NCBI GenBank assembly: GCA_029261395.1
Contig: JAJDBJ010000029.1
Coordinates: 1 to 64,000, forward strand
DNA from: Nitrospinaceae bacterium
GTDB taxonomy: Bacteria > Nitrospinota > Nitrospinia > Nitrospinales > Nitrospinaceae
Reading direction: 5' to 3'
DNA: 64,000 nt
In this document: in pieces, positions 1 to 64,000 of the stretch
Numbering within the stretch: the stretch's first letter is position 1
Layout: each line of letters opens with the position of its first letter
Notes under the pieces: model-generated
What the model saw: the letters and a program-made list of their open reading frames with translations, nothing else
What the model was told of the DNA's origin: nothing
Database searches by the model: none
Made by a program: the position numbers and the translations under genes

Positions 1-2684
1 TGGATAATGGATTACAGGTACTACTTGTACATGATCCTGATGTGGATCGACGTGCGGCCGCTTTGTCGGTGGGAGTAGGGCAATTGCACGATCCATGGGA
101 AAAACAAGGATTGGCCCACTATCTGGAGCACATGCTTTTTCTGGGAACGAAAAAATACCCCGAGGTCAGTTCGTTCAAGGATTACCTGAGCGCCAATTCA
201 GGAGCCAGCAACGCTTATACGGGGGCGGATATCACCAATTATTTCCTTCAGGTCAGCCATCATGCCTTTGATGGAGCTCTCGACCGTTTCAGCGGTTTTT
301 TTCGCGAGCCGTTGTTTGCCAAAAAATATGCCGCGCGTGAAGTCAACGCCGTTAATAGCGAGTTTGATAAAAACCGTTTGCAGGACGGCTGGCGGAGCAA
401 TCATTTGATACACCAGATCAGCGAGCAGGGGCATCCGATAAGGAAATTTGGCATCGGCAGTAAAGAAACCCTGGCCGGTGATAATCGCGCCGTTCTTCTG
501 GCGTTCCATAAAAAATATTATGCCGCCTCTAATATGAGACTGGCGATGCTTTCCAATCTCTCGTTGAGTGAACAGGAGCATCTGGCTCGGCAATATTTTG
601 GCGATATCCCCGATCATCCTGTCGAGAAACCTTTCATCGATCCCAATTTTCGTAAACCGCTTAAAGATAAATATCGGCTGATTAAAATTAAAACGATCAG
701 GGATAGCCGTTCGTTGGGACTCGAGTTTCCGACGATACGTCTTCAGGATCACCTGGACAGCAAACCGGCCTCCGTGGTGGCTTCTGTGCTGGGTTATGAA
801 GGCAAAGGTTCTCTGTTGTCCAAGTTGAAAGAGGAAGGTCTGGCGCTGGGTTTGTCCGCCGGGGGCGGGGACAGCCATCCCAACATCTCCACCTTTGACA
901 TAAATATTAGCCTTACTGAGAAGGGTGAGACCGAGTACCAACGGATCATGGAACTGGTGTTCGCTTATATTGAGATGCTTCGCAAATCGGGTTTGAAGGA
1001 GTACACCTTCAAGGAAATTCAGACCATGGCGCAGACCGATTTTGATTGGAAAAGCCCGCAGGAGGGGATGGGCTATGTTGCGGGGCGTGTGGCTCAAATG
1101 CAGAGATACAAATTGGAGGATATTGAGACCCTTCCGTACCTGTTTAAAAAATACGAGCCGGATGCCTATCGGGCTATTCTGGAAACCCTGAAGCCGGAGA
1201 ATATGCTGGTCAGCCTGATGAGCCAGAAGGTGAAAACGGACAAGGTTGAAAAATATTTTGGCACAGAGTATGCCTATCAGGAAGTGGGAGGGGAATCCTT
1301 TCAGAGGCTGGTGAATCCACCCCGGGTCGACGGGATGACCTATCCTGAAAAAAATGATTTCATTCCCTACAATTTAGAGTTGATCGAAAACAAGCCCATA
1401 ACCGTACGGGATGATGAGTACGCAAAAGTCTGGTTCAAGTTTGATGATCGTTTCAAGCAACCCAAGGTTTTTATCCAGTTGTTAATTGAGACGCCCCTTG
1501 TGTACGACACGGTGGAACATCTGGCTCAATCCAAACTCTATGAAGTGGCTCTGCAAGAGGGGCTGAATGAAATCACCTATCCCATTTCATTGGCCGGTTT
1601 GTCCTATAGCATGGCTATTGAAAAACGTGGGATGACCTTGTCGGTCGGCGGTTATTCCGAACGGACGACGGATCTGCTCCGGTTGGTTGCCAAAAACCTG
1701 AGGCAGGTTCGTGTCGATGAGGAAAAATTCCAGAACCTCAAGGAAGCCATCATTCGTAATTTGGAGAATAAGAAGCTGGGGCAATCCTATTCCAGGGCCG
1801 CTTATTACAACCGGCAGTTCTGGATTGCCAAACAATACACTGAAGAGCAATTGATTTCTGCATTGCAGACCTTATCGCTGAATGACATCAAGGAATACGC
1901 GACCCAGCTTTACGAGAGAGTATTTATCCGCGGCGTGATTCATGGCAATTGGAATGCAGATCAGGCTCGCAAGAGTCTTGATCTGATTCTTGAAGAAATG
2001 AAAAGCCAGCCACTGCCGGAAGCGGAGCGGTATCAGGAAGTGGTTAAGGTGTTCGCTCCGGGTGAGAAGATACAGTTTTCCAAACAAATCGCCGACAACA
2101 ACAACTCCATCTTTTATACATTGCAGGTTGGAGAACGCGGTTTTCAATCGCAGGCCCGGGCCTCAATGGTGGCCTCTATTGTTGAAAGTGATTTCTATAC
2201 CCAGATGCGCACCAATCAACAATTGGGATACATCGTCTGGAGTTTTCAGAATCAGGTCGAGGAGCGTCTCTTCTTCAAAATGATTATCCAGTCCGCCGGC
2301 TACGGTCCTTTTGAATTGCAGAAACGGATCGAAGGCTGGATGGAAGCATCGGACAAATTATTCAATGAACTTTCCGATGAGGAATTTGAAAAACATCGCA
2401 AGAGTTTGATTGTTTCCCTGGAGAAAAAAGGCGAAAGCATCGCCGAAGTGGCCGGAGATTTGTATTACTTCGCGGTCGATGAAAAAGGCGACTTCGACTT
2501 TAAAAAGAAACTGGTAAAAGCCATTAAAAATCTCACCAAAGAAGAAGTCGTCAACGCAGGTCTGAGGATTCTACAGGATCCCAAAGTGGCCCGGTCCATT
2601 GTCCTCATGCGCTCCCGTAACAACAAGGACAAGGTTCCGGAAGGCGTCTTGAGCGAAGTACCAGGCCTAAAAAACAAAGGATAA
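1..2684 (+). CDS. M16 (pitrilysin/insulinase) zinc metallopeptidase, 5'-truncated by the window
   Basis: The reading frame is open from base 3, reading DNGLQVLLVHDPDVDRRAA, so the true start lies upstream of the window. A GTG at 42 falls inside conserved N-terminal sequence and is not the start. The inverted zinc motif HYLEH (first His codon at 117) and the downstream Glu in a VNSEFDK context are the M16 catalytic elements. Nearly 900 residues cover the four M16 domains of the single-chain pitrilysin/insulysin type. Family members are periplasmic or secreted and degrade peptides inside a closed chamber. A signal peptide cannot be seen because the N-terminus is missing. It converges with the aldolase gene across a strong terminator. 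The M16 assignment is firm; substrate is unknown. Confidence 0.93.
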   Translation, partial: DNGLQVLLVHDPDVDRRAAALSVGVGQLHDPWEKQGLAHYLEHMLFLGTKKYPEVSSFKDYLSANSGASNAYTGADITNYFLQVSHHAFDGALDRFSGFFREPLFAKKYAAREVNAVNSEFDKNRLQDGWRSNHLIHQISEQGHPIRKFGIGSKETLAGDNRAVLLAFHKKYYAASNMRLAMLSNLSLSEQEHLARQYFGDIPDHPVEKPFIDPNFRKPLKDKYRLIKIKTIRDSRSLGLEFPTIRLQDHLDSKPASVVASVLGYEGKGSLLSKLKEEGLALGLSAGGGDSHPNISTFDINISLTEKGETEYQRIMELVFAYIEMLRKSGLKEYTFKEIQTMAQTDFDWKSPQEGMGYVAGRVAQMQRYKLEDIETLPYLFKKYEPDAYRAILETLKPENMLVSLMSQKVKTDKVEKYFGTEYAYQEVGGESFQRLVNPPRVDGMTYPEKNDFIPYNLELIENKPITVRDDEYAKVWFKFDDRFKQPKVFIQLLIETPLVYDTVEHLAQSKLYEVALQEGLNEITYPISLAGLSYSMAIEKRGMTLSVGGYSERTTDLLRLVAKNLRQVRVDEEKFQNLKEAIIRNLENKKLGQSYSRAAYYNRQFWIAKQYTEEQLISALQTLSLNDIKEYATQLYERVFIRGVIHGNWNADQARKSLDLILEEMKSQPLPEAERYQEVVKVFAPGEKIQFSKQIADNNNSIFYTLQVGERGFQSQARASMVASIVESDFYTQMRTNQQLGYIVWSFQNQVEERLFFKMIIQSAGYGPFELQKRIEGWMEASDKLFNELSDEEFEKHRKSLIVSLEKKGESIAEVAGDLYYFAVDEKGDFDFKKKLVKAIKNLTKEEVVNAGLRILQDPKVARSIVLMRSRNNKDKVPEGVLSEVPGLKNKG

Positions 2685-2742
2685 ATTGTATGGCAGATAG
2701 TTGTTTAGGCTGTGTTATCTAGAATATAGATTAACTATATTA

Positions 2743-2776
2743 AGCCCTCCTTCCTGCAGGAAGGAGGGCTTTTTTT
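2743..2776. terminator. Rho-independent terminator between convergent genes
   Basis: A perfect 12-bp stem, AGCCCTCCTTCC with GGAAGGAGGGCT, closes a TGCA loop and is followed by seven T on the + strand. It ends the peptidase gene. Read from the other strand the tail is only TTAATATA, so termination of the aldolase transcript is possible but weaker. Confidence 0.9.
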
Positions 2777-2787
2777 ATGGATGTTAA

Positions 2788-4185
2788 TCAGCCGTGTTGG
2801 ATTTCGTTTTGGAGGTTGGGAGTGATGGGGTGGGGGGTACCGGCTTCCCGGACATATTTAGTCGTATTTTGAGCGTTCAACTTGTTGAACAGAAAATGGA
2901 ATTCACCTTCCAGTTCTTTCCCGATTTCGGTTTTGACCTGTTCCGGAAGATTCCAGAACTGAGGTCGAAACGGTCCAAATCCCTTTTTGCGTGTTTTGTA
3001 AATGAACTGCTCGTCGGTCATGTCAGGTTTTTTCTCATCGGCGCACGCCTGGCGCAGGTGTGCGTAAATCTCCTGTTTGAAGTCTGCGGGAAAATGTGGA
3101 CTGTCATAAATCATATTCTGGAAATTGGTGGCCAGATGAATTTCCGCCGTTTCCAGTTCCGGGAATTTGTGGAACAGGTCGGAGGGCAGGGTGGAGGCGC
3201 CATGCTGAACTGCTCCGGCGAGATGGTAATCCTCTCGTGAGATGCGGGACAGGTTTTCGAGGGTCTCGAAATCCAGTTGTACTTCCGCCACGGTGCCGTC
3301 GGGCAGAGGGACGCCACCGTGACTGGTCCCCGTCTGGATGGAAATTTTACTGATTCCGGTATAGTTCGGATTGACCTTCGCCAGGTCTTCGTTGAAATTA
3401 TCCATGTAGGCCCGGAGTTCCGCTTCGTTGCTGTTCTCCTTGCCGACTTCCCCGATTTCTCCTCCCACCGAAACGGTAATGCCTACCGGCTCCTTTTCGC
3501 GGACGAATGAGGTCAACTCCACTCCCACTTCAAAATTTAACCGTTGCTGTTCCTTGACGTCTTCCGGATCGAGGGTGACGAGTGTGGAAGTGTCGATATC
3601 GATGTTGTAAAATCCGGCTTGGATGGCCTCGTCGATGAGCGCCTTGAGTCCGTTGACTTCTTTGTCCCGGTCTTCATGATATTTTGCGGCGTTGATCTGG
3701 AAATGGTCGCCTTGGACGAACACCGGTCCCGTAAACTGTTCCTGAATCGCCGCCCCCAGGATAACGGCCATCAATTCGTGTGGCCTTTGGAGGGTGTATC
3801 CGATTTCCGACTTGGCGATCTCAAAAATGAAGGCTCCGCAATCGGTCGCCTTGGCAGTCCGGAAAATGGCGCGGCTCATCTCATAGGGCAATCCGCGGAT
3901 GTTCAGGGCGGGTACCGTGTATCCTTTGTTCTTGCCGTGGCCCCGCGCATGATAGAGGTCCTGGATCGATGCTGGAATGATCCCCAATTCCTGCGCTACG
4001 GATTTGATGATATAGCGGCAATTCCCGCGGATTTCACCGTTGGGGTTCAAAACGGAGTTTTTTACCAGTATGTCTAGTGGGGTACCGCGCAATTTGTCGG
4101 CATTTTCCAAATGAACGGAGCCATTGGACAGGTTCACCATGCTTTTGAGGTGGTGAGTCAGCTCCTCTTTTCCAGAAAATATCAT
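2788..4185 (-). CDS. class II fructose-bisphosphate aldolase, long form
   Basis: Zinc-dependent cleavage of fructose-1,6-bisphosphate to two triose phosphates (or the reverse in gluconeogenesis or carbon fixation), cytosolic. The class II signature QGDHFQ, with catalytic Asp and metal-binding His, lies near residue 158. GGEIGEVG is near 240 and HGGVPLPDG near 290. The product of about 465 residues is longer than the usual 300-360 and has extra N- and C-terminal segments. The start at 4185 was chosen because AGGAGA lies seven bases upstream; an in-frame ATG 69 bases further out has no ribosome site. A tagatose-bisphosphate or related sugar-bisphosphate substrate cannot be excluded. It stands alone, divergent from the stress-protein gene. 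Confidence 0.85.
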   Translation of the reverse strand: MIFSGKEELTHHLKSMVNLSNGSVHLENADKLRGTPLDILVKNSVLNPNGEIRGNCRYIIKSVAQELGIIPASIQDLYHARGHGKNKGYTVPALNIRGLPYEMSRAIFRTAKATDCGAFIFEIAKSEIGYTLQRPHELMAVILGAAIQEQFTGPVFVQGDHFQINAAKYHEDRDKEVNGLKALIDEAIQAGFYNIDIDTSTLVTLDPEDVKEQQRLNFEVGVELTSFVREKEPVGITVSVGGEIGEVGKENSNEAELRAYMDNFNEDLAKVNPNYTGISKISIQTGTSHGGVPLPDGTVAEVQLDFETLENLSRISREDYHLAGAVQHGASTLPSDLFHKFPELETAEIHLATNFQNMIYDSPHFPADFKQEIYAHLRQACADEKKPDMTDEQFIYKTRKKGFGPFRPQFWNLPEQVKTEIGKELEGEFHFLFNKLNAQNTTKYVREAGTPHPITPNLQNEIQHG

Positions 4186-4711
4186 CCAGGTTCTCCTTGT
4201 ATGGCCAAAAGGCTTAAAATTCAATAGGTTCAAGCCACATGGGGCCGCAATCATCGGTAAATTATCGGGCTTTTAAAGTTGATGAGGGGTAGCTGGACAC
4301 GAAGTTATTGTCTCGAATGGTGCGAATTATGTTTGATTCTGTGTATAATGCCCCCTCGTATATTGAGAGGATTATAACTCAATCCAGTTCGAATGAGGAT
4401 GTAAAAATTTATCACGAACGACTCCGGATTGAGGCCATTGAATTCAATTGTTTGCTCAATGCGCAAGCGCCTCTCGGATTGTTTCTGAGGGGTATTTCCC
4501 GGAAGGTTTCGCCACCCGGCAGGGATGGGGAAGGCTTCTGAGAAACAGGGTTTTATATTGACACCCTGTATATTTTTGCTAGAATTCGCAAGCAGTTGAC
4601 ACTGTTGGTTTTTCAAGGCATTACGTCGCATCCAGCAGGGCTGTGTTTGTGGATTTTTCACCTGATAACTAATTCAAATTGAGTTTATAGATTAAGGGAG
4701 AGACTAACCCC
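4186..4711. other. 526-base divergent intergenic region
   Basis: I see no convincing gene here. Two short open frames (4308-4541 + and 4305-4661 -) lack ribosome sites and family resemblance. The right end holds the sigma70-type promoter for the stress-protein gene, leaving a 5' leader of about 120 bases. A second TTGACA occurs at 4595-4600 without a clear -10. The middle has GC-rich segments (4460-4540), but I could not match them to any riboswitch class. Confidence 0.6.
4558..4585 (+). promoter_or_regulatory. sigma70-type promoter of the USP/PCP-reductase gene
   Basis: TTGACA at 4558-4563 and TAGAAT at 4580-4585 are separated by 16 bases, with a full match at -35 and 5 of 6 at -10. Transcription would start near 4592, giving a leader of about 120 bases before the ATG at 4712. 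Confidence 0.7.
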
Positions 4712-6760
4712 ATGTTCAAAAATATTTACATTCCAGTCGATAACTCCGACTACTCGAATGCTTGTGTTGAGTTGGCTTTGGAATTTGCCAAGGGATCGGA
4801 AGACACCACCATTTCGGCCAGTCATGTGTATGCGGCTAAAATGCATGACGTCCGCTTCCGCCAGATGGAAAGCGGTTTGCCTGAAGAATATCAGGACGAG
4901 CAGGAACTCGAAAAGCAGAGAGCAATCCATGACCAGCTCATCACCAAGGGGATGGAGGTTATCACGGATTCCTATCTGGATGTACCGAAGTACAAATGTA
5001 AGGCGAACAACATTCCCTTTGTCGGCAAATCACTGGAAGGACGGAACTGGATCGAGTTGGTCCGGGATATTAAAGAGTCCAATTACGATTTGGTTATCAT
5101 AGGAGCCTTGGGTCTGGGCGCGATTAAAGACAGTCAGATCGGTACCGTGACCGAGCGGGTGATCCGCCGTATTGAGACCGACACTTTGATCGTCAAGCAT
5201 GTGCCCGCCATTCACGAACAGCAATCTTCCAGCGACAAGATCGTCGTTGCGGTGGACGGCAGTGGACAATCATACGGTGGTTTGAAAACCGCCATTGACA
5301 TGGCGAAAGCACTGAACAAGCCTCTCGAAGTGATCTCCACGTTCGATCCTTATTTTCACTATGCCATGTTCAACAGCCTGACCGGTGTGCTCTCCAAAGA
5401 TGCCGCCAAGGTGTTCAAGTTTGAACAGCAGGAAAAACTGCACGAAGACATCATCGACAAGGGTCTTGCCAAAATTTACCAGTCCCATCTCGAAGTCTCC
5501 CGGAAAATGGTGGAAGACGAGGGCATGGAATGTACCATTCGATTGCTGGACGGCAAGGTGTTTGAGAAAGTCCTGCAGTATGCCCGCGAGGAAAATCCTT
5601 ATATGTTGATTCTCGGCCGCATCGGGGTTCACAGTGCACCGGATATGGATATCGGCGGCAACACGGAAAACCTGCTACGCATGGTGCCGTGTAACGTCTT
5701 CCTGTCCAGCCGGGTTTACAAGCCGCCGGTTGATATGCTGGCGGAAGAAAGTATCGACTGGACCGCCGAGGCGAAAGAACGCTTGAAAAGAATCCCCGGT
5801 TTTGTACGCCCCATGGCGACTTCCGCAATTCTGCGCTACGCCTTGGAACGCGGTCATAGCATGATCACCTCCAGTGTTATTACCGAGGCGTGTGAAAAGA
5901 TTCTGCCCGCCGGAGCCATGCAGGCGATGTACGGTATCGGTGACCAGATGCGAGACAAGGTGGCACGAGGCGAAGATCCTCTGGAAGGCATGATTGAGGA
6001 TCGAGGCCGAGCGATGGAACAGAAATTTGCTGAAGAAGTCGCCAAGGTTCAGGAACAAAAGGTTGAGGATCAGAAAACTCTCAAATGTAACGAGTGCGGC
6101 AGTATCGTGGATGAAGATGTTGTTAAGTGCGGTGTCTGTGGTGCCGGAGCCGAGAGTTTGTTCACGATGGACAAATCGGGATTCCAGGCCGACAGCGAAG
6201 AGAAGAGTGATTCCACAACGGTCACTACTTTCGATTCGGTACAGGTGACTTGGACGCAGGATGCGTTGGATTATCTGAACCAGTTCCCCGAAGGTCATAT
6301 TCGGAGACGTGCCCATGCACGGATTGAGAAAAATGCGCGGGTACAGAAAGTCGCTACAATCTCGGTGGCTTTTGCCAAGGATCTGCTCAACGACAGTCAG
6401 GCCGCTGAGTCAAAGCCCGCTAATGGTAATGGCCATGACGCGACTCAAACGCCTACCGAAGGATTCAAGGCTTACGGAGATTTGCTTAAATTCGAAGGTA
6501 AAAATTTCAGCAAAGGCGTTGAAATTGATCCCTCTCAGTATTTCTGGTCGGATGATGCGATTGGCCGAGTTGAGAAAGTACCCAAGGGTTTCATGAGGGA
6601 CAACACCATGGAGCGAGTGTTGGATTACGCTCATTCTCAGAATACCAATAACATCAGTCTGGAATTTTGTGAAAAAGGGATTGAGGAGTCCGTCAAGGTC
6701 ATGAATGAATTGGTCAAAAACGGAGCAACTCTGGAAGATTTTATCCCGCAAAAGAAATAA
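4712..6760 (+). CDS. tandem universal-stress-protein / PCP-reductase-domain fusion with zinc ribbon
   Basis: Residues 1-165 and about 174-335 are two UspA-type domains; the first opens with KNIYIPVDNS and the second with KIVVAVDGSG. From 348 there follow three segments of the small helical PCP_red type (light-independent protochlorophyllide reductase C-terminal domain): one at IDWTAEAKERLKRIPGFVR, a second around W514 and a third around W612. Between the first and second sits a CX2C-X10-CX2C zinc ribbon (Cys 459, 462, 473, 476). No membrane segment or signal is visible, so it is cytosolic. The start has a GGGAGAG site. It is followed by two hairpin terminators, so it is monocistronic. USP domains usually bind ATP/AMP; what the PCP_red modules do outside chlorophyll synthesis is not established, so function is unassigned. 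Confidence 0.88.
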   Translation: MFKNIYIPVDNSDYSNACVELALEFAKGSEDTTISASHVYAAKMHDVRFRQMESGLPEEYQDEQELEKQRAIHDQLITKGMEVITDSYLDVPKYKCKANNIPFVGKSLEGRNWIELVRDIKESNYDLVIIGALGLGAIKDSQIGTVTERVIRRIETDTLIVKHVPAIHEQQSSSDKIVVAVDGSGQSYGGLKTAIDMAKALNKPLEVISTFDPYFHYAMFNSLTGVLSKDAAKVFKFEQQEKLHEDIIDKGLAKIYQSHLEVSRKMVEDEGMECTIRLLDGKVFEKVLQYAREENPYMLILGRIGVHSAPDMDIGGNTENLLRMVPCNVFLSSRVYKPPVDMLAEESIDWTAEAKERLKRIPGFVRPMATSAILRYALERGHSMITSSVITEACEKILPAGAMQAMYGIGDQMRDKVARGEDPLEGMIEDRGRAMEQKFAEEVAKVQEQKVEDQKTLKCNECGSIVDEDVVKCGVCGAGAESLFTMDKSGFQADSEEKSDSTTVTTFDSVQVTWTQDALDYLNQFPEGHIRRRAHARIEKNARVQKVATISVAFAKDLLNDSQAAESKPANGNGHDATQTPTEGFKAYGDLLKFEGKNFSKGVEIDPSQYFWSDDAIGRVEKVPKGFMRDNTMERVLDYAHSQNTNNISLEFCEKGIEESVKVMNELVKNGATLEDFIPQKK

Positions 6761-6778
6761 ATTCGGCAAATGATTTCC

Positions 6779-6799
6779 ATCCAACCCCGGTTGGATTTT
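6779..6799 (+). terminator. first hairpin terminator after the USP fusion gene
   Basis: ATCCAACC (6779-6786) pairs with GGTTGGAT (6789-6796) and is followed by a short T run. It lies 19 bases after the stop codon. The two-base gap means the loop probably opens by one or two pairs. Confidence 0.6.
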
Positions 6800-6834
6800 C
6801 TAAAAGGTCTCCGAATTGCCAACAATTTAAGATT

Positions 6835-6878
6835 AAACCCCTGTTGCGTTGTATCTCTTATGACGAGCAGGGGTTTTT
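6835..6878 (+). terminator. second hairpin terminator before the ABC exporter
   Basis: AAACCCCTG (6835-6843) pairs with CAGGGGTTT (6868-6876) and runs into five T. The 24-base loop is long, but the stem and tail are good. Together with the hairpin at 6779 it isolates the stress gene from the following operon. Confidence 0.6.
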
Positions 6879-6922
6879 CTTTTCCTTTTGATTTCACCTT
6901 CCTAAAAACTCACTCTACGGCT

Positions 6923-6928
6923 TATAAT
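6923..6928 (+). promoter_or_regulatory. -10 box placing the start point at the exporter ATG
   Basis: A perfect TATAAT ends seven bases before the ATG at 6936, and there is no Shine-Dalgarno sequence between them. Normal -10 geometry would start transcription at about the A of the ATG, giving a leaderless mRNA. No good -35 box is visible at 17 bases, so this rests on the -10 alone. Confidence 0.45.
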
Positions 6929-6935
6929 ACTTAGT

Positions 6936-8663
6936 ATGGATTTAAAACTTTATAAACGTCTGCTCCGCAATCTCATCCCCTATAAAGGAAAAGTTATCCT
7001 GGTTCTGGTGACTTCGGTCATCGTGGGTGCTCTTTCCACGTCACCCGTCCCTCTGGTTAAAGAGGCTCTTGACAAGATTTTCGTTGAAAAAGACGCCTTC
7101 ATGCTGAATATTATTCCGCTGGTTCTCATCGTCCTCTATGTCGTCAAAGGGGGGCTTCGGTATTGGCAGAGTTGTATGATTTTCAAGATCGGGTGGGAAT
7201 TGATTGCGAAAACCAGAATGGATATTTTCAGACACATCCATAAACTTCCCTATGGTTTTTTTGAGAAAGATACTACCGGGAAATTAATGTCCCGGGCGGT
7301 GAATGATGTCAATGCCATGCTGTTGACTTTGGCCCGGCAAGTGAAAGATGCTCTGCAAAGCAGTGTTATGTTTCTGGGGTTGGTATGCTGGATTTTTTAT
7401 CTCAAATGGGATTGGGCCCTGATCGCCATTTTTGTAATCCCGTTTGCCTTGATTCCCGTTTCCACTGTGGGGAAAAAACTGCGGCATTTGGGTCGAAGAG
7501 GGCAGGAGATCATTGCCGATATCAACTCCACCCTGTTGGAGTCCTTTACCGGAATCAAAATCGTCCGCGCCTTCGGCCTGGAAAAAATTGAGGAGAAAAA
7601 ACTCGACAAACACAATCAGGCATTTCTCGAAAACATGAAAAAGAATATCAAATATACCGAATTGACCTCACCCTTGATGGAGGTTCTCGGTGTCTTGGGG
7701 GGGTCTGCTGTTCTCTGGTATGGTGGTTCTCAGGTTTTGAGCGGGGAGGTAACCCAAGGGACCTTCTTCGCTTTTATATTGGGAATGTTCATGATGTACG
7801 ATCCCATGCGGATATTATTTAAGACTTACACGGACGTTCAAACCGCTATCGCCGCATCCGAACGTGTTTATTCTCTTCTTGATGAAGAACCGGAAAAAAT
7901 GCGGGAGGGGAAAATGAACCTGACTGGATTTCAGCATCAGATCGAATACAAAAATGTTTCATTTAAATATCCGTCACGGGATGCGATGGTTTTGAAAAAC
8001 ATCAATCTGACGATTAAGAAATCGGATGTTCTTGCGATTGTAGGAATGAGTGGAGCCGGTAAAAGTACTCTGGCGGATCTTCTGTTTAAGTTTTTTATCG
8101 TAACAGAAGGCGAAATTCTGATCGACGGTGATAACATCAATGATTTGAACAGTCATTCCCTGAGAAGCAATATTGCTTTGGTCACCCAGGAAACATTTTT
8201 ATTCAATGATACCATTTTGGCCAATATCCAGTTTGGCCGTCCTGACGCCACCCGAGAAGAAGTTTTGGAAGCCGCTAAAGCGGCTCATGTGGATATTTTT
8301 GTCCGACAGTTGGATGATAACTACGACACCGTTATTGGCGAGCGGGGGGTCATGCTTTCCGGCGGACAACGGCAGAGAATCGCCATTGCTCGTGCCATTT
8401 TGAGAAACGCGCCGATTCTGGTGCTCGACGAGGCGACCTCTGCCCTGGACTCGGAATCCGAAAAACTGGTTCAGGATGCTCTGCACCGCCTCATGGAACA
8501 TCGCACGACATTCGTCATTGCCCACCGGTTGTCCACCATTAAAACCGCGGATCGTATCATTGTCATGGAGCAGGGAGAAATCATCGGTTCCGGTGTTCAC
8601 GACGAATTGATGGTCGATTGCCCACAATACCAGAAATATTATGAGATGCAGGTCATGGGTTAA
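6936..8663 (+). CDS. MsbA-type ABC exporter (lipid A/lipid flippase family)
   Basis: A half-transporter of 575 residues with an N-terminal six-helix ABC_membrane domain (about 10-310) and a C-terminal nucleotide-binding domain. The Walker A is GMSGAGKST, the signature LSGGQRQR, and the Walker B VLDEATSALD, followed by a switch His in IAHRLS. Length and order match MsbA, the inner-membrane flippase that moves lipid A core to the periplasmic face as a homodimer. Neighbours do not include lpxK or waaA, so a multidrug or other lipid exporter of the same fold is possible. It is the first gene of a run continuing into oleA after 22 bases, which may hint at export of an ole-derived lipid, though this is only contextual. 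Confidence 0.82.
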   Translation: MDLKLYKRLLRNLIPYKGKVILVLVTSVIVGALSTSPVPLVKEALDKIFVEKDAFMLNIIPLVLIVLYVVKGGLRYWQSCMIFKIGWELIAKTRMDIFRHIHKLPYGFFEKDTTGKLMSRAVNDVNAMLLTLARQVKDALQSSVMFLGLVCWIFYLKWDWALIAIFVIPFALIPVSTVGKKLRHLGRRGQEIIADINSTLLESFTGIKIVRAFGLEKIEEKKLDKHNQAFLENMKKNIKYTELTSPLMEVLGVLGGSAVLWYGGSQVLSGEVTQGTFFAFILGMFMMYDPMRILFKTYTDVQTAIAASERVYSLLDEEPEKMREGKMNLTGFQHQIEYKNVSFKYPSRDAMVLKNINLTIKKSDVLAIVGMSGAGKSTLADLLFKFFIVTEGEILIDGDNINDLNSHSLRSNIALVTQETFLFNDTILANIQFGRPDATREEVLEAAKAAHVDIFVRQLDDNYDTVIGERGVMLSGGQRQRIAIARAILRNAPILVLDEATSALDSESEKLVQDALHRLMEHRTTFVIAHRLSTIKTADRIIVMEQGEIIGSGVHDELMVDCPQYQKYYEMQVMG

Positions 8664-8685
8664 GTTCCTTTTCTCACACTAATTT

Positions 8686-9732
8686 ATGCGATTCGAAAAC
8701 GTCTACATAGAGTCACTGGGGTATCATCTACCCAAAAATATCGTGACCTCCGAGGATCTTGAGAGAAGGCTTGCGCCCCTCTATGAAAAGTTGAAACTTC
8801 CGTTCGGCCGACTGGAAATGATGAGCGGCATCCGGGAGCGCCGTTTTTTTGAAAAGGGCGTGTTCCCCAGCCAAGTCAGTTCTCTTGCCGGAGAACACGC
8901 CTTGTCCAAAACGGAAGTCGACCGCAAACAGATCGGTTGCCTCGTCTCCGGTTCGGTGTGCCGCGATTTTCTGGAACCTGCCACCGCTTCGGTCATTCAT
9001 CATAATTTAAAATTGCCGAACGATTCTCTTGTATTCGATATTTCCAATGCCTGCCTGGGTGTGCTCAACGGTATGGTCCATGTAGCGAATATGATCGAAA
9101 TGGGACAGATTCAAGCCGGTTTGATCGTGTCGGGTGAAAATGGCGGACCGCTCGTCGATACTACTATAGAGACGTTGTTGGCTGATCCCAATCCCTCCCG
9201 CGCTAAAATCAAATCCGCTTTTGCCTCGATGACCATCGGTTCCGCGGCGGTGGCAGTGTTACTGGTAAACAAGGATCTTTCTACTAAAGGACATCGACTG
9301 ATGGGCGCTGTCGGACGGGCGGAAACTCGATTCAATGATTTATGTCAGGGTAATGAAGATATGGGTATGGGCGCCGGTTCCTCTCCACTCATGGAAACTG
9401 ATTCGGAGACGTTGATGAAGGAGGGCTGTCAACTGGCAAAAGATACCTGGGAGATCACCCAGTCCGAGTTCGGTTGGAAGAATGAGGATGTGGATAAAGT
9501 GTTTTGCCATCAGGTCGGTCATATCCACCGCAAACTTTTGTATGAAACTCTTGGATTGGATTTGAAAAAGGATTTTTCCACTCTGGAGTATCTCGGCAAC
9601 ACCGGGTCGGCCGCATTGCCCGTCACTCTCGCCATCGGTGAAGAACAGGGCGCTCTTGATAAAGGTGATTCGGTCGCCTTGCTGGGTATCGGCAGTGGGC
9701 TCAACTGCCTGATGATGGGACTGGAATGGTGA
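8686..9732 (+). CDS. oleA: OleA-type thiolase, head-to-head acyl-CoA condensing enzyme
   Basis: A 348-residue thiolase-fold protein related to FabH. The catalytic triad is visible: Cys123 in SNACLGVLNG, His275 in FCHQVGHIH and Asn305 in LGNTGSAA. Glu97 in a CRDFLEPATAS context matches the extra glutamate that OleA uses for non-decarboxylative Claisen condensation of two acyl-CoAs to a 2-alkyl-3-ketoacyl product. This residue and the overlap with an oleB gene favour OleA over a FabH fatty-acid initiator. It overlaps oleB by seven bases, so the two are translationally coupled. No good ribosome site precedes the ATG. The assignment is good; the acyl substrates are unknown. Confidence 0.82.
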   Translation: MRFENVYIESLGYHLPKNIVTSEDLERRLAPLYEKLKLPFGRLEMMSGIRERRFFEKGVFPSQVSSLAGEHALSKTEVDRKQIGCLVSGSVCRDFLEPATASVIHHNLKLPNDSLVFDISNACLGVLNGMVHVANMIEMGQIQAGLIVSGENGGPLVDTTIETLLADPNPSRAKIKSAFASMTIGSAAVAVLLVNKDLSTKGHRLMGAVGRAETRFNDLCQGNEDMGMGAGSSPLMETDSETLMKEGCQLAKDTWEITQSEFGWKNEDVDKVFCHQVGHIHRKLLYETLGLDLKKDFSTLEYLGNTGSAALPVTLAIGEEQGALDKGDSVALLGIGSGLNCLMMGLEW

Positions 9733-10616
9733 GCGGTTTTTCATTGGAACCGTTTCGCGAATTGTATCCCTTCGAGTCCCGGTTCATCGAGTTGGACTCC
9801 AACCGCCTACATTACCTCGACGAAGGGCAGGGCGAAACCCTGCTCATGCTCCACGGTAATCCTACCTGGTCGTTTTATTACCGTAACCTGATCAAAGGAC
9901 TGCGAAGTCAATACCGATGCGTGGTTCCGGACCATGTGGGATGCGGACTGTCCGACAAACCGCAGGAATACAACTACACACTTTCGCAACACATCGATAA
10001 CCTCGAAAAATTGGTCGATCACCTGAACCTCGATAATATTACGCTGGTGGTGCACGATTGGGGCGGGTCCATCGGAATGGGCTATGCCGTGCGGCATCCC
10101 GAAAAAATCAAACGTCTCGTTTTTTTCAACACTGCCGCGTTTCTTTCCGACCATATTCCTTTTAGTATCAACCTGTGCCGGAAACCCATCATAGGTCCAC
10201 TGGCCATTTTATGGTTCAACCTGTTTGCCAAATGTGGGGTGGCGTGGGCCAGTAAAGTCTCCGGACGCATGACAAGTCAAGTCCGCGAAGGATATCTCGC
10301 TCCCTATAATTCTCCTGAGAACCGCATCGCCAATTTGAGGTTTGTGCAGGATATTCCCATGACGCCGGATGTCCCGAGTTATCCCGTAGTCGAGTATATT
10401 GAATCACAGTTAGGTCACTTTCGGGACCGCCCGACAATGATTATCTGGGGCATGCAGGATTTCTGTTTCAATGATTACTTTCTGGAGCGGTGGAAAAAGT
10501 ATTTTCCCGAGGCAGAGGTACACGAAGTGGCAGAGGCGGGTCATTACGTAGTGGAAGATACCGACGAACAAATCATTCCCTGGATGGTTCGATTCCTAAG
10601 AAATCATCCGCTTTGA
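9726..10616 (+). CDS. oleB: OleB-type alpha/beta hydrolase (beta-lactone decarboxylase, haloalkane dehalogenase fold)
   Basis: A 296-residue alpha/beta hydrolase. The oxyanion motif HGNPTWSFYYR is followed by the nucleophile elbow with Asp111 in VVHDWGGS and the catalytic His273 in EAGHYVVED, the layout of haloalkane dehalogenases. Adjacent to oleA, this composition identifies OleB, which decarboxylates the cis-beta-lactone made by OleC to give the final long-chain alkene. Here OleB is a free-standing protein, not the OleBC fusion seen in some bacteria. No oleC follows; an unrelated thioredoxin-like gene does. A true haloalkane dehalogenase remains a weaker alternative. Confidence 0.78.
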   Translation: MVSGFSLEPFRELYPFESRFIELDSNRLHYLDEGQGETLLMLHGNPTWSFYYRNLIKGLRSQYRCVVPDHVGCGLSDKPQEYNYTLSQHIDNLEKLVDHLNLDNITLVVHDWGGSIGMGYAVRHPEKIKRLVFFNTAAFLSDHIPFSINLCRKPIIGPLAILWFNLFAKCGVAWASKVSGRMTSQVREGYLAPYNSPENRIANLRFVQDIPMTPDVPSYPVVEYIESQLGHFRDRPTMIIWGMQDFCFNDYFLERWKKYFPEAEVHEVAEAGHYVVEDTDEQIIPWMVRFLRNHPL

Positions 10617-10625
10617 ATGTAAAAA

Positions 10626-10937
10626 ATGAAAATTGAGTTTCTATATTTTAAAGATTGTCCGGGGCATCAATCCGCACTGTCTCTCCTTGAACAAATATTA
10701 TTGGAACGCGATATTACAGTAGCCATCGAGAAAATTGAAGTGACCTCACCGGAGTTGGCTATTCAGCATCGGTTCCTAGGCTCCCCCTCTATTCGAATCA
10801 ATGGAGTAGATATTGAGGGCCGGGAAGAAACTTCTGAGTACGGTCTCAAATGCCGGATCTATCAGGATACGGGTTTGGGGATTCCCTCCGAAACTATTCT
10901 CAGTAAGGCACTTCAAGAGGCAGAGAAAAATCAATAA
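10626..10937 (+). CDS. small thioredoxin-fold-like protein with a single-Cys CP motif
   Basis: A 103-residue cytosolic protein opening with a beta strand, MKIEFLYFKDCPGH. The fold and the FLGSPSIRINGVDIEG segment (cis-Pro region) match small thioredoxin-like proteins found near mercury, arsenic or oxidative-stress genes. The usual CXXC is reduced to Cys11-Pro-Gly-His, and a second Cys occurs far downstream in YGLKCRIYQD, a pattern shared by this subfamily. It lies nine bases after oleB and ends at a strong terminator, so it is the last cistron of the oleAB run. Redox or metal-binding activity is plausible but untested; the link to olefin synthesis is positional only. Confidence 0.65.
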   Translation: MKIEFLYFKDCPGHQSALSLLEQILLERDITVAIEKIEVTSPELAIQHRFLGSPSIRINGVDIEGREETSEYGLKCRIYQDTGLGIPSETILSKALQEAEKNQ

Positions 10938-10938
10938 A

Positions 10939-10973
10939 AAAACGGCGTTCCCGCATGATGGGAACGCCGTTTT
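10939..10973. terminator. strong bidirectional terminator between the oleAB run and ahcY
   Basis: AAAACGGCGTTCCC (10939-10952) pairs perfectly with GGGAACGCCGTTTT (10960-10973) around a seven-base loop. A-rich sequence on the left and T-rich sequence on the right mean it can work in both directions. It stops the oleAB run and, on the - strand, ahcY. Confidence 0.9.
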
Positions 10974-10994
10974 GCATTTTGATGGTTATTATGG

Positions 10995-11030
10995 CTAGTA
11001 GCGGTAATGCTCCGGTTTGTAGGGACGCAT
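10995..11030 (-). pseudogene. relict 3' end of a second ahcY copy
   Basis: Bases 10995-11024 repeat the last nine codons and stop of ahcY (second copy at 11087-11116). On the - strand both copies read PYKPEHYRY followed by TAG. Three bases differ, and all three are silent third positions (CCC/CCG, AAA/AAG, CCG/CCA). Upstream of the shared part the similarity ends, leaving only an eleven-codon frame, [11 protein letters not shown], without a ribosome site. It sits directly against the ahcY-side terminator, where an older ahcY end would be expected. Confidence 0.75.
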
Positions 11031-11086
11031 TTATTGCTTGGAACGTTGGCCGATGACAGTCAAAGTCGGACCAGTTGCCCCTACGG

Positions 11087-12394
11087 CTAGTAGCGGTAAT
11101 GCTCTGGCTTGTACGGTCCTTCAACTGGAAGGTTCAAGTATTTGGCCTGGCTGTCGGTCAACTTCGTCAGCTTGACGCCCAGTTTTCCGAGGTGCAGTCG
11201 CGCCACTTCCTCGTCCAGTTTCTTGGGCAATACATAAACGCCCAATTCATACTTCTTGGTGTACAGTTCGATCTGCGCCAGCACCTGATTGGTGAAGGAA
11301 TTGGACATGACGAACGAAGGATGCCCGGTGGCACAACCGAGGTTCACCAAACGGCCTTCTGCCAGAAGTATGATGCAATGTCCATCGGGAAAGGTGTATT
11401 TGTCCACCTGTGGTTTGATTTCCTCTTTTTTGATGCCGGGGAAATTGTTCAGCTTCTCCACCTGGATTTCGCAGTCGAAGTGGCCGATGTTGCAGACGAT
11501 GGCGGTGTCCTTCATTTTTTCCATATGGTCGATGCGGATGATGTCCGCACAGCCGGTGGTGGTGACGTAAATGTCGCCTTCGACAATGGCGTCTTCCATG
11601 GTGGTGACTTCGAAGCCTTCCATCGCCGCCTGCAGGGCGCAGATGGGGTCGATTTCCGTGACCAGCACGCGTCCGCCGTAGGATCGCATGGAGTGCGCGC
11701 AACCTTTGCCGACATCGCCGTAACCGGCGACCACGATCACCTTGCCGGCGAGCATCACGTCGGTGGCGCGTTTGATGCCATCTGCCAGCGATTCGCGGCA
11801 ACCGTATAGATTGTCAAATTTTGATTTGGTAACGGAGTCGTTAACGTTCATCGCGGGAATTTTCAACTCGCCATCTTCAATCATTTTGTAGAGTTTGTGT
11901 ACGCCGGTTGTGGTTTCCTCGGTGACCCCCTTGATCTCTGCCAACAACTCAGGATGTTTTTCGTGCACGTAGCCGGTGAGATCACCGCCGTCGTCGAGAA
12001 TCATGTTGGGGCCTTGACCGTTTTCGAAAGGAAGTGTCTGTGCGGTACACCACCAGTATTCCTCTTCGGTTTCGCCTTTCCACGCGAACACGGGGATTCC
12101 CGCTTTGGCCATAGCCGCCGCCGCGTGATCCTGCGTCGAGAAAATATTGCAGGAAGCCCATCGCACTTCGGCGCCGAGTTCAATGAGGGTTTCCATCAAC
12201 ACCGCCGTTTGGATGGTCATGTGGAGGGAGCCGGCGATGCGTGCGCCTTTCAGCGGTTTGCTTTTGCCATATTTTTCACGCAGAGCCATCAGGCCGGGCA
12301 TTTCCTTTTCCGCGATGATGATTTCCTGGCGGCCCCAATCGGCCAGCGATAGATCCTTAACTTTGTATTTTTCTGCGACAACCGTTGAGGTCAT
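11087..12394 (-). CDS. ahcY: S-adenosylhomocysteine hydrolase
   Basis: NAD-dependent hydrolysis of S-adenosylhomocysteine to adenosine and homocysteine, recycling the methyl-cycle product inhibitor; cytosolic homotetramer. At 435 residues it matches the bacterial form. The NAD site [14 protein letters not shown], the substrate segment [10 protein letters not shown] and the conserved C-terminal tail PYKPEHYRY, whose Lys and Tyr reach the neighbour's NAD site, are all present. The start has an AAGGAG site. The gene is alone on its strand, 231 bases downstream of the sigma54 activator gene. I searched the leader by eye for a SAH riboswitch and did not recognise one. The methyl-cycle partner metF is 33 kb away. 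Confidence 0.97.
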
Positions 12395-12625
12395 TTAATT
12401 CTCCTTATCCATTCTTAAAATTGTATATTAGTCGTTCTTAACAAGGTGTTGGGTGATTCCAGCAGGTTACCGGTCGCGTCTTCTGTGCGGGCAAGCCTTG
12501 ATAATTCAAGTATGTATGTTTTTTCGGGGCCACGGGGAAGTCTGGATGACTCGGCTCACGTAGAACCTATTGTAGCAGTGAGTGTGTGTTTCGTCCACTT
12601 GAAAACCGGAGTATGGAGATATCAG

Positions 12626-15448
12626 TCAGTTATGGGTGATCTTGACGGTCTTATAAAGGAAGTTTTTGAAACTGAGAAATTTTTTGTTTTCCTCCGAGTC
12701 GGTTCGGAACTGATCACTGCATACGCCGAGTTTGACCGCAAGGCCGGGCAGGTTGGTTTGGTAGCGCCTTTTTGCCGTTTCAATCAAAGAGGACACGGCA
12801 TCCCGTGTCAGGTGCTTGCCCCGGAAAGGATGATAAACAGACGTCCAAAAGTCACCCCTGCCTTGCTCCATCGTTTCCAGTAAGTCGTCCGCCCAGTTAC
12901 TACTTTCCGTAGTTGAAGGAAACTCCCGCCATTCCTCACCGCTGGCATTCACCAGATCCTCCCGGGTGATCAATGAATTTTTACAAAACAAGAGAGCTCT
13001 CAATAATAAATTTTTGAGCTCGCGAACATTGCCCCGGTACGTTCGATTGCTGAGAAACTCAATAGCGGCTTGATCAAAATGAGGCGGTGGGCTGTTGGGA
13101 TCTTTTTTGTAGGCCTGATGCAATCGGCCCAGGAAATGGATGGCCAGGTCCTCGATGTCTTCTTTCCGGTCATTGAGTGAAGGGATTTGAAAGCCGATCG
13201 CATTGAGTCGGTGATACAAGTCCTCACGAAACCGACCCGCTTCAATTTCCTCCAGTAGATTTTTGTTGGTGGCGGCGATCAGGAAGATTCGCGAATAACG
13301 GGATTCATTTTCTCCCAGTCGCATGAAGGCACCCGTATCGAGAAAACGCAGGAGTTGGACCTGAGTTTTGGGATCGGCATCGCCAATCTCATCGAGGAAG
13401 ACGATGCCGCCGTTGGCCTCCTCTAAAATACCCTTCCGGTTCGAGTCGGCCCCGGTGAACGATCCCTTTTTGTGGCCGAACAGTTCGCTATAGGTCAAGT
13501 CTCCGCTGTAAGCGGCGATATTGGTCTTCCGCAAGTGAAGTTCGTAATTATTTCCCCGGTTGGCCCGGAAAATTTCGTGCAGGCGTGAATAAATATTATT
13601 GAAGAAAAACTCCTTGCCGCTTCCGGTTTGGCCGGTAATCAACAGTGAAGGGATACCCATGATCGCCTCAAGCTGTTTGCCCCGGTCCCAGTGGAGCATG
13701 CGATGGCTGATCGAATCCACCACCGTATTAATCTGCTTGACCAGGTTGTGAATCTTGCGGCTTTTACCGATGACGTTACCGAGATAATACGAGGACACTT
13801 TGGGGTCGCGGTATTCAATCTCTTCGCGCATGACGGACATTTCGGCACGCACGTTTTCGATTTGTTTCAGGTGATACACTTTTTGTCCGATCAAGCTGGC
13901 GACGATCTGAAGGATCTTCTTGTGCTCTTCCTTGAAATGATTCTGTTTGAAACCATCCTGGTTGATCACTCCCAAGACATTATTTTCATAAATGATGGGC
14001 ACAGCCAGTTCGGAGCGAATAGCTGATGACAGGTTTTTGTAGAACCCCTGGGTCAGGGTGGTATTGGTCACGTCGGAGAATAGGATGGGTCGTGCTGTAT
14101 GAGCGCAATTTCCGTTGACCGACTTCATCTCATCCGGTAGATCATTACCTCCCACCAGCAGGGGAGGGATCTCGCTTTTTTTCCAGGCGCGCGATTTGGC
14201 TCCAATGAGATTGCCTTGATCGTCCTCGACCACCAGCCAGGGTTTGCCGTCGATCATTTTTAATAGAGAGATGGTGCCGCAATCCGCTCCGAGCAATTCC
14301 GAAGTTTTACCCAGAATATTTTGCAGAAATGATTGCAGGGAACTGTTTTGATCGGACAGTAGTTCTTCAATTTCGCTCAGTACCTGAATTTCAATATGAG
14401 CGTGGCTTTCTTCCAAAATCAGGTTTTCCACCATGGATGCGTGCTGTTGTAGCAGGGCTTTTTCGAAGGTGGTGAACTCGTAGGGCTCGCTGGTGTAGTA
14501 ACTGACGGCGCAGATGAACTTTCCCGTTTTCGAATCGAATTTTGGAACCTGGTAGAGAGACACCAGATTGATCTGGCTGGCGATGTCTTTTCTTGGGAAT
14601 TGTTCATCCATTACGTTTTCATGGAAGACCGATTCCTGTTTAAGATCTTTCATCACCAGGCCAGTATCGGGAGCAAATTGTATAATCCGGTTGATCAGAT
14701 TTTGACCATCCAGCACACGGATTTGCTCTTTGTTGTTATAGATGCTCGCGTGTTCAAATTTTTGCGAATAAACCGCGAGAATTTCAAGCAGGTCCGAAGG
14801 GCTACCACTTTTTTGAAGAGGCTGGGCCTGAGATACGGGAACCAGGACTGAAGCCAAAGTGAGATTTTCGATCAGATTCACTGCCGACCGCATCATCAGC
14901 CAGGCGCCGTCTTTTTTACGCGCATCATCCAAATGACGGGAAAATGAAATGTTCTGATGGTAACGTTTGGCCTTTTCTATGATGGGGCTGTTGTCTCCGA
15001 GGAAGCGGGTGATCTCTTCAATTTCCTCCTCAGTCAAAAACTCACCCTCTTCATTCCAATCCAGACTCAGCGTGCCGATGGGTCGCATCTGGTAGGTGAT
15101 AGGAAAAACAGCGGTGCTCTTGGTATTGGAAAGTGCCGGATTACGAAAGCTGGAAAAGCCGCCAGGAACATTCCAGGAAACCACAACTGAATTCTCATAG
15201 AATGCCTTCGAAGTAATGGATTCTTTGGGTGAAATGTATTTAGTGATGCGATGCTGGTCGGGCCGGTTTTGGCCGGTCACATAGTTGCAGATCAGCATGC
15301 CTTCATACAGATCCTCCAGATATATGCGGACCGAATCACATTGATAGGTGCTCTTTAAATCGGTGGCCAGCAAATGCAGAATTTCCGAAAGATTTTCCTT
15401 TTCGAATCTGGATAAGGTATGGCCTAGTTTTTGGAAATCAGTCGTCAT
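12626..15448 (-). CDS. GAF-domain sigma54-dependent transcriptional activator (bacterial enhancer-binding protein)
   Basis: A 940-residue protein. An N-terminal GAF-like sensor covers about 15-150 and a second GAF domain about 365-520. The AAA+ sigma54-interaction domain follows, with Walker A GQTGSGKE near 604, the loop GSFTGA near 660, Walker [12 protein letters not shown] near 680 and arginine-finger sequence after [10 protein letters not shown]. The C-terminus resembles the Fis-type DNA-binding end of this group. There is no receiver domain, so control is by ligand or partner binding, not phosphorylation. The loop has Ser where most family members have Ala (GAFTGA). It is divergent from flgB, which has a sigma54 promoter, so it is the obvious candidate activator. 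No clear ribosome site precedes the ATG. Confidence 0.88.
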
Positions 15449-15690
15449 AAGAATGGATTGAGTGAGTAATAAATCTACACAATTTTACCTTTTTGGAGCA
15501 GTAATGGCAACAGGTTAAAGCTTTGAATTTAATGCCTGCGTCAAAAAAGTGCTGAGCAAATCGGTAATTTTTTCCCTATCGTCAATATTATAGTCAATTG
15601 AGTTGATAAATCATTGTGGGCGCAGTAGATTAAGTCTAATAAAAACAATAGGTTATTATGTTTTGATTTAGAGTCAGTAGCGGAGCAGTC

Positions 15691-15707
15691 TTGGCATAAG
15701 ATTTGCT
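15691..15707 (+). promoter_or_regulatory. sigma54 (-24/-12) promoter of flgB-fliE
   Basis: TTGGCAT-AAGAT-TTGCT matches the -24/-12 consensus TGGCAC-N5-TTGCW with exact GG-GC spacing. Transcription would begin near 15717, just before the AAGGAG ribosome site at 15718-15723. This excludes the upstream in-frame ATG at 15713 as the flgB start. Confidence 0.8.
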
Positions 15708-15730
15708 CTTAAATGTTTAAGGAGTTTATT

Positions 15731-16156
15731 ATGCTGATCGACCGTTTATTATTTGCCGACAAAACACCGCTAGTATTAAAGAAGGCGCTGGATGTCCAGT
15801 CAGAGCGCCAGTTGCTGATTTCCAGTAATATCAGCAATATTGATACTCCGGGTTATAAGGCCACGGATATTGATTTTAAGGGGGCCTTGAGAGACGCTTT
15901 AGGTGCGGGTGATAGCTTGGCAATGCGTACCACTCATAGCAGTCATATCGGTCCCAATAAGGCTGATATCAAAGGATTGCAGGCTGATATCTTTACGGAG
16001 TCGGATGTTGCCAAATCCAACGGCAACAACGTTAATATTGACAAGGAAATGATGAAGCTGTCGGAGAATCAAATTTCTTACAATGCCACCATACAAATGA
16101 TGGCCAAGCGGGGTTCGACCATAAGGGCTGCGATCACTGAAAATCCTCAGGGATAG
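15731..16156 (+). CDS. flgB: flagellar basal-body rod protein FlgB
   Basis: Proximal rod subunit of the flagellar basal body, exported by the flagellar type III system. The start at 15731 follows AAGGAG by seven bases and gives a 141-residue product. The N-terminal rod signature is present in SSNISNIDTPGYKATDIDF, as is the C-terminal NNVNIDKEMMKLSENQ. It is transcribed from a clear sigma54 promoter and divergent from a sigma54 activator gene. The usual next gene, flgC, is absent: only 78 bases separate flgB from fliE. Confidence 0.92.
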   Translation: MLIDRLLFADKTPLVLKKALDVQSERQLLISSNISNIDTPGYKATDIDFKGALRDALGAGDSLAMRTTHSSHIGPNKADIKGLQADIFTESDVAKSNGNNVNIDKEMMKLSENQISYNATIQMMAKRGSTIRAAITENPQG

Positions 16157-16234
16157 GGTTTTAGGCAGATTCGAGGTTGTTGACAATGTGCCGTAATCGC
16201 AGTAACTTAAGGGTGCTAACTTGAGATAGGAATT

Positions 16235-16555
16235 ATGGAAGATATCACTGTTAAAACACAGTTAAAGACCGCCCTTAATCCGGGCCTGTCTCCTGCTGAT
16301 AGCAAGATCGGCCTCAATCAAGCCGGGGAAGCCGGGCCGTCCTTTGCGGATACTCTGGCCAAATCCATTGAGGAGGTCAATCATCTGCAGAAAGAGGCGG
16401 ACCAGGCCATTGAGAAGCTGGCTTCCGGCGAGTCGCAGAATGTTCACGGTGCCATGCTGGCAGTGAACAAAGCGGATACCGCTTTCCGGATGACCATGCA
16501 GGTGCGCAATAAAATTGTAGAAGCCTATCAGGAAGTGATGCGGATGCAGGTTTAA
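16235..16555 (+). CDS. fliE: flagellar hook-basal body complex protein FliE
   Basis: A 106-residue adaptor that joins the MS ring to the proximal rod. The conserved C-terminal half is clear: VNKADTAFRMTMQVRNKIVE followed by AYQEVMRMQV, and FADTLAKSIEEVN lies in the middle. The start is preceded by TAGGA. It is the second and last gene of the sigma54-driven pair, closed by a strong terminator, so fliF and later basal-body genes are not co-transcribed here. Confidence 0.92.
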   Translation: MEDITVKTQLKTALNPGLSPADSKIGLNQAGEAGPSFADTLAKSIEEVNHLQKEADQAIEKLASGESQNVHGAMLAVNKADTAFRMTMQVRNKIVEAYQEVMRMQV

Positions 16556-16584
16556 TCACCTCCCATTTTCAAAAGTGATTTCTT

Positions 16585-16615
16585 TCCCTCGGAGTTTTTC
16601 CGGGGGATTTTTTTT
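16585..16615 (+). terminator. terminator after fliE
   Basis: TCCCTCGG (16585-16592) pairs with CCGGGGGA (16600-16607), with one G-T pair and a seven-base loop, and is followed directly by eight T. It ends the flgB-fliE transcript 30 bases after the stop. Confidence 0.85.
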
Positions 16616-16992
16616 GCCCCTGCTCGGCGCAGGGCCAATTTCGCCGGGGCATCAGGGCGCGATCAACGGATTGCTTTCGCCAAACTAGATTTTAAAGTTA
16701 CCTGCGGAGGTACTCCGCTCGGCGCTCCCTACCGGGGGAGGGAACTGGCTGACGATTAACGGCGGGCGATGAGTCTTGGACGCATTTTAATTAAGGTCCG
16801 AGTCAGGGGTGGCGAGGATAAATTTTGATAGCACGACAACGCTTTGGCTAAATTTCTTCCCCCTGTTAAGGGGGCGGAGGTACTCTAGCCGGTTGACAAG
16901 GGTGATCAATTGGGGGATATTTATCCTTGGAATACTCAGTGTGAAAGTCAAAAATTGATTTGGCCTAATAGCTATTGGGTCATGGAGGATTT
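16616..16992. repeat. gene-free patch with short direct repeats and palindromes
   Basis: No coding frame is supportable over about 375 bases. GCGGAGGTACTC occurs twice (16704-16715 and 16874-16885). Each copy lies next to a G/C-rich palindrome: TCCCT with AGGGA just after the first, and CCCCCT-GTTA-AGGGGG (16859-16874) running into the second. This resembles an interspersed repeat element or its remains, more than a decayed gene. The right end carries a promoter for the SmbP-like gene. Confidence 0.5.
16893..16921 (+). promoter_or_regulatory. sigma70-type promoter of the SmbP-like gene
   Basis: A perfect TTGACA (16893-16898) is spaced 17 bases from GATATT (16916-16921, 4 of 6). Transcription would start near 16928, about 65 bases before the ATG. 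The -35 box lies only seven bases after the second repeat copy, so the repeat could influence expression. Confidence 0.55.
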
Positions 16993-17409
16993 ATGAAACG
17001 CGTTACCAGTTCCATTTTTTTAATAGGATTAATCACCCTGCTGGGCTCCAGTCCTGTGTGGGCGCAGTCGGGTGGCCATGCCAGTGTGGGTCTCGGGCAC
17101 GGCGAGGAAGGCTATCTACACCTTCAGGAAATGATCAAACATTTTGAATTCAGTTTGAAGATGGACGATGCTTCTCCCGATCTGAAAATGCACGGAGCTG
17201 AATCATTGAAACATGCACGGGAAGCTCTCAAGCATTATAATGAAGCGCTGACTCATGCTTCGGAATCTCTCGGGCGTCCTGCTGGAAATCCCATGATGGG
17301 TGGCGGTTCAGGCGGTGAGCACAGTCATGACGAAGGTTCAGGTCATAATGAAAGCCCACCACAGGGGGGTAATCGTGGACAGGGAATGCCCGAAGGTTCC
17401 CGGCATTAA
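16993..17409 (+). CDS. exported His-rich small metal-binding protein (SmbP-like)
   Basis: The start at 16993 follows GGAGG by four bases; an earlier TTG lies ahead of that site. The N-terminus MKRVTSSIFLIGLITLL plus GSSPVWAQS is a signal peptide with an Ala-X-Ala type cut near residue 24. The mature helix carries a repeating pattern, HAREALKHYNEALTHA, close to the HxxExxxH repeats of SmbP, a periplasmic copper/divalent-metal binder described in Nitrosomonas. The C-terminus is Gly/His-rich (GGEHSHDEGSGHNE), another likely metal-binding tail. About 138 residues before processing. Metal binding is inferred from composition; a role in metal sequestration or delivery in the periplasm is reasonable. 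Confidence 0.65.
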   Translation: MKRVTSSIFLIGLITLLGSSPVWAQSGGHASVGLGHGEEGYLHLQEMIKHFEFSLKMDDASPDLKMHGAESLKHAREALKHYNEALTHASESLGRPAGNPMMGGGSGGEHSHDEGSGHNESPPQGGNRGQGMPEGSRH

Positions 17410-17427
17410 ACTTCCTCTTGGAAGTTT
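17408..17427. terminator. hairpin between convergent SmbP-like and rhodanese genes
   Basis: AAACTTCC (17408-17415) pairs perfectly with GGAAGTTT (17420-17427) around TCTT, starting inside the stop codon. There is no extended T tail, so termination may be weak, but its position between convergent genes fits. Confidence 0.45.
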
Positions 17428-17433
17428 ATGGGA

Positions 17434-18378
17434 TCAGGATTCGATCGGCAGTTTGGGATTATGGCTCCAGTCCCACCATGATCCGTCATAGTTTCTCACT
17501 TTATACCCGAGATGGCGGAAAACGAAATAAGCCATAGCGGATCGTACTCCACCCGTACAGTACACCACGATTTCCTGATTGGATTGAATACCCTTCGACT
17601 TTAGAAGAGCGTCGAGAGTTTCACGCGGTTTCAAAGTTCCCTCCGATGTAAAGAATTCCCGCCAATCAATATGAAGAGCGCCGGGAATATGGCCTCCCCG
17701 GGATGAACCGTAGGGCGTGGCCCCGTCGAATTCATGCTTTTCCCGATTGTCGATCAGGGCAACACCCTGCGAACCTAACCGTGAAGCGATCCAACTCTGG
17801 TCCGCCAGGATGTCCCGGTTGAAATGGATATCCGATGTTTTCAATACAGAGGGCTTGGGAGACGGTCCAAACCCCCGTTGTTTTGGAAACCCGGCTTTTT
17901 CCCAATTCTGGAATCCGCCTTTTAACAGAGCGACCCGCTTGAATCCATAAAACTCGAACATCCAGAAAAAACGGCCGTCGGTACGCCATTTGTCGGACAA
18001 GTCTCCGTAGATGACAATGGTTTTTTGAGGATCAATGCCGAGGGCGCGCAGTTTTTGAACAATAAACTCTTTATCCTGATTGATTTGACCGGCCACTCCG
18101 TTGGACTTAAGTGTAAACTCCTTCCAGGAGCTTAGATTGAGGGCTCCGGGAATATGCCCCAGCATGTATTTCCAGGAGGGCCGGGTATCGATCACCACCC
18201 GTTCCTTTTCAGCTAAGGATTGGACTTGATTTGGAGTGATAAGCAGTTCAAAATCAGGGGCCGAAAGGGCAGGTAGAGGCACCCCCATGATGGCAAACGC
18301 AAGTATAGAAACCGTTAGAAAACCGGCCTTTATTTTCCTTGACAATATACAGTTTGGACTTGTAATATCATGCTTCAT
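17434..18378 (-). CDS. exported two-domain rhodanese (thiosulfate / 3-mercaptopyruvate sulfurtransferase)
   Basis: Two rhodanese domains in tandem. The C-terminal one carries the active-site loop CTGGVRSA, with its Cys persulfide site, in EIVVYCTGGVRSAMAYF; the N-terminal one has Tyr in place of Cys (IVIYGDLSD) and is structural, as usual. The N-terminus contains a hydrophobic stretch, AGFLTVSILAFAIMGVPLPA, ending LSA, so it is probably periplasmic. I chose 18378 because the longer frame to 18444 pushes this signal to residue 40 and has no better ribosome site. It transfers sulfane sulfur to cyanide or thiols. CTGG, not the CG[S/T]G of mercaptopyruvate enzymes, leaves the donor open. Confidence 0.85.
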   Translation of the reverse strand: MKHDITSPNCILSRKIKAGFLTVSILAFAIMGVPLPALSAPDFELLITPNQVQSLAEKERVVIDTRPSWKYMLGHIPGALNLSSWKEFTLKSNGVAGQINQDKEFIVQKLRALGIDPQKTIVIYGDLSDKWRTDGRFFWMFEFYGFKRVALLKGGFQNWEKAGFPKQRGFGPSPKPSVLKTSDIHFNRDILADQSWIASRLGSQGVALIDNREKHEFDGATPYGSSRGGHIPGALHIDWREFFTSEGTLKPRETLDALLKSKGIQSNQEIVVYCTGGVRSAMAYFVFRHLGYKVRNYDGSWWDWSHNPKLPIES

Positions 18379-18506
18379 TTTTGACCTAAGGCCTTTTAAA
18401 TGCGATGTTTTTTGATAAACGCTTAGATTCCCCAGATACTTCATGTTGCACCCATTTTTACGCGGAAACTGAGTAAATACATCGATGGTCGGAATTTGGA
18501 ATCAAT

Positions 18507-18535
18507 TTGATTAATTTGAGTGTATACCATATATT
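18507..18535 (+). promoter_or_regulatory. sigma70-type promoter of the acidic membrane protein gene
   Basis: TTGATT (18507-18512) and TATATT (18530-18535) are spaced 17 bases, each matching the consensus at 5 of 6 or 4 of 6. Transcription from about 18542 would leave a short leader containing the GAGGGAG ribosome site at 18551-18557. Confidence 0.5.
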
Positions 18536-18559
18536 GCCAAAAGTCAGTATGAGGGAGCT

Positions 18560-19375
18560 ATGACAAACGAATCGGATAATGAGAAACAGAATCCATCTCC
18601 TGCAGACCGGATGGAAGAAATCAAACGAGAAGCTCAGGAAGATGCCAGCTCCTATTATGCTCAGGGTAAATCGAAAGATGATACTGTGACAGAAGAAGAC
18701 TTTAACAAACCGGTCCCTCCAGTGAATGAAGAAAAAGAAGATATGAACATGATGAAAGCCCTGGCGTACCTGGGATTTGGTATGGGTGCTTTGGCAATTA
18801 TCGTCATCCTGTTTTTCCTCCGCGATTTGGATCACAAAGTAGGTAGTGTGGATGCCGCGGTTGGAACGCTGGAAGAAAAATTTGGTCCCCTCAAACAAGA
18901 GGTGGATGACAAGCTGGCCAAAGTCAATGCCGACGTATCGCAACTGCAAGACCGGTTTGGGAATTATGAACGGCAGGCCGCAGTAACCGAATTGAAAAGA
19001 GCATTGGTGGCTATTCAGACGGTGACGGAAAACACGAACCCGGATGTTCAAGCGAAATCAGACCAGGTCGTCGCCAGTATTGAAATCCTTCTGAGCGAGT
19101 TAGGTGCCGAATCACCCGGTAAATCTTCGGGCTCGGGATCGGTTGCCCCGGCTTCTGCGCCAACGGCACCTGCTACTGAAGAGAAGCCATTTAAAATTAT
19201 CCTGGAACAACCTTCTGCCGAACCGGCTCCCATGGCAGAAGCTCATCCTGTAGAAGAACCGGTTGTTGAAGCGGCACCGGTTGAACCCCCAGCGGAAGAA
19301 CCGGCTCCAGCGGCTGAAGAACCTGCCGCCGAAGCCAGCGGTGGAGACGATGAAGAGGATGAAGAAGACGAATAA
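18560..19375 (+). CDS. single-pass membrane protein with coiled coil and Pro/Ala/Glu-rich acidic tail
   Basis: I do not recognise a family. The 271-residue protein has a charged N-terminal 60 residues, one membrane helix (about 68-88, ALAYLGFGMGALAIIVILFF), a coiled-coil region (about 90-150, heptad-like DHKVGSVDAAVGTLEEKF) and a low-complexity region rich in Pro, Ala and Glu from about 185. It ends in a run of Asp/Glu, GGDDEEDEEDE. With no signal peptide the N-terminus is probably cytosolic and the coiled coil and tail periplasmic. A similar acidic end is found on the octahaem cytochrome at 43308. A strong GAGGGAG site sets the start, and a terminator follows directly. Confidence 0.75.
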   Translation: MTNESDNEKQNPSPADRMEEIKREAQEDASSYYAQGKSKDDTVTEEDFNKPVPPVNEEKEDMNMMKALAYLGFGMGALAIIVILFFLRDLDHKVGSVDAAVGTLEEKFGPLKQEVDDKLAKVNADVSQLQDRFGNYERQAAVTELKRALVAIQTVTENTNPDVQAKSDQVVASIEILLSELGAESPGKSSGSGSVAPASAPTAPATEEKPFKIILEQPSAEPAPMAEAHPVEEPVVEAAPVEPPAEEPAPAAEEPAAEASGGDDEEDEEDE

Positions 19376-19390
19376 GTTTTTTTGAATTCC

Positions 19391-19425
19391 AGGCCTGGGA
19401 CCTTGCAAGGGTCTCAGGCCTTATT
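19391..19425 (+). terminator. terminator after the acidic membrane protein gene
   Basis: AGGCCTGGGACC and GGTCTCAGGCCT form a 12-bp stem with one G-T pair, followed by TTATTTGTTT. It lies 15 bases after the stop and just before the LapA-like gene. Confidence 0.75.
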
Positions 19426-19453
19426 TGTTTGAACGTCTTTGAGGTTTGCCGTC

Positions 19454-19768
19454 ATGCCTGTAAAATTTATACTATTCATCGTCCTGTCCATTATTGTTGC
19501 TGTTTTTGCAGTCAAAAATATGGGTATGGTGGAGCTCAGTTTTTATGACTTCAGTCTGAACTCCCATACTTACAGTCTCCCTCTTTTGGTCGTGATATTG
19601 GTATCATTGGCTCTTGGTTTTTTTCTTGCGTGGGTAGACGGATGGCTGGCCAAAATGAAATTGAAATCGATCATTCGCCGCAATAATAAAACGATTGAAT
19701 CTCTTGATGAGGAACTGAGAAGATACAAAAAACCTTCCTTACCTGAATATACCGAAACTGAAAGATAA
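19454..19768 (+). CDS. LapA/DUF1049-like small inner-membrane protein
   Basis: A 104-residue protein with two membrane helices (about 5-22 and 42-64), a short basic segment and a C-terminal coiled stretch (NKTIESLDEELRRYKKPS). This layout is that of the lipopolysaccharide-assembly LapA/DUF1049 group. The start at ATG 19454 has GAGG nine bases upstream; a TTG 15 bases earlier overlaps that site and is less likely. In enterobacteria LapA works with LapB to control LpxC turnover by FtsH; no lapB lies beside it here, although ftsH is 11 kb away. The family assignment rests on topology and the KNMGMVELSF segment. Confidence 0.65.
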   Translation: MPVKFILFIVLSIIVAVFAVKNMGMVELSFYDFSLNSHTYSLPLLVVILVSLALGFFLAWVDGWLAKMKLKSIIRRNNKTIESLDEELRRYKKPSLPEYTETER

Positions 19769-19802
19769 TCTTCAACTTTGTCTATTTCCAGCCTGTAACT
19801 TT

Positions 19803-20567
19803 ATGCAACCACATTTTTTATCCCCACAGCAACTTCAAGATTTTACTCGCGACGGGTTTCTTGTGATCCGCAAACCGGTTGCGTCTGCAGCGACCGATCA
19901 ACTGATTTCCTGGGTGGATGAAGTCCAGAACTATCCGGAAGAGCCTGGGAAATATATGATGTACTTCGAGAAGAGTCTTTTGGAGTCCAGTAGGCGTCTC
20001 CTTCAGCGGATGGAGAACGTATATGAATACCATGAAGGTTTCAAAGATCTGTTTGACAGTGATCAGGTAAAGGGTGTGGTCTCGGATTTATTAAGTGAGC
20101 CCGCAGTGTTGTTCAAAGACAAAATCAACTTTAAACTTCCCGGCGGCGGCGGGTTTGATTGGCATCAGGATCAACAGGCAGGCTGGTGGGTGTATGCGCC
20201 TTTTTTTATCACCGCGCTTATTTGTATCGATCCGGTCACTGCCGACAATGGGCCTCTTGAGCTTTCTGCCGGACATCACAAGCTGGGATTGATCGGTAAG
20301 GAATGGGAACCGTTGAACGATAACAACATGGAGGGAATGAAGTTTGAGCCCGTCATGCTGGAACCGGGAGACATGGTATTTTTTGATTCATTTGTTCCCC
20401 ACGGGTCCGGTCCGAATATGACCGACCAACCCCGGCGGGTGCTTTACATCACCTACAACAAGCTTTCAGATGGCGATCATCGGAAGCAGTACTACGCCGA
20501 CAAGCGCAAAAACTTTCCTCCCGATTGCGAACGCGATCCGAAAAAAGAGTATAAATTTCGAGTTTAG
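19803..20567 (+). CDS. PhyH-family Fe(II)/2-oxoglutarate dioxygenase
   Basis: A 254-residue protein of the phytanoyl-CoA hydroxylase family. The iron triad is visible as WHQD (HxD) near residue 118 and the distal His in VPHGSGPN near 200; the 2-oxoglutarate-binding Arg follows in QPRRVLYITYN. The N-terminal FTRDGFLVIRKPV is the family opening. Such enzymes hydroxylate small molecules or lipids using O2, so the host meets oxygen. There is no operon partner pointing to a substrate; it sits between a small membrane protein gene and the convergent agmatine deiminase. No Shine-Dalgarno sequence is seen before the ATG. Confidence 0.85.
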   Translation: MQPHFLSPQQLQDFTRDGFLVIRKPVASAATDQLISWVDEVQNYPEEPGKYMMYFEKSLLESSRRLLQRMENVYEYHEGFKDLFDSDQVKGVVSDLLSEPAVLFKDKINFKLPGGGGFDWHQDQQAGWWVYAPFFITALICIDPVTADNGPLELSAGHHKLGLIGKEWEPLNDNNMEGMKFEPVMLEPGDMVFFDSFVPHGSGPNMTDQPRRVLYITYNKLSDGDHRKQYYADKRKNFPPDCERDPKKEYKFRV

Positions 20568-20575
20568 AATCCCAC

Positions 20576-21625
20576 CTAAGGTTGTTGCTGTGTGACGCAG
20601 TGAATAGCTCCCAGGCCCCAAATGAAGGTTTCGCAGGGTATCTTTACAATTTCCCGATCCTTGAAAATTCGCCCCAAGAGAGACGCGACCGCATCATCGT
20701 TGCGATGATTGTAGGTGGGTAATAGTACCGCTCGATTGCCGATATAAAAATTAGCATAACTGGCGGGCAGGCGACCTTCATTGGTATTGATACGACCCGG
20801 CATGGGGAGTTTGAGCACGTTCAGGGGTTTGCCGTTGGCATCTCGGTAGGACTCCAGGATTTTCAGGTTTTCCTGGAGGCAGGCGTGATTGGGGTCCGAG
20901 GTGTTTTTCTCCCAGGCACAAAGCACCGTATCGGGGCTTACAAAGCGGACCAGATTATCGATGTGACCATCGGTATCGTCGCCCTCGAGGTTGCCCTTGC
21001 ACCAGATGATTTCCCGGATGCCCAGATAACGTTTCAAATAGGATTCCATCTCGGCTTTTTCGAGGCCGCCATTCCGGTTGGGATTGAGCAGGCATTCTTC
21101 CGTGGTGATGCATAAGCCCTGGCCATTGACCTCGATGGCTCCGCCCTCCAGAACAATCTCAGGTTCGAAGCGGGGCATCCCCAACAAATCCATTACGGTG
21201 CTACCCACTCGGGCATCCAGGTCCCATTCGTACTTGCCGCCCCAGGAATCAAATTTCCACAGATTGGCGGCGACCTCCTGTTTGCCGGAAGACGTTTTCC
21301 GAACCAGAAAATTGGGGCCGTAATCACGGATCCATGCATCGTTGTTTGGAATTGAATAAATTATTATATTTTGGTTAGTTGAAGCACTACTCTTGATTAA
21401 TTTGTTTAACCTGAAAGCGTCCGATTCCCGGTTCACCAGCAGGTGGACCTTTTCTCCTCGGGCAAGGGCCTTGATGATCTGAACATAGACCGCCTCGATT
21501 TTCGCCATATCCTGTCCCGGCCAGGTTTCAAGATTATGCGGCCAGGTCAGCCAGGTGGCGGAGTGAGGTTCCCATTCGGCGGGCATGCGATAGCCGAGGT
21601 CAGCGGGGTAGGAATCAGTTGTCAT
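20576..21625 (-). CDS. aguA: agmatine deiminase
   Basis: Converts agmatine to N-carbamoylputrescine and ammonia, step two of the plant-type putrescine route. The guanidine-modifying fold shows MPAEWEPHSATWLTWPHN at the start, the substrate Glu/Asp cluster LEGDDTDGHIDN with a catalytic His, and the C-terminal catalytic Cys in GLGAIHCVTQQQ. At about 349 residues it is typical. The ATG at 21625 overlaps the end of the amidase gene by 11 bases; a TTG nine bases earlier is the alternative. Being downstream of and overlapping aguB fixes its role as AguA and not a peptidyl-arginine deiminase. Confidence 0.93.
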   Translation of the reverse strand: MTTDSYPADLGYRMPAEWEPHSATWLTWPHNLETWPGQDMAKIEAVYVQIIKALARGEKVHLLVNRESDAFRLNKLIKSSASTNQNIIIYSIPNNDAWIRDYGPNFLVRKTSSGKQEVAANLWKFDSWGGKYEWDLDARVGSTVMDLLGMPRFEPEIVLEGGAIEVNGQGLCITTEECLLNPNRNGGLEKAEMESYLKRYLGIREIIWCKGNLEGDDTDGHIDNLVRFVSPDTVLCAWEKNTSDPNHACLQENLKILESYRDANGKPLNVLKLPMPGRINTNEGRLPASYANFYIGNRAVLLPTYNHRNDDAVASLLGRIFKDREIVKIPCETFIWGLGAIHCVTQQQP

Positions 21626-22505
21626 TTTGATCAATGTATAGACGCGTCAGGTTTTGGTAGGCATCGATCCGGCGATCGCGCAGAAAAGGCCAACCCTGCC
21701 GGGTTTCCTCAATCAGGCCGAGATTGCAGTCGACAACGAGTACTTCCGGTTCCTTGGCAGAAGCCTCTATAAGGACTTCACCAAATGGATCGGACACAAA
21801 AGATTTTCCCCAGAAGTTCACCTGATTTTCCTGACCCACGCGGTTGACCACGACGGTAAAGACCCCGTTGGCGATACTGTGGGCTTTTTGTATGGTTTGC
21901 CAGGCCTGCGCCTGTTTTTCGGCAACCGACTCATCAAAAGCCTGGTAGCCAATCGCAGTAGGATAAAACAGGATTTGAGCACCTGATAAAGCCGTGAGAC
22001 GTGCCGCTTCAGGGAACCACTGGTCCCAACAGATTAGGACACCGATTTTTCCGAAACGGGTGGCAATGGTTTGAAACCCCAAATCTCCGGGTGTGAAGTA
22101 AAACTTTTCATGAAAACCGGGGTCGTCCGGAATGTGCATTTTACGGTAGCGCCCGGCCATGGAGCCGTCGGCATCGATGACCACTGCCGTGTTGTGATAA
22201 ATCCCTGTAGACCGCTTCTCAAACAGCGGCAGAATGAGAACCACTTCCAGCTCGGCTGCTAATTTCGACATTGCCTGAGTAGAGGGACCGGGTATTTCCT
22301 CTGCTCGGTTGAACTGCTGAGGGTCTTCCGTCTGGCAGAAATAGGGCGTCCGGAAAAGTTCCTGCAGGCAGATGATTTGTGCTCCATGCCCGGCGGCCTG
22401 TCGGATTCCCTGTTCGGCGGTTTTCATATTGGCCCCGGCATCTTCACCGCAAGCCATTTGCACCAGGCCGATTTTTACAATTTCCTTGTTGGTATTGGAG
22501 GCCAT
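21615..22505 (-). CDS. aguB: N-carbamoylputrescine amidase
   Basis: Nitrilase-superfamily amidase that hydrolyses N-carbamoylputrescine to putrescine, CO2 and ammonia. The Glu-Lys-Cys triad is seen in CLQELFRTPYF, YRKMHIPDDPGF and ICWDQWFPEAARL. A 296-residue product is standard for AguB. It heads the aguB-aguA operon, whose two reading frames overlap. No Shine-Dalgarno precedes the ATG (GATAAGTTTATTAGATT upstream). The window holds no arginine decarboxylase (speA), so the supply of agmatine is encoded elsewhere. Confidence 0.94.
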   Translation of the reverse strand: MASNTNKEIVKIGLVQMACGEDAGANMKTAEQGIRQAAGHGAQIICLQELFRTPYFCQTEDPQQFNRAEEIPGPSTQAMSKLAAELEVVLILPLFEKRSTGIYHNTAVVIDADGSMAGRYRKMHIPDDPGFHEKFYFTPGDLGFQTIATRFGKIGVLICWDQWFPEAARLTALSGAQILFYPTAIGYQAFDESVAEKQAQAWQTIQKAHSIANGVFTVVVNRVGQENQVNFWGKSFVSDPFGEVLIEASAKEPEVLVVDCNLGLIEETRQGWPFLRDRRIDAYQNLTRLYIDQNDN

Positions 22506-22664
22506 AATCTAATAAACTTATCAAATATCACGGGTTGAATTGGATTGGGAGTATAGGGGAACTAATTTCTTACGGCAATCAGTTTTCCTGTTCCGACCTT
22601 TTGGGTTACGGCTCACAAAAGTAATTTTATGTTACAATTCAATAAGTTATAGCAGTTTTAAGAC

Positions 22665-22692
22665 TTTGGAAATTGCGTCGAGCTGGTATAAT
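22665..22692 (+). promoter_or_regulatory. probable promoter of the mfd operon
   Basis: A perfect TATAAT (22687-22692) lies 16 bases after TTTGGA (22665-22670, weak -35). Start of transcription near 22699 would give a leader of about 37 bases before the first gene at 22736. Confidence 0.5.
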
Positions 22693-22735
22693 AGTGTAAA
22701 ACACGAAACTTTATTCAAGTGGGATAGTGACGACT

Positions 22736-23110
22736 ATGTGGGTTAAACAGGCTTTTCGAGATTATTACAAGCCCAAGCTACGCCGGGAATTGAAGCGCGA
22801 CCCGACTCAGGAGGAGTGCGACCAGCGATTTGAAGAAATTTATAAAGAACTCCGCCTGACTCTTCTCGCCGGAGTGAATGAAGGGGTCTCCCTTTACTTT
22901 TATGAGATCGGACAGTTTACGCTGGACGAGTTTAACGCCTTTCGGGATCGGACAGAAGATTATCTGGTGGAGCGGTTCGGCGGCGGTAATTTCAAGTTGA
23001 ACTTCTATGAAGGCGATTCCTTCGTAGTCACCGTTAATTTCAAGCCTGAGGGAGAGCCCAAGTGGCACCATCTGCTCCCTGAGAAAGCCAAACCTTTTGT
23101 GAATCCTTAA
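22736..23110 (+). CDS. conserved-looking hypothetical protein preceding mfd
   Basis: Not recognised. About 124 residues, highly charged, with an amphipathic N-terminal helix (KPKLRRELKRDPTQEECDQR) and a compact alpha/beta C-terminal half (ERFGGGNFKLNFYEGDSFVV). No signal or membrane segment. Its stop codon overlaps the mfd start in TAATG, so the two are translationally coupled, and it is the first gene of the mfd operon. A GTG at 22727 is an alternative start; neither has a strong ribosome site. Coupling suggests expression with the repair factor but does not prove a shared role. Confidence 0.7.
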   Translation: MWVKQAFRDYYKPKLRRELKRDPTQEECDQRFEEIYKELRLTLLAGVNEGVSLYFYEIGQFTLDEFNAFRDRTEDYLVERFGGGNFKLNFYEGDSFVVTVNFKPEGEPKWHHLLPEKAKPFVNP

Positions 23111-26100
23111 TGAATTCTCCCACCTCTTCAACCTTGAAGCAGAACGATCTGGAAACCGATCAATGGAACGACTTGTTGGATTCTCTCAAGACGCTGAATC
23201 AGTCGGTCAGCGTGGAAGGATTGCCCGGCGCTTCCAAAGCGTTTCTGCTGGCGCAGGCGTGGAAACATTCCAAGCGTCCCCAGGTCGTGATCACCTCCGA
23301 CCAAGTCAGTGGCGAGACCTGGCTCTCTGATTTACGTTATTTTCTCCATCACGAAAAAGTGCGGGTATCTCCTCAGTTTTTCCCGACCTGGGAGTTGTTG
23401 CCCTATGAGCCGTTGTCTCCTTTCAGTGAAGTTTCGGGAGAGCGGTTGGCGACGTTGAATGGATTACTGGAGAATCATTGCCCGATTCTGGTGGTTCCCG
23501 TGGAGGCGGCATTGCAGTATCTCATGCCCCGCTCTTCACTTCGTAACCTGACTTACGATATTCAAAAAGGGCAACCTCTCGACCGGGAAGTATTCGAAAT
23601 GTGTCTGGTGGACAATGGTTACACCCGATCTCATTTGGTGGAAGAACGTGGCCAGTTCAGCTCCAGAGGAGATATTCTGGATGTATTTCAATCGCATCAG
23701 TCTCACCCTGTCCGTATCGAGTTTTTTGGTGACGAAATCGAATCTATCCGAAAGTTTGAAGTCAGTTCGCAGATATCAATAGAAGATTGCGACCAGGTGA
23801 GGGTTCTTCCTATTCGGGAATTGTGCCTGACTGAAAAGGATCTGCAGGGAGGCGTCGACGCCATCCTTCAATACGGTCAGGACCATCAGGTCAATGCCTC
23901 CCACTTCGATGAGCTGGTAGAAAAACTTCGAAATTTAAAAAGCTTTTCGGGAATGGAAATGCTGGCTCCCTTCTTTGCTGATAAAAGGGAAAGCCTGTTT
24001 GATTATCTGCCTGATAATACTCTGATTGTTCTGGACGATCTGGAATTATTAAAGGAAAAATGCGATCAGTTTGGAGAACTGGCTCGTGAGGAATACCATC
24101 GTTGTATGGATCGCGGCGATGTCGCCGCAGAGCCCGATCGTCTGTATCTCTCCACTCAAAAATTTTTGAAGGAAATTGAGTCACGACCTCACACGATTCT
24201 GAACACCTTGAATCTTTCGGGTGATGGAGAAGCCGCCAGACGTTTTCAAGTCAAACCGATTCCTTCCTTTCAAGGTAAATTCGATCTATTTGCGCAACAT
24301 GCCGGAAAATGGGTCGACGAAGGCTATCGGGTTTCAATGGCCGCGCCGACCAAGGGCCATGTCCATCGCATGAATGAGTTGTTGGTGGATAAGGAATTGA
24401 ACCTTCCGGTGGAGCTCGGTTTTATCAGCCAGGGGTTTCAGTTTTCTGGAATGAAAACGGTATTTGTCGCCGAGCATGAAATATTCGGCCGAACTCACAA
24501 GCACCGCCATCGCCGCAAATCGCGCTCGACTCCCTTTCAACGCGGTTTCAAGGATTTAAAAGAAGGCGATTTGTTGGTGCATGTGGATTACGGTATCGGC
24601 CAATACACCCGAACCAAGGAGTTGACGACAGGTATAGGGGGAGGGGAGTTTCTGGAAATTTTTTATGCCGACGATCAGAAACTTTATATTCCGATGGATG
24701 GTCTGGCGGCGATTCAGAAATACACAGGGAGTGGCGAAGAGAGCCCTACTCTGAGTCAGTTGGGCGGCACGCAATGGAAACGTCAAAAGAAAAAGATAAA
24801 AGATTCGCTGAAGGAAATGGCGGGTGAACTTCTGAAAGTGTACGCGTCCCGTGAAATGACACAGGGGCACGTTTATTCGAATAATTCGGTTCATATGCAG
24901 GATTTCGCAGATTCGTTTGAATATGTCGAGACTGAGGATCAGTTGAAAGCCATTGAAGATGTCATGGAAGATATGGCGCGCGAGAAACCCATGGATCGTT
25001 TGATATGCGGTGACGTGGGTTACGGTAAAACCGAGGTGGCGATGCGGGCGGCTTTCAGTGCCGTACTGGATAAAAAACAGGTTGCGGTATTGGTGCCCAC
25101 CACGATATTGGCTCAGCAGCATTGGCTCACCTTTCAGGAGCGGTTTCATATGCATCCGGTGCAAGTGGAAATGGTCAGCCGGTTTCGCACTCCCCGCGAG
25201 CAAAAAGAAACGATCAAGAGATTAAAGGAAGGGAAGGTGGATATCCTCGTCGGGACTCACCGCTTGTTGTCCAAGGATGTACAGTTTGCTGATCTCGGTC
25301 TGGTGATCGTTGATGAGGAACAACGATTTGGCGTCAAGCACAAAGAGCGGATGAAAGAACTGAGGGCCACGGTGGATGTGCTGACTCTGAGTGCGACCCC
25401 GATTCCCCGAACGCTACATTTTTCGCTGATGGGTGTGCGGGATCTGAGTGTTATCGAAACTCCACCCAGTGACCGTTTATCGATTAAAACCTATGTCCGG
25501 AAATATGATGAAGAACTCATTCGTGAAGCCATTCTCCGGGAGAAGGATCGCGGGGGGCAGGTGTACTTCGTGCACAACAAGGTTCAGAGCATCCACTCAA
25601 CCGCCGCTATGATCAAGAAGATTGTTCCGGAAATCACAATAGGAATCGCTCACGGTCAGCTTCAGGAGAGAATGCTGGAAAAGGTGATGAAGCAATTCAT
25701 CGAAAAGGAAATCGACCTTTTATTGTGCACCTCGATCATTGAGTCGGGCCTCGATATTCCCTCTGCCAACACCATCATCATCAACCGGGCCGACCAGTTC
25801 GGCCTGGCGCAGTTGTATCAACTCCGGGGGAGAGTAGGACGTTACAAGCATCAGGCGTATGCCTATCTTCTTATTCCGGGAGCCCTGGCCATCAGCGATG
25901 ATGCGCGCAAACGTTTAACCGCTATCGAGGAAATGAGTGACCTGGGCGCTGGCTTCGAGCTGGCCGCACGGGATATGGAAATTCGCGGCACCGGTAACAT
26001 GCTGGGGCACAATCAATCAGGCCATATTTCCGCCATCGGGTTCGATTTGTATTGTAAAATGATGGAGGAAACAATTCGGGAAATGAAAGGGCAGAAGATT

Positions 26101-26553
26101 GAGTCCAAAATTGAACCCGAAATCAATCTGGAAATTAAAGGTTACGTCCCCAAGGATTATGTTTCCGATTTGAATCAAAGGCTGGAGATTTACCGTCGAT
26201 TGCAACTATTGGATGGATTTGAAGAATTGTCGACCCTCAAAGTTGAATTGACGGATCGGTACGGTCAGTTTCCGGAAGAAGTCGAGAAGTTATTGGTATT
26301 GTTGGAAATCAAATTGTACTGTCAACGGCTCAATATTTCCAAAGTCCAATTGAAGCAAAAAGAAGTCAAGTTGACTATCGATTCGAATACCCGGCTCTTA
26401 ACGCACAAGTTAATGGAAATCCTGGATTCGAGAATGCAGTTGATTTCCGAATATCACATTGTTTTGAAATTGAGAAATAAAGGATGGAAAGAGGACTCGG
26501 GATTGATTTGCTCTTATTTGCAAAAACTCATGAATTGCATGGATGAAGATTAA
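23110..26553 (+). CDS. mfd: transcription-repair coupling factor
   Basis: DNA translocase that removes RNA polymerase stalled at lesions and recruits UvrA. At 1147 residues it has the full architecture: UvrB-like N-terminal domains (GLPGASKAFLLAQAW, EERGQFSSRGDILDVF), the RNA-polymerase-interacting CarD-like domain (GDLLVHVDYGIGQY), and the RecG-type motor with Walker A GDVGYGKTE near 635, the DEEQRFG box near 735 and motif SATPIPRTLHFS. QLRGRVGR (motif VI) follows, then a TRCF C-terminal domain. It is coupled to the preceding small gene by a one-base overlap and is followed by two parvulin genes, a neighbourhood seen in several bacterial groups. Confidence 0.98.
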   Translation: MNSPTSSTLKQNDLETDQWNDLLDSLKTLNQSVSVEGLPGASKAFLLAQAWKHSKRPQVVITSDQVSGETWLSDLRYFLHHEKVRVSPQFFPTWELLPYEPLSPFSEVSGERLATLNGLLENHCPILVVPVEAALQYLMPRSSLRNLTYDIQKGQPLDREVFEMCLVDNGYTRSHLVEERGQFSSRGDILDVFQSHQSHPVRIEFFGDEIESIRKFEVSSQISIEDCDQVRVLPIRELCLTEKDLQGGVDAILQYGQDHQVNASHFDELVEKLRNLKSFSGMEMLAPFFADKRESLFDYLPDNTLIVLDDLELLKEKCDQFGELAREEYHRCMDRGDVAAEPDRLYLSTQKFLKEIESRPHTILNTLNLSGDGEAARRFQVKPIPSFQGKFDLFAQHAGKWVDEGYRVSMAAPTKGHVHRMNELLVDKELNLPVELGFISQGFQFSGMKTVFVAEHEIFGRTHKHRHRRKSRSTPFQRGFKDLKEGDLLVHVDYGIGQYTRTKELTTGIGGGEFLEIFYADDQKLYIPMDGLAAIQKYTGSGEESPTLSQLGGTQWKRQKKKIKDSLKEMAGELLKVYASREMTQGHVYSNNSVHMQDFADSFEYVETEDQLKAIEDVMEDMAREKPMDRLICGDVGYGKTEVAMRAAFSAVLDKKQVAVLVPTTILAQQHWLTFQERFHMHPVQVEMVSRFRTPREQKETIKRLKEGKVDILVGTHRLLSKDVQFADLGLVIVDEEQRFGVKHKERMKELRATVDVLTLSATPIPRTLHFSLMGVRDLSVIETPPSDRLSIKTYVRKYDEELIREAILREKDRGGQVYFVHNKVQSIHSTAAMIKKIVPEITIGIAHGQLQERMLEKVMKQFIEKEIDLLLCTSIIESGLDIPSANTIIINRADQFGLAQLYQLRGRVGRYKHQAYAYLLIPGALAISDDARKRLTAIEEMSDLGAGFELAARDMEIRGTGNMLGHNQSGHISAIGFDLYCKMMEETIREMKGQKIESKIEPEINLEIKGYVPKDYVSDLNQRLEIYRRLQLLDGFEELSTLKVELTDRYGQFPEEVEKLLVLLEIKLYCQRLNISKVQLKQKEVKLTIDSNTRLLTHKLMEILDSRMQLISEYHIVLKLRNKGWKEDSGLICSYLQKLMNCMDED

Positions 26554-26557
26554 GCTT

Positions 26558-27529
26558 ATGAAAACAGAACGTATTAAAAGTTTTTTTCAATGGGTTCTGA
26601 TTTTTTCCTTTTCAAGTTTGCTGGTCGGATGCGGCTCCGGTGAAACTGATGAGATAGAGAATGGCGCTGATGTGGTGGCTATAGTCAACAAGGAGAACAT
26701 CACACGCGAAGATTTTCAGAACGAGCTGAGATGGTCGAAAAGGAAATACCGGGTTGAGAAAAATGACACCTTGGATCCCAATCAGAGCGTTTGGTTAAAA
26801 ACCAATATTCTTAATGAATTGATTCAGGAAAGTTTGCTCCGCCAGGAGGCCGTCCGGCAGGACATCAAGGTTTCTTCTGGCGAATTTGAGAAATACCTGG
26901 ATCAAGCAAAAGAAGGTTATAAAGAGAATACTTTTCAACGAGCCCTGGATATTGAGGAAATCTCGCGGTCTCAGTGGGAAGGTAAATTAAAGACGCATCT
27001 GCTGATCAAGAAATTGATCGCAGAAGTGATAAATCGCAAGATTGAAATTTCGGATGAGCAGTTGTTGGATTACTTCAAGCAACATATGGAGGAATTTCAA
27101 AAAGGCGAACAAGTTCGCACTCTACATATCATGGTCGAGACCGAGGATGAGGCGAGGAGGATTTCAAAGCTGATCCGCAAAGGGAAATCATTTTCTGAAT
27201 TGGCGAAACAGCACTCGACGAGCCCCGAAGGTAAGACGGGTGGAGATATGGGTTATTATGAGGCTGGACAAATGCCCAAATGGTTTGATGATGTGTTCAA
27301 GCTCAAAGTCAATAAGGTAAGCGATATCATTCGAACACCCTTTGGTGTTCATATCTTCAAAGTTGTGGATAAGAAGCCGGAACGGAAAATGAGCTTTGAA
27401 GAATCCAAAAAGAAAATTCACACCACACTGTTGCACGAAGCCCAAGAGCAGGCTTTTCACGCATGGGTGGAAGAAATCAAAAAAAAATCGGAAATAATTA
27501 TAAAATATGAAATCCTGGAAGCAATTTAA
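26558..27529 (+). CDS. parvulin-type peptidyl-prolyl isomerase lipoprotein (PpiC/PrsA-like)
   Basis: Starts MKTERIKSFFQWVLIF and has a lipobox LLVGC, so it is a lipoprotein with Cys near 25. A SurA-N-like helical region is followed by one parvulin domain (QVRTLHIMVETEDEA to PFGVHIFKVVDKKPE). It probably helps fold exported or outer-membrane proteins in the periplasm. An ATG at 26543, inside mfd, is an alternative start giving five extra residues before the same signal. The 3' end overlaps the next gene by 23 bases, so the two chaperones are co-translated. Confidence 0.85.
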   Translation: MKTERIKSFFQWVLIFSFSSLLVGCGSGETDEIENGADVVAIVNKENITREDFQNELRWSKRKYRVEKNDTLDPNQSVWLKTNILNELIQESLLRQEAVRQDIKVSSGEFEKYLDQAKEGYKENTFQRALDIEEISRSQWEGKLKTHLLIKKLIAEVINRKIEISDEQLLDYFKQHMEEFQKGEQVRTLHIMVETEDEARRISKLIRKGKSFSELAKQHSTSPEGKTGGDMGYYEAGQMPKWFDDVFKLKVNKVSDIIRTPFGVHIFKVVDKKPERKMSFEESKKKIHTTLLHEAQEQAFHAWVEEIKKKSEIIIKYEILEAI

Positions 27530-28760
27530 AATTTGGTTTTGCTACGGCCTTTTGTGTTTGGTTTGGGTCTTTTTTCCTGTGTCTCTGGCATTCGCCAAAA
27601 CGGTTGATCGCATTATTGCGAAGGTGAATGAAGTAATCATCACTCAGAGCGAATTGGAGGAAAGAACCGTTGTGAAGATGATGAGTCTTCAGAAAGCAAA
27701 TGTGCAACCCATGCCCACCCGGAAAATGGTGATGGATGAGGAATTGAAGCGCATGATTGAAGAAAGGCTTTTGATTGATGCCGGGAAAAAACTAGGGTTG
27801 AAAGTGGATGAAGCCAGTGTGACCAAAGCCATTGATGAAATCAAACGCACGAATGGCCTTAATAATGGCGACCTGGAAAAGATGCTTCAGGCGGAATCCA
27901 AGTCTCTGGAAGACTATAAAAATAAAATCCGCGACCAAATACTAATTAGCAGAGTGGTGGGTTATGAAGTCCGCAAGCGGGCTACAGTGAGTGGTGAGGA
28001 AATTGAAGCGTATTACAATCAGCACCTCAAAGACTATTGGGTTCTTGGCAAACTTAAGTTGCGGCATATCTTGTTTTTAATGGATGACAAACTGTCGGAA
28101 GGAGATAGGCTTATTAAATGGCAGAAAGCTCGCTTGGCTCTGAAGAAAATCCACTCCGGTGTGGATTTTGTTGCCGTTGCCAAGGAGTTTTCTGAAGATA
28201 TTTCCGCTAGTACTGGGGGAGATCTGGGTGAGATAGAACGCGGCAAAATGGTGCCCGAGTTTGAAAAAGCGGCTTTCCTGTTGAAGGAGGGAGAGGTCAG
28301 CGGATTGGTTGAAACTCCGTATGGATTGCATATTATTAAAGTCGATAAAATCTATCCGGGGCAGACACTTCCTTTGGATAAGGTCAAGGCTCAGATTGAA
28401 AACCGACTCAAGGATCAAAAATTAAAAGGCGAATATGAGAAGTATTTGCTGGAGCTGACTCAAAAGGCTTTTATTGAAAATAAGATATCAGCGTCTTCTC
28501 AACCCGCTGTGGGCAATGCTAAAAAGACCACTCCTGTGAAAACCTTAAAGCCTGCTCTCAATCGAGGAGACATGGTGGCCGAGGTTTCTCCTTCTCCGAA
28601 CCAAATGGATTCCAGTCGGGAATTAGCTCGGGAACAAAAGTTTTCCAAATACCAAACCTATGAAGATAAGCTGAGGCTCTACAAACAACTGCGAGATAAT
28701 AATAAAATTTCAGAAGGCGAATATCAAAATAAGAAGCAAGAGCTGTTAAGCCAATTTTGA
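27507..28760 (+). CDS. surA: SurA-like periplasmic chaperone/PPIase with C-terminal SHOCT-like segment
   Basis: An N-terminal signal peptide (FCYGLLCLVWVFFPVSLAFA) is followed by the SurA N-domain (DRIIAKVNEVIITQSELEE) and one parvulin domain (KLRHILFLMDDKLSEGD to PYGLHIIKVDKIYPG). SurA chaperones outer-membrane proteins. Unlike E. coli SurA, with two parvulin domains, it has one. After a low-complexity linker the last 30 residues, KLRLYKQLRDNNKISEGEY then QNKKQELLSQF, look like a SHOCT helical module. That combination is unusual. It overlaps the preceding PpiC-type lipoprotein gene by 23 bases. Confidence 0.85.
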   Translation: MKSWKQFKIWFCYGLLCLVWVFFPVSLAFAKTVDRIIAKVNEVIITQSELEERTVVKMMSLQKANVQPMPTRKMVMDEELKRMIEERLLIDAGKKLGLKVDEASVTKAIDEIKRTNGLNNGDLEKMLQAESKSLEDYKNKIRDQILISRVVGYEVRKRATVSGEEIEAYYNQHLKDYWVLGKLKLRHILFLMDDKLSEGDRLIKWQKARLALKKIHSGVDFVAVAKEFSEDISASTGGDLGEIERGKMVPEFEKAAFLLKEGEVSGLVETPYGLHIIKVDKIYPGQTLPLDKVKAQIENRLKDQKLKGEYEKYLLELTQKAFIENKISASSQPAVGNAKKTTPVKTLKPALNRGDMVAEVSPSPNQMDSSRELAREQKFSKYQTYEDKLRLYKQLRDNNKISEGEYQNKKQELLSQF

Positions 28761-28841
28761 CTCAATCCTCCTGCTGGCTCCACCCACCGACTCTGGATAC
28801 CTCCTTCTCTTTCAACGTCACTGCTTTCGGCTGGCTCCGTA

Positions 28842-30269
28842 ATGGATTCTCTGATTTTGAAAATTAAAAAAACCATTGTCGATCATAAAATGGTCGAGCC
28901 GGGTGATGTCGTTTTGGTTGGAGTTTCCGGCGGGCCGGATTCAGTTGCCTTACTACGGGGGCTGATCGAATTGAAACAGGAGTTGAACATTGAATTGGTG
29001 ATAGCTCATTTAAACCACAGTGCGCGCGGAGAGGAATCAAATCGCGATGCCCGGTTTGTGAAAAATCTGGGTGAGACACTCCAAATTAAAACTTTAATTG
29101 AAAAGAAAGATGTGCCGGCAGAACATGAGGCTTCCAAGACCTCTTTTCAAGAGACTGCACGGAATCTCCGTATGGATTTTTTTCAAAGGACCATGACCCA
29201 AGTTGGCGCTACCAAGGTCGCCCTTGGTCATACTGCGGACGATCAGGTGGAAACGGTTTTGATGAATCTGTTGCGCGGTAGCGGCCTTAAAGGATTGGGG
29301 GGAATGAATCCCATCCGTTCTCCCTACATTCGCCCTATGTTCTATTGTTCCCGATCAGAGGTGGTTGGTTTTTTGGATGACAGGAGACTCTCTTACTGTA
29401 AGGATTCTTCCAATGAAAAAACAGATTATTTGCGTAATCGTATTCGTCTGGAATTGATCCCCTTTTTGCAGGAGAACTATAATCCCAGAATCGCAGAGAA
29501 CCTTTTTGAAACTTCCGGAATTGTTAGAGCTGAAAACAATTATCTGAAAACTTTGGGAGATCAAGAATTCAATCGTGCTGTTTCGAGATCGGGGGAGAAT
29601 GATAGCTTGAGTGTGGATATTGAATATTTTTCAGCACTGCCCCTGGCGCTCAAGCGTCGATTGGTTCGAAGTACAATACAAAGCATTAAGGGGGACCTGC
29701 GGAGGATCTCTTTTTTTCACATTCAGGAAGTTCTTTGTTTGTTTGATAAATCTCAGAAAGGCAAAAAAATCGATCTGCCTGATAACCTGGAGGTCTTGTG
29801 TCTGGGGGATCACGTGGAGTTTAAAAGAATCCCGGAATCCAACTCCTGCATCTTATCCCATGATGAAGGCTCGACATCCGACTGGATGAGTCCTCTGAAT
29901 ATTCCGGGGGAAACACCGATTGAAAAAACCGGTTTAGCATTGAAGAGCGAAATCATTGACCCGAGTGGAGCGGAGTTCATTGCCGATCAAGGCAATCTTG
30001 CTTTTCTGGACTTTGATAAAACCGGCAGTGATCTGATGGTTCGTTTCTTTCAGGCGGGGGATCGGTTGCGACCTTTAGGAATGAAGGGCTCCAAAAAATT
30101 AAAGTCACTTTTTATCGATGAAAAGGTGCCGCAGGAAATGCGATCTAGAATCCCCATCTTGACAACAGTTGATAATGATATTATTTGGGTATATGGAATG
30201 AGGATTGCCGATACCTACCGAGTGACTTCTGATACAAATAAAGTTTTGTTTATTAAGGGTTTACCCTAG
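28842..30269 (+). CDS. tilS: tRNA(Ile)-lysidine synthetase
   Basis: ATP-dependent addition of lysine to C34 of the minor tRNA-Ile(CAU), changing it to read AUA. The P-loop SGGPDS (residues 29-34) and the downstream ALGHTADDQVETVLMNLLRGSG are the N-type ATP pyrophosphatase signatures. The C-terminal half carries the tRNA-binding and TilS_C domains (VRFFQAGDRLRPLGMKGSKK). The 475-residue length is typical. No ribosome site is evident in front of the ATG. tilS-ftsH-folP is a widely conserved order. Confidence 0.95.
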   Translation: MDSLILKIKKTIVDHKMVEPGDVVLVGVSGGPDSVALLRGLIELKQELNIELVIAHLNHSARGEESNRDARFVKNLGETLQIKTLIEKKDVPAEHEASKTSFQETARNLRMDFFQRTMTQVGATKVALGHTADDQVETVLMNLLRGSGLKGLGGMNPIRSPYIRPMFYCSRSEVVGFLDDRRLSYCKDSSNEKTDYLRNRIRLELIPFLQENYNPRIAENLFETSGIVRAENNYLKTLGDQEFNRAVSRSGENDSLSVDIEYFSALPLALKRRLVRSTIQSIKGDLRRISFFHIQEVLCLFDKSQKGKKIDLPDNLEVLCLGDHVEFKRIPESNSCILSHDEGSTSDWMSPLNIPGETPIEKTGLALKSEIIDPSGAEFIADQGNLAFLDFDKTGSDLMVRFFQAGDRLRPLGMKGSKKLKSLFIDEKVPQEMRSRIPILTTVDNDIIWVYGMRIADTYRVTSDTNKVLFIKGLP

Positions 30270-30386
30270 TATTTCGTGATATAACAGAAAGAAAGAAAGG
30301 GCCCCCTGTCCAATGAAATATGCTATTATTAGTTTATAAATACTCTGAATATGGGGTTTCCCCATCCGCCGATAAAGGAGAAGATT

Positions 30387-32324
30387 TTGAACCAATTTTA
30401 TAAAAATTTAGCTCTTTGGGTCATCATAGCGTTCATCCTGATGGCTCTTTTCAGCATGATCAATCAGCCGGTGGAAGCCCCCCAAAAGATTTATAGCGAA
30501 TTCTTGGACATGATTCAAAAAGGTGAAGTCAGTGAAGTCCAGATTGAAGGTGAAAAAGTCATAGCGAAAGATTCCAAGGGAACGCTTTTTGAGACGATTA
30601 TTCTTAAGGAAGATACTGAACTCATGAAGCTGTTGCGTGAGAAAGGGGTTCGCACGGTTGTGGTGGCTCCTGAAAAAACCACCTGGTATGCGAATGCTTT
30701 CATCTCATGGTTTCCACTCCTTCTGTTGGTGGGGATTTGGATTTTCTTTATGCGGCAGATGCAGTCTGGCGGTGGCAAAGCCCTTTCCTTCGGCAAGAGC
30801 AAAGCACGGCTGATGGGCGATAAAAAGAATCCAACCACCTTTAAAGATGTCGCCGGCGCGGATGAAGCCAAAGAGGAACTGCATGAGATCATTGAGTTCC
30901 TGAAGGAACCGCAGAAGTTCAGCAAGCTGGGCGGTAAAATTCCCAAAGGTGTTCTGCTGATTGGTCCTCCCGGTACCGGCAAAACGCTGTTGGCGCGCGC
31001 CATTGCAGGTGAAGCCAATGTTCCCTTTTTCAGCATCAGTGGTTCCGACTTTGTGGAAATGTTCGTCGGTGTAGGCGCTTCCCGTGTGCGCGATCTGTTT
31101 GACCAGGGCAAAAAGAACAGCCCCTGCATCATCTTCATTGATGAAATTGATGCTGTTGGCAGACACCGTGGTGCGGGCATGGGCGGGGGGCATGATGAAC
31201 GGGAACAAACTCTGAACCAGTTGCTCGTCGAAATGGACGGGTTCGAAAATAATGATGGCGTCATCCTGATTGCCGCAACCAACCGTCCGGACGTTCTCGA
31301 TCCCGCATTGCTCCGGCCCGGTCGATTTGACCGACAGGTTGTTGTTGGCCGACCCGATATCAAAGGCCGCGAGGGCATTCTGAAGGTGCATACCTCTCAG
31401 GTTCCTTTGGATGACGATGTGATATTGAAGACCATAGCCCGCGGGACGCCCGGTTTTACCGGTGCCGACTTGGCCAACCTGGTTAACGAGGCCGCCTTAT
31501 TGGCCGCGCGAGGCGAGAAAAAAGTAGTTACCATGATCGACTTCGAAAATGCCAAAGACAAAGTTTTGATGGGCGTTGAACGGCGTAGTATGGTGATTAC
31601 CGAAAAAGAAAAGAAGAACACGGCTTATCATGAAGCGGGCCATGCCCTCGTGGCCTATCTGCTTCCTGGCACAGATCCTCTGCACAAGGTGACCATCATA
31701 CCCCGTGGACGGGCTTTGGGCGTTACCATGCAGTTGCCCGAAGACGACAAGCACACCTATCCCCGGCAATATTTGATCAACAACCTGGCGATCATGATGG
31801 GCGGACGCGTGGCGGAAGAAATTTGTCTCGGTGAAATGACCACGGGTGCCGGTAACGATATCGAACGCGCCACTGAAACAGCCCGTAAAATGGTTTGCGA
31901 ATGGGGAATGAGCGAAAAAATGGGCCCTCTCACTTATGGTTCCAAGGAAGAACAGGTCTTTCTCGGAAGAGATTTTAACACGCAGAAAAATTTCAGTGAC
32001 GAAACTGCCAAATTAATTGATCTTGAAGTCAAATCGCTGGTCATGGGCGGTTACAATACGGCGGTGGATCTGCTCACCAAAAATCGGGAGTCATTGGAGA
32101 AACTTTCTCTGGCGCTATTGGAGCAGGAAACTCTGAATCTGAAAGAAATTACCGAAATCATTGATGGCAAGCCCCCGACGTCGGGAGATGACAATACTCC
32201 CAATGAGGAGGTTTCCGAGGATGCCGTTCTTACCAAGGAGAAGAAAGGTAAGAAGAAATCCGGTCCCTTGGATGGCCCTGAAGGACTCATAGGTGGTGGA
32301 ATGCCTGATCCGTCTCCGGCTTAA
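30387..32324 (+). CDS. ftsH: ATP-dependent zinc metalloprotease FtsH
   Basis: Membrane-anchored AAA+ protease that degrades misassembled membrane proteins and regulatory targets. The start is TTG at 30387, six bases after AAAGGAG; the in-frame ATG 36 bases upstream has no ribosome site and lacks family sequence. Two membrane helices ([18 protein letters not shown] and [17 protein letters not shown]) flank a small periplasmic domain. Walker A GPPGTGKT starts at residue 193, Walker [12 protein letters not shown] follows, then the second region of homology [17 protein letters not shown], and the zinc motif HEAGH at 415-419. The C-terminus is Lys/Gly-rich. It lies between tilS and folP, as in many genomes. 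Confidence 0.97.
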
Positions 32325-32358
32325 AGAATGATTTCTCTGTCAGCTTAAAGTAATTCTA

Positions 32359-32398
32359 AAGCTCCACTTCTGGTAGAATCGGAAGTGGAGCTTTTTTT
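32359..32398 (+). terminator. terminator after ftsH
   Basis: AAGCTCCACTTC (32359-32370) pairs perfectly with GAAGTGGAGCTT (32382-32393) and runs into seven T. A GTG inside the stem opens a frame into folP; this makes that GTG an unlikely start. Read-through or an internal promoter must supply folP. Confidence 0.85.
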
Positions 32399-32423
32399 AT
32401 CCAATTTGAATTTTGGTTTTACA

Positions 32424-33254
32424 ATGACCTCTGCCATTAATCCCAAGGGAGGCTTTGAAACCCCCAAGATCATGGGGATCATCAACTTATCTCCCGACTC
32501 GTTTTATCCCGATAGCCGGGTGCCAACGGTTTCAGCGGCGCTCAAGGTAGCCGAGCGCATGATTGAGGAAGGCGCGGATTATCTGGATGTGGGGGCGGAG
32601 TCCTCGCGTCCCGGAGCGATGCCCATATCGGAAGAAGAGGAGTTGTCCATAATTCTTCCGGTGATTTCGCATTTGTGTAAAGATTTCCCGGTTCCAGTTT
32701 CTGTTGACACTTACAAGCCAGGTGTCGCCCAGCAGGTTTTGGATGAGGGCGCCTCTATCATCAACGATATTACCGGGCTCCGGTATCCGGAAATGGCGCC
32801 CATCATCGCCGAGTATAATGCCGGGGTGATTATTATGCATATGCGGGGTTCTCCTGAGAATATGCAGGAAGACCTTCATTATGATGATTGTGTGGGTGAG
32901 GTTAAGCGATTTTTGGAACAAGGGATTGAAACTGCCGAATCAGCGGGCATCGCCTCTGATCGGATTTGGGTGGACCCGGGAATCGGGTTTGGTAAAACGG
33001 TCGGGCAGAATCTGGAAATCCTGGCTCATCTGAATTCTTTTACATCTTTACAGAAACCCCTATTGCTGGGTACATCCCGCAAATCGTTTATCGGGAAGAT
33101 TCTCGACCTACCGGTTGCCGAACGACTGGAAGGCTCTCTCGCAACCGCAGTGGTCGGAGTCATGAATGGCGCACGGATATTACGGGTTCATGATGTTCAG
33201 GAGACCTGCCGTGCTATTAAAATTGCGAGTGAAATTTTAAAAGTTCAAAAATGA
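32424..33254 (+). CDS. folP: dihydropteroate synthase
   Basis: Joins p-aminobenzoate to dihydropterin pyrophosphate in folate synthesis; TIM barrel, cytosolic. IMGIINLSPDSFYPDS and DVGAESSRPGAMPIS are the two signature loops; DPGIGFGKT and LLGTSRKSF are the pterin-site elements. The ATG at 32424 gives 276 residues, the usual length, and clears the ftsH terminator. No ribosome site is obvious. The stop overlaps the pdxJ start (ATGA), so the two are coupled. Confidence 0.94.
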   Translation: MTSAINPKGGFETPKIMGIINLSPDSFYPDSRVPTVSAALKVAERMIEEGADYLDVGAESSRPGAMPISEEEELSIILPVISHLCKDFPVPVSVDTYKPGVAQQVLDEGASIINDITGLRYPEMAPIIAEYNAGVIIMHMRGSPENMQEDLHYDDCVGEVKRFLEQGIETAESAGIASDRIWVDPGIGFGKTVGQNLEILAHLNSFTSLQKPLLLGTSRKSFIGKILDLPVAERLEGSLATAVVGVMNGARILRVHDVQETCRAIKIASEILKVQK

Positions 33255-33997
33255 AAAATAAAATCCGGTTGTTTGTTAATGTGGATCACGTCGCTACTCT
33301 CCGGGAGGCTCGGAAAACAGTGGAACCGGATCCTCTGGTGGCCGCTCTTCTGGCTGAAAAAAAAGGAGCGGACGGCATCACTGTTCATTTACGTGAAGAC
33401 CGTCGCCATATTCAGGACGACGACGTGTTTCGTATTCGCGATAAAATTCGCACGGTGCTCAATCTGGAAATGGCGGCTGTGGAGGAAATGGTTCAGATCG
33501 CTCTCAAGACAAAACCCTTTCAGGTGTCCATTGTTCCTGAGAAACGACAGGAAATCACCACCGAGGGAGGGCTGGATGTCATTTCACAAAAAGACTATCT
33601 GAGGAAGATCAGGGAGCAAGTTCAATCGCAGGGGATTCGTTTCAGTCTGTTTGTTGATGCCGATCCCCGGCAGATTGATGCGTCACGGGAAGTGGGAGCA
33701 GAGAGTATCGAAATCAATACCGGATCGTACAGCGAATTGAGTGATGCCGGCGCGATTCAACAGGAGCTGGAAAAAATAGGGAATGCCGCGCGTCATGCCG
33801 CCGAGCAGGGTTTACGCGTATTTGCGGGGCACGGGCTCACCGATGAAAATGTAATCTCAATCGCTGGAATTCCAGAAATCGAGGAGTTGAATATCGGGCA
33901 CAGCCTAGTGTCCCGCTCCGTTTATTATGGTTTGGAACAAGCGATTGAGAATATGATGCAAGCGATTGAACGGGGGATAACTCAGCGGTCCCACTGA
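33251..33997 (+). CDS. pdxJ: pyridoxine 5'-phosphate synthase
   Basis: Last step of the DXP-dependent vitamin B6 route: condensation of 3-amino-2-oxopropyl phosphate with deoxyxylulose 5-phosphate. FVNVDHVATLREARKT, the catalytic region GITVHLREDRRHIQDDD and the phosphate loop FAGHGLTDENV are family hallmarks. The 248-residue length fits. It shares a four-base overlap with folP. In many bacteria acpS follows pdxJ; here it does not, and gap follows after its own promoter. Confidence 0.96.
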   Translation: MKNKIRLFVNVDHVATLREARKTVEPDPLVAALLAEKKGADGITVHLREDRRHIQDDDVFRIRDKIRTVLNLEMAAVEEMVQIALKTKPFQVSIVPEKRQEITTEGGLDVISQKDYLRKIREQVQSQGIRFSLFVDADPRQIDASREVGAESIEINTGSYSELSDAGAIQQELEKIGNAARHAAEQGLRVFAGHGLTDENVISIAGIPEIEELNIGHSLVSRSVYYGLEQAIENMMQAIERGITQRSH

Positions 33998-34018
33998 TAC
34001 AGCGTTTTTGGAGACTGC

Positions 34019-34104
34019 AATAGTTGACTTGCTTTAACAATTTCTTCATAATCCTGAACCTTCCAGTTTGTCGGAAATTCTGGTTGCGGGTCTCGTCAAC
34101 TATT
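34019..34104. repeat. 10-bp inverted repeat flanking the gap promoter start region (operator candidate)
   Basis: AATAGTTGAC (34019-34028) and GTCAACTATT (34095-34104) are perfect reverse complements 66 bases apart. The left arm contains the first bases of the -35 box, and the right arm lies about 40 bases after the expected start point. Two half-sites or two operators about six or seven helical turns apart (76 bases between arm starts) could allow repression by looping. In RNA, only the right arm would be transcribed, so an RNA hairpin is not the explanation. Confidence 0.5.
34024..34052 (+). promoter_or_regulatory. sigma70-type promoter of gap-tpiA-secG
   Basis: TTGACT (34024-34029) and CATAAT (34047-34052) are spaced 17 bases, each with 5 of 6 matches. 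Transcription would start near 34059 and leave a leader of about 135 bases. Confidence 0.65.
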
Positions 34105-34157
34105 ACATTGAACCGACCAGTGTTTAAAGTGAAATTGAGCCGAGGAGCGTTTTATTT

Positions 34158-34196
34158 ATGATGTTGCAGATGATATGGGTTAAGGAGGATCAATGA
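34158..34196 (+). CDS. possible 12-codon leader peptide coupled to gap
   Basis: A short frame, MMLQMIWVKEDQ followed by TGA, begins ten bases after a GAGGAG site (34142-34147), and its stop overlaps the gap start codon as ATGA. A second, independent ribosome site (AAGGAGG, within the frame) serves gap itself. Such an arrangement can couple translation of gap to a leader. It is too short to judge by codon use and may be accidental. Confidence 0.35.
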   Translation: MMLQMIWVKEDQ

Positions 34197-35209
34197 CCAC
34201 CAAAGTGGCTATTAATGGATTTGGAAGAATCGGCAGAAACGTCCTGAAATGTATTCTGAAGGACAAGGAATGTTCGGATATAGAAGTGGTCGCCATCAAT
34301 GACTTGACCGATGCCGCGACCCTGGCTCATTTGTTCAAGTATGACTCCGTTCAGGGCATTACGCCCCACGAGGTCCAAGCGGAAGAGGGTGGATTATTGG
34401 TTGACGGCAAGTCGATTCAAGTGCTGTCCGTCCGAAACCCGGAAGAGTTGCCCTGGAAAAAATTAGGGATCGATGTGGTGATTGAATCCACCGGTTTTTT
34501 TACCAAACGGGATGGAGCTTCCAAGCATCTCACTGCCGGCGCCAAAAAGGTGATTATTTCCGCGCCCGCAACCGATCCGGATGTCACCGTTGTTCTGGGC
34601 GTCAATGAAGGCGAATATGACCCGAAGACGCACCAGATTGTCTCCAACGCTTCCAGCACCACCAATTGCCTGGCTCCCGTTGCCAAGGTGTTGAACGATA
34701 AGCTGGGGATTCGCAAGGGGCTGATGACCACCATCCATTCATATACCAACGATCAGAGTATTCTGGATTTGCCGCATAAAGACTTGCGTCGTGCGCGTGC
34801 AGCGGCTGTCTCCATGATTCCCACCACAACCGGTGCGGCCAAGGCTGTTGCGCTGGTTCTGCCCGAACTCAAAGGAAAGTTGGATGGGATGGCTATCCGC
34901 GTCCCGACACCCAATGTTTCGCTGATTGATCTGGTTATTGAGGTAGAACGCGATACAACCCGGGAAGAGGTCAATGAGATCTTCAAAAAGATGTCTGAAA
35001 ATGAGTTGAAAGGAATCCTGCGTTATGAAGAAGCTCCGCTGGTTTCGATTGACTATAACGGAGCTGAAGACTCCAGCATCATTGATTCTCCCTCAACCAA
35101 CGTAATTGGGAAAAATATGGTAAAAGTTCTCGCTTGGTACGACAATGAGTGGGGCTATTCTTCCCGTACCAAGGATATATTGAAATATTTAATACAAAAA
35201 GGCATTTAG
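34193..35209 (+). CDS. gap: glyceraldehyde-3-phosphate dehydrogenase, type I
   Basis: Interconverts glyceraldehyde-3-phosphate and 1,3-bisphosphoglycerate with NAD(P). The N-terminal dinucleotide fold begins KVAINGFGRIGRNVLKC. The catalytic Cys lies in SNASSTTNCLAPV, and the phosphate-site and C-terminal WYDNEWGYSSR are canonical. At 338 residues it is a standard homotetramer subunit. AAGGAGG precedes the ATG. It leads gap-tpiA-secG; the pgk usually found between gap and tpiA is missing here and lies at 47-49 kb on the other strand. Confidence 0.97.
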   Translation: MTTKVAINGFGRIGRNVLKCILKDKECSDIEVVAINDLTDAATLAHLFKYDSVQGITPHEVQAEEGGLLVDGKSIQVLSVRNPEELPWKKLGIDVVIESTGFFTKRDGASKHLTAGAKKVIISAPATDPDVTVVLGVNEGEYDPKTHQIVSNASSTTNCLAPVAKVLNDKLGIRKGLMTTIHSYTNDQSILDLPHKDLRRARAAAVSMIPTTTGAAKAVALVLPELKGKLDGMAIRVPTPNVSLIDLVIEVERDTTREEVNEIFKKMSENELKGILRYEEAPLVSIDYNGAEDSSIIDSPSTNVIGKNMVKVLAWYDNEWGYSSRTKDILKYLIQKGI

Positions 35210-35231
35210 GATTGCGGATACCAACTACACT

Positions 35232-35987
35232 ATGAGAAAAATGCTCATCGCCGGGAACTGGAAAATGAATAAAACCATTCCTGAGTCCCTGCAGTTGATC
35301 CACGATTTGATGAGGAAGTTGGATTCTGACTGCCCTGCGGAGGTGGTTTTGATCCCTCCCTTCATCTCTCTGTCTTCAGCGGCAGAGGCCTTGAGGGGAA
35401 GCGATATTCAATTAGGAGCTCAGAACCTGTCCCATTTGGCCGAAGGGGCGGTCACCGGGGAAATATCCGCCTCCATGTTGATATCGGTGGGATGCCGGTA
35501 TGTACTTGTGGGGCATTCCGAGCGGCGCAATCTGTTTCAGGAAGATGATACGGTTATCAATCAAAAATTGAAAACCGCTTTATCGGAAGGCCTCCATGCC
35601 ATTTTATGTGTGGGTGAAACTTGGAAAGATCGGGAAGCCGGCAAAACGAAAGATATCATAGGCAATCAATTAAAGAGAGGTTTGGAAGGCCTCTCCCTCA
35701 TGGAAATGAGGAAAATATCGATTGCCTACGAACCGGTATGGGCCATTGGAACCGGGAAAAACGCTCAACCGGGGCAGGCCCAGGAAGTCCATGAAGCGAT
35801 CCGAAGTGAACTGAGTTCCCAGTATGATCCGGAAACGGCCAAGGCCACCCGAATCATTTATGGAGGTAGCGTGACCCCTGACAGCAGTCCCTCTCTGATG
35901 TCACAGCCGGATATCGACGGTGCGTTGGTTGGAGGAGCCAGTTTGGATGCCGATTCATTTTATGCTATTATTAACGCCGTTAAATAA
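35232..35987 (+). CDS. tpiA: triosephosphate isomerase
   Basis: Interconverts dihydroxyacetone phosphate and glyceraldehyde 3-phosphate. Lys in AGNWKMNKT, His in VGHSERR and the catalytic Glu in AYEPVWAIGTG are all present, as is the phosphate loop IYGGSVTPDS. At 251 residues it is of normal length. It lies 22 bases after gap and 21 before secG, so the three are probably one transcript, an order common in bacteria. Confidence 0.97.
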   Translation: MRKMLIAGNWKMNKTIPESLQLIHDLMRKLDSDCPAEVVLIPPFISLSSAAEALRGSDIQLGAQNLSHLAEGAVTGEISASMLISVGCRYVLVGHSERRNLFQEDDTVINQKLKTALSEGLHAILCVGETWKDREAGKTKDIIGNQLKRGLEGLSLMEMRKISIAYEPVWAIGTGKNAQPGQAQEVHEAIRSELSSQYDPETAKATRIIYGGSVTPDSSPSLMSQPDIDGALVGGASLDADSFYAIINAVK

Positions 35988-36008
35988 ACGATTTTTTGGA
36001 GGATACGG

Positions 36009-36323
36009 GTGCACACCTTTCTTACCGTTCTGCATGTGATAGTTGGATTATTCCTGATACTTGTGATTTTATTGCAGGCGGGAAAAGGAGCCGCTATGGG
36101 AGCTTCTTTGGGTTCTGCCGGCAGTCAAGCCATGTTTGGGAGCAGTGGAGCGGGTAATTTCCTCACCAAGCTCACCACCGCCGCGGCGATTACTTTCATG
36201 GTCACTTCTTTAAGTCTGGCCGTTGTTTCCTCCAAGAAAGATCAGGATTCTGTCATTACAGAAACAGAAGAAACAACTGAACAGGTCCCTCCCGCTACTA
36301 AAGAAGAGCTACCCGTAAAATAA
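36009..36323 (+). CDS. secG: preprotein translocase subunit SecG
   Basis: Small accessory subunit of the SecYEG channel. The start is GTG at 36009, six bases after GGAGG. Two membrane helices ([20 protein letters not shown] and the segment around [17 protein letters not shown]) flank the conserved loop [13 protein letters not shown]. An acidic Thr/Glu-rich tail ends the 104-residue product. It closes the gap-tpiA run and is followed 15 bases later by tRNA-Leu, a classic secG-tRNA-Leu arrangement. Confidence 0.93.
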
Positions 36324-36338
36324 CTTTTCATTTCAAAT

Positions 36339-36423
36339 GCCGATGTGGTGGAACTGGTAGACACGTGCGCTTGAGGGGCGTATGGGGCAACCCGTGGGAG
36401 TTCGACTCTCCCCATCGGCACCA
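36339..36423 (+). tRNA. tRNA-Leu (anticodon GAG), CCA encoded
   Basis: The acceptor GCCGATG (36339-36345) pairs with CATCGGC (36413-36419); discriminator A and CCA follow. The anticodon loop TTGAGGG puts GAG at 36373-36375, reading CUC and CUU. The long variable arm is the class II feature of leucine tRNAs, and the T arm GGGAG-TTCGACT-CTCCC is intact. It follows secG directly. Confidence 0.96.
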
Positions 36424-36447
36424 CTTCCTTTTAGAGTTCCTTCCACC

Positions 36448-36804
36448 ATGCAAGCGACAAGCTTAAGCGAGATTTTTTCCCACCCCAGTTTTCTTACCAT
36501 TTTAGCCACTATCTTGATTGTCATCGCCAATATCATGATTGGCGTCAGCATGCTCCCCAAGGACAAACGCCAAAAGCGGTACAAACTCCACCGCATTGTA
36601 TATGGGGCGACGCTTGTTTGCTTTGCGAGTTTCCTGATCGTCACGCACCGGTTGCTGGGTAATTCCCCATTCAATTACTTTGTCATGGCCTATTTTTTAA
36701 TCATCATTCCTCTCAGCCGTAAATGGAATGTGACTGCCCATGCCATCATCTCCTCTGTGGGTCTGGTCCTGCTGGTTGGGATCGCCGCATTCAGCATTTT
36801 ATAG
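36448..36804 (+). CDS. small multi-spanning membrane protein of unknown function
   Basis: Not recognised. The ATG at 36448 gives about 118 residues; an earlier in-frame ATG lies inside the tRNA and is excluded. Three or four hydrophobic segments are visible, starting [21 protein letters not shown], with a basic loop ([12 protein letters not shown]) that would face the cytosol. It has no ribosome site. Read-through from the secG-tRNA transcript or its own weak promoter could express it. Confidence 0.6.
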
Positions 36805-36877
36805 AGCGAAACATCTTATTGCCTAATCTCCGGCGAATGTGCTGTAATGAGGTCTTGGAAACCCATGCATAACTGAA

Positions 36878-38218
36878 ATGAGTCTCATGGAAGAGTTCGA
36901 TGTCATCATTATAGGCGGCGGGACCGCAGGCGTTGCCGCGGCCCAGTCTGCAATCGAGGCAGGAGCCCGAGTCGCTCTCGTCGAATCAAGCCGGGTGGGA
37001 GGACATTCCCTGTTCAAAGGGCAATTGCCACTGCAGGTTGTCAACGAACGGATAAGAACGTCTGATGAACCCATTTCTTTTGAAAGCCTGATTAAAGAAG
37101 TGGATGAAAGGACTGAAGCAGTCTCAAAAGAAATTGAGGAGCGTCTCACAAGCTCCGGAGTGATCTGCATAAAAGGTGCAGGCGCATTGGCGGGAGGCCA
37201 CCAGGTCATGGTGCGCCAGGAGGAAGACTCATCCCTGCTGAAAGCCGGCAAGGTTATCATCGCCACCGGCTCTTTACCTAAACCGATCGCCCGAATTCCA
37301 TTTGACGATCACTCAATTTTTCAAAGCGACCGCCTACTGGATTGGAAAAAAGTACCCACCTCCCTGTCAATCATCGGCGGTGATAAAACAGGGCTGGAAG
37401 CGGCCTATCTGTTCAGCCTTCTGGGAGCCCGGGTTTTTCTGGTCGATGAAAATCAACGCTTGATCCATGACAGGGACCCCGACTTGATAACCGCTTTGGA
37501 AGCGGGTTTCAAAAAACAGAAAATCAAAACTCTACTGGGCAAGAAAATCATTTCCATTTTCAAGGACACTGAGAAGATAGATATTACCCTGGACGGCGGG
37601 GTCAAGTTTTCAACAGAAAGAATTTTAGTGTCCGGGGAACGTCTAGGAAACACTGCAGACCTTGAATTGGATGAGTTGAGTATTGAAAAGGGGACCCATC
37701 AGGAAATCTGGGTGAATGAAACAATGGAGACTTCGCTCAAGGGCGTCTTTGCCGCAGGAAGTGTGACCGGGCGATCCCGTTCCCTTCAGATTTCAACAGA
37801 AGAGGGAAGGGTGGCCGGAGTCAATGCCGCAGGTGGGAGTGCGTCTGTCGAACAAGATCAAATTCCCTTTTGCCTGCAGACACAACCTGAAATCGCGAGC
37901 ATCGGTTGCCTCAGAGAAAACGCACATTACAAAGGTTACCGTGCGGTGATGGGCCGGTACGATTCCCCCGGAGTGGAAGGTTCCAATAATCATGAAAGTA
38001 GTTTTTGCAAGATCGTAGCCGACCGGGAAACGCAACGATTCATAGGTGCTCAAATTCTGGGAGCACAGGCATTGGAGTCCATTGCTCAGTTACAGGCGAA
38101 TATCAGAGAGGGGGAGACGGTTAAAAATTTACTGAAAAACGGTGAACCGACACTGTTTTTGAAGCCCGTTATTTCGGCGGCCAAAAAATGTGTGCGTGCG
38201 TTGTCTGCTCGGCGTTAA
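36878..38218 (+). CDS. pyridine nucleotide-disulfide oxidoreductase-fold flavoprotein lacking redox cysteines
   Basis: The fold is that of dihydrolipoamide dehydrogenase/mercuric reductase: FAD motif DVIIIGGGTAGVAAAQS, ATGSLPKP, NAD-binding SIIGGDKTGLEAAYLFSLLGA, a second FAD segment GVFAAGSVTGRSRSLQ and a C-terminal dimer domain. However, where family members have GGTCLNxGCxPSK this protein has GGHSLFKGQLPLQ, so both redox cysteines are absent. The C-terminal His-Glu pair of the usual HPTxxE motif is also absent (GEPTLFLKP). It may use FAD for a different reaction, or be a non-catalytic partner. An ATG nine bases downstream is an alternative start. It precedes the cytochrome operon by 145 bases. 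Confidence 0.8.
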   Translation: MSLMEEFDVIIIGGGTAGVAAAQSAIEAGARVALVESSRVGGHSLFKGQLPLQVVNERIRTSDEPISFESLIKEVDERTEAVSKEIEERLTSSGVICIKGAGALAGGHQVMVRQEEDSSLLKAGKVIIATGSLPKPIARIPFDDHSIFQSDRLLDWKKVPTSLSIIGGDKTGLEAAYLFSLLGARVFLVDENQRLIHDRDPDLITALEAGFKKQKIKTLLGKKIISIFKDTEKIDITLDGGVKFSTERILVSGERLGNTADLELDELSIEKGTHQEIWVNETMETSLKGVFAAGSVTGRSRSLQISTEEGRVAGVNAAGGSASVEQDQIPFCLQTQPEIASIGCLRENAHYKGYRAVMGRYDSPGVEGSNNHESSFCKIVADRETQRFIGAQILGAQALESIAQLQANIREGETVKNLLKNGEPTLFLKPVISAAKKCVRALSARR

Positions 38219-38352
38219 TTCAAGGTTTTAGAAGGAATATCAAACCTTGACTCGATTTTCTAATTGTGATAAAAATCTTCCTCTGCTAACGGGGAACCCA
38301 CAATTACCCGCAACGCAATCTGCCATAATAGAATTTGTCCAAGTTATTGAAA

Positions 38353-38358
38353 TATAAT
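38353..38358 (+). promoter_or_regulatory. -10 box five bases before the Rieske start codon
   Basis: A perfect TATAAT lies immediately upstream of the ATG at 38364, in an AT-rich stretch without any Shine-Dalgarno sequence. The start point would fall on the start codon, giving a leaderless mRNA. The matching -35 box is weak. Confidence 0.4.
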
Positions 38359-38363
38359 TATTT

Positions 38364-38924
38364 ATGAGTGACAAAATAGAAGAAAAAAAACCAGCTCCGG
38401 CCAAACCCAAAGCAAAGGGTAAAAAGGACGAAGCACAGGATACTCTTTGGTCGCGCCGCGACTTTTTCTCGCTTGCCGGATGGGCCAGTTTCATGGGCGC
38501 ATTGGGGTTGTCGTCGGTGTATTTTTTGCGACTCCTGTTTCCCCGAGTGTTGTTCGAGCCGTCCCCGAAGTTTAAAGCTGGAAATCCAGAAGATTACACG
38601 GTCGGCGAAGTCAGCACGAAATGGGTGAGTGACCAACGGGTGTGGGTGGTTCGCGAGGATGAGCAACTCTATGCCATTTTAGCGCGTTGCACGCACTTGG
38701 GATGTACGCCGCTTTGGTTGAAGAGTGAAGGCAAATACAAATGCCCCTGCCATGGAAGCGGTTTTACCATGGATGGTATGAACTTTGAGGGCCCGGCACC
38801 CCGACCCTTGGAACGATTGAAGGTAGAAATCGGGCCGGATGGTCAAATTCTTGTCGACAAAAGTAAGAAGTTTCTTTTTGAAAAGGGAGAATGGGGTAAA
38901 CCCGGTTCGTTTCTCCGAGTTTGA
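38364..38924 (+). CDS. Rieske iron-sulfur subunit of a cytochrome b6/bc complex
   Basis: Carries the high-potential [2Fe-2S] cluster that takes electrons from quinol. Cluster ligands are Cys109/His111 in CTHLGC and Cys127/His130 in CPCHGS, with the bridging disulfide Cys pair at 114 and 129. A SRRDFF twin-arginine-like motif precedes the single N-terminal membrane helix (WASFMGALGLSSVYFLRLL), so folded export by Tat is likely. The highly charged N-terminus (EEKKPAPAKPKAKGKKDE) is cytosolic. It is first in the Rieske-cytochrome b-subunit IV-octahaem cytochrome operon. Confidence 0.95.
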   Translation: MSDKIEEKKPAPAKPKAKGKKDEAQDTLWSRRDFFSLAGWASFMGALGLSSVYFLRLLFPRVLFEPSPKFKAGNPEDYTVGEVSTKWVSDQRVWVVREDEQLYAILARCTHLGCTPLWLKSEGKYKCPCHGSGFTMDGMNFEGPAPRPLERLKVEIGPDGQILVDKSKKFLFEKGEWGKPGSFLRV

Positions 38925-38971
38925 CATCCTTGCTTTCAGTTTATTAAGACCCGTTTACGGAGGTTTTTGTT

Positions 38972-39802
38972 TTGGCCAATAAGCCCAAAATTCCAAATAT
39001 AGCCGAGATCATGGCGGACATCAAGAGTGGCAAGATCTGGAGTGATCTTGCCAAGAAGTTCACGGAGTCCCAGATCTGGACGTCTTCCTTTCGGCATGGG
39101 TACGCAGACACCCCGAGAAATCGAGTCTTGCAGATTGCCAGTAACGTTTGGTTGCACTTGCATCCGGTAAAAATTCACCGCCATGCATTACGCATCAAAT
39201 TCACTTGGTGTATGGGTGGAATCACATTTCTGCTGTTTTTATCTACAGTGGTCACCGGCGTGATCCTGATGTTCTACTACCGACCGGTGGGAGAATACGC
39301 CTACTTTGATATGAAATACCTGCAGTATGACGTGCCTTTCGGTATGTTGATGCGCAACATGCACCGCTGGGCCGCGCATGCGATGGTCATTACCGTCTGG
39401 CTTCACATGTTCCGCGTATTTTTAACAGGTTCCTACAAGCCACCGCGCGAATTCAACTGGGTCATTGGCGTGTTCCTGGTTACTTTTACTCTATTGTTGA
39501 GTTTTACCGGTTACCTGCTCCCTTGGGATCAACTGGCTATGTGGGCCGTAACCGTTGGTACCAATATGGCCCGCGGAACTCCGTTTTTAGGGCACGAGGG
39601 TCCCTTCCAGGAATACGTACCGCTTATCAGTCCCCGATATGATGCCCGGTCGGTATTGTTGGGAGGAAGTCTGGTTGGTCCACCAGCCTTGTTACGCTTT
39701 TATGTGTTGCATTGTATTTTCATTCCGTTGGTTGCCGGAGCTCTTATGATCGTCCATTTCTGGAGAATCAGAAAAGACGGTGGAATCTCAGGTCCACTTT
39801 AA
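38972..39802 (+). CDS. cytochrome b6-type subunit with conserved haem ci cysteine
   Basis: Membrane subunit holding two b haems. The start is TTG at 38972, eight bases after GGAGG. The four haem ligands are His131 and His145 ([18 protein letters not shown]) and His247 and His262 ([16 protein letters not shown]), with the spacing of cytochrome b6 (14 and 15). Cys80 in TWCMGGIT lies 51 residues before the first ligand, exactly as the plant/cyanobacterial b6 Cys35 that binds haem ci. The gene is split from subunit IV, as in b6f and Bacillus-type complexes and unlike the fused cytochrome b of bc1. Confidence 0.93.
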
Positions 39803-39857
39803 TCAATTATCGTTTTGACGCAGGAATATCCCACTCACTTAAGGAATCGCTCTGACC

Positions 39858-40613
39858 ATGGCCACCGCCGTTAAAAAAAAGACAGCAGAAGATTTACCGG
39901 AGAAGGTACATGTTTGGCCCTATCTGGTGCGTCTCGAGTTTTTGTGCGCACTTATTGTCATTGTCGGTTTGACGGTATGGTCCATTGTGGTCGACGCCCC
40001 GTTGGAAGAAGCGGCGAATCCTACTAAAACACCCAATCCCTCCAAGGCGCCTTGGTACTTTCTGGGCCTTCAGGACATTCTTGTTTATTTCGATCCCTGG
40101 TTTGCCGGTGTTGTTGCGCCGGTATTGATCATCGTGGGATTGATGCTGATTCCCTACCTTGATGTCAATCCGAAGGGCAATGGATACTATACTTATGCCG
40201 AGCGGAAATTGGCGATTTGGGTTTACTCTTTCGGGTTTATTGTTTTGTGGATCGCCCTCATCATCATGGGCGTGTTCCTGCGGGGACCGGGTTGGAACCT
40301 GTTCATGCCTTGGCAGTACTGGGATCCTCATAAAGTAGTGGCCCTGGTCAACGTCGATCTGCCCTATGCGTTCGGATTTCGTGATTACTGGAATTCCGCT
40401 ATGTTTGGTGGTGCTGTGGTCTTGGGTTATTTCGGTCTGGGTACGGCCGGCTATATGTTTTTAGAACGTAAAGCCATCAAAAGCGTGGGTATTCTTCGGA
40501 TGTTATTGAAGATAAATTTAATGCTGATCATGATGGGTATTGTAATTAAAATTGTGCTTAGACTGGCATTCAACATCAAGTATGTCCTGGTCACGCCCTG
40601 GTTTAATATCTGA
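39858..40613 (+). CDS. cytochrome b subunit IV-like protein
   Basis: Carries the C-terminal half of cytochrome b, completing the quinol-oxidation site. Several membrane helices follow a charged N-terminus; the Qo-site segment reads NPSKAPWYFLGLQDILVYF, where PWY replaces the PEWY (or PDWY) of most complexes, so the catalytic Glu/Asp position is Pro. The 251-residue protein is larger than chloroplast subunit IV (about 160) and has extra helices (SFGFIVLWIALIIMGVFL and a C-terminal one), resembling versions that pair with attached cytochromes. It lies between cytochrome b6 and the octahaem cytochrome. Confidence 0.88.
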   Translation: MATAVKKKTAEDLPEKVHVWPYLVRLEFLCALIVIVGLTVWSIVVDAPLEEAANPTKTPNPSKAPWYFLGLQDILVYFDPWFAGVVAPVLIIVGLMLIPYLDVNPKGNGYYTYAERKLAIWVYSFGFIVLWIALIIMGVFLRGPGWNLFMPWQYWDPHKVVALVNVDLPYAFGFRDYWNSAMFGGAVVLGYFGLGTAGYMFLERKAIKSVGILRMLLKINLMLIMMGIVIKIVLRLAFNIKYVLVTPWFNI

Positions 40614-40626
40614 CTATTAAAAACAC

Positions 40627-43308
40627 ATGACAGAAGAACCGAATCGAAAAGAAGGGGAGTTTGACGAAACTACCTCGTATAGTTTCCTCTATTTCCTGGT
40701 GGCTGGAGCCACCTTGTTTGTTACCTTGTGGGCATTCTGGGATGACGAATACATCCGTCGCGGATACAAAGAATTTCAGGATGTTTTTTACAAGGAGCAG
40801 TACGCTCGCGCCGAAACTGAATATAAAGAGATCAGTGAAAAAATCCGGGCTAAAGAACAAGAAATTTTAGCAGGCATTCAATCGGAAGAGCAAAAGCTGG
40901 GTAATAATAAAGAATACGAAAAACTCACAGAAGCGGCCTGGGAAGCGCAGATAAATTTGGCTGATGCCGTTGAAGAGCAAAAGTTCGCCAAGAGTCGGTT
41001 GGATGAATATTATTACTATTACAAAAAAGCCATGCATGAAGGTAAAAACTTCGAAGTCCAGCTGGCCAAAGTCCATAATACGGAAAAGGAGATTAAGGAA
41101 TTCGATCCGATAATTGCTGATTTGACGGCCAAAAGGGACGAAGCCGAGGAAAAACTACTCAAATTCAAGAGCAAGAAAGAAAATCTGGAAAAAGAACTTG
41201 CCAAACTGGTCAGCGATAAGCAGATTCTTGATGGGCGAATGGATTATTACAAGCCGTTCCCTTTTTTCTGGAAACCCGCTGAGATTTTGCAAACGGTGAT
41301 CCCGTCTTACGGTAAAAACAACTTCCAGGAAACCACCTACAAAGTCGACCGGTGTCAGACCTGCCATATAGCCTACGATGATCCTTATTATAAGAACCAT
41401 GAACAGCCGCTCAAAACACATCCCAATTTAGATATTTACATTAAAAAGCACGATCCCCAGGCGACGGGTTGTACTTGGTGTCACAAAGGGCAGGGCACCG
41501 CCACCGCACCCACCGAGGATGCGCATGGTTCGCATCACGAAATGGATCAATCTACAGGTATCAACGAACCTATTCTTTTAGGTAGCCTGATGCAGGCCAA
41601 TTGCCGGAACTGTCATGCTCCGCAGGTTGAGTTGGAAGGGGCTCCGATACTTTCCAAAGGCAAGAAGTTGTTCATCAAGCTGGGTTGTCATGGATGTCAC
41701 TTGGTGGACGGTTACCAAAAAGAGCGTAAGGTGGGTCCCAGCCTGCTTCGTATTGCTTCGAAAGTGGACCCGAGCTGGCTGGTCCGCTGGGTCAAGAAAC
41801 CCAAGAATTATCTACCCAAAACCCGTATGCCGTATTTTAGTATGAGTGACGAGGATACACTGGCTATTTCGGCATACCTCTGGCAGGTTTCTGAAAAGGG
41901 TTATCAGGTTGCAGAGAAATATCAGGGTGGGGATACCGCTAAAGGTAAAAAACTATTTGAAATAGTTGGTTGTGAGGCCTGCCACAAAGTCAATGGCAAT
42001 GGCGAGCTGTTTGGCCCGGATTTAACACGCATCGGCCAAAAGGTGAATCCGGATTGGCTGGTCAGCTGGATCAACGATCCAGACGAGTACAATCACAACA
42101 GCACTATGCCGAATCTAAGGTTAACGCTGGAACAGGCTTCCGATATCACGGCGTACCTATTGCAATTTGATAAAATGCGGCCCCAAGAGGGTGTGGAAGA
42201 GCGACTCAACAATCCTGAGCTGGCCAAGTTAGGTGAGATCCTGGTTCGACGCCGAGGGTGTTTCGCCTGCCACGATATTAAGGGGATGGAAAAAGAAGGC
42301 CGCATTGCTCCAGAGCTGACTGCATTCGGCAACAAGCAAGTGCGGGAACTGGAGTTTGGTGACTCTCATATTCCCCATACCTGGGAATCCTGGGCACGCA
42401 CCAAGTTGGAAAATCCCAATGCCTATCGTACCGAGCGAATACTGGACAAGATGCCCAATTTCGAACTCGACTCGGATGAAGTGGAAGCCCTGTTGGTTCT
42501 GCTCAAAGGATTCAACGGAGTTAAAATTCCACAGCAATATCGGAAAAATTACAACGACGAGGAATTGACCATTGAGAATGGACGCCGGTTGATCACTCGC
42601 TACAATTGCCGCGGATGCCATGTTGTAGAACGCACCGGGGGTGATATTCAGGAATATCTGTCATCAAAAACTCAGTACCCGCCCCCTCTGGAGTTGGGGG
42701 ATTACCATGTAGGCGAACGTCTGAAGGGTTCCTGGCTGTTCTCGTTCTTGAAAAAACCCACGCCAGTGAGAACTTGGATGAAGGTCCGTATGCCAACGTT
42801 TTCCTTCACTGATAAAGAGGTTCGCGATTTAACAGCCTACTTCGAAGCGATGTCGCCGAATGAGCTCAAGTATGAAGCTGACGTACACATCAAAAAGAGC
42901 AAAGAGAGCATTCAGACTGGAGTGAAGATCGTCAATTATATGGATTGTGGAAAATGCCATGATGATGGCGCCAAGGGAATTGATTTCTCCATAGCCGCTC
43001 AACGGTTAAAACAAGACTGGATTCCAAAATGGCTTAAAGATACCCGGGGAATGATTCCGTGGACCCTGATGCCTGATCATTGGACTCAGAAAGAGGGTAA
43101 ATATACCATACCGACGAAATTCAGTGATCTCCGCGATTTCGAGGAAGGGAATGTTGATGCCCATCTTCAGCATATTAGCGACTTGATCCTCTCTTACAAT
43201 ACCTCCGAGGGCATTAATTTTGACGCTTCTCTCGGGGGCGGTGGTGATGAAGAAAGTGAGGATGAAGCACCTGCCGAGGATGAAGAAGAGGACGAAGAGG
43301 ACGAATAG
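40627..43308 (+). CDS. membrane-anchored coiled-coil octahaem cytochrome c
   Basis: An 893-residue protein. One N-terminal membrane helix (about 18-38, SFLYFLVAGATLFVTLWAF) is followed by a long coiled coil (about 50-205, rich in Glu and Lys) and then eight CXXCH haem sites at residues 243, 282, 326, 354, 449, 545, 661 and 774. Sites 4 to 7 lie in repeated monohaem-type modules with GPxL and later TxMP/RMP Met-ligand sequences. The C-terminus is acidic, ending EDEEEDEEDE. It lies 14 bases after subunit IV and is thus the electron outlet of the complex in place of cytochrome c1/f. The haem part must be periplasmic. Such an octahaem, coiled-coil version is unusual. Confidence 0.93.
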   Translation: MTEEPNRKEGEFDETTSYSFLYFLVAGATLFVTLWAFWDDEYIRRGYKEFQDVFYKEQYARAETEYKEISEKIRAKEQEILAGIQSEEQKLGNNKEYEKLTEAAWEAQINLADAVEEQKFAKSRLDEYYYYYKKAMHEGKNFEVQLAKVHNTEKEIKEFDPIIADLTAKRDEAEEKLLKFKSKKENLEKELAKLVSDKQILDGRMDYYKPFPFFWKPAEILQTVIPSYGKNNFQETTYKVDRCQTCHIAYDDPYYKNHEQPLKTHPNLDIYIKKHDPQATGCTWCHKGQGTATAPTEDAHGSHHEMDQSTGINEPILLGSLMQANCRNCHAPQVELEGAPILSKGKKLFIKLGCHGCHLVDGYQKERKVGPSLLRIASKVDPSWLVRWVKKPKNYLPKTRMPYFSMSDEDTLAISAYLWQVSEKGYQVAEKYQGGDTAKGKKLFEIVGCEACHKVNGNGELFGPDLTRIGQKVNPDWLVSWINDPDEYNHNSTMPNLRLTLEQASDITAYLLQFDKMRPQEGVEERLNNPELAKLGEILVRRRGCFACHDIKGMEKEGRIAPELTAFGNKQVRELEFGDSHIPHTWESWARTKLENPNAYRTERILDKMPNFELDSDEVEALLVLLKGFNGVKIPQQYRKNYNDEELTIENGRRLITRYNCRGCHVVERTGGDIQEYLSSKTQYPPPLELGDYHVGERLKGSWLFSFLKKPTPVRTWMKVRMPTFSFTDKEVRDLTAYFEAMSPNELKYEADVHIKKSKESIQTGVKIVNYMDCGKCHDDGAKGIDFSIAAQRLKQDWIPKWLKDTRGMIPWTLMPDHWTQKEGKYTIPTKFSDLRDFEEGNVDAHLQHISDLILSYNTSEGINFDASLGGGGDEESEDEAPAEDEEEDEEDE

Positions 43309-43381
43309 AATTTATTCATAGCGGTTTCGGTCAAGGTTGGTGTAGAGTAGATAGAAGGATCTTAATTTAAAGGATAGTGAA

Positions 43382-43564
43382 ATGGAAAACTCGGGACTCG
43401 AAAATTTTCTAATTATTGCATTGAAACCTGACAATATGCCGATTGGTGCCATGTTGGGGATTGTGGCGTTTTGGTTTTGGGTGGCGATTGTTCAAATGGT
43501 TAAACATGATCGTCTTATTAAAAATGGCAAGAAAGACAAGATCTACGATGAAATGATCAAATAA
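43382..43564 (+). CDS. 60-residue single-helix membrane protein of the cytochrome operon
   Basis: Not recognised as a named family. One membrane helix (IGAMLGIVAFWFWVAIVQMV) is followed by a basic end (KHDRLIKNGKKDKIYDEMIK), so the C-terminus should be cytosolic. An AAAGGAT site sets the start. It lies 73 bases after the octahaem gene and directly abuts the next gene. Size and position suggest a small accessory subunit of the complex, like the tiny Pet subunits of b6f or CcoQ of cbb3 oxidase; this is inference. Confidence 0.7.
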   Translation: MENSGLENFLIIALKPDNMPIGAMLGIVAFWFWVAIVQMVKHDRLIKNGKKDKIYDEMIK

Positions 43565-44059
43565 GTGGGCCTCTTCATAATCGCATTTATTGCCTTCGTT
43601 ATTGGGATCATCCTGATCCTCCTCTTAAAGAACGTCTCTCCGCCCCCTCCGCAGGAACAAATATACTTCGACAATCCCGACGATAAACCTTTCTACCTGC
43701 TAGAGCGTGAAGCGTTTAAGGAAAAATGTTTGGAGTTTCTCGGGAAATTCAATCTCGAGTACAAACATTCGGTCTGGGCCAACGAACAGGAGCTGGAAAT
43801 TGACATGCTGGATGAAACGCCGGTGGTCGGGGGCAAGTACCTGGCCTTGTGCATCTTTGATCCCCCTTACCAGCAGGTCGATCTTTTCAAGGTTAAGGGT
43901 TTTATCGATAGTGTTAAGGGGGAGGGTGCCGCACGGGGAATTGTAATCACCACCGGGTATTTTACAGAGGATGCAAAAAAAGTACTGGACGAAGACCCTG
44001 TCGAACTGGTCAATGTTGTTTCTTTCCTGAGTTATTTAAAGAAGTTCGATATCTATTAA
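43565..44059 (+). CDS. membrane-anchored Mrr/restriction-endonuclease-fold-like protein
   Basis: Begins with GTG directly after the preceding stop codon. One N-terminal helix (FIIAFIAFVIGIILILLL) and a Pro-rich linker are followed by a domain resembling the Mrr_cat fold: ELEIDMLDETP, then a strand YLALCIFDPP, then RGIVITTGYFTEDAKKVL with the GI-ITT-FT signature of that family. The usual catalytic (Q/E)xK after the core strand is replaced by CIF, so nuclease activity is doubtful. Restriction-like folds on membrane anchors occur in uncharacterised bacterial proteins. It is probably co-transcribed with the cytochrome genes; its role there is unknown. Confidence 0.6.
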   Translation: MGLFIIAFIAFVIGIILILLLKNVSPPPPQEQIYFDNPDDKPFYLLEREAFKEKCLEFLGKFNLEYKHSVWANEQELEIDMLDETPVVGGKYLALCIFDPPYQQVDLFKVKGFIDSVKGEGAARGIVITTGYFTEDAKKVLDEDPVELVNVVSFLSYLKKFDIY

Positions 44060-44126
44060 ACCTCACCCTTCCATCACCTGTTCAAAATATTATCCACGCT
44101 TCCCTTATTTCCTCCTGCAAGCTTTG

Positions 44127-44135
44127 TGATATACT
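44127..44135 (+). promoter_or_regulatory. extended -10 promoter of metF, near-leaderless
   Basis: TGA-TATACT is an extended -10 element (TGn plus 5 of 6 at -10) ending nine bases before the metF ATG at 44145. Transcription would begin around 44142, leaving only about three bases of leader and no room for a ribosome site. Confidence 0.5.
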
Positions 44136-44144
44136 GATAAGCAT

Positions 44145-45032
44145 ATGAAAATTAAGGCTATATTAGAAAACGTGCGTCCCTCATTTTCCTTTGAATTTTT
44201 TCCGCCCAAGGACAGTGATGGATTTGAAAAACTGTTCACTACAATTGGACAGTTGAAATCCTGCCAGCCGACTTATGTTTCCGTCACCTTCGGAGCGGGA
44301 GGCAGTACACGGGCTCAAACGATCGATTTAGTGGGACGTATTAAGAATGAAATCGGTCTCGAGTCGATGGCTCATTTGACCTGTGTGGGAAGCAGTCAGG
44401 AGGAACTTCGCTCCATTTTGGATACTCTTCAGGCAAAAGGTATTCAGAATATTCTGGCTTTAAGAGGGGACCCTCCACAGGGCCAGGATAAATTTGAAAA
44501 GCCTGAAAACGGATTTGAGTACGCCAACGAATTGGTTGCGTTTATTCGAAAGAATTATGATTTCTGTATCGGAGTGGCCGGATATCCTGAAGGGCATGTC
44601 GAATGTCCGGATAAAAAAAAGGATCTGGAAAACTTAAAACGGAAGGTCGATTCCGGAGCAGACTTCATCGTAACCCAATTGTTTTTTGATAACCGCTTTT
44701 ATTTTGATTTTGTCGAGCGGGCACGGGCTATCGGAATTAAAATTCCAATCATTCCCGGGATTATGCCCATTTTGAATGTCAAGCAGACTCAGCGGTTTAC
44801 TAAAATGTGCGGCTCCACCATACCGGAAGCGCTTATGAAGCGGCTTGAGGGATCTCAGGACGAACCGGAAGCCGTTCGTAAAATAGGTATCGAACATGCC
44901 ACGCTCCAGTGTGAGCATCTGCTTCAGGAAGAAGCACCGGGCATTCATTTTTATACTTTGAATCGGTCGAACGCGACTTTAAAGATCCTGCAAAGTTTGC
45001 AAAATTTATCTGATAAAGTTGAGGATTGTTAA
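44145..45032 (+). CDS. metF: 5,10-methylenetetrahydrofolate reductase
   Basis: Flavin enzyme reducing methylene-THF to methyl-THF, the methyl donor for methionine synthesis. The N-terminal SFEFFPPKDSDG, the FAD-site NILALRGDPPQG and the later DFIVTQLFFDNRFYFDF are MetF signatures. The 295-residue length is that of bacterial enzymes. It feeds the methyl cycle that ahcY completes. No Shine-Dalgarno sequence lies before the ATG, which nearly coincides with the predicted start of transcription. Confidence 0.96.
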   Translation: MKIKAILENVRPSFSFEFFPPKDSDGFEKLFTTIGQLKSCQPTYVSVTFGAGGSTRAQTIDLVGRIKNEIGLESMAHLTCVGSSQEELRSILDTLQAKGIQNILALRGDPPQGQDKFEKPENGFEYANELVAFIRKNYDFCIGVAGYPEGHVECPDKKKDLENLKRKVDSGADFIVTQLFFDNRFYFDFVERARAIGIKIPIIPGIMPILNVKQTQRFTKMCGSTIPEALMKRLEGSQDEPEAVRKIGIEHATLQCEHLLQEEAPGIHFYTLNRSNATLKILQSLQNLSDKVEDC

Positions 45033-45049
45033 ACAAACATTCATCCGTT

Positions 45050-45811
45050 ATGCAAATAATACTAGCGGCTCTGCTGATAACGATGTCCAGCGCTACCTCC
45101 GTTACGGCTCAACAGGAATCTATCCCGTCCCCCGTAGGTGATGTGATTGGCCGAAACATGGTCCTGATACCTGCAGGGAAATTTCAAAGAGGTTGTGATT
45201 CACTGGGGCCAGAGCATGGAGCCCCGGAACATCCCGTATACCTGGATGCGTTCATGATGGACATTTATGAAGTCACCAATGAACACTTGGAAAAAGTTAT
45301 GCCCGATCATCAATTGCGACGAAGCCTGTCCTCTTCCTGCGACAATTGCCCGGTTACTAAAATCACCTGGTATGAGGCGGCGGATTACTGTCATTTGATC
45401 GGCAAGGCCCTTCCCAGTGAAGCTCAATGGGAAAAAGCCGCCGGAACCCCTAATGGATGTGAGTTTCCCTGGGGGCCGGACTTTGATCCAAAAAAAAATC
45501 AGGCGCGCGGTGGTTTGGAATTGAAAGACAAGGCCAGCCCGGTGGGCAGTTATCCCCCTAATAAATTTGGAATTTATGATATGGGGGGGAATGTCTGGGA
45601 ATGGGTTGCGGACTGGTACTCACCTCAGTATTATTTTATGGAACCCTTGTATAATCCAAGAGGACCTTCCCGGGGGGTGATGAAGGTTCGGCGGGGCGGG
45701 GCCTGGTCGGACAGCGTCAAAGCGATGAAGTCCGGATACCGGGACTGGAGTTATCCATTTTCAAGAAGCTACAGCGACATTGGTTTTCGCTGTGCCATCA
45801 ATCTGAAATAA
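45050..45811 (+). CDS. exported formylglycine-generating-enzyme-like (SUMF1-fold) protein
   Basis: The ATG at 45050 gives a signal peptide, MQIILAALLITMSSATSVTA, and so a periplasmic protein of about 230 residues after cleavage. The FGE-sulfatase fold is evident from MVLIPAGKFQRG, DIYEVTN, LPSEAQWEKAAG, GIYDMGGNVWEWVADWY, VRRGGAW and GFRCAI. The two active-site cysteines that bind copper in real formylglycine-generating enzymes (a CX4C near the RGGSW segment) are missing, so it is more likely a structural or ligand-binding member. It is three bases before the LRR gene. A similar fold occurs in the lipoprotein at 51336. Confidence 0.82.
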   Translation: MQIILAALLITMSSATSVTAQQESIPSPVGDVIGRNMVLIPAGKFQRGCDSLGPEHGAPEHPVYLDAFMMDIYEVTNEHLEKVMPDHQLRRSLSSSCDNCPVTKITWYEAADYCHLIGKALPSEAQWEKAAGTPNGCEFPWGPDFDPKKNQARGGLELKDKASPVGSYPPNKFGIYDMGGNVWEWVADWYSPQYYFMEPLYNPRGPSRGVMKVRRGGAWSDSVKAMKSGYRDWSYPFSRSYSDIGFRCAINLK

Positions 45812-45813
45812 CT

Positions 45814-46545
45814 ATGATCACACCAACCAAAATGGAATATATCAACCGCCTTGTGGCGGAATGTCTCTCGGAGGAAGAGGACTCTCTGGAGATGAAAGGC
45901 CGCTTCATCGGTGACGAAGGTTTGGAAGCTCTAATGCTGGCGGACAAACTGGAGAACATCGAAAACCTGGACCTTTCCAAGAATAAAATCACCCACCGGG
46001 GTATACCGCATTTGGTCAACTCGGACCGACTGGCCAAACTCAAGCGGTTGTATCTGGGAGAAAACCAAATCAGCGATCAGGGAGCGATTCCTTTATCTCA
46101 GGCCTCCTTTATTCCCAACCTGGTGCATATGGATGTGAGGCACAACAATATTGGACCGGATGGCGGGATGGCTTTGGGCCAGGCACCCTTCAAAAAAGTT
46201 CAGGTGTTCATCGTGCAGGACAACCCGATTGGCGACGAAGCACTGAAAGCGATGGCGCTGAATCCGGGATTCATGCATGTCCGGAAACTCAATATCTATC
46301 GAGCCGATATCACCGATCAGGGGATCAAGACACTGGCCAAGTCCAAGGTGTTTAAAAAGTTGAAGCATCTCAACCTGGCCCGCAATATTTTACGTGTGGA
46401 CGCGGCGCTGGCTCTGGCGAACACCAAAACTCTTCTCAATGTCGAAACACTTTTAATGTTTGATACGTTCATCGGCGACCAGGGAGTGGATGCCCTCCTC
46501 AAGTCCGAAGGACTCTCCAAACTCAAGACCCTCCGATTGACTTAG
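45814..46545 (+). CDS. leucine-rich repeat protein
   Basis: A 243-residue protein built of about seven ribonuclease-inhibitor-type LRRs, seen as LENLDLSKNKIT-type units (IENLDLSKNKITHRG, LKRLYLGENQISDQG, LVHMDVRHNNIGPDG, VRKLNIYRADITDQG, LKHLNLARNILRVDA). No signal peptide, so it is cytosolic unless exported some other way. It starts two bases after the FGE-like gene and is probably in the same transcript. LRRs of this kind are protein-binding scaffolds; no partner can be named. Confidence 0.8.
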   Translation: MITPTKMEYINRLVAECLSEEEDSLEMKGRFIGDEGLEALMLADKLENIENLDLSKNKITHRGIPHLVNSDRLAKLKRLYLGENQISDQGAIPLSQASFIPNLVHMDVRHNNIGPDGGMALGQAPFKKVQVFIVQDNPIGDEALKAMALNPGFMHVRKLNIYRADITDQGIKTLAKSKVFKKLKHLNLARNILRVDAALALANTKTLLNVETLLMFDTFIGDQGVDALLKSEGLSKLKTLRLT

Positions 46546-46568
46546 TAGAACTTAAAATTAACCAAATA

Positions 46569-47267
46569 TTAGCGAGAGTAACGCTCTTCGAGCCAGGGGT
46601 CAGCGGTGTTGGAGTAGCCACGTTGTTCCCAGAAGCCGAGCTCATCCTCCTCGCGGAAGACGATTTCGCCGATCCATTTAGCCCCCTTCCATGCGTAGAG
46701 TTGAGGAGTGATCATGCGCACCGGACCGCCATGCTCTTTTTCGATGGGTTTACCTTCCCATTGGTGGACCAGTAAAACATCATACTTCATGGCTTCCTCC
46801 AGGGGGAGATTGGTCGAGTAACCGTCGTAGGCCTTGATGTAAACGAATTTGGCTTCCGGTTTGACCTGGCAGTGGTTGGCTATGTCTGAGAAACGAACGC
46901 CCACCCAGTGATTGTCCAGACGGCTCCAGGTGGTAACGCAATGGAAGTCGGAAACATCCTCGACTTGCGGGAAGCTTTTGAACTGCTCCCAACTGAACAT
47001 GGCAGGCTTTTCGACCAGCCCGGAAAGGGTCAGGCTCCAGGCCTCCAGCGGGATTTCCGGTTGAACTCCCAGATCCAATACCGGCCACTTTTCAGTAACG
47101 TTTTGGCCCGGAGGAGTTTTAGGCATCCCATCCCGGTTCATTGGACCCTCTCCTAAAGGAAGGTCTCCCTCCCAGGATTTCTTTTCGGTCAATGACTTTT
47201 TATATTGAATCATTGCCTCGCGGGATTTAATCCGCCTGGTCGTGGTGTCAGGCTTGGGTATATTCAT
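46569..47267 (-). CDS. sulfite-oxidase-family molybdopterin oxidoreductase, cytoplasmic form
   Basis: The molybdopterin-binding sulfite oxidase domain makes up nearly all of the 232 residues. The Mo-ligating Cys110 sits in DFHCVTTWSRLDN, followed by the pterin contacts HWVGVRF and later HGGPVRMITPQLYAWKGAKW. There is no Tat signal, unlike MsrP/YedY, and no haem or dimerisation domain, unlike animal sulfite oxidase. It belongs to the small 'sulfite oxidase-like' group of unknown substrate. The start overlaps the pgk stop as ATGA, so it is coupled to a glycolytic gene, an odd pairing. Confidence 0.85.
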   Translation of the reverse strand: MNIPKPDTTTRRIKSREAMIQYKKSLTEKKSWEGDLPLGEGPMNRDGMPKTPPGQNVTEKWPVLDLGVQPEIPLEAWSLTLSGLVEKPAMFSWEQFKSFPQVEDVSDFHCVTTWSRLDNHWVGVRFSDIANHCQVKPEAKFVYIKAYDGYSTNLPLEEAMKYDVLLVHQWEGKPIEKEHGGPVRMITPQLYAWKGAKWIGEIVFREEDELGFWEQRGYSNTADPWLEERYSR

Positions 47268-48832
47268 TTGGGTGGAGTCAATTCCAGAAGAATAGCGGTT
47301 CCGGGAAGATAGGATTCAATCGTCGATTTTCCCTTGTCTTTTAAATAGCCTTCCAAAAACTCAAGTGCGGCACCACCACCCGTGGAAACGAAGAAATTGG
47401 AAGAAAAATAATTGAAGAGGGTATAGGTATCGTCAACATTGAAATCTATAGAGATTAAGTCGGGATTGATCGGTTGGTTCAACTGCAGGACCACCTGCTT
47501 GCGGATCAGGTTTTTAAGTTCATCAACGTTGATTTTGTTTAGAATTGCCGCAGAATCCCCCCCGCCAATAACCACGGAAAGGTCTTGGCTGGCAATCGCC
47601 GCCGCAAATAAAACCTGGGCCAGTTTGACAGAGCCTTCGGCATAATGATCGCAGTTGGGATGATCATAGGCACCCAACGGTCCATTCCAGAATACTTGCT
47701 TGATATTCCCCTTTTGCAGAATATTCTTGGCGTAATTGACAATCGTTTTCGGCCCGAGGTCCAGTTGGAAATCCTGTGAAAAATCAGGTTCCGATTGGAT
47801 GGTATAATCCGTTTCGAAGTAGTCCCGGGTAATCTTGTAATCATCCGGGAAAATGATTTGGACGTTATTTTTCAGCGCCAGGGTCATAATTTCATGCGCG
47901 AGCTTGACTTCATTGATTAATTCCTGACATTCCTCTTCGCATTTGGATTCATACATTTTGGCGGGAATATGCTTCAGGGTAAGGGATTCGATGACATCTT
48001 CCAGTTTTCGGGCCAGCAGAAACGCGTTCACCATTCGGCCACCGATAAAGATTAACTTGATTTTTGACTCCACAAACTGTTTTAATATACCGATTTTGTC
48101 TGCGATTTTGGCTCCCCCGGCAATCAGAGCAGTTTGTTCCGGATGGTTGAGCACACGCTTCCCAAATTGTCCCAACTGGATAATCTCTTCATGAAGCAGG
48201 GTTCCCGCAACAGCCAACTTACCGGCCTTACGCATGATCTGGGGAAGTAACTTAATACTTTTAGTGACCCGATGACTACACCCAAAAGCACAATTGATAA
48301 ACACATCAGAAATATTCCCCAACTCCTCAATGAATTCCTGACGGTAGGTCTCCGGCTTGCTGGGATCCAGCAGGTAGCGCAGGTTGGGTAGGAATTTTAT
48401 GCCTCCTGCAGGGAGCTGATGATTGAAGCAGATTTCGAGGGAATTTTTAAAGTTGGAGTCGGTAATTTCCGGCGGAAAAATAGTGTAGGTGTCGCCGTAC
48501 AGTTCGCGGATCAGAGTGTCGAAATGAGAACAAACAAATTGAATGTTAAAAATTCCGTCCCAGCCATGACGATCCAGTTTTTTATGGGGACGGCCTAAAT
48601 GGGAACCGATGATGATCCGGCAATTGCCATCGGTCAATTCATGAATTCTTTTAAAGGTAAGATCCAGGAATCGCCGGATGCGGGTATCATCGCCGACGCG
48701 ATAACCTTTGGGAGTCGATATGAGGGGTACGTTGAAATCGACCCGAATGAATATGGTTTTATTGATCAGGTGCTCTGGACGCAAATCTTCCAATAGAGGC
48801 AATCTTAATTGATTTTCGGAAATCGCATCCAT
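47264..48832 (-). CDS. pgk: phosphoglycerate kinase, long divergent form
   Basis: Transfers phosphate between 1,3-bisphosphoglycerate and ADP. Recognisable elements are FIRVDFNVPL, IIGSHLGRP, the hinge-region AGGAKIADKIG, VFWNGPLGAYD, VIGGGDSAA and the C-terminal STGGGAALEFLEG. The protein is about 522 residues against a usual 390-420; extra sequence is spread through the N-terminal half and around KITRDYFETDYTIQSEPDF. It is not next to gap and tpiA. The ATG at 48832 was preferred to a GTG three bases upstream. The core motifs suggest an active kinase, but divergence leaves room for another acyl-phosphate substrate. Confidence 0.82.
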   Translation of the reverse strand: MDAISENQLRLPLLEDLRPEHLINKTIFIRVDFNVPLISTPKGYRVGDDTRIRRFLDLTFKRIHELTDGNCRIIIGSHLGRPHKKLDRHGWDGIFNIQFVCSHFDTLIRELYGDTYTIFPPEITDSNFKNSLEICFNHQLPAGGIKFLPNLRYLLDPSKPETYRQEFIEELGNISDVFINCAFGCSHRVTKSIKLLPQIMRKAGKLAVAGTLLHEEIIQLGQFGKRVLNHPEQTALIAGGAKIADKIGILKQFVESKIKLIFIGGRMVNAFLLARKLEDVIESLTLKHIPAKMYESKCEEECQELINEVKLAHEIMTLALKNNVQIIFPDDYKITRDYFETDYTIQSEPDFSQDFQLDLGPKTIVNYAKNILQKGNIKQVFWNGPLGAYDHPNCDHYAEGSVKLAQVLFAAAIASQDLSVVIGGGDSAAILNKINVDELKNLIRKQVVLQLNQPINPDLISIDFNVDDTYTLFNYFSSNFFVSTGGGAALEFLEGYLKDKGKSTIESYLPGTAILLELTPPK

Positions 48833-48928
48833 CACGCTTGAAAAATAATAAAAACAATAAGTTAGATATCAAATAGTAGTGTAAAATATTAACTTGAAAA
48901 GAACAAGGTCCATTGCCAACCAACTTGC

Positions 48929-48942
48929 GTTATTAAAATAAC
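48929..48942. repeat. palindrome in the pgk / RNase E divergent region
   Basis: GTTATT-AA-AATAAC is a perfect 6-bp palindrome within an AT-rich 212-base divergent intergenic region. It could be an operator, but such sequences also occur by chance in AT-rich DNA. Confidence 0.25.
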
Positions 48943-49047
48943 ATGACTTTCCGGATTTGGAAATTTAAAGTTTTGATTTAACATGACATCCGGGTGCAAT
49001 GGGCGGGCTTTGCCGATATGCGGCAATAGAGAAAGGCCAAACAGAAT

Positions 49048-51303
49048 ATGTCAAAAATAACTAGAAAAATGCTGATCAACGTGGACCAGCCGGAAGAATG
49101 CCGGGCCGTGGTGATCGAAAACGGTATGCTTGACGAGATTATTGTAGAACACTCGTCTCACGAACACGTTAAAGGCAATATTTACCTGGGAGTCGTGACC
49201 CGGGTGGAACCTTCCATCGAAGCGGCATTTGTGGATATTGGCAGAAAAAAATATGGTTTTCTGCCCTTCAAAGATGTTTTGCCGGAATCCTACCTCCAGA
49301 CGGGTGAAAGGAAAGCCAGAACCCGAATCCAGGATGTCATGGTTCGTGGGCAACGATTGTTGGTACAAGTCGTCAAGGAAAGCCGCGATGCCAAAGGCCC
49401 TTCGTTAACCAACGCCGTTACCATTCCCGGACGGTTTCTGGTGCTGATGGTTTCCAGCGATTCCAGCGGGATCTCCCGTAAAATTGAAGATGAGTCGGAG
49501 CGCAAAAAAATCAAACAACTGATGTCCGATTTGGGAGTTCCGGCCAGCATGGGTGTGATTATCCGAACCGCAGGCGTGGGCCGGACCAAGACCGAGCTTC
49601 AAAAGGATATTCAAGCCTTGCTCAAAATCTGGGAAACGATCGAACAACAGTTCGATGATTCCAATACCAAGGCGCCCAGTCTTTTATACGAGGGACCGGA
49701 TATGGTGGTGCGTACCGTACGCGATCATTTCTCGAATGATATGACCGAAGTCCTCGTTGACAATAAAGAATCTTTTGATGCCCTGAACGAATTCATGAAG
49801 CTGGTAATGCCACGAATGCGTAACCGCATCAAGTTTCACCAGGATACCAAACCACTTTTCTCTCAGCATAATATTGAACAGCAAATTGAAAGTATTTATC
49901 ACCGCAGGGTTGAATTACCCTCCGGCGGTTCGATTGTGATCGATGTTGGAGAGGCGATGGTCTCCATCGACGTTAACTCAGGAAGAACCACCGGTGCCAG
50001 CGCATTGGAAGAAACAGCAATTAAAACCAATATGGAAGCGGCGGATGAGATTTGCCGGCAACTCCGATTGCGGGATTTAGGTGGATTGATCGTTATCGAC
50101 TTCATCGATATGTTTCAGAAAAAAAACAAAGCCTTGCTGGAAAAGCAGGTAAAACTGAGCTGTAAACGGGACAGGGCGAGAATCAACCTTTCCAGGATCT
50201 CAAGGTTTGGCCTTCTGGAAATGTCACGGCAACGCTTAGCCCCTCCTGTTAGGGAAGGTTTTTTTTCCGATTGCCAACATTGCGGCGGAACGGGTCATGT
50301 CAAAACTGATAGCTCTGCCGCGTTGAGTGTGATCCGAAAAATTCAGGAACATTTGTCTGTAGGGAATGTGAAAGTTTTACAGGTTAAGACTTCCACGCAG
50401 GTGGCCAATTACCTTTTAAATAATAAAATGAAAAGCCTGCTCGACCTGAAAGAAAAGAGTGGCGTCGAGGTTCGATTTGAAAGCCAGCAATACCTTCCCT
50501 TTGAGAATTTCTCATTCACCGTGCTGGAACGCAAAAAGGAAGAAGATAGGGTCATCGAACAGAAATCCGGTATTCAGAGAAACTCGAGAACCGATGGCGA
50601 GGGAAGCTCGGAAGAAAATGGTGATCGTCGCGGTCGGGGTCGCAGACCCTCCGCAGGTCGGGGCCGGGATCGTCGACCGGCCTCTGCCGGGCGGGAACGT
50701 AGTGCTGAAGAGGATAGAGTCATCGAGCAAAAAACGAGCGCATTTATTGGTCCGAGACCAGAGGGAGAGGCCAGCCCTGAAGAGAGCGGTGATCAACGCG
50801 GTAGCGGTCGCAGACCTTCCACAGGTCGTAGCCGGGGTCGTAGACCTGCCTCTGCTGGACGGGGACGTAGGACAGAAGTGGATAGGGCTCTTGAACAAAA
50901 AACGAGCGCATTTATTGGTCCGAAACCGGAGGGAGAGGCCAGCCCTGAAGAGAGCGGTGATCAACGCGGTCGCGGTCGCAGACCTTCCACGGGTCGGGGG
51001 CGGGGTCGCAGACCCGGCGGTCGACCGGGAACTAGAAGGCCTGCACGCTCACCCAGGAGCAGGGCAGACTCATCGCGCACGAGAGAAGGTGCCTCAACAG
51101 CAACAGAAAATAAATCGAGTGACGCTCAATTGCCAAGAGAAAACAGCTCCCCGGCTAAGGAATCTTCAAGCTCGCCTCCGCCCAAGGTTACTCCGGAGAG
51201 GGAATCGAATGAAGATCGACAGCCCATGGAGAACGTATCCCGATTGCATGAAGTGGTCATAAAAAATCGACCTCCTTTTGATTCCGGTCCCAATCGGAAG
51301 TGA
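49048..51303 (+). CDS. ribonuclease E/G with Arg/Gly-rich repeat tail
   Basis: Endoribonuclease of mRNA decay and rRNA/tRNA processing. The S1 domain (HVKGNIYLGVVTRVEPS) is followed by the RNase H-like and DNase I-like core, with catalytic Asp in GGLIVIDFIDM and the other in SIDVNSGRTTG, and the zinc-link cysteines in DCQHCGGTGHVK. The core ends near residue 495. After it come three 56-residue repeats rich in Arg, Gly, Pro and Glu, and a further basic tail. This resembles the scaffold/RNA-binding end of RNase E more than the short RNase G. Only distant AAGG precedes the ATG. Confidence 0.92.
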   Translation: MSKITRKMLINVDQPEECRAVVIENGMLDEIIVEHSSHEHVKGNIYLGVVTRVEPSIEAAFVDIGRKKYGFLPFKDVLPESYLQTGERKARTRIQDVMVRGQRLLVQVVKESRDAKGPSLTNAVTIPGRFLVLMVSSDSSGISRKIEDESERKKIKQLMSDLGVPASMGVIIRTAGVGRTKTELQKDIQALLKIWETIEQQFDDSNTKAPSLLYEGPDMVVRTVRDHFSNDMTEVLVDNKESFDALNEFMKLVMPRMRNRIKFHQDTKPLFSQHNIEQQIESIYHRRVELPSGGSIVIDVGEAMVSIDVNSGRTTGASALEETAIKTNMEAADEICRQLRLRDLGGLIVIDFIDMFQKKNKALLEKQVKLSCKRDRARINLSRISRFGLLEMSRQRLAPPVREGFFSDCQHCGGTGHVKTDSSAALSVIRKIQEHLSVGNVKVLQVKTSTQVANYLLNNKMKSLLDLKEKSGVEVRFESQQYLPFENFSFTVLERKKEEDRVIEQKSGIQRNSRTDGEGSSEENGDRRGRGRRPSAGRGRDRRPASAGRERSAEEDRVIEQKTSAFIGPRPEGEASPEESGDQRGSGRRPSTGRSRGRRPASAGRGRRTEVDRALEQKTSAFIGPKPEGEASPEESGDQRGRGRRPSTGRGRGRRPGGRPGTRRPARSPRSRADSSRTREGASTATENKSSDAQLPRENSSPAKESSSSPPPKVTPERESNEDRQPMENVSRLHEVVIKNRPPFDSGPNRK
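50545..51048 (+). repeat. 168-bp tandem repeat, three units, inside the RNase E/G gene
   Basis: Units begin at 50545, 50713 and 50881, each 168 bases (56 codons); the third decays after about 130 bases. Each encodes DRVIEQK-like start, an acidic EGEASPEESGDQRG part and a GRGRRPSTGR part. Units two and three are much closer to each other than to unit one, so the last duplication is recent. The period is a multiple of three, so copy number can change without a frameshift. Confidence 0.85.
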
Positions 51304-51335
51304 TGGATCAGCAAAATTAAACGATTTTTGAAGGA

Positions 51336-52097
51336 TCAGGCGTTGGGTTTTAGGGAGGAGGGGGCGGACCGGGCACATCGAAAACCCGTGTCCCACGACC
51401 TCATTTGAGGAGGCGCAAAGTTCCGGTAAGGAAGCAGTGCGAATTCTTTCAGAAACCCGTGCTCTCTTTTATTGATGGCGCCGCCCCGGATCACTTTGTA
51501 TTTTTCCCCAAAGTTGGGATCTTTGAAAGTGGAGCCTGGATAAGGTTGATACCAGCTTGCGGTCCACTCGGATACATTGCCGTTTAAATCGTAAACTCCA
51601 AGCTCACTTAAGTCCCGGGGGTGTTTGGCTGACGGTTGCACGGATTTCCCGAAATTGGCGTTTTCCCGTTTGAATTCATTTCCCCAGACGTACAGGTTTC
51701 CCTTCAGACCTCGCGCGGCCTTTTCCCACTCGGGTTCCGTGGGTAATCGTTTCCCCACCCATAAGCAATAAGCGTCCGCTTCAAACCAGGAAATGCCTTG
51801 CACCGGATGGGCGAGACGGCCTTCAGTATACCGGGCCTGAGGTTTGAATCGTAAAAACTCCCCATAACTGACCTCATGGATATCCATATAAAACGCGTCC
51901 AAAGTGATTTCATGCTGAGGTTGGGCGTTCTTGCTGGAAGTGCGGTCTGAAACGAATGAAGGAATTTCTTCAACAGGATTCAAGCCTATAATAAAGGGGC
52001 CGGCAGGAATCAAAACCATATCTGATTCCGGTTCGATGGGTTCGCCGCAGGCCGCCAGGGAACAAACCACCAGAAACAAGAGAATCAGCCGTTTCAA
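51336..52097 (-). CDS. lipoprotein with formylglycine-generating-enzyme-like (SUMF1) fold
   Basis: The start is TTG at 52097, whose last two bases plus A form the stop of the upstream gene (TTGA). This gives M-KRLILLFLVVCSLAAC, a clear lipoprotein signal with lipobox SLAAC. The FGE fold follows: MVLIPAGPFIIG, DIHEVSYGEF, RLPTEPEWEKAARG, GVYDLNGNVSEWTASWY, IRGGAINKRE and TGFRCARS. As in the protein at 45050, the catalytic cysteine pair is missing. It is probably anchored to the outer membrane and is translationally coupled to the HmuY-like protein. Confidence 0.82.
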   Translation of the reverse strand: MKRLILLFLVVCSLAACGEPIEPESDMVLIPAGPFIIGLNPVEEIPSFVSDRTSSKNAQPQHEITLDAFYMDIHEVSYGEFLRFKPQARYTEGRLAHPVQGISWFEADAYCLWVGKRLPTEPEWEKAARGLKGNLYVWGNEFKRENANFGKSVQPSAKHPRDLSELGVYDLNGNVSEWTASWYQPYPGSTFKDPNFGEKYKVIRGGAINKREHGFLKEFALLPYRNFAPPQMRSWDTGFRCARSAPSSLKPNA

Positions 52098-52810
52098 GGG
52101 GCCGCCTGAGCTGTTTGCTTTAGGGTGGCAGGGGGTGGTTCGAGGACAGGAAAATTTTGCTCGCCGGGAGGAATGTGTTGATATTCCACCGTCAGGCATG
52201 CGGCTTCGTCCCGTGAGCACATCGAAGTCTTACAGTCGTCTTCCGCTCGTTGGCAGTAGTAGTTCAAGATTCTCAGCTTCAGCAGACCGTCCCCGGTTTG
52301 AACGATGTAAACGTTTCTTTTTGATTCGATGTTGTGGGTTCGGGTGCGATAGAGATACCAGTCAATGATGGAGGGATTGTTGACATTCCCCCAGGAGCGG
52401 GTATCCGGCACGAAGGTGACTTCGGGAACCTGAGTCACCGAGTTGAATTCCACCGGTCCCAGATTGGCGATGGAAACTTTGCCCTGAGGGTTGGTGACTC
52501 CGCCGTTGGAAATGATTTTAGTACGCTGGAAGCCCAGATCCCAATCCTGCTCGGTCAACAAGGTTCGTTCCTTTTCGGGATCGGTGATTTGGAAGGTTTT
52601 TCGGCTTGAGAAGTCCACCAACGTCCATTTTTCCTTGGACTGAGCACTTACTTTCAGCACGGGGTTATTGGTTTCGAATAGCTTGTGACGCACGGGAGGA
52701 AGAGCCTGGTTCCCGAAATCATCCACATTGTCCCCCATGTAATTCATGGTGACATTCATAAACAGGGTTGCCCCGAGCAACATGGCGAAGATTTTAAGAG
52801 TGCTGTTCAT
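52094..52810 (-). CDS. HmuY-family exported haem-binding-like protein
   Basis: A 238-residue protein with an N-terminal hydrophobic segment (IFAMLLGATLFMNVTM) that is a signal or anchor. The central part, WTLVDFSSRKTFQ and later TEQDWDLGFQRTKIISNGGV, is the HmuY family core (W-x-D-F-S and WDL-F-R-x-x-x-x-NGG). HmuY of Porphyromonas is a haem scavenger; homologues elsewhere are mostly uncharacterised. Four cysteines in a short stretch (YYCQRAEDDCKTSMCSRDEAAC) are unusual and could form disulfides. It leads the operon with the coupled FGE-like lipoprotein. Haem binding is inferred from family only. Confidence 0.72.
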   Translation of the reverse strand: MNSTLKIFAMLLGATLFMNVTMNYMGDNVDDFGNQALPPVRHKLFETNNPVLKVSAQSKEKWTLVDFSSRKTFQITDPEKERTLLTEQDWDLGFQRTKIISNGGVTNPQGKVSIANLGPVEFNSVTQVPEVTFVPDTRSWGNVNNPSIIDWYLYRTRTHNIESKRNVYIVQTGDGLLKLRILNYYCQRAEDDCKTSMCSRDEAACLTVEYQHIPPGEQNFPVLEPPPATLKQTAQAAP

Positions 52811-52985
52811 GGTAGTATTCTATCAAAGGTATCATCGGTTTATGAAATTTTCATGTTCTTAAAGATTTTAAAATCAGCGGTCTTCAAGATCTCTCAGACG
52901 GGGAAGTTTAACCTTTTCTCCATTGCCGTGGTTGGATATAATGCTGAAGTAACATCTTGTTTATAAATGAAATTATAGGCTTTTA

Positions 52986-53612
52986 ATGACTCAGGATCGT
53001 AACTTTGCATTCAAAAAAGCCCAAGTCGAAGGCTTTGTAAAGAAGGAGTTTCAGCGTTATTTCGGCAAGGGCGGTCGGATTTCCATTCGAAAACGCCAGC
53101 GGTTCATGGAGCGTGTTACCCAAAAGGTGGGGAAAAAATTTGGCAAAGATGTCCTGTGTCTGATTGATTTTACCAAGCAGGGATTTGTGTCTTTGGTGTC
53201 TCCCCCCCGTACGGAATCGACTGATAAAGGGAAACTGTTCAATTCGTTTACCCATCCTCAGGTGACCTATACCTCTCACTGCGTGGAGCGTTTCAGTCAG
53301 CGGACCCAGACGATGGATAACTGCATTATTACCCTCGATTCCTATCTTGACGAAGCCTTATTGACCTATGGCCTGCATGAGGGATATCTGGTATCCTCTC
53401 AAGGGTTGTTTGCTTATGTGATTGAAGATGACCGTCTAGTTATTAAAACGTATCTCAATTTTGAACTTTTGTCGGATGACCAGATTCGCAAGTTTTACAC
53501 GCATGACATGGCCACTTTTCTGACGCCGGATATGATTTCAGAAGAGATTGATGCCAGTGACATTGTTTTAATGGATGAACTGCCTTCCGAGGACCCGGAT
53601 GAACGGGCGTGA
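52986..53612 (+). CDS. hypothetical cytosolic protein upstream of ftsEX
   Basis: Not recognised. A 208-residue protein without signal or membrane helix. The N-terminal 50 residues are basic (KKEFQRYFGKGGRISIRKRQ), the middle contains a conserved-looking SHCVERFSQRTQTMDNCIIT and the C-terminal 40 residues are acidic. It lies 65 bases before ftsE on the same strand and has no visible ribosome site. Nothing beyond location links it to cell division. Confidence 0.65.
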   Translation: MTQDRNFAFKKAQVEGFVKKEFQRYFGKGGRISIRKRQRFMERVTQKVGKKFGKDVLCLIDFTKQGFVSLVSPPRTESTDKGKLFNSFTHPQVTYTSHCVERFSQRTQTMDNCIITLDSYLDEALLTYGLHEGYLVSSQGLFAYVIEDDRLVIKTYLNFELLSDDQIRKFYTHDMATFLTPDMISEEIDASDIVLMDELPSEDPDERA

Positions 53613-53677
53613 TGGCGGCGGTTTTCTCGAATATTTGATTTGATCCATTCACCGATTTCCTCATTTTCTGGATTGCA

Positions 53678-54343
53678 ATGATCCAGCTATACAACGTTTA
53701 CAAATCCTACAATAACACTCCGGCTTTGGTGGATATTTCCTTCATTATCAAAAAGGGAGCTTTCGTCTTCGTCACCGGTCCCAGTGGAGCAGGAAAATCC
53801 ACACTACTGAAATTATTGTACCGCTGGGAAAGTTACGACAAGGGTCAGGTGCTGGTTAACGGGATCAATGTCGGCAAACTCAATTTCAGCAAACTCTGGC
53901 AATTGCGACGCCATATTGGAGTCGTGTTTCAGGATTACAAACTGCTCCCAGGAAAAACTATCCTCGAAAATGTGGCCTTCGCCCTGGAAATTGTCGGCGC
54001 CGAAAAAAAAACCATCCGCTATAAAGCCTGGGAAGCTCTCAAGAATGTAGGGCTCTCGCACAGAAAAGATGCCTACCCCATGGAACTTTCAGGAGGCGAG
54101 CAGCAACGGGTGGCGATCGCCCGGGCATTGGTCAACAACCCTAAAATATTGCTGGCAGACGAACCCACGGGGAATCTGGACCCGGATATGGCCAGCGAAA
54201 TTCTACACTTGTTTGAAAAGGCTAATGCCGACGGCACCACGGTGGTTTTTGCGACCCACAGTCAGAATGTTTTACGCGAAGGCAACCATGCGGTGATCGC
54301 ATTGAAGCGCGGTAAAATTGCAGACACACGGATTGTGGCCTGA
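53678..54343 (+). CDS. ftsE: cell-division ABC ATPase FtsE
   Basis: Cytosolic ATPase of the FtsEX complex. Walker A GPSGAGKST, the FtsE-specific MIQLYNVYKSYNN opening, the signature LSGGEQQRVAIARA and Walker B ILLADEPTGNLDP are present in a 221-residue protein. It lies eight bases before ftsX. ATP hydrolysis by FtsE drives a change in FtsX that activates periplasmic wall hydrolases through EnvC or PcsB-type partners. Confidence 0.95.
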   Translation: MIQLYNVYKSYNNTPALVDISFIIKKGAFVFVTGPSGAGKSTLLKLLYRWESYDKGQVLVNGINVGKLNFSKLWQLRRHIGVVFQDYKLLPGKTILENVAFALEIVGAEKKTIRYKAWEALKNVGLSHRKDAYPMELSGGEQQRVAIARALVNNPKILLADEPTGNLDPDMASEILHLFEKANADGTTVVFATHSQNVLREGNHAVIALKRGKIADTRIVA

Positions 54344-54351
54344 TTGCGAAG

Positions 54352-55245
54352 ATGAATATTCTTAAAACAACCCTCAGCAACATCAAATCCAACAAGCAAT
54401 TATTTTTTGCTTCCGTGGGCACCATCACTACCGCTCTTTCAATCCTGGGGCTTTTTCTGTTCGTTTACATCAATCTCAATTCCGTACTTTCCTTTTGGAA
54501 CGATCAGGTTCAGTTGATTGTCTATCTGGACGACGAGATTTCCAGCGATGAGAAAAAACAGTTGGAGAAACTGTTTTCTTCTAGTTCAGAAGTCGACTCG
54601 TTTAGGTTTGTTTCCCGAGAACAAGCCTGGGAAAAGTTTCAATTGATGTTCTCCGAAAAATCCTCCTTTCTCAAGGGAATGGGATTCAATCCTTTACCCG
54701 CATCCTACAATCTTAAGATCAAGCCGTTACCCGAAAGATTGAAAAGTATTCAGTCGTTGGCGGAGAAGCTGAGTCAGGAAGGCGGGGTGGAATCGGTGGA
54801 GTACGGGGAAGAGTGGATCAATCGTTTTGAAACCTTCATGATTTTAATGAGGGTTTTTCTTTTGGCGTTGGGTGCGTTGCTGTGCCTAGGTGCGGTTCTT
54901 ATTATTGCCAATACCGTCAAACTGTCCGTTTTATCTAGAAAAAATGAAATAGAGCTGATGCTATTGACGGGAGCGACCCCCGGGTTTATTAAATTCCCGT
55001 TTTTTCTTGAGGGGATTTTTCATGGAATACTGGGTGCCCTCATTTCACTCAGTCTGATGAAGGGCGTTCATCTATACCTGGTGAGTCGGTTTCAAGGCTC
55101 CATCGAAACCTTTGGCCGAGGCATGGATTTTCAGTTCATTCCGATGTCTTTTGTAATGGTCATCATGCTCACCAGTCTTCTGATGGGTTGGTTGGGAAGC
55201 TATTTATCCCTTCAACAGTTTTTAGGGGCCTATAAAAAATTATGA
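54352..55245 (+). CDS. ftsX: cell-division membrane protein FtsX
   Basis: Four membrane helices: one after residue 20 (SVGTITTALSILGLFLFVYI), then a periplasmic domain (about 45-160) and three C-terminal helices, the typical FtsX layout. The periplasmic loop contacts the EnvC-type activator. The 297-residue length is normal. It shares an ATGA overlap with the next gene, so FtsX and its periplasmic partner are made together. Confidence 0.94.
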   Translation: MNILKTTLSNIKSNKQLFFASVGTITTALSILGLFLFVYINLNSVLSFWNDQVQLIVYLDDEISSDEKKQLEKLFSSSSEVDSFRFVSREQAWEKFQLMFSEKSSFLKGMGFNPLPASYNLKIKPLPERLKSIQSLAEKLSQEGGVESVEYGEEWINRFETFMILMRVFLLALGALLCLGAVLIIANTVKLSVLSRKNEIELMLLTGATPGFIKFPFFLEGIFHGILGALISLSLMKGVHLYLVSRFQGSIETFGRGMDFQFIPMSFVMVIMLTSLLMGWLGSYLSLQQFLGAYKKL

Positions 55246-56429
55246 CTTGTTCAAGGATATTGATTCTTTTTCTGATAATTGTTTTCAACTGGGCAAGTCC
55301 GGTCTATTCGAAGGACCCTTCAGAAAAGGAAATTGAGAAATTAATAAAGGATGAAAAGTCGGAACTTAAAAGCCTGAAGAAAAAAATCAAAAAGCAGGCC
55401 CATGAAATTTCCACCATGGGTAAAAAAGAATCTAAAATTCTCAAGACTCTGGAAACCCTGGACAACAAGAAAAAAGTTCGGGAGCGAGAGCTGGAGATTT
55501 ATCGGTGGAACATCAAGATCAATAAAAACCAATTGGCCAAGCTTACTCAAAAAATTAAAATCACAGAAAGACAATTGGGCCGCCAAAAAATCATGCTCGG
55601 CAAACGCCTTCGGGCTTTGTACAAGGAAGGAAAAATGTTTCCGATCAAGGTCCTTTTTTCCGCGGAGGATTACAGCGATCTGGTCCAAAAGATGAAATAC
55701 ATGGAACTGCTCATGTCCCATGATTCCCGGATTTTTGATAGCTATCAAAAACGATGGGAACAATCGAAAGAAGAGGCGAGAAAATTATCAGAAGCCAAAG
55801 TAAAATTGATTCAATTTGAGACTGCCGCACTCCAGAAGAAAAATGAAATTGAAAAAGAGAAGGGGAATAAATCCAAATTTTTAAAGACGATCAAAAACAA
55901 GAAGATTTATTTTATTCAAACACGAAAGGAATTGTTGAAGGCCTCTGAAAATCTTAACGGTTTGATCGCCAAGCTGGAACAGAAAAAGATTGCCGGCGAA
56001 GAGCTGAGTTTTGTGGACAAAAAGGGGCGTCTGTATTTCCCTGTGAACGGAAAAATTCTCAATCGATTCGGTCGGGTTCGCGATAAGCGTTTTCAATCCT
56101 ATATCATTAATAACGGATTGAATCTGAAAGTCAAAAAAGGCACAGAAGTGCATCCCATTTTCCAGGGCACCGTTTTGTTTGCCGACTCCCTGGAAGGCTA
56201 CGGCAACTTGATTATTCTGGGCCATGGCGGCAAGTATCACTCTCTCTACGGCCATTTGGATAAGATATTGGTTCAGACCGGAGATTACGTTTACGAGAAG
56301 CAAGCCATTGGATTATCCGGGGATAGCGGCTCGCTGGTCGGGGAAACCTTGTACCTGGAGCTTCGCCATGCGGGTAAACCGATTGATCCGATACCCTGGT
56401 TGCAGGCGACTAAAAGAAAGCGAAAGTAA
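55242..56429 (+). CDS. envC: EnvC-like murein hydrolase activator (coiled coil plus degenerate LytM/M23 domain)
   Basis: A signal peptide (MTCSRILILFLIIVFNWASP) is followed by a long coiled coil (about 28-250) and a C-terminal M23 domain (about 265-395, NRFGRVRDKRFQSYIINNG to LYLELRHAGKPIDPIPWL). The first metal ligands of true M23 peptidases (HxxxD) are replaced by NGLNL, while the later LYGHL His remains, so it should activate amidases and not cut the wall itself. Coupling to ftsX by four bases matches the FtsEX-EnvC pathway of proteobacteria. Confidence 0.9.
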   Translation: MTCSRILILFLIIVFNWASPVYSKDPSEKEIEKLIKDEKSELKSLKKKIKKQAHEISTMGKKESKILKTLETLDNKKKVRERELEIYRWNIKINKNQLAKLTQKIKITERQLGRQKIMLGKRLRALYKEGKMFPIKVLFSAEDYSDLVQKMKYMELLMSHDSRIFDSYQKRWEQSKEEARKLSEAKVKLIQFETAALQKKNEIEKEKGNKSKFLKTIKNKKIYFIQTRKELLKASENLNGLIAKLEQKKIAGEELSFVDKKGRLYFPVNGKILNRFGRVRDKRFQSYIINNGLNLKVKKGTEVHPIFQGTVLFADSLEGYGNLIILGHGGKYHSLYGHLDKILVQTGDYVYEKQAIGLSGDSGSLVGETLYLELRHAGKPIDPIPWLQATKRKRK

Positions 56430-56508
56430 ATCATAAAACCCGGATAAAACTGGGGTATAATTGTTGATAACAAACACCTTTTGAATTCTTTTTGATTGGA
56501 GAAATACC

Positions 56509-57963
56509 TTGAGTTTTCACAACATTCCTCTTTGCAGATATCAGATCATTTCCCTTAGAGCCATCGCCTCGTTTATTTTGATAGGCCTGTTGGTCATTGG
56601 AAACGGACTGAGTCCGGCTTGGGCTCAAGAATCGGAAGAACATCCCCAAACGCCCCCCATAGACTCTTACGAAAAACTCAAAACTTTTTCGGAAATTCTT
56701 TCATTACTTGAAGCAAATTATGTAGAAAAAGTGGATGCCAACGATCTGATTGATGGCGCCATTCGGGGTATGCTGAAAACTCTCGATCCTCATACATCTT
56801 ATCTTCCTCCTGAAGCCTTTACGCAGATGAAAGTAGAAACGTCCGGCCGGTTCGGAGGATTGGGGATCGAAATTACCATTAAAAAAGGAATTTTAACGGT
56901 AGTGACTCCGATCGAAGACACTCCCGCTTTCAAAGCCGGCGTCAAGTCAGGCGACCGAATCATTAAGATTGAAGACGAGTCTACCCTGGACATGACTTTG
57001 TCCGATGCGGTGGAACGGTTGCGAGGCAAGATCGGCAGTGAAGTGAACATAACCATTTTCCGCGAAGGAATGGACGAACCGCTCAAAGTGACTCTGGAGC
57101 GTGCAAACATCCAGGTCAAAAGTGTTAAGAGTAAAGTTTTCGAAGGCAGTATCGGTTATGTGAGAATTCGAAGCTTTACTAAAACGACCAGTCGCGATTT
57201 GGACAAGGTGTTGGATGAGTTTCGGGGAAAACAAGTCAAGAAACTGGTTTTGGACTTGCGCAATAATCCGGGAGGCTTGCTCAATCAAGCCGTGGAGGTT
57301 TCAGACCGTTTCCTCAAACCGGAAAACCTCATCGTGTATACCCAGGGGCGAACTGAAGAGCAGAACATGAGGTTCACCACGCATGATCGCGTCCAACGGG
57401 TGACTTACCCCATGATTATTCTCGTCAATGGCGGAAGCGCCAGCGCTTCTGAAATTGTTGCCGGTGCGCTCCAGGATTCCAGCCGTGCCATCATCCTCGG
57501 AACCCAGACTTTTGGAAAGGGATCTGTGCAAACGATTATCCCTCTCAGTGACGGTTCCGCATTGAGGTTGACGACCGCCCGGTATTACACGCCCAGCGGA
57601 CGGGTGATTCAGGAAAATGGGATCATTCCCGATATCACCGTAGAGGTTCCTGACGTCCCTACAAAAACGGATGAAGAAGATGACAAGGATGATGAAGAGG
57701 TTAATAAAGAAAAAGTTAAAATGCGGAAATTCCTCCGGGAAAAAGATCTGAGGCAGCATCTTAAAGGCAAGAAAAGCTTTGGTGAAGAAGAGGCCAAAAC
57801 GAAAGATGAGAAGAAATCTGAAGAAGAGTTGAAAAAAGATGAACTCATGGCTTCCCTGAAAGAAGATCTTGAAAAAGATATCCAATTGAAAGAAGCAGTC
57901 GATCTACTCAAGGGATGGTCGGTGATGAGTAAGGTGTTTAGTGCCGACTCAGCGAAAAAATAA
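56509..57963 (+). CDS. ctpA: carboxy-terminal processing protease CtpA (S41)
   Basis: Starts with TTG at 56509, seven bases after GGAG, and a signal peptide (AIASFILIGLLVIGNG, cut after AWA). A PDZ domain (about 95-180, GRFGGLGIEITIKKGILTV) precedes the S41 protease with the serine region GSASASE (310-316) and the catalytic Lys337 in TFGKGSVQ. The last 90 residues are an unusually charged Lys/Glu/Asp-rich extension (EEDDKDDEEVNKEKVKM). Family members trim periplasmic and wall-linked proteins. In many bacteria ctpA follows envC, as here. Confidence 0.94.
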   Translation: MSFHNIPLCRYQIISLRAIASFILIGLLVIGNGLSPAWAQESEEHPQTPPIDSYEKLKTFSEILSLLEANYVEKVDANDLIDGAIRGMLKTLDPHTSYLPPEAFTQMKVETSGRFGGLGIEITIKKGILTVVTPIEDTPAFKAGVKSGDRIIKIEDESTLDMTLSDAVERLRGKIGSEVNITIFREGMDEPLKVTLERANIQVKSVKSKVFEGSIGYVRIRSFTKTTSRDLDKVLDEFRGKQVKKLVLDLRNNPGGLLNQAVEVSDRFLKPENLIVYTQGRTEEQNMRFTTHDRVQRVTYPMIILVNGGSASASEIVAGALQDSSRAIILGTQTFGKGSVQTIIPLSDGSALRLTTARYYTPSGRVIQENGIIPDITVEVPDVPTKTDEEDDKDDEEVNKEKVKMRKFLREKDLRQHLKGKKSFGEEEAKTKDEKKSEEELKKDELMASLKEDLEKDIQLKEAVDLLKGWSVMSKVFSADSAKK

Positions 57964-58089
57964 TTACCTTCAATGACCCATACAAAATATCCGAGAAGGC
58001 GGTGGTCGGGTGAACAGTCTGGCCACCCACTTGGATTGTCCTGTCCCTCCCTGATGATCAACCATTCACCTTTAACATCTTAATTTGTC

Positions 58090-59100
58090 ATGCTGGTTTT
58101 GGGAATTGAAACGTCCTGTGACGAAACGGCGGCGGCAGTTCTGGAAGATGGAACTTCCCTTCGCTCCAATGTGATTGCCTCTCAAGACGAGATCCATTCC
58201 AAATTCGGTGGAATCGTTCCGGAGTTGGCCAGTCGGTGTCATGTCGAGCGTATCGACCTCATCATCCAACAGGCTCTCGATGATGCGGGTGTCGAGTTGA
58301 AAGATATCGATCTCATCGCCGCCACTCAGGGCCCTGGCTTGGTGGTGTCACTTCTGGTGGGCTTGAATACCGCCAAGGCTCTGGCCTATTCCCTGGGGAT
58401 TCCGGTCATCGGCATCAACCATCTCGAAGGGCATGTACTGGCCATCTTCCTCCAACAGAAAGTGGAGTTTCCATTTTTGACTTTGATCGTTTCCGGTGGC
58501 CACACGGATTTATGCCGGGTCAACGGTTTTGGGCAATACCACATACTGGGTCGCACCCGCGATGACGCTGCCGGAGAATCGTTTGACAAGGTCGCCAAAA
58601 TGCTCGGCCTCGGTTATCCCGGCGGGCCCATAATCGAAAAAAAGGCGCGGCAGGGTAATCCACAGGCTCAGGTTTTCCCGCGTGCCATGCTTGAAAAAAA
58701 CTCCCTGGATTTCAGTTTCAGCGGATTGAAAACGTCTGTTCGCAATACACTGCTCAGGAGAAAGAATGACAACGATGCGTCCTGTTCCGACGAGGATATC
58801 GCCGCCGGATTCCAGGAGGCCGTAGTGGACGTACTGGTCCGAAAAGCCCTTTTGGCTTGCCGGCAGGAATCGCTGAAACAGATAGTCATCACCGGTGGGG
58901 TTGCCTCCAACGGGTATCTCCGTGACCGTATGACTGAAGCCGCGCGCAAAGAGGGTATTGAGGTGTCGGCTCCCAAACCGATCTTTTGTACTGACAATGC
59001 CGCCATGATTGCTTGTGCGGGGTATTACCGTTCACAGCATTGTCCTCCCTCTGAAAACGATCCGTTTTCACTGGATGCTCATCCCAACTTGCCCTTTTAA
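58090..59100 (+). CDS. tsaD: tRNA N6-threonylcarbamoyladenosine synthase subunit TsaD
   Basis: Transfers threonylcarbamoyl from its AMP form to A37 of ANN-reading tRNAs, with TsaB and TsaE. LGIETSCDETAAAV is the ASKHA opening; the metal site HLEGHV and GGHTDLCRV are present, as is the late IVITGGVASN. The 336-residue length is standard. No ribosome site before the ATG. oleD starts 14 bases after the stop. Confidence 0.96.
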   Translation: MLVLGIETSCDETAAAVLEDGTSLRSNVIASQDEIHSKFGGIVPELASRCHVERIDLIIQQALDDAGVELKDIDLIAATQGPGLVVSLLVGLNTAKALAYSLGIPVIGINHLEGHVLAIFLQQKVEFPFLTLIVSGGHTDLCRVNGFGQYHILGRTRDDAAGESFDKVAKMLGLGYPGGPIIEKKARQGNPQAQVFPRAMLEKNSLDFSFSGLKTSVRNTLLRRKNDNDASCSDEDIAAGFQEAVVDVLVRKALLACRQESLKQIVITGGVASNGYLRDRMTEAARKEGIEVSAPKPIFCTDNAAMIACAGYYRSQHCPPSENDPFSLDAHPNLPF

Positions 59101-59114
59101 CGGATACTCGTTTT

Positions 59115-60113
59115 ATGAATGTTCTGGTTACCGGAGGCGGTGGATTTCTGGGAAGTCACCTCGCTTGCCGGTTGCATGCAATGGGTCATTCTGTTTCGGT
59201 ACTGGGACGCCGTCGGTATCCCAACCTGCCTCCCAATATTATCCAGCACCAGGCGGATCTGCGTGATCCTAAAGCCGTTTCCGAAGCCTGCCAAGGGCAG
59301 GACTCAGTGTTCCATGCCGGGGCCTTACCGGGAATTTGGGGGACAAAAAAGGATTTTTATCAGACCAATGTCGACGGCACCCGCCACGTCATTGAGGGCT
59401 GTCTCCAACACGGAGTCCGAAAACTGGTGTTCACCAGCTCACCCAGTGTAATTTATAACCAGACCGATATGGAGAATGTGGACGAATCCGCTCCATACCC
59501 CTCCCGTTACCTGTCGGATTATCCCAAAACCAAGGCGCTGGCGGAGCAGATGGTGGTAGCCGCCAACGGACAGCAGGATCTGATGACGGTTTCATTGCGG
59601 CCTCATTTGATCTGGGGCCCTGGCGATCCCCATCTGATCCCCAGAATTATCGAGCGAGCCAAAAAGGGTCAATTGATGCGGGTAGGGGAGGGAACCAACC
59701 GGGTGGATATTGTTTATATCGATAATGTCGTGGAAGGCCATATCCGAGCCTGGCAAGCCCTGAAACCCGGCTCCCCGGTGGCGGGACGCTGTTATTTTCT
59801 CAGCGACGGCCAGCCCGTGGTCTTGTGGGACTGGATCAACCAATTATTGACCGCTCTGGGGGTCGCCCCCGTAACGAAGAGTATCTCCTATGCCACGGCA
59901 AAAAATCTAGGGTGGATTCTGGAAGGCGTTTATCGCTTATTCGGACTGGCTGGAGAGCCGCGGATGACCCGTTTCCTCGCCGGCCAACTGGCGACCTCGC
60001 ACTACTTTGACATTAGCCGCGCCAGGAGGGATTTTAATTACGAGGTCATGGTTTCCCCTGAAGAAGGGATGAAACGCCTGCTCAAGTCGCTTGAGGTTCG
60101 CCTAGAAGGTTGA
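59115..60113 (+). CDS. oleD: OleD-type NAD(P)-dependent 2-alkyl-3-oxoalkanoate reductase
   Basis: A 332-residue extended short-chain dehydrogenase. The dinucleotide fold opens NVLVTGGGGFLGSHLA; the catalytic Tyr and Lys are in DYPKTKALAEQMVVAANG. HAGALPGIWG, TSSPSVIYN, LRPHLIWGPGDPHLIPR and the VDIVYIDNVVEGH segment are typical of OleD, which reduces the beta-keto acid made by OleA. Sterol-dehydrogenase-like relatives share the fold, so OleD is favoured mainly by these motifs and the oleAB genes 49 kb away. It overlaps larB by 32 bases in the convergent direction. Confidence 0.72.
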   Translation: MNVLVTGGGGFLGSHLACRLHAMGHSVSVLGRRRYPNLPPNIIQHQADLRDPKAVSEACQGQDSVFHAGALPGIWGTKKDFYQTNVDGTRHVIEGCLQHGVRKLVFTSSPSVIYNQTDMENVDESAPYPSRYLSDYPKTKALAEQMVVAANGQQDLMTVSLRPHLIWGPGDPHLIPRIIERAKKGQLMRVGEGTNRVDIVYIDNVVEGHIRAWQALKPGSPVAGRCYFLSDGQPVVLWDWINQLLTALGVAPVTKSISYATAKNLGWILEGVYRLFGLAGEPRMTRFLAGQLATSHYFDISRARRDFNYEVMVSPEEGMKRLLKSLEVRLEG

Positions 60114-60849
60114 TGCGGTGAGCCAGACAACCCGCGCCGAATCCGTTTTCAATATTGACCACTGAAACGCCCGGCGAACAGGAGTTGAGCATGGTCAGCA
60201 AAGCCGCCAGTCCCTCGAATGCGGCCCCATAACCGATCTTGGTGGGTACGGCAATCACCGGGCACTCCACCAGCCCACCGACAACGCTCACCAATGCTCC
60301 ATCCATTCCCGCGACCACGATGATCACCCGCGCCGCCCGTAACCGGTCCATTTTATCCAGAAGCCGATGAATCCCGGCGACGCCCACATCATAAGCGGTT
60401 TCGACCCGGCTCCCTAGAAGCTCGGCAGTGGCCACGGCCTCCTCGGCAATCGGGATATCCGATGTCCCTGCGGTGAGAACTAAAATATGACCAATTTTTT
60501 TCTGTTGGGATTGTCTCTGGAGAACCAGGGTCCGTCCCTCTGGATTGTAATGCGCCTGGGAGGGGAGGTCGGATTGGATTTGCTGATGCACGTCCGGAGC
60601 CAGACGGGTTGCCAGGATATCGGTATTGGCCTGATCCATTTTGTGGATGATGGCCAGAATTTGATCCGGGGTCTTGCCCTCACAATAAATCACCTCGGGC
60701 ATGCCGTTGCGAAGCGACCGGTGATGATCCACCTGCGCAAACCCCAAATCCTCGTAAGGCAGATTTTTTAAACGCTCGTAGGCTTCCTGCGGTTCGATTT
60801 TATTCTTGTACAAATCCTGGATCAACTGTTGCAGAGATTCTCGGTTCAT
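60082..60849 (-). CDS. larB: nickel-pincer cofactor biosynthesis protein LarB
   Basis: PurE-like carboxylase fold; LarB carboxylates nicotinic acid adenine dinucleotide in synthesis of the nickel-pincer nucleotide of lactate racemase and related enzymes. EDLGFAQVDHHRSLRNGMPEV, followed by VIYCEGKT, is the LarB signature. The C-terminal carboxylase part shows VLTAGTSDIPIAEEA, VVAGMDGALVSVVGGL and GYGAAFEGLAALLTM. The 255-residue length fits. larC and larE are not in the window. Its start overlaps the gpsA stop by four bases, so the two are co-transcribed, and its 3' end overlaps oleD. Confidence 0.92.
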   Translation of the reverse strand: MNRESLQQLIQDLYKNKIEPQEAYERLKNLPYEDLGFAQVDHHRSLRNGMPEVIYCEGKTPDQILAIIHKMDQANTDILATRLAPDVHQQIQSDLPSQAHYNPEGRTLVLQRQSQQKKIGHILVLTAGTSDIPIAEEAVATAELLGSRVETAYDVGVAGIHRLLDKMDRLRAARVIIVVAGMDGALVSVVGGLVECPVIAVPTKIGYGAAFEGLAALLTMLNSCSPGVSVVNIENGFGAGCLAHRINLLGEPQAT

Positions 60850-61874
60850 TCCAGCCCTTTGATCCCTGTGAACTCCGAAGTCGTCTGGACATTCATCAAG
60901 TCCCTCATGGCGGCTTGAGGCGCCTTGCCTTCGTGGAGGACGAGGTAGGTTTCTTCAATAATGGAAGCCTGAATATCGAATTTATTTTTGAGTTGATAGG
61001 CGGAAGTCACCGTGCGCACCCCTTCGGCTACCATTTTCATGCTGGCAATAATTTCATCGAGTTTCAGTCCCTCACCCAGTTTCAGTCCAACCGTCCGATT
61101 ACGGCTGAGATCTCCGGTGCACGTTAACACCAGATCGCCCATCCCAGACAAACCCGAAAACGTTTCCGGTCTTGCGCCCATCGCTGTTCCAATCCGGGTG
61201 ATTTCCACCAGGCCCCGATTGATCAATGCCGCTCGGGTATTGAAACCCAATTTCAAACCGTCTGAGATTCCCGTAGCGATCGCGATGACGTTTTTTAGGG
61301 CTCCGCCAATTTCGACTCCCATCAAGTCGGTACTGGTAAAGACTTTCATTTTATCCGTGCCGAAAATATCCTGCACCCTCTCAGCGGTTTCCTGTCGTTG
61401 TGCCGCCGCAACAATGGCCGACGGGCTACCCTGCGCCACTTCCCTGGCAAAGGTGGGCCCTGACAAGACAGCCAGGGAATCGTGAGCAGGAAGCGTCTCT
61501 TCGATGACTTTATGAATCGGAAGGAGCGATTCGTTCTCGATCCCCTTACTGGCATTGATAATCAAACAATCGGAATCGATAGATTCTTTTACAGAATTCA
61601 AGGTAGACCGCAGGACATGGGTGGGAACCACTACCAGAATGATTTTTTTACCGGTCACTACTTCCTGCAATGAAGAGGAGGAATGAATGTTGTTCGGAAG
61701 TTTAAAGCCCGGCAGGTAAACCTGATTTTCCCGCATCCGGTTCATGTCATCACAAAGGTCCGTTTCGTGGACCCAAAGATCGACCTGATATCCTTTGCCG
61801 GCCAATAAAATAGAGAGCGCTGTTCCCCAACTCCCGGCACCGATGACACCAATGTTTAAAGAAGGATTCACCAT
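60846..61874 (-). CDS. gpsA: glycerol-3-phosphate dehydrogenase [NAD(P)+]
   Basis: Reduces dihydroxyacetone phosphate to sn-glycerol 3-phosphate for phospholipids. The NAD fold starts NIGVIGAGSWGTALSILL; the catalytic Lys is in GGALKNVIAIATGISDGL, and GLSGMGDLVLTCTGDLSRNR is the substrate-site signature. At 342 residues it is a typical GpsA. It lacks an obvious ribosome site. It leads a two-gene operon with larB and is divergent from a TPR protein. Confidence 0.96.
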   Translation of the reverse strand: MVNPSLNIGVIGAGSWGTALSILLAGKGYQVDLWVHETDLCDDMNRMRENQVYLPGFKLPNNIHSSSSLQEVVTGKKIILVVVPTHVLRSTLNSVKESIDSDCLIINASKGIENESLLPIHKVIEETLPAHDSLAVLSGPTFAREVAQGSPSAIVAAAQRQETAERVQDIFGTDKMKVFTSTDLMGVEIGGALKNVIAIATGISDGLKLGFNTRAALINRGLVEITRIGTAMGARPETFSGLSGMGDLVLTCTGDLSRNRTVGLKLGEGLKLDEIIASMKMVAEGVRTVTSAYQLKNKFDIQASIIEETYLVLHEGKAPQAAMRDLMNVQTTSEFTGIKGLE

Positions 61875-62046
61875 AGAGTTTCAACAAGATTAAAAGTTTA
61901 GAGTGGGTTTGAAAAACCCAGAAACCCAATCCTGAATTATATGTTACCTGAATTAGGGCGGGAAAATGGGCTTGTTATAGTAAAAATTTTGTGATTAAAT
62001 CAAATTTCCTCATAAATGAGTTTACTCTACTACCTCTACTTCGAAT

Positions 62047-62052
62047 TATAAT
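62047..62052 (+). promoter_or_regulatory. -10 box eight bases before the TPR-protein start
   Basis: A perfect TATAAT precedes the ATG at 62061 by eight bases. The stretch between (CCAACACA) has no Shine-Dalgarno sequence. Transcription would start within one or two bases of the ATG. A convincing -35 box is not visible. Confidence 0.4.
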
Positions 62053-62060
62053 CCAACACA

Positions 62061-62741
62061 ATGGCTCAAGAAACCAAATTAAAAATAAAAGACCTGAAAG
62101 AACCGGATCAATTTCTGGTGGCGAGTAATTCATTTCTCGATGTTTTACTTCGCAATAAATCCCTGATCGCCATTTTGGTGGTTGTGATGGTAGCGATAGG
62201 CGGCGGTTACCTGTTTGTGACGAATCAGAAATCCGCCGAAATTTCAAAGATGGAGTCACTCTATTTTGAAATGACCCAACTGGTGGAAGATGAAAAGGAA
62301 AACACAGGCGAGTCCCTGATTTCAAAATTGAACACCCTGTTGGCGCAGTTTGAAGAAGGCGATCAAAAATCAAGAGCCCAGCTGTTGCTGGCGGGGGCCC
62401 AATACAAAAATAAACAATATGACGATGCGCTTGCGTCGTTTAAAATAGTATCAGATAAGGCTCTGCCCGGAACGCTCAATTACTACATGGCTCAATCCGG
62501 AATGGCCCATTCGTTTGAAAGTAAAAAAGATTTCAATAAGGCCATTACTCACTACAAAAACATCATAGAGCATCCGGGAGAATCGCCGCTGTTTCATGTC
62601 TACCTTGGATTGGCCCGGTGTTATGAGTTGGCGCAGGATTCTAAAAACGCCCTACTGATTCTGCGTGAGATGCAAACCAAATTTCCCGAACATGCTGGCC
62701 TGGAGAAGGTGAACCTTTCTCTCAAACGGTTGGAAGGCTAG
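62061..62741 (+). CDS. membrane-anchored TPR protein (YfgM-like)
   Basis: A 226-residue protein with a cytosolic N-terminus, one membrane helix (about 32-53, SLIAILVVVMVAIGGGYLFV) and a periplasmic region of tetratricopeptide-type helical repeats (ALASFKIVSDKALPG, AITHYKNIIEHPGES). This is the arrangement of the YfgM/tetratricopeptide_2 group, periplasmic chaperone partners of the translocon; it is also shared with some outer-membrane assembly TPR proteins. It is followed 23 bases later by an M48 peptidase, suggesting a joint envelope role. Confidence 0.72.
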   Translation: MAQETKLKIKDLKEPDQFLVASNSFLDVLLRNKSLIAILVVVMVAIGGGYLFVTNQKSAEISKMESLYFEMTQLVEDEKENTGESLISKLNTLLAQFEEGDQKSRAQLLLAGAQYKNKQYDDALASFKIVSDKALPGTLNYYMAQSGMAHSFESKKDFNKAITHYKNIIEHPGESPLFHVYLGLARCYELAQDSKNALLILREMQTKFPEHAGLEKVNLSLKRLEG

Positions 62742-62764
62742 GCATCATTTCATGAGATCCCTTT

Positions 62765-63847
62765 ATGAGATCTTTAAAGCATAGGGTCCACGCCTCCAGT
62801 TTCCTCCTTCTCTTTTTGAGTATAATTTCTATACCCCCCCCTGCGTCTTCCTTCGCCGTTCCATTCATCAGCAAAGACACCGAATTGGCCATGGGGCAAG
62901 AGGCCGACAAACAGGTCATCGCTCAGTTCGGATTGTATTCCGACAAAAACCTTCAGTTGTACGTCAACAGTATTGGTCAAAAGCTGGTTTCTACTTTGTC
63001 GGATAAGGAATTCAACAAGTATTTTTTCAAAGTCGTGGACAGTTCGGAGATCAATGCGTTTGCTTTACCAGGGGGATATATCTATGTCACCCGTGGTATT
63101 TTGGCCACGATCAACAGCGAGGCTGAGCTGGCCGGCATCTTGGGGCATGAAATCGGCCATGTCACCCAGCACCATGGTGCCAAGCAAATTGTCCGAACCA
63201 TCGGAGCCCAGATACTCGCCATTGGTGCCGCCATTGCCAATCCTCAAAATGCGGGTGAATGGCTGATGGTCAGCAGTCAGATGTTCAACCAGATCAATCT
63301 GGGTTATGGGCGCGATGCGGAACTGGAATCCGACGCACATGGTCTATTGTCAGCCTATCAGGCTGGTTACGATCCGCGGAGTATGGTCGACTTTTTAAAA
63401 GGCCTGCGCCAACATGAAATGATGTCCGGTCAATCCTATCACAGCTTTCAGGCCACTCACCCCGAGACCAAGGAACGGATTATCAAAACCGGCAGTTTGT
63501 CGGAGTCGATCATCAATCGTAATGAGCAATCCGTTACGAAAAACCGAAAAGAATATTTAAAATATGTCCAGGGGCTGTCTTTTGGCGGGAAAAAGAACAG
63601 GGGAGACAGGAAAAATTACAAGAAAAAGCACATCGATATTTATGAGGTTCAACCTGGGGATACCTTTAAAAGTATCGCCATTAAGGAATTGGGAGATGAA
63701 CGGGAGGACTTGACGATAGCGGTCATGAATGGGCAACGCCTGGAAGATTCCCTTGAGCCGGGACAATTTCTAAAACTGGTGCGCCCCGGACCCTATCGCA
63801 AAGACACCATCCTTGAGATACATCCTGATATCCATCCAACCCAATAA
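62765..63847 (+). CDS. M48-family periplasmic metallopeptidase with C-terminal LysM-like segment (BepA/LoiP-like)
   Basis: A signal peptide (SSFLLLFLSIISIPPPASSFA) precedes the M48 domain; zinc ligands are HEIGH at 128-132 and the downstream Glu in ELESDAHGL. The C-terminal 60 residues contain YEVQPGDTFKSIAIKELGD and GQFLKLVRPG, a LysM-like wall-binding or Zn-protease tail. Related proteins (LoiP, BepA) degrade or help assemble outer-membrane proteins. It lacks the C-terminal TPR domain of BepA; a TPR protein is, however, encoded just upstream. Confidence 0.88.
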   Translation: MRSLKHRVHASSFLLLFLSIISIPPPASSFAVPFISKDTELAMGQEADKQVIAQFGLYSDKNLQLYVNSIGQKLVSTLSDKEFNKYFFKVVDSSEINAFALPGGYIYVTRGILATINSEAELAGILGHEIGHVTQHHGAKQIVRTIGAQILAIGAAIANPQNAGEWLMVSSQMFNQINLGYGRDAELESDAHGLLSAYQAGYDPRSMVDFLKGLRQHEMMSGQSYHSFQATHPETKERIIKTGSLSESIINRNEQSVTKNRKEYLKYVQGLSFGGKKNRGDRKNYKKKHIDIYEVQPGDTFKSIAIKELGDEREDLTIAVMNGQRLEDSLEPGQFLKLVRPGPYRKDTILEIHPDIHPTQ

Positions 63848-63859
63848 TTTGCAAAGCAC

Positions 63860-64000
63860 ATGACCGAAATTCTGGAGTTGGATAAAGCCACCACAGTCCA
63901 TCTGACCGCCAAGGGTGAGATGTGCAATCGTCTGCCCCGTGGTACCCAAATTGTCCCGGTCGGGAGAAAAGGGGATTGGGTCAAAATCACCTGGAGGAAG
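63860..64000 (+). CDS. start of an SH3-like domain protein, cut by the window end
   Basis: An ATG 13 bases after the M48 stop opens a frame running past the window. The visible 47 residues, ending GDWVKITWRK, look like the beginning of a bacterial SH3-like domain (KGEMCNRLPRGTQIVPVGRK). There is no signal peptide and no Shine-Dalgarno sequence. The call is tentative because only the N-terminus is seen. Confidence 0.5.
   Translation, partial: MTEILELDKATTVHLTAKGEMCNRLPRGTQIVPVGRKGDWVKITWRK

Follow-up and report, generated by a model that had tools for sequence, protein, structure and literature searches.

The window analyzed, a 64,000-nucleotide stretch of DNA from a Nitrospinaceae bacterium, carries on its forward strand an ATG-initiated gene (positions 4712 to 6760, including the stop codon) for a 682-amino-acid protein, here designated USP-PCP, with the domain order Usp-Usp-PCP_red-ribbon-PCP_red-PCP_red from the N to the C terminus. 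Pfam searches gave 105.1 bits for Usp (cutoff, 24), in two stretches, and 91.6 bits for PCP_red (PF08369; cutoff, 32.5), in three, in agreement with the first-pass annotation, which had claimed two UspA domains and proposed the PF08369 search. No output domain (DNA binding, kinase, or cyclase) was found in the protein by the Pfam search. The full-length AlphaFold2 model had a pLDDT of 77.8 and a pTM of 0.51, the orientation of the domains being uncertain, and a model of the C-terminal half (residues 336 to 682) had a pLDDT of 77.6 and a pTM of 0.32. Upstream of the gene, a sigma-70-type promoter-like site, TTGACA-16-TAGAAT (4558 to 4585, forward strand), matches the consensus at 11 of 12 positions; such sites were no more numerous in the region than in shuffled sequences, and this one is to be read as a consensus match only. 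On the 3' side, a terminator-like CCCCTG...CAGGGG-TTTTT stretch was noticed by eye at 6838 to 6878, where the scan made no call.

Usp domain 1 (residues 1 to 162; 4712 to 5197, forward strand) was delimited by Pfam PF00582 and by Foldseek matches to tandem USP folds. The ATP-binding motif G-2x-G-9x-G(S/T) is present in it as GALGLGAIKDSQIGT (G131-x2-G134-x9-G144-T145; 5102 to 5146, forward strand, read from the sequence) and is conserved across relatives as GALGLGAIKDSQ.GT. Usp domain 2 (approximately residues 175 to 334; 5234 to 5713, forward strand) corresponds to the second Usp stretch, to strands and helices of the model, and to invariant columns, and contains the family-specific FDPYFHY stretch. 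In its counterpart motif, G302-x2-G305-x9-G315-G316 (5615 to 5659, forward strand), the S/T is replaced by G; this position reads GS in Nitrospirota and GG, instead of G(S/T), in nearly all Nitrospinota, the window protein included. Tandem USPs headed the Foldseek list of the N-terminal half, among them the ATP-bound TTHA0350 (3ab8); KCC/NKCC transporters ranked below the USPs in the full-length list. Like TTHA0350, Rv2623 (3cis), and UspE (5cb0), the window protein has two Usp domains of the same fold in one chain, and its first nucleotide motif is intact. However, those chains comprise about 240 to 310 residues and stop after the second Usp domain, whereas USP-PCP has some 340 additional residues, containing the PCP_red modules and the ribbon, as well as the family-specific invariant stretches FDPYFHY and RFRQMESGLP.

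The three PCP_red modules, expected near residues 348, 514, and 612, were found at residues 350 to 393 (5759 to 5890), 514 to 554 (6251 to 6373), and 612 to 654 (6545 to 6673), all on the forward strand. In the genome-wide PCP_red search they scored singly 57.3, 24.4, and 20.1 bits, respectively, so that only module 1 exceeded the cutoff on its own. An HMM built from 128 PCP_red modules that all came from non-USP proteins gave 69.8, 22.7, and 33.7 bits for modules 1, 2, and 3, while the best of 1,000 shuffles reached 10.0, 6.3, and 4.7 bits and a control segment 2.9 bits. All three share a strand-helix-helix-strand-helix pattern in the AlphaFold2 model, and in Foldseek the C-terminal half had its best match in 2kru, the solved PCP_red domain of BchB (rmsd, 1.6 Å; target TM score, 0.78). 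Given the scores against shuffles, the common predicted pattern, and the match to 2kru, modules 2 and 3 are, as judged from profile and model, genuine despite their single scores below the cutoff, and all three modules can be taken as real.

2kru and 2l09 were the best Foldseek matches of the C-terminal half, with modest E values of 0.003 to 0.006. After the PCP_red structures came many weak matches (E values of approximately 0.1 to 0.7), RuvBL and other AAA+ ATPase subunits among them; the PCP_red fold may resemble an AAA+ helical domain. By sequence and predicted fold, the module is the same as that at the C terminus of BchB/ChlB (2kru, 2xdq, and 2ynm) and that of BchZ, but there a single copy is attached to a reductase, whereas USP-PCP carries three on a USP protein. 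The free-standing Asr4154 of Nostoc (2l09) likewise has PCP_red outside a reductase subunit, although this 62-residue protein consists of one short module, without a Usp domain or ribbon. Membership of DPOR subunit B (BchB/ChlB) requires an N-terminal Oxidored_nitro domain and a full-length equivalog score; the window protein is not a member, scoring 45.6 bits against the 490 of TIGR01278, with a best stretch that covered only the last ∼50 model positions.

Between modules 1 and 2 lies the ribbon, C459-x2-C462-x10-C473-x2-C476 (6086 to 6139, forward strand), at the position occupied by a rubredoxin-like domain in the Nitrospirota orthologues. The CX2C-X10-CX2C spacing described in the first-pass annotation is exact. 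The window ribbon scored below the cutoffs for both Zn_ribbon_3 (20.1 versus 27 bits) and RUBY_RBDX (12.2 versus 26.5 bits). RUBY_RBDX, the rubrerythrin-type rubredoxin model, exceeded its cutoff in the orthologues L132, L190, and L053 (27.4, 31.5, and 33.7 bits, respectively), which come from Nitrospirota and a distant Nitrospinota relative. In Nitrospirota the ribbon is, by these scores, rubredoxin-like, so that its designation as a zinc ribbon is not established. Wherever the ribbon of a relative could be scored, all four cysteines were conserved.

Five PCP_red proteins were found in the genome, USP-PCP and four others; genome-wide statements here are based on family searches, and the genome is 97% complete, so that single absences carry some risk. 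One of the four contains three PCP_red modules in 283 amino acids. Another, a 145-amino-acid ribbon protein with two CxxC motifs and a C-terminal PCP_red, is encoded directly after an Mrp/NUBPL-type ATPase, a pairing that recurs in 37 of the 52 short PCP_red open reading frames examined; here the ribbon-PCP_red gene lies within ∼10 bp downstream of that for the Fe-S carrier ATPase (L009:4149-5489, G000:C72). The third, a radical SAM/SPASM protein of 449 amino acids with a C-terminal PCP_red (rSAM-PCP), scored 325.6 bits on NirJ2 and 312.5 bits on AhbD heme b synthase and is the only AhbD/NirJ2-like radical SAM enzyme of the genome. The fourth (HemQ-PCP; L011:4956-5906, reverse strand, G000:C58) has 316 amino acids and joins an N-terminal PCP_red to a chlorite dismutase/HemQ domain (Chlor_dismutase, 195.9 bits).

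HemQ-PCP was the sole full-length Chlor_dismutase match in the genome, the other match reaching 26 bits. Its best match among solved structures was coproheme decarboxylase (1e-25, versus 6e-17 for chlorite dismutase), and identification as a chlorite dismutase was set aside, since by sequence the coproheme decarboxylases fit better. Its nearest solved relative is therefore HemQ/ChdC, to which it adds the N-terminal PCP_red; its best NCBIfam score, on NF042928, was 142.8 bits, below the equivalog cutoff of 235. The final conversion, of coproheme to heme b, can be carried out by either of two enzymes, HemQ or AhbD (PMC7242693). No match above the cutoff was found for HemN in the genome (best, 190 versus 325 bits; probably HemW), and the single ferrochelatase gene forms a hemE-hemH pair, hemE having been read from the sequence. 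As HemN gave no match above the cutoff and hemE and hemH are adjacent, heme b is presumably made via the PCP_red-tagged HemQ. In the window itself, positions 40627 to 43308 (forward strand) encode an 893-amino-acid protein of the multiheme cytochrome c type with several CxxCH motifs, which is consistent with a high heme demand of the organism. The nitrogenase/DPOR-type Oxidored_nitro family (PF00148) had no match genome-wide; thus, the absence of chlorophyll genes noticed in the window holds for the whole genome, and a leftover of chlorophyll synthesis was ruled out.

The fusion protein occurs throughout Nitrospinota and Nitrospirota, with 305 loci confirmed by pattern and tblastn. The relatives compared were the best 80 of the 305 loci, from one named-genome scan, so the picture beyond these two phyla is incomplete; among those best 80, the named relatives belong to Nitrospinota/Nitrospina and, at 46 to 47% identity, to Nitrospirota/Nitrospira. 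Three loci labeled Gammaproteobacteria, Nitrospirae, and Nitrospinota (L105 in G086, L084, and L111) showed 66%, 68%, and 46% identity to the window protein, respectively; their fusions fit other phyla by identity, and they are probably mislabeled or misbinned contigs of metagenome-assembled genomes. The first-pass annotation had named a fusion both common and characterized as evidence against its reading: the fusion is common, but no characterization of it was found in the openly accessible literature on PCP_red or protochlorophyllide reductase in connection with HemQ, universal stress proteins, or the genera Nitrospina and Nitrospira. PCP_red was found in 73 of the 77 genomes of the window's phylum, many with seven to nine modules spread over proteins of the same five sizes, in 78 of 148 genomes of the Nitrospirota phylum, and in 36 of 399 in the phylum of the Gammaproteobacteria-labeled locus (a Pseudomonadota-like sample), where the two large-ORF PCP_red proteins checked were BchB and BchZ. 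PCP_red-HemQ proteins are also present in Nitrospirota (L183, L194, L215, and L219).

Of the Nitrospirota loci, 34 could be evaluated, and in 31 of them the rSAM-PCP gene lies directly downstream of the USP-PCP gene, at −40 to +151 bp; in nearly all of these 31 it is followed by a gene for a CopD-like membrane protein. This small conserved protein (e.g., L109:9466-9969 and L121:8001-8441) resembles CopD, DUF4149, and UPF0093; its assignment as HemJ was not retained, as these scores were weak and all below the cutoff. The USP-PCP/rSAM-PCP pair was also present in three genomes of the Pseudomonadota-like sample (G269, G495, and G254). In G495, the genes for USP-PCP, rSAM-PCP, and protoporphyrinogen oxidase (TIGR00562; 258 bits; cutoff, 97.85) follow one another in this order and overlap, and in G254 a protoporphyrinogen oxidase gene (238 bits) lies beside the pair on the other strand. 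In G082, it is the HemQ-PCP gene that adjoins protoporphyrinogen oxidase (321 bits). Fusions add to these links: an open reading frame overlapping the USP-PCP gene of L185 encodes a radical SAM protein with four PCP_red-like modules, and in L187 USP-USP-PCP is joined to a stretch resembling the triple-PCP_red protein. PCP_red arrays reach five modules among the relatives. A 474-amino-acid protein of a class-level relative (L062:2099-3520, reverse strand, in G076) combines PCP_red-rubredoxin-PCP_red-PCP_red with a heme oxygenase-like diiron domain (RUBY_RBDX, 42.5 bits; PF14518, 111.6 bits) and is another oxidative enzyme joined to PCP_red and rubredoxin.

The best models for the rSAM-PCP proteins were NirJ2 (312 to 328 bits) and AhbD (301 to 332 bits). 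The radical SAM and AuxII cysteine motifs were kept in 51 of 51 of these proteins, and in the copy of the window genome the cysteines are spaced CX2CX5CX2CX17C, exactly as reported for AhbD (PMC10452713). In their best NCBIfam matches the rSAM-PCP proteins resemble the AhbD/NirJ radical SAM tetrapyrrole enzymes, but they score approximately 300 to 340 bits against a cutoff of 500 and carry an added C-terminal PCP_red. The scores on AhbD ranged from 285 to 344 bits, below the equivalog cutoff of 500, and two other genomes with rSAM-PCP also hold separate AhbD-like enzymes at 435 to 440 bits; identification as plain AhbD was therefore rejected. The rSAM-PCP proteins probably form a group apart from AhbD, and for the same two reasons their substrate may not be coproheme.

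By sequence, PCP_red carriers include BchB, BchZ, the HemQ-type coproheme decarboxylase, and the AhbD/NirJ2-like radical SAM enzyme, so that the module decorates at least four types of tetrapyrrole enzyme. Since the carriers (BchB/BchZ, HemQ type, and AhbD/NirJ type) are unrelated families that share tetrapyrrole chemistry, PCP_red is best read as a tetrapyrrole-pathway module, a small unit on tetrapyrrole-handling enzymes and their helpers. In turn, because PCP_red sits on chlorophyll and heme enzymes and a heme-type radical enzyme is encoded adjacently in many relatives, USP-PCP probably belongs to heme-cofactor handling, not to the general stress response. Within the PCP_red set, its closest tie would be to the radical SAM enzyme. 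We consider the chances about even that in the nitrite-oxidizing phyla a PCP_red-tagged heme/Fe-S cofactor set has USP-PCP as its hub, one of the ATP-binding type; from the genome context, it might also be worded as a hub or electron transfer partner of the PCP_red-tagged heme-cofactor set. Several observations count against a hub: the subcutoff rubredoxin score of the window ribbon and the G in place of S/T in Usp domain 2, the absence of an rSAM-PCP neighbor within the flanks covered for the 45 Nitrospinota-type loci, the remaining 3 of the 34 Nitrospirota loci, in which the membrane protein gene directly follows USP-PCP with no rSAM neighbor, the HemQ of Nitrospira, which is without PCP_red, the subcutoff AhbD scores of rSAM-PCP alongside separate AhbD-like enzymes in two genomes, and the uncertain domain orientation in the full-length model.

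If USP-PCP is such a hub, PCP_red would let tetrapyrrole enzymes and helpers find each other, or would hold the tetrapyrrole. The tandem Usp part would bind ATP or a similar nucleotide and switch or assemble the PCP_red set, and the three PCP_red modules would serve as docking sites, either for partners that carry PCP_red or for the tetrapyrrole on which these act. Electrons would move between the radical SAM enzyme and the rubredoxin-like ribbon, in one direction or the other. AhbD has been proposed to hand an electron to an external acceptor in oxidative decarboxylation (PMC10452713), and the rubredoxin-like ribbon of USP-PCP, whose gene adjoins that of an AhbD-like enzyme in many relatives, would be an attractive candidate for such an acceptor. 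Only tentatively, and with some doubt, do we extend the proposal to PCP_red as a general tetrapyrrole module and to a USP protein with a rubredoxin-like ribbon to which an AhbD/NirJ-type radical SAM enzyme would dock, be gated by it, and give up electrons; there would then be an undescribed heme-cofactor assembly system in the nitrite-oxidizing phyla, in which the USP protein would be nucleotide binding and a modified heme might be made.

Other explanations were considered. The first-pass annotation had proposed a redox or energy-status sensor, and in a free-standing sensor the Usp pair would sense ATP/AMP and the ribbon redox state, with PCP_red signaling to unspecified targets. The tandem USP fold, the kept nucleotide motif of Usp domain 1, and the four conserved ribbon cysteines all fit a sensor, as does the USP-PCP gene of the window genome, which has no radical SAM neighbor. 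We nevertheless regard it as unlikely: the links by gene order and fusion to a dedicated set of enzymes suggest a pathway-specific role, and the protein has no output domain. The PF08369 scores and the setting outside chlorophyll synthesis proved real. As to function, the comparison across genomes favors something narrower than a redox or energy sensor, namely, a PCP_red-tagged set around heme/Fe-S cofactors with a radical SAM partner, inside which the protein may have a nucleotide- or redox-responsive role.

PCP_red could, on the other hand, be a generic module for homotypic helical interactions, serving only to bring unrelated proteins together; its tetrapyrrole theme would then have arisen by chance spread. 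Arrays of up to five modules do resemble scaffolding, and neither the Mrp-adjacent ribbon protein nor the L062 diiron protein is a known tetrapyrrole enzyme, but four tetrapyrrole enzyme types together with adjacency to protoporphyrinogen oxidase are hard to obtain by chance, which makes this quite unlikely in our estimate. More improbable still is a SPASM-group maturase of peptides or proteins as the radical SAM partner, with USP-PCP as its substrate or substrate-presenting partner. The substrates of SPASM maturase systems are typically encoded by adjacent genes, as the adjacency of USP-PCP and rSAM-PCP would suit, and rSAM-PCP scores on many SPASM peptide-maturase models. Those scores are lower, however; its best models are the heme enzymes NirJ2 and AhbD, and in one genome the gene run extends into protoporphyrinogen oxidase.

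Through the HemQ-type and AhbD/NirJ-type proteins, unrelated families that include both known enzymes converting coproheme to heme b (PMC7242693), a module of chlorophyll synthesis is linked to heme biosynthesis in nonphototrophs. If PCP_red handles tetrapyrroles or docks the enzymes that do, this would help to explain the C-terminal domain of the dark protochlorophyllide reductase. Under the same condition, AhbD-type enzymes would gain a candidate for their proposed external electron acceptor, and a protein conserved in Nitrospina and Nitrospira, which are major nitrite oxidizers, would gain a place in a pathway.
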